DNA of 21,111 bases. Origin: a virus. How positions within the stretch are numbered: the first letter of the stretch is position 1; every line of letters begins with the position of its first letter. The translations under genes and the position numbers were made by a program. The stretch covers positions 1-21,111 of IMG/VR virus record IMGVR_UViG_3300030090_002235; one strand, 5' to 3'. Shown piece by piece: positions 1-21,111 of this stretch. The notes under the pieces are model-generated. The model had not been told where the DNA came from. It worked only from the letters and a program-made list of their open reading frames with translations, and ran no database searches.

Positions 1-33
1 GAGCAATTAAAGAAAGCACGTAAGAGTGGGTAA
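1..33 (+). CDS. C-terminal end of an upstream gene (partial)
   Basis: The first frame reads ten codons (EQLKKARKSG) and stops at TAA 31-33. The gene begins outside the window. The lysine/arginine-rich tail is compatible with the end of a structural or assembly protein, but ten residues do not identify it. The position just upstream of the adaptor gene would fit a head gene. The call rests only on the frame being open to the window edge and on dense gene packing, so it is tentative. Confidence 0.4.
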   Translation, partial: EQLKKARKSG

Positions 34-290
34 GTATCGAGTAATTAAATTAAAAAAAAAATTTACGATTACTAATATCAATTGATACCAAACCTTACAA
101 ACTACTAACTCCAGAGCAAGTAGCAGACATCAACAAAAAACTAAATAGTCCAACTCGCAAAGCCAAAAAAAGAAAAGATTATTTAGAAACTAAAAAAGTT
201 CAAGAGAAGCTAAAACATGGCGAGCAGTTATCTAGTATTAGTCAACAACGTACTACGAGATCTAAACGAGGTAGAGCTAACAAGCTCTAA
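26..290 (+). pseudogene. Small basic protein, frame apparently broken near an A10 run
   Basis: A protein-like frame is open from 54 to the TAA at 288-290 (including DTKPYKLLTPEQVADINKKL, then a lysine-rich helix) but contains no ATG, GTG or TTG. A possible start, GTG at 26, overlaps the upstream stop and reads GKYRVIKLKKK in another frame, ending at TGA 83-85. Removing one base between about 52 and 83, for example one A of the ten-A run at 52-61, would join the two into a single protein of about 87 residues. Its 3' end would overlap the adaptor gene by 74 bases. Possible explanations are a homopolymer sequencing or assembly error, transcriptional slippage on A10, a rare ATT/ATA start, or a decayed gene. 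Function unknown. The charged helical composition is typical of small phage assembly or DNA-binding proteins, but no family is recognised. Confidence 0.4.
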
Positions 291-903
291 CTTTTCTGCA
301 TCAAGAGGTATACAAACTGCAGTAAAAGATTATGTTAATCGTGCAATAGATGATATAATAAACTCTGACACTGAATGGCCCTTTACGGTTATTAATAAAA
401 CTTTTACAACTACTGCAGGCACACGTCTTTATACTAGATCTGCACTAAGCACTACAAATACAAAAACGGTAGACTTTGATAGTTTTACATTTCTTGAAGC
501 TGCAGATAAAAAAGAAATTACACTTGAGTTTATAACTTACAGTGAATATCTTGACAACTACCATGAAAGAGATACAGACCCTACAGGTAACTCACGAGCC
601 ATACCAGTGTATGTATACGAAGATCCACAAAATAATATTGGTTTGTCTCCTGTGCCTGATAAAAGCACATACACCGTAAAGTATTATTATTACTCTACTC
701 ACACAGCGTTAAGTGCTTCAACAGACACATCATCGATACCTGAAAGGTTTGAAACTGTAATAATAGAAAAAGCAAAATATTATGCTTTTGTTTTACGTGG
801 CGATGTGCAAAACGCACAGCTTGCACAAATGCAATTTGAAAAATCAATCAAGCGTATGCGTGTTGAATTAATTAACAAACAATTATATATGAGAGCCGTT
901 TAA
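217..903 (+). CDS. Head-tail adaptor protein (SU10-adaptor-like)
   Basis: This 228-residue protein resembles the adaptor family of short-tailed phages (SU10-type), which forms a ring between the portal and the tail nozzle. Visible support is the N-terminus MASSYLVLVNNVLRDLNEV, a helical 'AVKDYVNRAIDDI' segment with 'TEWPF' (residues about 36-57), a beta-rich middle with tyrosine-rich strands (TYTVKYYYYS), and a C-terminal helix (about residues 176-222: ERFETVIIEKAKYYAF, then QLAQMQFEKSIKRM). The length of roughly 230 aa fits adaptor proteins. The ATG at 217 is preceded by a purine-rich stretch (AAGAGAAG) and gives the N-terminus expected for the family. The gene overlaps the next one by the A of TAATG at 901-905, so the two are probably co-translated. 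The family call is from recognised pattern, not from a search. Confidence 0.75.
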   Translation: MASSYLVLVNNVLRDLNEVELTSSNFSASRGIQTAVKDYVNRAIDDIINSDTEWPFTVINKTFTTTAGTRLYTRSALSTTNTKTVDFDSFTFLEAADKKEITLEFITYSEYLDNYHERDTDPTGNSRAIPVYVYEDPQNNIGLSPVPDKSTYTVKYYYYSTHTALSASTDTSSIPERFETVIIEKAKYYAFVLRGDVQNAQLAQMQFEKSIKRMRVELINKQLYMRAV

Positions 904-2666
904 TGCCAGAGTTAAGTCCGACAGGTGCGTTTCCTTTTATATGTGAAGGTGGCTTAGTAGCTAACAGATCTACATTTATAATGAAACCCGGTCAAGCTTT
1001 ACAACTTGAAAACTTTGAGCCTGATATAGAAGGGGGTTACCGTAGAATAAATGGTTATCAAAGACATATAAGACAAATTGTTCCACATACTAGTTCATCT
1101 AGTGAATCAGTACTTATGATTGCTACGTTTGCTAATAAAACTCTCGCAGCACGAGGGGAAAAAATATTTAGTTCTGCGTCTACACATTTGGCAAAAGGAT
1201 CTACTAATTCAATTGCTGCAGATACTACAATGACAGGTTCAGGAACTATAACTGTAAAAAGCACATCAGGTTTTAGCTCAAGTGGCACGTTGCAAATAAA
1301 TAGTGAGCAGTTTACTTATACTGGTGTCACGTCTACTACATTTACAGGTGTGACAAGGGCTGCAAACAGTACAAGCGCTGCAGCTCATAGTGCTACTACT
1401 GACGCATCTAGAACTGTAGTTTCAGAAAGTTGGACTGAAAGAGATACAGGAAGAACTAACGCAGGCAAATATTCTTTTGAACGTTTTAATTTTGACGGTA
1501 ACGATAAAATAATTGTTGTAGACGGTACAAATGATCCAACAGTATTTAATACATCTCTTAGTGCAACAGATGTTACAACAAGTAGTGTAGAAGGTGCAAG
1601 CATAGTTGCATCATTTAAAGAACACATGTTTTATGCAGGCATGTCTAGCACACCTCAAGAAGTCGTATTTAGCCAACCGTTTGACGAAGATGCGTTTAGC
1701 AGTGGATCTGGTGCAGGAAGTATAAAAGTTGATGATACAGTAGTTGGACTTAAAGTATTCCGTGAAAATTTATTTATCTTTTGTGAAAATAGAATATTTA
1801 AATTATCAGGTAGCTCTAGTTCAGATTTTGCAGTATCGGCTGTAACAAGAGACATAGGTTGCATAAACGGAAAGACTATTCAGGAATTTGCAGGTGACTT
1901 AATATTCTTAGGTCCTGATGGATTACGAACAGTTGCAGGTACTGCAAGAATCGGTGACGTTGAATTAGGAACAATAAGTTCTAATGTGCAGTCTATATTT
2001 GACGACAATATAACAGACGCATCTGTTTTTGAGTCAATCGTTATACCAGAAAAAACTCAGTATCGTTTGTTTTTTTCAAAGGCAGGAGCATTAGAAACAA
2101 GAACGGAAGGTTTGATATGTGTTTTGAAAGGGCAACAAGGGGGTCAACAAGCGTATGAATTTGCAAGATTAAAAGGTATCAAGCCTGCAGCCACCGACAC
2201 ATTTATACTTGTTGGTGATATTCTTGTTCTTCACGGTGGATTTGACGGTTACATATACAGACAAGAAGAGGGATCAACATTCGATGGCACAGCCATAAAC
2301 GGAACGTATCGTAGTCCTGACTTAACAATGAATGACCCCGGTATAAGAAAACACATGCAAAGAGTCATTGTAAATTACAAACCTGAATCAGTGATCGATG
2401 CAGATCTCTTTGTTAGATATGATTACGAATCTTCTGACTCACTTAGACCTGCAGCTTATCCGTTAGATTCTACAGATATAGCAGGTATATATGGAACATC
2501 AGTTTATGGCACACCCACTTATGGGGGTACTGCACAACCGTTGGTACGACAACCTGTAGAGGGTTCAGGATTTGCAGTGGCACTAAGAGTAAACGATGGA
2601 GGTACAACTGACCCATATTCACTAAAGGGTTTTCAGTTGGAATATCAATTAGGAGCTAGACGTTAA
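903..2666 (+). CDS. Nozzle-like tail protein with an inserted Gly/Ser/Thr beta domain
   Basis: This 587-residue protein starts with a signature I associate with podovirus nozzle/stabilisation proteins: MKPGQALQLENFE followed by GGYRRINGYQRH (residues about 26-56). The remainder is rich in short beta strands with propeller-like spacing (for example FKEHMFYAGMSSTPQEVVFS, FRENLFIFCENRIFKL, GDLIFLGPDGLRTVAG). Residues about 113-162 form a separable small domain (ITVKSTSGF, EQFTYTGVTSTTFTGVTR) seen in many phage tail proteins. Nozzle proteins cap the short tail below the adaptor and hold the fibres. Position directly after the adaptor supports this. The start ATG overlaps the upstream stop (TAATG). 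A tail-tip or other beta-propeller tail protein is the alternative. Confidence 0.65.
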   Translation: MPELSPTGAFPFICEGGLVANRSTFIMKPGQALQLENFEPDIEGGYRRINGYQRHIRQIVPHTSSSSESVLMIATFANKTLAARGEKIFSSASTHLAKGSTNSIAADTTMTGSGTITVKSTSGFSSSGTLQINSEQFTYTGVTSTTFTGVTRAANSTSAAAHSATTDASRTVVSESWTERDTGRTNAGKYSFERFNFDGNDKIIVVDGTNDPTVFNTSLSATDVTTSSVEGASIVASFKEHMFYAGMSSTPQEVVFSQPFDEDAFSSGSGAGSIKVDDTVVGLKVFRENLFIFCENRIFKLSGSSSSDFAVSAVTRDIGCINGKTIQEFAGDLIFLGPDGLRTVAGTARIGDVELGTISSNVQSIFDDNITDASVFESIVIPEKTQYRLFFSKAGALETRTEGLICVLKGQQGGQQAYEFARLKGIKPAATDTFILVGDILVLHGGFDGYIYRQEEGSTFDGTAINGTYRSPDLTMNDPGIRKHMQRVIVNYKPESVIDADLFVRYDYESSDSLRPAAYPLDSTDIAGIYGTSVYGTPTYGGTAQPLVRQPVEGSGFAVALRVNDGGTTDPYSLKGFQLEYQLGARR

Positions 2667-4663
2667 TGGGAGCAACGTATACAAGACAATCATCATATAG
2701 TGATGGAGACGTAATACAAGCGTCAGATACCAATAATGAATTTGATCAGTTGCTTGCTGCGTTCGCAGCCAGTTCAGGTCACACTCACGATGGAACTACA
2801 GGCGAAGGTGGCCCTATAACAAAACTGCTTGGCACATCCCTTACATTAGGAGATGGCACTGCAGGCACAGATATAACTGTTACTTTTGATGGTGAAAGTA
2901 ACGATGGTGTCCTTAAATGGATGGAAGATGAGGATTATTTTGAGTTCAGTGACGACATACTCGTTGCTTCTACAGAAAAAATACAGTTTGGTGATACGGC
3001 TAGTTTTATTCAACAAAGTTCCGATGGTGTTTTAAGAATAGATGGTGAAGCAACTATAAATCTTAATGCTTCTTCAAATGTTGATGTTAGCAATGATATG
3101 AGGTTGAGGTCAGATTCTAGTGTTATAAGTTTTGGTGCAGACAGTGATGTTTCAATTACTCATGTGGCAGATACTGCACTACTTTTAAATAGTTCAAGAC
3201 AATTACAATTTGGTGATTCTGGTACTTATATTCATCAAAGCACAGACGGACAACTCGACCTCGTAGCAGATACAGAAATACAGATTGCAGCTACGACCAT
3301 TGATATAAATGGTAATGTAGATATATCAGGCACACTAACAATAGGTAGTGCAGGTATATCCGAAGCAGAGCTTGAAATACTTGATGGTGCAACGGTCACA
3401 ACAGCAGAGTTAAATTTACTTGATGGTGTAACATCTACTACTACTGAATTAAATATAATAGATGGTGACTCGTCTATAGGAACGACAACAGTATCAGATG
3501 GACATGGTATTGTGATGAATCACGGTGGCACTATGGCACAAACCACAGTGCAAACTTTAGCTGCTTACCTTGATGACGAAATAACTGCAATGCCTAATCT
3601 TGTAACTACTGCAGCCACAACAGTAGGTGCATTAAATAGTGGTTCGATAACAAGTGGTTTTGGTGCTATAGATAATGGTTCATCAGCCATAACAACCACA
3701 GGTACAATTACGTATGGTAATTTATCTGATGGCACTATAACAATAACTGCATTTGTTGATGAAGATGATATGTCATCTAATAGTGCTACTCTTGTACCAA
3801 CACAACAATCTGTAAAGGCTTATGTTGATACACAAATAACTGCTGAAGATTTAGATGTTACGTCAGATAGTGGCACAATAGCTATTGACTTAGATAGTGA
3901 AACTTTTACCATAGCAGGGGGAGAGGGCATTGACACTTCAGCTACAGGCAACACTGTTACAATAGCAGGAGAAGATGCAACCACATCTAACAAAGGTGTG
4001 GCTTCATTTAGTTCTGATAACTTTGCAGTATCTAGTGGAGCAGTGACAATTAAAGATGGTGGTGTCGTAACTGCTGAATTGGCAGCGGATGCTGTCACTG
4101 GTGCTAAGATAGCAGATGACGCTATAGATTCTGAACACTACACAGACGGTTCAATAGACACTGCACATCTAGGTGATTTACAAGTAACAACTGCTAAGAT
4201 AGCTGCAGATGCCATCACAGGTGCAAAGATAGCAGACGATGCCATAAACTCTGAACATTATACAGACGGTTCAATAGACACTGCACATTTGGGTGATTTA
4301 CAGGTCACAACTGCTAAGATAGCAGCAGACGCTATTACTGGTGCTAAAATAGCAGACGATGCTATAAACTCCGAACACTACACAGATGGCTCAATAGATA
4401 CTGCACACATAGCTGACTCACAAATTACGACTGCCAAGATTGCTGCAGACGCAATCACAGAAGCTAAGATTGCCGATAACGCAGTTGAAAGCGAACATAT
4501 AAATGACAATGTAATATCAGGGCAAAGTGCCTTAACTTCAGGTCTTGCAACAACAGATGAATTACTAGTGAGTGATGCAGGAACAATAAAAAGAATGGAT
4601 GTTAGTGTCCTAACAGCATTGACAGACGATAATGCAACTGCACTTGCGATTGCACTCGGTTAA
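2666..4663 (+). CDS. Repeat-rich tail fibre protein
   Basis: This 665-residue fibre-type protein is rich in Thr, Ser, Asp, Ala and Gly. It begins with a helical N-terminus (residues about 18-35, SDTNNEFDQLLAAFAASSGH) followed by an HTHDGTTGEGGPI collar, an arrangement often found where fibres attach to the virion. Two similar blocks, QFGDTASFIQQSSDG and QFGDSGTYIHQSTDG, resemble the beads of beta-helical shafts. Residues 234-272 hold three 13-residue ILDG/LLDG repeats, and residues 473-612 hold about three and a half 40-residue repeats of the AKIADDAI/SEHYTDGSIDTAHL type. The C-terminus ends TDDNATALAIALG with no S74 chaperone, unlike two of the later fibres. The start overlaps the previous stop (TAATG), with AGGAG at 2651-2655. 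Likely role: trimeric shaft or adhesin. Receptor unknown. Confidence 0.8.
   Translation: MGATYTRQSSYSDGDVIQASDTNNEFDQLLAAFAASSGHTHDGTTGEGGPITKLLGTSLTLGDGTAGTDITVTFDGESNDGVLKWMEDEDYFEFSDDILVASTEKIQFGDTASFIQQSSDGVLRIDGEATINLNASSNVDVSNDMRLRSDSSVISFGADSDVSITHVADTALLLNSSRQLQFGDSGTYIHQSTDGQLDLVADTEIQIAATTIDINGNVDISGTLTIGSAGISEAELEILDGATVTTAELNLLDGVTSTTTELNIIDGDSSIGTTTVSDGHGIVMNHGGTMAQTTVQTLAAYLDDEITAMPNLVTTAATTVGALNSGSITSGFGAIDNGSSAITTTGTITYGNLSDGTITITAFVDEDDMSSNSATLVPTQQSVKAYVDTQITAEDLDVTSDSGTIAIDLDSETFTIAGGEGIDTSATGNTVTIAGEDATTSNKGVASFSSDNFAVSSGAVTIKDGGVVTAELAADAVTGAKIADDAIDSEHYTDGSIDTAHLGDLQVTTAKIAADAITGAKIADDAINSEHYTDGSIDTAHLGDLQVTTAKIAADAITGAKIADDAINSEHYTDGSIDTAHIADSQITTAKIAADAITEAKIADNAVESEHINDNVISGQSALTSGLATTDELLVSDAGTIKRMDVSVLTALTDDNATALAIALG
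3365..3481 (+). repeat. Three tandem 39-base repeats (LLDG motif) inside the fibre gene
   Basis: Three units of 13 codons follow each other: AELEILDGATVTT, AELNLLDGVTSTT and TELNIIDGDSSIG. The DNA differs between units while the pattern xELxhhDG is kept. This bead is common in marine phage fibres and probably forms a short strand-turn repeat. Confidence 0.8.
4082..4501 (+). repeat. Tandem 120-base repeats (3.5 copies) inside the fibre gene
   Basis: Units begin at 4082, 4202, 4322 and 4442 (last one partial). Each encodes 40 residues of the pattern AADAxTGAKIADDAI, SEHYTDGSIDTAHL, then GDLQVTTAKI. In the second half of units 1 and 2 the base changes are synonymous (CTA/TTG, CAA/CAG, GTA/GTC), while unit 3 diverges to HIADSQITT. 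The spacing is exact, with no insertions. Confidence 0.92.
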
Positions 4664-4666
4664 CAT

Positions 4667-4671
4667 AAGGA
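4667..4671 (+). promoter_or_regulatory. Ribosome binding site for the 113-aa protein
   Basis: AAGGA lies 9 bases before the ATG at 4681, in one of the few intergenic gaps of the series (17 bases). Confidence 0.6.
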
Positions 4672-4680
4672 AATAAACAA

Positions 4681-5022
4681 ATGGCAAATACATTTAGACT
4701 TGTAAACAACGCAGTGATGCCCACTAGTGCAGGCAGTCCTGACGCTTTGTACACTGCAGGTTCAGGTAAAACAGCAATAGTTTTAGGATTAACACTTGCA
4801 AATGTACATACATCACAAGTTACAGCAACAGTTACAGTAACAGACACCACTGCAAGTATAACTTCACATATTGTAAAAGACATACCAATACCTGTAGGTA
4901 GCTCGATAGAAATAATGTCTGGAAACAAAATAGTCGTGGAAGCGACAGATATAATAAAAGTAGATTGTTCTGTGGCAGATAAAGTTAGTGCCACATTAAG
5001 TATAATGGAGATTGATGTCTAA
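4681..5022 (+). CDS. Small beta-sandwich-like virion protein, function unknown
   Basis: The protein has 113 residues, almost all predicted beta strand by composition: MANTFRLVNNAVMP, TAIVLGLTLANVHTSQVTAT, DIPIPVGSSIEIMSGNKIV, then a final LSIMEIDV strand. From memory, proteins of this pattern (a 'GLxLANxxxSQxTA' strand, 'KDIPIPxGSS', a 'GNKIVxExxD' strand) recur beside fibre genes in marine phages, where they are annotated as hypothetical. No signal peptide or membrane segment is visible. It sits between two fibre genes and its TAA overlaps the next ATG (TAATG at 5020-5024). It may be a fibre-base or decoration protein. This role is inferred from context only. Confidence 0.7.
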   Translation: MANTFRLVNNAVMPTSAGSPDALYTAGSGKTAIVLGLTLANVHTSQVTATVTVTDTTASITSHIVKDIPIPVGSSIEIMSGNKIVVEATDIIKVDCSVADKVSATLSIMEIDV

Positions 5023-6224
5023 TGCCGTACATAGGAAAAGAACCTGCCGATATAATCGCAACTGCTGTTGATACAACTACAGGCACATTTAGTGGTGCAG
5101 TCACTGCGGCATCTTTGGCTGCCGATGGGGGGATTACTGTTGACAATATAAGTATTGATGCCACAGAGATAGATTTATCTAGTGGAAGTTTTACAATAGA
5201 TAGTGCAGCTAATATCACGCTTGATTGTGGCACTGGTGAATTTTTGTTTAACAATGGTGGTAATGGCAATCTTTTAAAAATACAAGCTGATAGCAGTAAT
5301 GTAAACTTTATCGGTATGGTTCAAGATAAAGATTTAGTGTTCAAAGGCAATGATGGTGGTTCTACGATAACTGCTCTTACACTTGATATGTCTGATGGTG
5401 GTAGAGCGGCTTTTGCACACAATGCAGATTTTGTTGATGGTAGAGGTATAAGGCTTGGTGATGGAAATGATTTTCAGTTGTATCACGATGGTAGTAATTC
5501 ATATATACAAAACTCCACTAATAATATAATTATTGACAATACTGCAAGTGACCAAGACATAATATTTAAAGTTAATGATGGTGGTTCTTCAACAGAAACA
5601 GCAAGATTTGATGCTTCTTTTGATGCTTTTGTTCTTAGAGATGGAGGTGGAGCGGCTGTTTCAGCAGGAAAATTAGAAATAAATGCGAGTGGTAGTTCTT
5701 ATAATTTAATTGCTCTTAAAACTACAAGGACATCGACAGGTACTAATTTTATAGAATTTTTTAATTCATCTGGAACTAATGCTGGTGAAATAAATCATAA
5801 TGGTAGCACTACAGTAAATTATTCCACATCTTCTGATTACAGATTAAAAGAAAATGTTACATATGACTTTGATGCAACATCAAGACTTAAACAATTAAAA
5901 CCTGCAAGGTTCAATTTTATAGCAGACCCAGATGTTACTATGGATGGATTTCTTGCACATGAAGTTCAAAGTATTGTTCCCATTGCAGTAAATGGAGATA
6001 AAGACGAAATAAAAAAATGGAATAAAGAGGAGATAGAAAGGGGATTTGCACCAGATGGTGCATCAGAAGGTGATAATAAACTAGATGATGATGGGAATCC
6101 TATTCCTAAATATCAAGGCATAGATAACAGTCATCTTGTACCATTACTTACAAAAGCATTGCAAGAACAACAAGCTACAATAGAGACATTGACAGCTAGA
6201 ATTACAGCATTGGAGAGTGCATAA
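5022..6224 (+). CDS. Tail fibre with self-cleaving S74 chaperone domain
   Basis: This 400-residue fibre starts MPYIGKEPADI, a short virion-attachment motif common in marine fibres. A beta-rich shaft follows, with GIRLGDGNDFQLYHDGSNSY near residues 142-161 and NGSTTVNYSTSSDY at about 259-272. The C-terminal part is an intramolecular chaperone of peptidase family S74: SDYRLKEN places the nucleophile candidate Ser271 five residues before Lys276, as in the known Ser-Lys dyad. RFNFIADPDV, DGFLAHEVQSIVP, YQGIDNSHLVPLL and a terminal coiled coil (EQQATIETLTARITALE) complete the domain. The S74 domain trimerises the fibre and is then released by autocleavage before Ser271. The start codon overlaps the previous stop. 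The receptor-binding region would lie just before the cleavage site. It is homologous in its last third to the fibre at 8489-9760. Confidence 0.88.
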   Translation: MPYIGKEPADIIATAVDTTTGTFSGAVTAASLAADGGITVDNISIDATEIDLSSGSFTIDSAANITLDCGTGEFLFNNGGNGNLLKIQADSSNVNFIGMVQDKDLVFKGNDGGSTITALTLDMSDGGRAAFAHNADFVDGRGIRLGDGNDFQLYHDGSNSYIQNSTNNIIIDNTASDQDIIFKVNDGGSSTETARFDASFDAFVLRDGGGAAVSAGKLEINASGSSYNLIALKTTRTSTGTNFIEFFNSSGTNAGEINHNGSTTVNYSTSSDYRLKENVTYDFDATSRLKQLKPARFNFIADPDVTMDGFLAHEVQSIVPIAVNGDKDEIKKWNKEEIERGFAPDGASEGDNKLDDDGNPIPKYQGIDNSHLVPLLTKALQEQQATIETLTARITALESA

Positions 6225-8176
6225 TGGCATATTTAGGAGTCAGTCCATCTAACGGAGTACGTAAAGTACACACCTATACTGCTACAGCATCACAGACAAC
6301 ATTTAGTGGTGCAGGAGCAGAGAACATAAGTTTGAGCTACAGAGATAGCACTTACATTGATGTGTATCAAAATGGTGTAAAGTTAGGTGATGCAGACTAC
6401 ACTGCAACAAGTGGCACATCAGTTGTGTTGGGTACAGGAGCTACTGCAAGTGATTTAGTTGTGGTTGTGGTATATGATGTATTCTCTGTAGCAGACACTG
6501 TAAGTAAAACAGATGGTGGACAGTTTGATGGTGCAGTCACATTTGCAGGTGCTTTCACCTCATTAGGTATAGACGATAATGCAGATGCTACTGCTATCAC
6601 TATAGATAGTGGGGAAAATGTAGCTATTGGTGTAACTTCAAAAAACTCTGCAAATAATGGAAGTCTTACTATTGGTCATACTGGTATGACTAAAATAACT
6701 GGTACTGCTAATGGCAATGCTGATGAATTAATTCTTATTGGTGCAAATGCTTCAGCTAATGTTGGTATGAGTATAATTAGTAATAATGCAAATCAAGGGA
6801 TTATATATTTTGGTGATGAAGATGATACTGATAGAGCAGGTTTTATATATGACCATAATGGTGATTATTTAGCAATAAACACAAATGATGGAGAACGTGT
6901 ACGCATTGACTCGTCAGGGAGATTAATGATCGGCACAACTACAGAAGGTGAAGCAAGTGCAGATGACCTCACCGTTGCTAGTAGTGGTAACACAGGTATT
7001 ACAATTCGTGCTGGAACATCTAGTAGTTCTTCACTTTACTTTTCTGATGGTACAAGTGGTACAGCCGAATATGATGGATATATTGCTTACAGCCACAGTT
7101 CAAGAGCAATGGTTATATTGTCTGGTATTAATTATGGATTGACTATTGATGGTGCAAACAGAATTTTAAAATTAACTGATTCTGGCACAGAACGTTTGCG
7201 AGTAGACAGCAGTGGCAAAGTTGGTATTGGTACTAGTAGTCCATCTGGAAAACTCCATGTAAACGACACAAGTGGTAACGACCAACTAATAGTAGGAAAT
7301 ACATCAGAAAGTACACAATTAAGAGTAAGAGTTCTTGAAGATGATCAATGTATTTTGATGGCAAGAGATGGTGATACAGACAGAAGATTAGTGTTTCAAA
7401 CTGGGATTACGGAGAGAGCAAGAATTGAAACGAATGGTAAATTTCTTATTGGAACTAACTCAGATACAGATGGTAAACTCAATGTTTTTACTAATGATGA
7501 TACTGGTTATGCCGCTATGTTTCATAATGATGGAAATAATTCGAATAGAAAAGGAATTTTAATTAAATCTGGTTTTGATAGTGCTGGTGGAACAAATAAA
7601 TCTATTGATATTGCAGATGGCAATGGTGATGTACAAGGACAAATAACATTCAGTAGTGGCACGGTTACATATGGTGCTTTTACAGCATTTCACCATTGTA
7701 TAATACCAAATTCAGACAATGATTCAAATAGTCCAGATAATGCCTACCCTTATGGAACATTATTAGAAATTACAAGCATAACTTACACACAAAAAAATGG
7801 TGTAAATACCGAAAGAGGAATTAGATATAATGTACAAAAATCATCTTCAGCAAAATCTAAATCTTTATTAGGTGCTTATGGTTCATCAATGAATGATGAA
7901 AATAATGATAATCTTCATCAAGCCTTAGTTTTAGGTGATGGTCATATTCTTTGTAACAATGAAAATGGCAATATAGAAATAGGTGATTATATTTGCTCAT
8001 CATCAAAAATTGGTGAGGGTATGAAAGCAACATCTATTTGTAATACAATAGGAATAGCAAGAGAAGCTATAAAATTTTCAAATAGCACAGCAGTATTAGT
8101 TGCTGTTGAATATGGGTACAGACAATTTGTACCAGAAGATTTAGAAACAAGAATTAAAGCATTAGAAGGAGCATAA
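6224..8176 (+). CDS. Tail fibre with an alternative (non-S74) C-terminal domain
   Basis: This 650-residue fibre has an N-terminal domain (residues 1 to about 105) of MAYLGVSP plus strands (HTYTATASQTTFSG, STYIDVYQNGVKLGDADYT, VVVVVYDVFSVAD) like the particle-binding domain of other marine fibres. The shaft carries GERVRIDSSGRLMIG, GTERLRVDSSGKVGIGTSSP (around residue 320-340) and ARIETNGKFLIGT beads. From about residue 488 to the end a globular domain follows: YPYGTLLEITSITYTQKNG, LLGAYGSSMN, ALVLGDGHILCNNENGN, IGDYICSSSKIGEGMK, IGIAREAI, then VAVEYGYRQFVP and a short coiled coil ETRIKALE. There is no SDxRLKEN motif, so this is not S74. It resembles the other class of C-terminal maturation domains (peptidase G2/IMC type), but no catalytic residues could be assigned. 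TAATG start overlap; SD-like GGAG a few bases upstream. Confidence 0.82.
   Translation: MAYLGVSPSNGVRKVHTYTATASQTTFSGAGAENISLSYRDSTYIDVYQNGVKLGDADYTATSGTSVVLGTGATASDLVVVVVYDVFSVADTVSKTDGGQFDGAVTFAGAFTSLGIDDNADATAITIDSGENVAIGVTSKNSANNGSLTIGHTGMTKITGTANGNADELILIGANASANVGMSIISNNANQGIIYFGDEDDTDRAGFIYDHNGDYLAINTNDGERVRIDSSGRLMIGTTTEGEASADDLTVASSGNTGITIRAGTSSSSSLYFSDGTSGTAEYDGYIAYSHSSRAMVILSGINYGLTIDGANRILKLTDSGTERLRVDSSGKVGIGTSSPSGKLHVNDTSGNDQLIVGNTSESTQLRVRVLEDDQCILMARDGDTDRRLVFQTGITERARIETNGKFLIGTNSDTDGKLNVFTNDDTGYAAMFHNDGNNSNRKGILIKSGFDSAGGTNKSIDIADGNGDVQGQITFSSGTVTYGAFTAFHHCIIPNSDNDSNSPDNAYPYGTLLEITSITYTQKNGVNTERGIRYNVQKSSSAKSKSLLGAYGSSMNDENNDNLHQALVLGDGHILCNNENGNIEIGDYICSSSKIGEGMKATSICNTIGIAREAIKFSNSTAVLVAVEYGYRQFVPEDLETRIKALEGA
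8166..8171 (+). promoter_or_regulatory. Ribosome binding site for the DUF7936-like gene
   Basis: AAGGAG lies within the last codons of the preceding fibre gene, 6 bases before the ATG at 8178. It is one of the strongest Shine-Dalgarno matches in the window. Confidence 0.65.
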
Positions 8177-8177
8177 A

Positions 8178-8489
8178 ATGGCAGTAACATGGACAATATC
8201 TAATATGGATAGAGCAATCAAACTTGATGGCAAAGATGATGTAGTAACAACTATACATTGGAGAGCAAGTGATACAGACAGTGATGGCAATACTGGTTCA
8301 TCATATGGTTCTGTAGGTGTAACACTAGGCAAAGACTTTATAGCATACAAAGACATTAAAGAAGCAAATGCCATACAATGGGCAAAGGATGCTTTGGGTG
8401 CAGATGAGGTCAAGAGCATAGAAGATAGTATTGCTAATCAGATAGCAGAACAGAAAACACCAACAACAGCAAGTGGAGTATCTTGGTAA
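8178..8489 (+). CDS. DUF7936-like small protein between fibre genes
   Basis: The protein has 103 residues: a strand pair MAVTWTISNMDRAI and DDVVTTIHWRASDTD, then SSYGSVGVTLGKDFIAYKDI, a helix with IQWAKDALGADEVKSIEDSI, and a C-terminal QKTPTTASGVSW. This order (W at residue 5, HWRA near residue 29, a 'WxxxxLG' helix, final 'GxxW') matches what I recall of the DUF7936 family, which lies next to tail-fibre genes in many marine phages. Function unknown. A fibre accessory, assembly or tail protein is plausible. The TAA at 8487-8489 overlaps the ATG of the next fibre gene, suggesting coupled, roughly equal expression. Confidence 0.75.
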   Translation: MAVTWTISNMDRAIKLDGKDDVVTTIHWRASDTDSDGNTGSSYGSVGVTLGKDFIAYKDIKEANAIQWAKDALGADEVKSIEDSIANQIAEQKTPTTASGVSW

Positions 8490-9760
8490 TGACAAGAGCA
8501 AGTGATTTAGCGAGACTAATAGGAGCAGGTGCTACCATAAATGATGGCACAACTATAACTACTGCTGATAATACTGCACAATTAGAACTTGTATCAACAG
8601 ATGCAGATTCAGGCATAGGTCCTCATCAAGTGTTTTACAGAAACTCAGCAAGTCCTGCTGATGCAGATTTATTATGTGAGTTAGACTTTAGAGGTCGTAA
8701 CGATAATAGCCAAGATGTGAATTATGCTACTGTAAATGTAAAAGCTAATGATGTTACTGATGGTGAAGAAGACGGAGAATACATTCTTCAAGTTATGACA
8801 GCAGGAAGTGTTGACACTACCATGCACATTAAACCTACTGAAATAGTTTTTAATGAAGACCAAATTGACAGAGACTTTCGTGTTGAATCTGATGGTAATG
8901 CAAATGCGTTTTTTCTTGAAGCCAGTACTGGTCGTATTGGTATGGGTACAAGTTCTATGGGTGATTATCATGCAAACAGAGATGACTTAGTTCTTGAAAC
9001 AAGTGGAAGCACTGGCATTACTATTGTAGCAGGTGGTTCTGGACATCAATCTGCAATCGCATTTGCAGATGGTACTGGTGATAGTGAGGAAGCTGCAGGA
9101 CTTCTCATGTATAATCATAATGGTAATACAATGCACTTTAATGTTGCTGATGGACAAGTGGCACAATTTAAAGATTCTAATGTAGGTATCTTTTCTACAG
9201 AAACGATTGCTAGATTATGTGTTGAATCAAATTTTTCTTCTTTAACAGGTATTAATGTAAAAAATAATAATAGTAGTGCTAGTGGTGCTTTTGTCAATTT
9301 TACTAATTCTTCTGGAACACAAGCAGGAAGCATAAGTCACAATGGCTCAACAACTGTAGCTTATAACACTTCTTCAGACCACAGACTAAAAGAAAATGTA
9401 TCTGATTTGACAGATGCAACAACAAGATTAAAAAAATTACAGCCAAAAAGATTTAACTTTATTGCAGATGAATCTAATACTTTAGTTGATGGATTTCTTG
9501 CACATGAAGTACAAGATATTATTCCTGAAGCAATAACTGGTGAAAAAGATGGTGTTCAAGATATTGGTACAATAAAAGATGAAGATGGAAATATTATAGA
9601 TACTGATGCACCTAAAGCTAGAGCAACGGATAAACAAACATGGACAAAAACTGGAACTGAAAATGTATATCAAGGCATAGACCAAAGCAAACTTGTGCCT
9701 TTACTTGTAAAAACTGTGCAAGAATTAGAAGCACGTATCGCAACACTAGAAAGCAAGTAA
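8489..9760 (+). CDS. Tail fibre with S74 chaperone domain (second S74 copy)
   Basis: The fibre has 423 residues from the ATG at 8489, chosen over an in-frame TTG two codons upstream because it makes the TAATG overlap used by neighbouring genes and gives MTRASDLARLIGAGATI, a common fibre N-terminus. GGAG at 8475-8478 is the likely ribosome site. The shaft includes GRIGMGTSSMG, DDLVLETSGSTGITIVAG and ETIARLCVESNFSSLTG beads. The chaperone begins SDHRLKEN: Ser296 and Lys301 are the predicted autocleavage dyad. KRFNFIADES, DGFLAHEVQDIIPEA, YQGIDQSKLVPLL and a coiled-coil end (ELEARIATLESK) follow. The part from GTQAGSISHNGSTTV onward closely parallels the 400-aa fibre, except for a longer insertion after GEKDG (TIKDEDGNIIDTDAP). 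A shaft block (DDLxxxxSGxTGITIxAG) is shared with the 650-aa fibre. Confidence 0.87.
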   Translation: MTRASDLARLIGAGATINDGTTITTADNTAQLELVSTDADSGIGPHQVFYRNSASPADADLLCELDFRGRNDNSQDVNYATVNVKANDVTDGEEDGEYILQVMTAGSVDTTMHIKPTEIVFNEDQIDRDFRVESDGNANAFFLEASTGRIGMGTSSMGDYHANRDDLVLETSGSTGITIVAGGSGHQSAIAFADGTGDSEEAAGLLMYNHNGNTMHFNVADGQVAQFKDSNVGIFSTETIARLCVESNFSSLTGINVKNNNSSASGAFVNFTNSSGTQAGSISHNGSTTVAYNTSSDHRLKENVSDLTDATTRLKKLQPKRFNFIADESNTLVDGFLAHEVQDIIPEAITGEKDGVQDIGTIKDEDGNIIDTDAPKARATDKQTWTKTGTENVYQGIDQSKLVPLLVKTVQELEARIATLESK

Positions 9761-9761
9761 C

Positions 9762-9998
9762 ATGGAAAGCATTGACCCAATGTTATTTTGGAACATAATA
9801 CTGACTATGGTCGTTGTACCATTTGGTTGGGCATTTAACAAGATGTTCCAAGAGGTAAAACGAATACAGATACTCTTGAACAAGACACGAGAAGAGTATG
9901 CACGTAAAGATGATGTAAAAGATGATGTGCATGAGTTGATGGATGCACTAAGAAGATTAGAAGATAAGTTAGATAAAGTACTGATGGGAAATAGATAA
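9762..9998 (+). CDS. Small membrane-anchored coiled-coil protein (holin candidate)
   Basis: The protein has 78 residues. Residues about 7-25 (MLFWNIILTMVVVPFGWAF) form one membrane segment. The rest is a charged coiled coil (KMFQEVKRIQILLNKTREEY, then VHELMDALRRLEDKLDKVL). The short N-terminal tail with acidic residues and the basic start of the cytoplasmic part suggest N-out, C-in. Small proteins of this layout occur in many marine phages close to tail genes and are candidates for a holin or another lysis or membrane factor. No lysozyme, endolysin or spanin lies beside it, so the lysis role is an inference. The gene begins 2 bases after the fibre stop, and its own TAA overlaps the next ATG at 9998. 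Confidence 0.65.
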   Translation: MESIDPMLFWNIILTMVVVPFGWAFNKMFQEVKRIQILLNKTREEYARKDDVKDDVHELMDALRRLEDKLDKVLMGNR

Positions 9999-11338
9999 TG
10001 GCAGATGACAAGTTAAAAGGTAAAACTGGAGAAAAACTTGAAAAAGCTATTCTGCAAAAGCAAGCAGGTAAAGCTGATCAGACTACGTTAAAACCAGAAG
10101 AAAAACTTAAATTAGATAAAAGACAAGTTAAAGACGATGAGCTTTTAAAAACTAAAGGCTACGACATAAAAGAAATAAAAATTGATGAACCTGAAGAAAT
10201 AGATCCTGACGATTATCAACAAGATTCTCCTGAAAAAACAAAAGCACCAAAATATGAAGCTACGCAAGTAGGTAAAATAGGTGAGATGAAAGCAGTAAAA
10301 GGAGAAGTATCTGATGACGCTGTAATGGAAGCAGCGCAAGGTACATTATCTGAAGGTGCTTTAGCCACTGCAGCTACAGAGGATTTAGATGTAAAAGCTA
10401 CTGTCAGATATCAAATGGCAGAACTATTTAAAGGTATAGAAGAAGGAACAGATCTACCACCGTGGGCATCTCCTGCTGTCCGTAAAGTATCAGCAATCAT
10501 GGCACAAAGGGGTTTGGGTTCTTCTAGCATGGCTGCATCAGCAATAACACAGGCTGTGTATGAAGCAGGTATACCAATAGCTGCACAAGATGCAAATAAA
10601 TACGCTGCTATACAATTACAAAATTTAAATAACAAACAACAAGCCGCTTTACAAAATGCAACAACCACTGCATCTATGGATATGGCTAATTTAAACAACA
10701 GACAAGCTGCAGCCGTTAGTAATGCAAAAACATTTCTTGCTATGGACATGCAAAATTTGACAAACTCACAACAAAAAGCTACAATAGATTTCCAAACAAC
10801 AACCAGTTCTTTGTTCACTGATGCAGCGTCAGATAATGCGGCCAAACAATTTAACGCAAAAACACAGACCGAGATTGATCAATTTTTTGCAGAGTTAGGA
10901 TCACAGGTTGAAACAACTGCACTCAACAGAAGTGTTGCTCTTGAACAATACAACATATCACAAGCTCAAGCTGTTGATCAATTCAATGCTCAAATGACTT
11001 CACAAAGAGAGACATTTAACTCGAACGCACGTAGACAGATTGACGCATCAAACGCAGTTTGGCGAAGAACAATAAATACGGCTAACACAGCTTTAAAAAA
11101 TGAAGAAAATAGAACAAATTTACAAACTTTGTTAAACATGTCGCAATTAGCACAAAATAATTTGTGGCAGTTGTACAGGGATCAAGCTGCATGGAATATG
11201 CAAACAAGTGAAAATAATTTAGATCGGGCCCACAATGCGGCCATGCAGGCTGCAGCCATTGCAGAAAGATCAGATATGTACGATGATAAGTTTGATGATT
11301 TCTTAATTATTAAGACAATAGAAAATATATTTACATAA
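9998..11338 (+). CDS. Helical virion structural protein, probable internal/ejection protein
   Basis: The protein has 446 residues. Residues 1 to about 130 are highly charged and likely disordered (KLKGKTGEKLEKAILQKQAG; EIDPDDYQQDSPEKTKAPKY). Then comes a conserved-looking segment PPWASPAVRKVSAIMAQRGL with GSSSMAASAITQAVYEAG (about 150-190). The rest is alanine/glutamine/asparagine-rich helix, including three 22-residue repeats at residues 208-273. I recall proteins with the 'RGLGSSSMA' segment as virion proteins in marine myoviruses and podoviruses. Long amphipathic helices and position at the start of the large internal-type proteins suggest a head-interior or ejected protein. No enzyme motif is visible. 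TAATG overlap with the previous gene. A scaffold or tail-fibre-associated protein is an alternative. Confidence 0.65.
   Translation: MADDKLKGKTGEKLEKAILQKQAGKADQTTLKPEEKLKLDKRQVKDDELLKTKGYDIKEIKIDEPEEIDPDDYQQDSPEKTKAPKYEATQVGKIGEMKAVKGEVSDDAVMEAAQGTLSEGALATAATEDLDVKATVRYQMAELFKGIEEGTDLPPWASPAVRKVSAIMAQRGLGSSSMAASAITQAVYEAGIPIAAQDANKYAAIQLQNLNNKQQAALQNATTTASMDMANLNNRQAAAVSNAKTFLAMDMQNLTNSQQKATIDFQTTTSSLFTDAASDNAAKQFNAKTQTEIDQFFAELGSQVETTALNRSVALEQYNISQAQAVDQFNAQMTSQRETFNSNARRQIDASNAVWRRTINTANTALKNEENRTNLQTLLNMSQLAQNNLWQLYRDQAAWNMQTSENNLDRAHNAAMQAAAIAERSDMYDDKFDDFLIIKTIENIFT
10619..10816 (+). repeat. Three 66-base (22-residue) coiled-coil repeats
   Basis: Units begin at 10619, 10685 and 10751: QNLNNKQQAALQNATTTASM, ANLNNRQAAAVSNAKTFLAM and QNLTNSQQKATIDFQTTTSS (each shown without its last two residues). 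The 22-residue period equals two 11-residue turns, as in right-handed or straight helical bundles. The DNA has diverged, so the repeat is old. Confidence 0.75.
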
Positions 11339-11341
11339 GGA
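11337..11341 (+). promoter_or_regulatory. Ribosome binding site for the 170-aa protein
   Basis: AAGGA starts inside the stop codon region of the upstream gene and lies 7 bases before the ATG at 11349. Confidence 0.6.
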
Positions 11342-11348
11342 TTTATAA

Positions 11349-11861
11349 ATGTTTGGATCAAGTTTAGGTAAACTACTTATTGGCGCTGCAGTTCAACAAG
11401 GAACGAAATATATAAAAGACGAATATTTTCAAGGTAGTTTTTTAGATACAGGTTTAAAAACAATAGGGTCAACTTTTGGTATTGATAAGTTTTTTGGGAG
11501 TGATCCTGTAAGTAAAGGTGCGTATGAAATTGCAAAGGGTGCAGGTGCGACAGTGGTTCAACAATTATTGAATCAAGGACTTGGCGTAGATCCTGCAACT
11601 GGTAAAAATATGCCATCAATTAATGTTCCTGAACAAGATGTATTTAGATCTAATGTGATACAAGGTGCTAAAAATTATGGTGGATTTCCACAAGGTTCGA
11701 GAAGAGTACTAGAAAATGCTTTTGATGATTCCGTGATACAAGACATAGCAATGAGATACACACAATCTAGAATGGCTAATATGAAAGTTGTAGACCCAAC
11801 TGTAAAATTATCTGGACTAGGTGCGTTAGGAAAAGGTCAAATTAAAAGCACAAAAATATAG
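11349..11861 (+). CDS. Small Gly/Leu-rich protein, possible internal virion protein
   Basis: The protein has 170 residues. The N-terminus is glycine-rich and amphipathic (MFGSSLGKLLIGAAVQQGTK). SFLDTGLKTIGSTFGIDKFF and GAYEIAKGAGATVVQQLLNQ follow, then a polar middle and a C-terminal VDPTVKLSGLGALGKGQIK. No family is recognised. The alternating glycine/hydrophobic helices could interact with membrane or with other internal proteins. Size and position (a small protein before two very large ones) recall T7 gp14, which builds the outer-membrane part of the ejection channel. That is an analogy, not homology. Alternatively it is a minor structural protein. Confidence 0.55.
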   Translation: MFGSSLGKLLIGAAVQQGTKYIKDEYFQGSFLDTGLKTIGSTFGIDKFFGSDPVSKGAYEIAKGAGATVVQQLLNQGLGVDPATGKNMPSINVPEQDVFRSNVIQGAKNYGGFPQGSRRVLENAFDDSVIQDIAMRYTQSRMANMKVVDPTVKLSGLGALGKGQIKSTKI

Positions 11862-11868
11862 GTAGAAT

Positions 11869-12423
11869 ATGTTTGATAAGATAAAAGCAATGTCTGCACC
11901 CCCCGGTCATTCCTTAACTGGAGAGCCGGGCAAGTGGGCGTGGGAGCAACCACCAAGATTTTCTGATCCTAATGATGCTATAGATTTTATAGTAGACAAA
12001 TTGGATGAAAGAATACCTCAAGAAGATATGTTAAAAATGATGACAGCAGGCATTACAATAGAAGAATTGGTTAATCAAATATCTTTTAAAGGCTTCATGC
12101 AAGGTCAATTCAACCCAGACGTTGCAGAACTTATAAAACCTGCGTTAGCTATGTTTCTTATGAAACTATCTATCGATAACGGATTTACTCCAAGATTATT
12201 TATAGATGAAGAACCACAGCCTGAAGTTTCTGACGAAAGATTTTTTTCAATAATGCAAGAGCGTAATCCAGAATTGTTCAACGCCATGAATGAAGCAATA
12301 AATAGAGGTGTAAGACTTGAAGAACAAGCTGCAGTAAACGAAGCTCGTATGATAGACGAGATGCCAGATGAAATTGATCAAGGGGGATTTTTAGCTCCCA
12401 TAGCAGAAGAGGAAACAGAATAA
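11869..12423 (+). CDS. Conserved marine-phage structural protein, function unknown
   Basis: The protein has 184 residues. The N-terminal motif PPGHSLTGEPGKWAWEQPP is followed by FSDPNDAIDFIVDKLDE, ITIEELVNQISFKGFMQGQ and FNPDVAELIKPALAMFLMKL (about residues 82-101), then RLFIDEEPQP and an acidic tail ending EEETE. I recall the same order (PGxSLT...PGxxPWExPP, DAVDFI, FxGFxxGxWNPDVAELLKPAIAMFL) in structural proteins of T4-like cyanophages, there of unknown role. The protein is mostly helical with no membrane segment or enzyme motif. The gene sits 7 bases after the previous stop, with a weak GGTAGA ribosome site, and 1 base before the next gene. A capsid-vertex or internal protein is possible. 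Confidence 0.65.
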   Translation: MFDKIKAMSAPPGHSLTGEPGKWAWEQPPRFSDPNDAIDFIVDKLDERIPQEDMLKMMTAGITIEELVNQISFKGFMQGQFNPDVAELIKPALAMFLMKLSIDNGFTPRLFIDEEPQPEVSDERFFSIMQERNPELFNAMNEAINRGVRLEEQAAVNEARMIDEMPDEIDQGGFLAPIAEEETE

Positions 12424-12424
12424 T

Positions 12425-15400
12425 ATGGCTAATCCTTTATTATTGATGGCGTACATCTATTCAAATAAAATAAAATCTGATAGACAAAAAGCACAAGCTG
12501 TTGCTACTGAAAAAGAAAAAACAAAAATTACCAACTATGTATTTGGTAAAGATGGAATACGAGCTATAGCACCAAATGAAAACGCAAGAAAAGGTGAAAA
12601 ACTTTACGGTTTTACTGTAGGTAAATCAGGAACAATAAACAAATTTCCTGAAACAGAATTACCTTTGATAGATTTGTACGAAAATCCATTAGATCCAAGT
12701 AAAAAGTTAATTACTCTAGGACAATACAATGCTTTAAATACAGGATATACAAGCATAGATCAGGCAGATAGCACTACAACTACAAAACCACCTTTGGGTA
12801 GAGTGGTTGCACAAAGATCTCCTGCAGATAATAAACTATTTTACATGGAGGGATACAAACCATTTGATTCATCGGAGGTTACAGAAACTGTTTTTGTAAA
12901 ACTGGTTAATAATCAACCTGTAAGAGTAACTGGGAATCAAAAAGCTACACATACTATTACTGTAAAAAAGAAAAATAACAGAGTAGTAAGCACATCAGCA
13001 CCTGAAACAATAAAAAAAGATAAGCAAACAATAAAAACAGTTGAAGAAGGCATCCGTGATCAGGGTGGTAGATTTACTACCGTCATACCTGAAGGTGGAA
13101 AAGCTACACATGAAAGAGTAATTGAAAAAGTAAATGGTAATGTAGTTTCTACAGGCACGCCAACTCTAATAAAAGAAAAAGAAAAACAAGAGATTTTAAC
13201 AGAATACGAATATTATGATGACAAGGGTGATCCAACCACAGATGTATCAAAGATAGTAAGTCAAAGACCATTTAAAGAAATTGATGGCGTAAAAAAATTT
13301 GTAGGTAAAATAGAAAAATACGAACCAAAAGAAGGTGAAAAGACTAAATTAAAAATTTTATACGATAAAGATGGAAAAGAAACAAAAGATCTAACTCAAG
13401 CTGTTCAACAACAAACTAAAGTTTTTGATTATCAAAATAATTTAATAGAAGAGGGTGATTTTAAAAAAGTTGAAAGATTTGAGCCAAAAGAAAAAGATGT
13501 TAATTTATCTAAAACAGAATATTTAGTTAAAGAGATTAACAATCCTAGAAACGAAAAATATGTTGCACGAGATGAAGCACTTAAATTACAGTTTGATGGA
13601 ACTCATAATATAGCTGGGTATATAAACTACAATGAAAAAGGAGTAGCAGGAAAACTTGAACCGTATAATTTAAAGGAAAAAAAAGACGCTGTTGACAAAG
13701 TAAAACGAAATAAGGATATAGTTTTATCAATACCGTTTCCCACAGAAGAAAAAGACAACAATTTTAAAACAATCTATCAATCCTTCCCTTTTTACAGAAA
13801 TCAAGCAGGTAAGAATAACTTAACAGCTTTTAATGACTTTTTAGTAACTAATCCACAATATGTGGAATTGATAAACAAAGACGCTATGTTAAATAATCGT
13901 GTTATGAGTGCTTTACAATCGAACGTGAATACATTTTTTTTACGCCCTCTTGCAGACAGCAAAGGAGATGTTGTTTTTACGGATACTTTACCAAAAACTC
14001 CGTCTAGAGCTAGAACTTTAATTGCAGGTAATTTTAAAGAGTTGGTAAAGTTAAATGGATTTAAGGACATGGTGTTGATAGCTGCTGATTTAGCAGATGA
14101 AAAATACATACAAAGTTTAACCGAAAATAAAACTGAAGGTAATACAAATTTACCAGTTAAGTATAGTGTTAACGATAATGAAGGTAATTCTCTTGGAACA
14201 GCATACGCTAAAGTTGAATTACCTGATGTATATGATGACACTCTAAAAGAATTATCAAGAGTCATATCTAGTGCAAAATTAAATAAAAATGATGTTGGAT
14301 CTTTTATTGAAAGATTATTAGTATATGAAACAGATGAGTTTGGCAAAATAGTAAAGAAACCATCCCCTGCAGGAGATAGATCTATAAATGTTGTGGCTAA
14401 ATCACAACCTATTTTAGATTTTGTTGAACAGTTAAGAAAAACTAATTATGGTAATTTAAAAATTAAAGGTAGACAAGCCACTGAATTAGATGCATTTTTG
14501 TCTATGATTCATCCTCATCCTAGTGAGCATCCAATCGGAGAAGTCAATCCTCAAATTCAAAAAAACATAGAAAAAAGATTTGCTAGTTTAATGAATAATA
14601 ATTTTGAAAAAAGCATGAATCTTATAAGTGCTTTTACTTCAAGGAATGGCTCTGCTACAAATAGTTTACTACAAACTTTTTACGGAGATGATTACAGTGA
14701 GAGGAAAGTAAGAGAAGAAATAAGAGGTAAAGTAACATCTGCTTACAATGGTATGACAACGGTAGATGCCATGATAGATACTTATTTTATGGAAGATGGT
14801 GAATTTATAGATGTTAACACTAGACAAGCTGAATTAGGTTTGAAAGGTATAGGATTTCTAAAAACTGGAGAAAAAATAATAAGAGCTATAGGTGGGGGAA
14901 AAATTATAGATCTTATAACTACAGAACCTGACGAAGTAGCTGACACTCTTTACGATCAATCTTTATCGTATGATATTACTGGTGGGGGTGAAGGTTCTCG
15001 TGCTAGTTTCAATGGTAAAATATTAGAAGATGATGATCCGAAAGAAGCTGCTGCTAGAGAGAGAAATAGACAGAGACTTGCAGATATAAAAAGAGCGATT
15101 AAAACTGGAAACATAAATACTCTTGTCGATAAATTACCTAGAAAATTACAAGTAAAATTAAAAGGAAGTAAAGGAACAGAGATAGTCCGTAAGCTTGCAG
15201 TAAGACAGTATCACAAATATATGCTCGCCTATCAACTTGCTGCAGCCATACAGGGTGGAACAGGTGGAAGAACCATATCTGACCAAGACGTGGAAAATAT
15301 AATGAGATCTCTTAACTTTGGATTGTTTACACCTGCTGCTACAGAAGTTGTTACTTTAAGCGCTGCACGAAAAATGTTGAAAGATATACATGATTATAAT

Positions 15401-15628
15401 AATGCGTTACTTGATCCAAATCCTTCAAAACAATTTGCAGCATTAAAAGCAAGACAATTTTTAGGGGGTCAAGAAAGAATTGCTCTTTTAGACACAGTTC
15501 AATCTAGAAGAGACTATATAACTAAAAAATTAACATCCATAGATCCACGAATTAAAGGAGTGACAGGTGGAGGTTCTATAAATGTTAATACAGAAAAACA
15601 ACAAATGTTAGAAAGATTTGTAAAGTAA
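12425..15628 (+). CDS. Large putative internal virion (DNA-ejection) protein
   Basis: The protein has 1067 residues. The N-terminus is a short helix (LLLMAYIYSNKIKSDRQKAQ), followed by a lysine/glutamate-rich region to about residue 430 with loosely repeated modules (ATHTITVKKKNNRVVSTSAP at 174 and ATHERVIEKVNGNVVSTGTP at 227). The middle and C-terminal parts are mostly helical. Near residues 939-957 lies the striking motif AAAIQGGTGGRTISDQDVE, followed by LNFGLFTPAATEV. I recall this motif as conserved in hypothetical virion proteins of marine phages. No lysozyme, protease or nuclease motif is visible. The gene precedes an even larger protein, the same size order as T7 gp15 and gp16, so a role in the ejected channel is the best guess. 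Starts 1 base after the previous stop. Confidence 0.6.
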   Translation: MANPLLLMAYIYSNKIKSDRQKAQAVATEKEKTKITNYVFGKDGIRAIAPNENARKGEKLYGFTVGKSGTINKFPETELPLIDLYENPLDPSKKLITLGQYNALNTGYTSIDQADSTTTTKPPLGRVVAQRSPADNKLFYMEGYKPFDSSEVTETVFVKLVNNQPVRVTGNQKATHTITVKKKNNRVVSTSAPETIKKDKQTIKTVEEGIRDQGGRFTTVIPEGGKATHERVIEKVNGNVVSTGTPTLIKEKEKQEILTEYEYYDDKGDPTTDVSKIVSQRPFKEIDGVKKFVGKIEKYEPKEGEKTKLKILYDKDGKETKDLTQAVQQQTKVFDYQNNLIEEGDFKKVERFEPKEKDVNLSKTEYLVKEINNPRNEKYVARDEALKLQFDGTHNIAGYINYNEKGVAGKLEPYNLKEKKDAVDKVKRNKDIVLSIPFPTEEKDNNFKTIYQSFPFYRNQAGKNNLTAFNDFLVTNPQYVELINKDAMLNNRVMSALQSNVNTFFLRPLADSKGDVVFTDTLPKTPSRARTLIAGNFKELVKLNGFKDMVLIAADLADEKYIQSLTENKTEGNTNLPVKYSVNDNEGNSLGTAYAKVELPDVYDDTLKELSRVISSAKLNKNDVGSFIERLLVYETDEFGKIVKKPSPAGDRSINVVAKSQPILDFVEQLRKTNYGNLKIKGRQATELDAFLSMIHPHPSEHPIGEVNPQIQKNIEKRFASLMNNNFEKSMNLISAFTSRNGSATNSLLQTFYGDDYSERKVREEIRGKVTSAYNGMTTVDAMIDTYFMEDGEFIDVNTRQAELGLKGIGFLKTGEKIIRAIGGGKIIDLITTEPDEVADTLYDQSLSYDITGGGEGSRASFNGKILEDDDPKEAAARERNRQRLADIKRAIKTGNINTLVDKLPRKLQVKLKGSKGTEIVRKLAVRQYHKYMLAYQLAAAIQGGTGGRTISDQDVENIMRSLNFGLFTPAATEVVTLSAARKMLKDIHDYNNALLDPNPSKQFAALKARQFLGGQERIALLDTVQSRRDYITKKLTSIDPRIKGVTGGGSINVNTEKQQMLERFVK
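12944..13220 (+). repeat. Two diverged repeats in the N-terminal region of the 1067-aa protein
   Basis: Residues 174 onward (ATHTITVKKKNNRVVSTSAP, then ETIKKDKQTIKT) and 227 onward (ATHERVIEKVNGNVVSTGTP, then TLIKEKEKQEIL) align over about 35 residues with a 53-residue offset. The pattern 'ATHxxxxxKxNxxVVSTxxPxxIKxxKQxI' is kept. Further, weaker copies may follow (KYEPKEGEKTKLKILYDKDG and RFEPKEKDVNLSKTEYLVKE). Confidence 0.7.
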
Positions 15629-15637
15629 AGGTGTTTT

Positions 15638-18600
15638 ATGGAAGAAACAATATCTCAAGGTGAAAAAGAAGAAAATATAGAAACACAAAAAACTGGTGTA
15701 GGAGTTTTTACAACTACCGATACAACAGGTGATTTTTCTATGTTTGGGCCGCCTAAAGGTGCAATTACAAAAGTGAAGAAAACTTTTGAACCTGATATTA
15801 TACCCGGATCTTCAAGTGTAGTCTCACGAGAAGTTTTTACAGATTTATCTAAAGTAAGTAACTTACCCAACATACAAGATATATTAAACACAGATAATCC
15901 TGAATTTGCATCAGAAATAGAAAACATGTATGGTTTTAGAGATGGCACAGGACAAGTTATACCTATGTCTCCGGGAATAAAATCTAAAGACAGAGTTAGA
16001 ATAATGAACTTAGGTGGTGCTACTCATTTTGTTTTTAAAGGAGAAGGCTACACTGACGAAAATCCTGTGTTTGAAGATGCAAAAATTCCTTATGATAGAG
16101 CTATAGCAAAACTTATAAAAGAACCTGAAGATTACGTTCCACCGTCAGAACAAGCCATAGCTTTGAAAACTATGGGTTCACCTTTTAGTAAAGTTTACGA
16201 TGCAAGAGATTTAGAATTTATGAAAGAAAGAAAGGATCAAGGTAGATTTCCATCGTGGATGCCTTTCATTGGTGGTAATAAAATAGGTGTCACATTAGAC
16301 TCTGCTCTTGGAACTAATTATGATTCTGTTGGAAGTCAAATACATTTAGCAAAATCATATAACAAAATACTTATAAAAGCAGGTTTAAACGAAAGACAAA
16401 GATACGGCATAATCAAAGAACGTCTATCCAACAAATTTAAAGATTTGTACAATATCATGGGGTATGGAAGGAGAGGATTACGCTATGGTATAGAAGCACC
16501 TGTGTTTTTATTAGCAGAAACATACGATCTTTTAACAGACAAACTTAACAGTCAGACAGGCTTTGATCCTACTATCCCCGGAACACAAAATTTTAAAGAT
16601 AGCGTTAGTCGTACAAATTTTTATGATATGATATTACCGATGCAAGCTAACATTATACAAGACGGTTTTGCAGCTCAAAATATAAATATAGACTTGGGAA
16701 CTGCTGAATTACTTGCATCCATGTTCACTTCAACACCTGCAAGACTAGCCGCAGTGGCTGCAGAGATTGGAATACCAAGTCGTATAGCACAAGAAATTAC
16801 GACAAGATTGGGAAAAAAAGAATTAAAAAAATACAAGGCTTATCGTGAAAAGAAAATTATTGATCAACCATTAGATAAATTTGGTAGAAGAACTTTACCT
16901 GAAGATTTTGACAAAAAATTAATTGACGAATATGCTGAATATAGACGTAAAGCTTTACCAATTCTTAGCAAAGTGCCTGCAGGAGACATACCTATTTTAG
17001 GAGTAGTGTACAGTAAAATAAATTCATTATTTACAGGTCCTAAATTAGTTCATGGTTTACAGATAGAAGAAGCAGGTAGAGCTTTAAGTGACAACAGTGC
17101 TGTCAAAAGTAAATTACAAACTTTGGAAACTTTACAAGTGCAAAGAGAAAAATTTGTAGATAGCTTTGAGGGCAAAGTAATTGATTTTAATGGAAACAAA
17201 AGATTAGAATTACTTGATAAACAAATAGAAATGGCAAATGATGATTTAAGATATGAAATAGCCACTGCCAATGTTCCTCAATTTATAAAAGATATAGCTA
17301 AACAAAATAGATCTATGGTAATTGGATCTGCGAGTATGGGTCAGCTTGCTCAAGAGGGAGCAGGAGACACACAAGTTTTTGAGATGTTAGGATTGTTTAG
17401 TGGTCTTGTTTATGCTATGGGTACAAATCAAAGAACACTTATATCTAGAATAAGAACATTAAATCAACTCATAATTGGTGGCAAAAAAAGCACTCAAAAT
17501 TTTACTGAGGAGTTAGCCAAAAGAGTAAATACGTTTAGTCCAGAGTTTGGAGAAATCTTAGCTACAAGAATAAAATATATTGACGAATTACAACAAGATT
17601 TAAAAAACTCGAACGTTCCTGACGATGTTCTTAAAAACAGTTTTGCAACGATGTCTAATTTAGCTATACTTCAAACAATAGAAGAGACTGCAAGAACAGA
17701 TATAAGTCAAAAAAATGTTGCAAAATTTGGTCAAATAATTGAGGATTTTCAAGAAATATCTACATTAAAAAGACAGTTATTGAGTGAATTAAAGCAAGCC
17801 ACTATTAGAATTGCAGATATAAGATCAGCCGATGAGCTTAGTGATAATACCATACTAGATAGATTTGATAGAACAGTAAACATAGCTTATGACTACGCAG
17901 AAAAGCGTGCTGCTAATTTAGAAAGAGATATAAGATTATTACAGGAAGCTGATAAAGCAAAAATAGAAAGCATAATAAAAGGAACAGTCGGTAAGTTTGA
18001 TGACGGCCCACAAGACGGAGAGGATATTAGCACTATATTAGCTAGAAACTATAAGTACGGTTATTCTCAAACTGAATTTCCCTCTGAAGCAAAAATAAAA
18101 CAACACAATATTGAGATACATAACACTGCCATGAAAGCAGTTGAAGATAAATCAAAGTCTTTGCGAAGAAAACATTTGTTAAATAAAGCAAAAAAGATGG
18201 TTAAAAGCAGTAAGGACATGCCTGAGTATAGAAACTCTGATGATTTATTTTTTGCATACGGAGAGAACAAAAGAAATTTTGAAAATGCAAATGTGAGTGC
18301 CATATACACACAATTAGATAAAGGGAAGTTTGTAGATGCAGATGGTAAATTAGTAGGAGAAGGTGCAAAAGTTGAAGGTATGGATTTACTGGAAACAATG
18401 TTGAAAGCCATCCCTAAAAACGACACAGAAATATATAAAGCAATAAGTGGTGGAACTATGGGTAGTTCTAAACAAAACATGATATTTAGAGGTTTAGGAC
18501 AAGCTGCAGACACAACCATAAACAACATATTTGAAAAACTTCCTGCAAACTCAGGGTTTAAAGATGCAAATGAGTTTGTTGAATCTATCTTGTTATCTGC

Positions 18601-20365
18601 ACCTGATGTAGGTGATTTTAGTTACTTACCAAAAAATTTACAAGCAGTATATGCAATATACAAACAAGGTGGAATTAATAATGTTAAAATTGACTCCTTA
18701 CCCATAAATTTTGATCAGCTTAAAGAAATGAAATCAAGTTTTTCAAGGTTACAAAATCAATATGAAACATCAAATCCACAAGTATCTTATCAATTTCAAC
18801 AGCTTAGATCAACAGCTACACGTAAGTTTGAAGAGTTTCAAGTAAATTTTGGTGATCCTAAAAATAGTAGAATGGTTGGAGATTTATTTATATTAGGTGA
18901 AAACGGAGAAAGAATAACTGTTGCAAGAAAATTAGCTGATGCTGATGCAGCACATCAAGTTTACATGAATAGATATTTTGATAATACAACGAATTTTAAT
19001 TATTTTTTTAAAAACAGAAATAAAACAACTCCTACTAACTTAGATCCAACAGGCGTATCTGTTGAACAAAAACCAAGTTTTGTTGAGGATATAGACAAAA
19101 TTGCTAACATGGATAGCAATCAGCTACTTAAATTTAAATCTGACTTCTTAAAAAGATTTGGAAATTTTAAAGATGAGACACCGATTGGTTCACCCAAAAA
19201 TGTTCAAAGAAAAGGCACTTACTTTATAAATGTTGATTCTGACGATGGGAAAGCATTAAAGTCTATTTTAGAATTAAAATTAGCAGAATATATAACAGAT
19301 GCTGCTGAAAAAGGAGTTGCAGGAAGAACTGAATATACAAAAAAACTTTTAAAAATACAACAAGCTTATACTGGTTTGGACAAAACTGGTAAAGAGGTTT
19401 CTTTAATAGATGTTAATAAAATAGAAAAAGATCTTTTTAATTACTCCCCTGCGAGTGTTGGAACTTTTATATATGAAAAAGGTGAAAAGAGATTAAAAGA
19501 TTCTTTAACTGCTTTATCTAAACAAAACCTTGTTCCATTAACAGATACGTACAGAGACTACAAACAAGTAGAAAGAAATTTAAGAAGTGTTTTACCTGCT
19601 AGACTGAAAGAAGGACAGACACTTATAGAAGTAGCAACTGCTAATCCCACGCAATTTAAACTTACAAAAAAGGGAATACTAACTTCATTTGGTGGTAAGT
19701 ACGATGAAAAAAAATTGGATAAACTTATAACCGAAGTTTTTATGGAAGATTTGTTGCAAAAAACTTTTAAAGCAACTGGTAAATCTGAGGTTGCAGGATC
19801 TGGCAAAGGAATGTTTACTGAAGTAGACATGGATGTTGATAAGTTAAAACAAATAATTGGTTTTAATGACACTCAAAGAAATGCTATGGTTAGAGAAATC
19901 ATAGGTGAAGAGAGAATGGATACTCTTAACTCTATGGTAAAATGGATGTCTGAATCTTATGACATTGAAAAAATAAGATCTAATATAACAGGAGTGCCAA
20001 GAAATTTTTCTGTAGAAAGTTACATAAGTAGATTCTACTCCGTTAACAGAGGTGTTATATCTGCACGATATGTTGGAACTGAAGCTGTATTACAGCAGTT
20101 TAGATTAAAAGGTCATAAGCTATTTAAAACGATCATAGAAGATCCAGAAGTAGGGCAGTTGTTTCTTGAGATAGTAAAGACAGGTCAACCTTTATCTAGA
20201 GAAAAAGAAATACAATTCTTTAACGCTTTAGTATCTAACTTAAACAAAATAAATACGTACGCAAGCACAGAAAATCCTGAACAAACTGTTGTTATTAACG
20301 ATAATTACAAAGCTAAATTTACAGAGTACGACATAGCAAATCAAACCATAGATCCATTAAAATAA
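15638..20365 (+). CDS. Giant putative internal virion (DNA-ejection) protein
   Basis: At 1575 residues this is the largest gene of the window. The N-terminal 50 residues are low-complexity and acidic. Mixed segments then lead to GRRGLRYGIEAPVFLLAETY (about 277-296) and an alanine-rich region LGTAELLASMFTSTPARLAA (about 355). Long coiled-coil stretches occur at about 480-560 and 690-790, and a hydrophobic patch with GSASMGQLAQEGAGDTQVFE and MLGLFSGLVYAMG lies near 564-597. The C-terminal half is helical with many Lys/Asn. No transglycosylase, protease or polymerase motif could be recognised. Size, helical nature and place at the end of the structural series fit the largest ejection protein (T7 gp16-like role: spanning the inner membrane during DNA entry). 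This is inferred. A tape-measure role is less likely without tail-sheath or tube genes nearby. Ribosome site AAAGGTG about 5 bases before the ATG. Confidence 0.6.
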   Translation: MEETISQGEKEENIETQKTGVGVFTTTDTTGDFSMFGPPKGAITKVKKTFEPDIIPGSSSVVSREVFTDLSKVSNLPNIQDILNTDNPEFASEIENMYGFRDGTGQVIPMSPGIKSKDRVRIMNLGGATHFVFKGEGYTDENPVFEDAKIPYDRAIAKLIKEPEDYVPPSEQAIALKTMGSPFSKVYDARDLEFMKERKDQGRFPSWMPFIGGNKIGVTLDSALGTNYDSVGSQIHLAKSYNKILIKAGLNERQRYGIIKERLSNKFKDLYNIMGYGRRGLRYGIEAPVFLLAETYDLLTDKLNSQTGFDPTIPGTQNFKDSVSRTNFYDMILPMQANIIQDGFAAQNINIDLGTAELLASMFTSTPARLAAVAAEIGIPSRIAQEITTRLGKKELKKYKAYREKKIIDQPLDKFGRRTLPEDFDKKLIDEYAEYRRKALPILSKVPAGDIPILGVVYSKINSLFTGPKLVHGLQIEEAGRALSDNSAVKSKLQTLETLQVQREKFVDSFEGKVIDFNGNKRLELLDKQIEMANDDLRYEIATANVPQFIKDIAKQNRSMVIGSASMGQLAQEGAGDTQVFEMLGLFSGLVYAMGTNQRTLISRIRTLNQLIIGGKKSTQNFTEELAKRVNTFSPEFGEILATRIKYIDELQQDLKNSNVPDDVLKNSFATMSNLAILQTIEETARTDISQKNVAKFGQIIEDFQEISTLKRQLLSELKQATIRIADIRSADELSDNTILDRFDRTVNIAYDYAEKRAANLERDIRLLQEADKAKIESIIKGTVGKFDDGPQDGEDISTILARNYKYGYSQTEFPSEAKIKQHNIEIHNTAMKAVEDKSKSLRRKHLLNKAKKMVKSSKDMPEYRNSDDLFFAYGENKRNFENANVSAIYTQLDKGKFVDADGKLVGEGAKVEGMDLLETMLKAIPKNDTEIYKAISGGTMGSSKQNMIFRGLGQAADTTINNIFEKLPANSGFKDANEFVESILLSAPDVGDFSYLPKNLQAVYAIYKQGGINNVKIDSLPINFDQLKEMKSSFSRLQNQYETSNPQVSYQFQQLRSTATRKFEEFQVNFGDPKNSRMVGDLFILGENGERITVARKLADADAAHQVYMNRYFDNTTNFNYFFKNRNKTTPTNLDPTGVSVEQKPSFVEDIDKIANMDSNQLLKFKSDFLKRFGNFKDETPIGSPKNVQRKGTYFINVDSDDGKALKSILELKLAEYITDAAEKGVAGRTEYTKKLLKIQQAYTGLDKTGKEVSLIDVNKIEKDLFNYSPASVGTFIYEKGEKRLKDSLTALSKQNLVPLTDTYRDYKQVERNLRSVLPARLKEGQTLIEVATANPTQFKLTKKGILTSFGGKYDEKKLDKLITEVFMEDLLQKTFKATGKSEVAGSGKGMFTEVDMDVDKLKQIIGFNDTQRNAMVREIIGEERMDTLNSMVKWMSESYDIEKIRSNITGVPRNFSVESYISRFYSVNRGVISARYVGTEAVLQQFRLKGHKLFKTIIEDPEVGQLFLEIVKTGQPLSREKEIQFFNALVSNLNKINTYASTENPEQTVVINDNYKAKFTEYDIANQTIDPLK

Positions 20366-20369
20366 GGAG
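20364..20369 (+). promoter_or_regulatory. Strong ribosome binding site for the 103-aa protein
   Basis: AAGGAG overlaps the stop codon of the giant gene and lies 6 bases before the ATG at 20376. It suggests high, independent translation of this last late gene. Confidence 0.7.
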
Positions 20370-20375
20370 AAATTA

Positions 20376-20687
20376 ATGAAACCCAAAGATAAAGAATTAG
20401 CTGCAATGTATGGTGACCCTAATAAAATAACAAAGGGTGATATAATTACTGCGGCCAAGAAAAAAAGTGGTAAAAAAGAATACAATAACGGACAACGTAA
20501 ATCTGCTATGTATGGTGGTTCAATTAGAAAACCTATGATGATGGGTGGACTTGCCGAAGAAAACAGAACTAAAGGATCAGCTTCCCCAAAACAAATGGAT
20601 GTAATGAGTGGAATGACTCAACAAAAGAAATTTGGTATGGGTTACAATCTTGGTGGTGCTATTAAGAAGTTTGAAGGCAGAAAATAA
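20376..20687 (+). CDS. Small Lys/Met/Gly-rich protein, function unknown
   Basis: The protein has 103 residues and is strongly basic: MKPKDKELAAMYGDPNKITK, KKKSGKKEYNNGQRKSAMYG, RKPMMMGGLAEENRTKG and the end KKFGMGYNLGGAIKKFEGRK. Two 'AMYGxx' boxes are present. Met/Gly-rich short proteins with 'RKPMMxGG' stretches occur in many marine phage late regions, from memory, and are unassigned. The composition suggests a disordered peptide that could bind nucleic acid or fill the head. It has the best Shine-Dalgarno of the series and is the last plus-strand gene, ending 3 bases from the opposing gene. Confidence 0.65.
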   Translation: MKPKDKELAAMYGDPNKITKGDIITAAKKKSGKKEYNNGQRKSAMYGGSIRKPMMMGGLAEENRTKGSASPKQMDVMSGMTQQKKFGMGYNLGGAIKKFEGRK

Positions 20688-20690
20688 ACT

Positions 20691-20912
20691 TTAAATATAA
20701 TTTCGTGATCCACTCATTATATCATCACCACATTTCCTAAGATAACGAAGCAGTGATGCAACTTGACTTGTGCCACTGTACATAGGCAAACCAGTATTCA
20801 ACTCTCGTTCGAGATCGTCAGGTTTGACTGCTTCGTAATTCATCTCAACATTCCCCTCTTTATTTAAATATACTTCCAACAAAAATAATTTTGCTCTAGT
20901 TTTTGATTTCAT
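20691..20912 (-). CDS. Small minus-strand hypothetical protein
   Basis: The protein has 73 residues: basic N-terminus MKSKTRAKLFLLEVYLNKEG, then NYEAVKPDDLERELNTGLPM and a C-terminal helix SQVASLLRYLRKCGDDIMSG. Not recognised. It starts inside the end of the upstream minus gene (17-base overlap), which implies an operon reading leftward from outside the window. The ribosome site is weak. Orientation opposite to the structural genes suggests an early or middle gene. The small, charged, helical make-up is usual for early phage proteins. Confidence 0.6.
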   Translation of the reverse strand: MKSKTRAKLFLLEVYLNKEGNVEMNYEAVKPDDLERELNTGLPMYSGTSQVASLLRYLRKCGDDIMSGSRNYI

Positions 20913-21111
20913 GGCAAGGACTCAACTTATCTATGCGTAGATTGTAGCAATCGGCTTTGAATGTATAGCCGTTATCTAAATCGACATCCCCTTTTCTATA
21001 CAGAGTGGCTTCTTTGTAAAAGTTGTGCTTGGATATGCCACCAAGAATCCAAGCCTTTGTTAAATCTGTAAGTATGCGAACAAACACATACGCATCACAA
21101 TCTTGTTTAGT
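20896..21111 (-). CDS. C-terminal part of a minus-strand gene (5' end outside the window)
   Basis: The frame is open to the window edge: 71 residues read TKQDCDAYVFVRILTDLTKA, then WILGGISKHNFYKEATLYRK, GDVDLDNGYTFKADCYNLRI and the end DKLSPCHEIKN, stop TAG at 20896-20898. A GTG at 21085-21087 is an internal codon rather than a convincing start, because the preceding in-frame residues (DCDAYVF) continue the first strand. The pattern 'DxYVFVRIL...AWILGxISK...F...KGDxDxxNGxxFKADCYNLxI' is familiar to me from hypothetical phage proteins, possibly of nuclease type, but I cannot name the family. The gene overlaps its downstream neighbour by 17 bases. Confidence 0.65.
   Translation of the reverse strand, partial: TKQDCDAYVFVRILTDLTKAWILGGISKHNFYKEATLYRKGDVDLDNGYTFKADCYNLRIDKLSPCHEIKN

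What the first reader, a model, noticed from the sequence alone, without database searches (positions are those of the whole stretch)
7688..8176. Fibre with a different C-terminal maturation-type domain next to two S74 fibres
The 650-aa fibre ends in a globular domain (ALVLGDGHILCNNENGN, IGDYICSSSKIGEGMK) and a short coiled coil, in the place where its two neighbours have S74 chaperones. It may be another self-processing or trimerisation domain, similar in layout to peptidase G2-type domains, whose active residues are not evident. Two chemistries in one phage would be notable.
Basis: partly seen in the sequence, partly recalled or inferred. Interest (0 to 1): 0.5.

Follow-up and report, generated by a model that had tools for sequence, protein, structure and literature searches.

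The report
Interchangeable self-assembly cap on phage fibre
One of this virus's tail fibres ends in what looks like a folding-and-trimerising cap from a widespread but uncatalogued family, shaped like the self-cleaving cap of phage phi29 and exchangeable with the better-known S74 cap, but without the known cutting residues of either.

Summary
Observation confirmed. The 650-aa fibre (6224-8176) ends in a discrete domain (about 7670-8137) plus a ten-residue helix; the fibres on both sides carry S74 domains. The domain has no convincing match in Pfam, NCBIfam, PHROGs or PDB sequences. It belongs to a C-terminal family found in many viral contigs and some bacterial genomes; tblastn of eight queries against 50,697 phage records found it only in Colwellia phage 9A. 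Two AlphaFold models, from different alignments, have the beta-tulip fold of the phi29 gp12 C-terminal autochaperone (Z 10.7, 10.0) and of capsid decoration proteins (up to 11.7). One related fibre carries this cap on nearly the same shaft start that bears S74 in the window. At the strand that aligns with gp12's cut site (Ser691|Asp692, Glu695) the family has Thr-x-x-His (69 of 69 close relatives, Thr or Ser; 109 of 110 broad-family loci not cut by a locus end), not Asp-x-x-Glu. Best reading: a trimerising autochaperone cap working like gp12's, possibly released by a cut before Thr487. It fails membership of Peptidase_G2 (no profile match, no catalytic Glu) and of S74.

The parts
6224..8176 (+). 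650-aa tail fibre ORF carrying the cap
   Evidence: its shaft part matches PHROGs tail-fibre families 18345 and 9942
7670..8137 (+). C-terminal beta-tulip cap (fibre residues 483-638)
   Evidence: AlphaFold model; a fifth or more of the VIA-align rows span model residues 56-211; 72 relatives
7670..7672 (+). Tyr483, conserved shaft-end residue, four before Thr487
   Evidence: Tyr four before Thr/Ser in 69 of 69 close relatives that cover it, but 34 of 94 in the broad set
7679..7693 (+). Phe486-Thr487-Ala-x-His490 motif; proposed cut between Phe486 and Thr487
   Evidence: F[TS][AG]xH in 69 of 69 close relatives covering it; in A4 Thr and His 96 of 96; aligns by structure with gp12 692-695, register uncertain by about two residues
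7985..7987 (+). Asp588 of the GDxI motif
   Evidence: 62 of 62 in A2; in the broad set Asp was part of the search pattern, so not independent there
8141..8170 (+). short C-terminal helix (residues 640-649), likely coiled coil
   Evidence: helix 213-222 in the model
5832..5990 (+). Peptidase_S74 cap of upstream fibre (ORF 5022-6224)
   Evidence: PF13884, 28 bits, residues 271-323
9374..9535 (+). Peptidase_S74 cap of downstream fibre (ORF 8483-9760)
   Evidence: PF13884, 39.3 bits, residues 298-351

Best explanation
The domain is a C-terminal trimerising autochaperone cap with the beta-tulip fold of phi29 gp12's C-terminal domain. Three chains meet through the caps, the caps register the shaft and drive its folding, and the cap is then probably released by a cut between Phe486 and Thr487, as S74 and G2 caps are. 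Shown here: homology to a large C-terminal family, the predicted fold, a case of interchange with S74 at the same junction, and near-total conservation of Thr-x-x-His at the strand that aligns with gp12's cut site. Inferred: trimerisation, chaperone action, the cut and any catalytic role of Thr487 and His490. I put the trimerising-cap part at about 0.85 and the cut, given that, at about 0.5.
For: Fold: VIA-align Z 10.7, rmsd 2.4 over 105 residues to 3gqh (gp12 692-854), Z 10.6 to 3suc; a second model from a distant member (L209, alignment A4) Z 10.0, rmsd 3.7 over 116. In both 3gqh alignments the first aligned pair is the motif Thr with gp12 Asp692, the first residue of that entry. The uncleaved gp12 entry 3suc has Gln where Glu695 stands, and 3gqh begins at Asp692. 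Sequence trace to G2: profile score 30.1, E 9.6e-4 for one comparison; none of 200 column shuffles reached it (best 27.8; one shuffle run failed and counted as 0) and the reversed alignment gave 14.8. Swap: relative fibre L014 shares 113 of the first 120 aligned residues, and 170 of 303 overall, with the window's S74 fibre up to ...SGTVTY / STTVAY, then carries this cap instead of S74. In the window's two S74 fibres and in 6 of 11 relative contigs with an S74-like motif the S74 Ser stands four after a Tyr, as the Thr does here. The cap is more conserved than the roughly 49 residues before it: median pairwise identity 0.64 against 0.47, 1,883 of 1,891 pairs, near-identical pairs left out. In the broad set the GDxI stretch lies 50-67 residues from the protein end in 117 of 117 loci with a closed end (3 open).
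Against: No experiment shows cleavage or trimerisation. The catalytic Glu of gp12 is not conserved. Profile comparison of the close relatives alone with G2 gave no family-level match (probability 0.7%), the broad one only 22%, and G2 against the Colwellia 9A domain gave none (0.1%). Free-standing capsid decoration proteins share the fold, one scoring slightly higher than gp12 (8qsy, Z 11.4 and 11.7), and by Foldseek's own ranking they come first. In 5 of 11 contigs with an S74-like motif the Tyr rule fails, and it holds in only 34 of 94 broad-family caps. Thr and His could be structural.
Confidence: 0.45

Rival explanations
1. A retained trimerisation foldon: the same beta-tulip trimer, but never cut off; Thr487 and His490 hold the trimer or the shaft junction together.
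For: Beta-tulip decoration proteins form trimers on capsids, with no cutting mentioned in the passages read (PMC7602432), and match as well as gp12. The G2 catalytic Glu is absent. No cleavage data.
Against: Among columns at least 95% filled in 96 diverse caps, the only polar residues conserved at 97% or more are Thr, His, one Tyr and one Asp that the search pattern selected; Thr and His lie at gp12's cut strand, and the only substitution of the Thr seen among close relatives is Ser (2 of 69). A related fibre has it where the window has S74.
Confidence: 0.36
2. A receptor-binding head that stays on the fibre tip and touches the host.
For: It is the C-terminal end of a tail fibre, where many phages place receptor-binding heads (general knowledge).
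Against: The cap is better conserved than the shaft before it, is joined to N-terminal parts of 147 to 1,141 residues, counted from the preceding stop codon (57 loci), occurs in viral contigs and genomes of very different organisms, and replaces S74 in one pair of fibres.
Confidence: 0.12
3. A true Peptidase_G2 domain, too diverged for Pfam, with Glu-based cutting.
For: Fold and weak collinear profile signal.
Against: All 15 G2 members aligned here have Asp-x-[Ala/Gly]-Glu at the site; the window family has Thr-x-x-His. PF11962 does not match the window.
Confidence: 0.05

Closest known systems
phi29 gp12 C-terminal autochaperone (Peptidase_G2, PF11962; PDB 3gqh, 3suc) and its marine relative Dpo31 D4 (28nb)
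   Same: Predicted beta-tulip fold, position at the fibre C-terminus after a shaft, domain start aligning with gp12 Asp692
   Different: No profile match; Thr-x-x-His instead of Asp-x-x-Glu; lacks the long insertion with the NP-type stretch seen in most G2 members
Peptidase_S74 intramolecular chaperone (PF13884)
   Same: Takes the same place on a shaft (L014 against window 8483-9760); hydroxyl residue four after a shaft Tyr in the window's fibres; short C-terminal helix
   Different: No S74 profile match; no Ser-Lys motif; predicted fold is mostly beta
Beta-tulip capsid decoration proteins (HFTV1, Sf11, TW1 gp56, T1, lambda gpD, phi29 gp8.5)
   Same: Fold (Z about 4 to 12)
   Different: Free-standing capsid proteins, not fibre C-termini; similarity of gpD to 3SUC already reported (PMC7602432, passages read)
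C-terminal domain of Colwellia phage 9A central tail fibre J (YP_006489239.1)
   Same: Homologous: profile probability 94.6%, E 6.6e-8 for one comparison; Phe-Thr-Gly-x-His, GDxI..S....G.GM
   Different: 28% identity to the window in A3; ends in Tyr-x-Cys-Gly instead of a helix; on a protein named after lambda J; function untested as far as I saw
UniProt A0A516M6P6 (488 aa, viral, unnamed in the tables)
   Same: Best predicted-structure match, 51% identity over the domain
   Different: Not annotated; sequence not available here

Membership tests
Peptidase_G2 (PF11962) | Pfam profile match | tested here: not met
   No PF11962 match in the window; phi29 gp12 itself scores 304 bits
Peptidase_G2 (PF11962) | gp12 C-terminal (beta-tulip) fold | tested here: met
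   Z 10.7, rmsd 2.4, 105 residues; second model Z 10.0; predicted models, not solved structures
Peptidase_G2 (PF11962) | catalytic Glu695 in Asp-x-Ala-Glu at the start of the domain | tested here: not met
   15 of 15 G2 sequences have D-x-[AG]-E; this family has T-x-x-H. Register from structure ranges only, uncertain by about two residues; that Glu is the catalyst is inferred from 3suc and recalled
Peptidase_G2 (PF11962) | self-cleavage after trimerisation, ATP-dependent release (recalled from Xiang et al. 2009, not read) | not testable with these tools
   needs expression
Peptidase_S74 (PF13884) | Pfam profile match | tested here: not met
   Neighbours match, this fibre does not; none of the 8 members of A1, window included, does
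Peptidase_S74 (PF13884) | Ser-Lys dyad, S-D-x-R-L-K | tested here: not met
   The motif scan finds it in the window only in the two neighbouring fibres
Beta-tulip decoration proteins | fold | tested here: met
   8qsy Z 11.4, 9ocb Z 10.9, 5wk1 Z 8.8
Beta-tulip decoration proteins | free-standing gene product that binds capsids | tested here: not met
   Here it is the end of a 650-aa fibre; in close relatives at least 147 residues precede it (57 loci). In the broad set one of 64 ORFs with an upstream stop (L205) is short. Capsid binding not testable
FTxxH cap family (named here; includes Colwellia phage 9A J C-terminus) | profile homology | tested here: met
   hhalign A2 against 9A: probability 94.6%, E 6.6e-8
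FTxxH cap family (named here; includes Colwellia phage 9A J C-terminus) | Phe-Thr-[Gly/Ala]-x-His at domain start, C-terminal location | tested here: met
   Window FTAFH at 7679-7693; alignment, counts

The most novel reading that the evidence does not exclude
A third chemistry of self-releasing fibre caps: on a beta-tulip autochaperone, Thr487 (directly after the cut bond) acts as nucleophile with His490, and perhaps Asp588, in place of the Asp/Glu of gp12 and the Ser/Lys of S74, so that one phage carries two unrelated self-cleaving caps that recombination can exchange.
Probability: 0.27. Interest if true: 0.7.

Novelty: new variant of a known kind. Interest (0 to 1): 0.5.

Why it matters
A common C-terminal module of environmental virus fibres has no entry in the family libraries searched. 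Recognising it as a beta-tulip cap tells annotators where the mature fibre may end, shows a cap exchanged independently of the shaft, and offers a direct test of whether the gp12 fold supports a second, Thr/His-based way of self-release.

Tried and rejected
Pfam, PHROGs, NCBIfam and PDB sequence searches of the domain or of family members gave nothing convincing. Weak hits treated as noise: PHROG 673 'head scaffolding' (5 of 62 members, best E 9e-4), PHROG 766 'head decoration' (3 of 62, best E 0.037), XM1 gp53 minor capsid (3 of 8, best E 0.028) and DUF5892 (1 of 8, E 0.14), and coiled-coil families on the tail of L058. The decoration and XM1 hits may be faint true echoes, since XM1's capsid entry 7kmx shares the fold (Z 8.1). 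The first genome-contig scan found no relative of A1.

Direct G2 comparison with close relatives failed, as did G2 against Colwellia 9A; only the broadened alignment gave a trace. The global alignment does not place the motif Thr reliably, so the register rests on the structure ranges alone. The invariance of Asp588 in the broad family was discarded as evidence because Asp was in the search pattern. Of the 120 pattern loci, 10 are cut by the end of the locus before the motif region; one (L205) has a stop codon in frame 68 residues before the GD motif and so lacks the motif in its ORF; one (L221) has FTEGH, missed by my expression but with Thr-x-x-His; 108 matched. All 31 bacterial-genome loci have T-x-x-H, but one of the two search patterns contained that motif, so this is not independent.

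A2 was made from the 72 loci: four truncated ones (L079-L082) and seven with identical caps were dropped, leaving 61 plus the window. The 69 are the 72 minus three that start after the motif (L080-L082).

Full report
The window is a virus record of 21,111 bases with tail and fibre genes on the + strand. Fibre-like ORFs lie in a row: 2666-4663 (665 aa), 5022-6224 (400 aa, S74), 6224-8176 (650 aa, the finding) and 8483-9760 (425 aa, S74), with smaller ORFs between some of them.

The domain has no convincing sequence match in Pfam, PHROGs, NCBIfam or the PDB. A single-protein scan of IMG/VR found 10 loci, a profile scan 72 and a broader one 123, of which the best 80 were kept. The 72 are 45 to 97% identical in the best segment. 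The part before the cap measures 147 to 1,141 residues from the preceding stop codon (57 loci with that stop held). The cap is more conserved than the roughly 49 residues before it (median pairwise identity 0.64 against 0.47, 1,883 of 1,891 pairs).

Against 50,697 annotated phage records, tblastn with the window domain and seven other queries from the family found one relative beyond chance, the C-terminus of the central tail fibre J of Colwellia phage 9A: E 0.07 with L057, 47% and E 1e-39 with the broad-family member L209; profile comparison with A2 gives probability 94.6%, E 6.6e-8. The window domain and L077 did not find it themselves. A genome scan with a narrower alignment gave 31 loci, in bacterial genomes or bins and two archaeal bins. 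A search of predicted viral structures lists an unnamed 488-aa protein at 51% identity first, the 9A protein second, and further down proteins of Pyramimonas, Tetraselmis and Marseille-type viruses and two labelled pre-neck appendage.

Two AlphaFold models were made, one of the window domain with 62 sequences (mean pLDDT 81.8) and one of the distant L209 with 96 sequences (86.9). Both are confident inside the cap and poor before it; at the junction block the first has 51, the second 76. Both match the phi29 gp12 C-terminal domain (Z 10.7, rmsd 2.4, 105 residues; Z 10.0, rmsd 3.7, 116 residues) and capsid decoration proteins of the beta-tulip fold, with 8qsy slightly higher (Z 11.4, 11.7); Foldseek itself ranks decoration proteins above gp12. 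The link between gpD-like decoration proteins and 3SUC is already in print (PMC7602432, passages read). A marine podovirus tailspike, Dpo31, has a gp12-like D4 domain that trimerises alone and was found cut off in expression (PMC13317679, passages read).

The gp12 cut site could be read from the PDB sequences: 3gqh starts at Asp692 and the pre-mature entry 3suc has Gln at 695; that Glu695 is the catalyst is inferred from this and from the G2 family's place among glutamic peptidases (recalled). All 15 G2 sequences aligned have Asp-x-[Ala/Gly]-Glu there. The tool gives ranges only, so gaps cannot be excluded. Thr or Ser, then His, are present in 69 of 69 close relatives that cover the site (67 Thr, 2 Ser). 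Thr-x-x-His is present in 109 of the 110 pattern loci not cut by a locus end; the exception, L205, has an in-frame stop upstream. In the 96-sequence alignment with 24% mean column identity, among columns at least 95% filled, Thr, His, one Asp (selected by the pattern) and one Tyr are the only polar residues conserved at 97% or more.

Sequence comparison with G2 is weak but not empty: with the broad 119-sequence alignment, hhalign gives score 30.1, E 9.6e-4 for a single comparison, probability 22%, aligning the GDxI...G.G.K stretch; a second, collinear segment aligns the GTLL...LGAY stretch at E 0.22. None of 200 column shuffles reached 30.1 (best 27.8, one run failed). The close relatives alone gave probability 0.7%.

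The strongest context evidence is a cap swap. The fibre of contig IMGVR_UViG_3300000101_001037 (L014) shares 113 of the first 120 aligned residues with the window's S74 fibre 8483-9760, and the alignment runs on to ...SGTVTY against STTVAY, weaker in the later part (170 of 303 identical in all); there the window fibre continues with NTSSDHRLKEN (S74) and L014 with GAFTAFH (this cap). In S74 proteins the Ser equivalent to endoNF Ser911 works with a Lys (PMC8326128, passages read); in the window's two S74 fibres it stands four after a Tyr, as the Thr does here, and so it does in 6 of 11 relative contigs with an S74-like motif, not in the other 5. S74-like motif ORFs occur near the cap fibre in 11 of 96 distinct relative contigs, a lower bound because only the flanks held were scanned, by a motif and not by a profile.

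Mechanism. A C-terminal domain with the beta-tulip fold that is conserved while the shaft varies, and that can stand where a known autochaperone stands, most likely does the same job: nucleating a registered trimer. Whether it then leaves the fibre is open. The position and conservation of Thr-x-x-His favour a cut before Thr487; the lack of the G2 Glu, the low model confidence at the junction and the existence of beta-tulip trimers that work as capsid proteins argue for caution.

Novelty. Fold and role are known kinds; the family is not in the libraries searched, and its conserved residues differ from those of both known self-cleaving caps. Nine searches returned no paper that I recognised, from listings and a few passages, as describing this family; the library holds open papers only, and no search used the motif itself.

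Noticed in passing
window 8178-8489: A 103-aa gene directly downstream matches DUF7936 (PF25590, E 9.6e-28); relatives lie within 1,500 bases downstream of the cap fibre in 11 of 62 loci with enough DNA, some of them near-identical contigs.
   Followed up: partly
window 2666-4663: The first fibre of the row (665 aa) has no Pfam match and contains a near-identical stretch repeated about three times (DGSIDTAHLGDLQVTTAKIAADAITGAKIADDAINSEHYT), seen in the translation.
   Followed up: no
window 903-2666: Best PHROG is labelled amidase (E 3.8e-81), but its place between a tail protein and the fibres suggests a tail tube or nozzle protein; the label looks doubtful.
   Followed up: no
L058:4001-4624: This relative's cap is followed by a longer stretch of LEARLD-type heptads, while many others end right after PW; the C-terminal helix looks like an optional extra.
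   Followed up: partly
L301-L317: The domain occurs in genome bins labelled Patescibacteria, Deltaproteobacteria and two archaea, many of them ending in VVYTSG or a close variant; whether these are prophages was not checked.
   Followed up: partly
L135 (phi29 gp12) against PDB 8h2i chain cU: gp12's C-terminal domain has a short match (33 residues, E 7e-6) to a 1,343-aa protein named P22 in PDB 8h2i, hinting at a G2-like end there.
   Followed up: no
L205:2399-2800 (approximate): A broad-family cap whose ORF is interrupted by an in-frame stop 68 residues before the GD motif; broken gene or sequencing error, not resolved.
   Followed up: no
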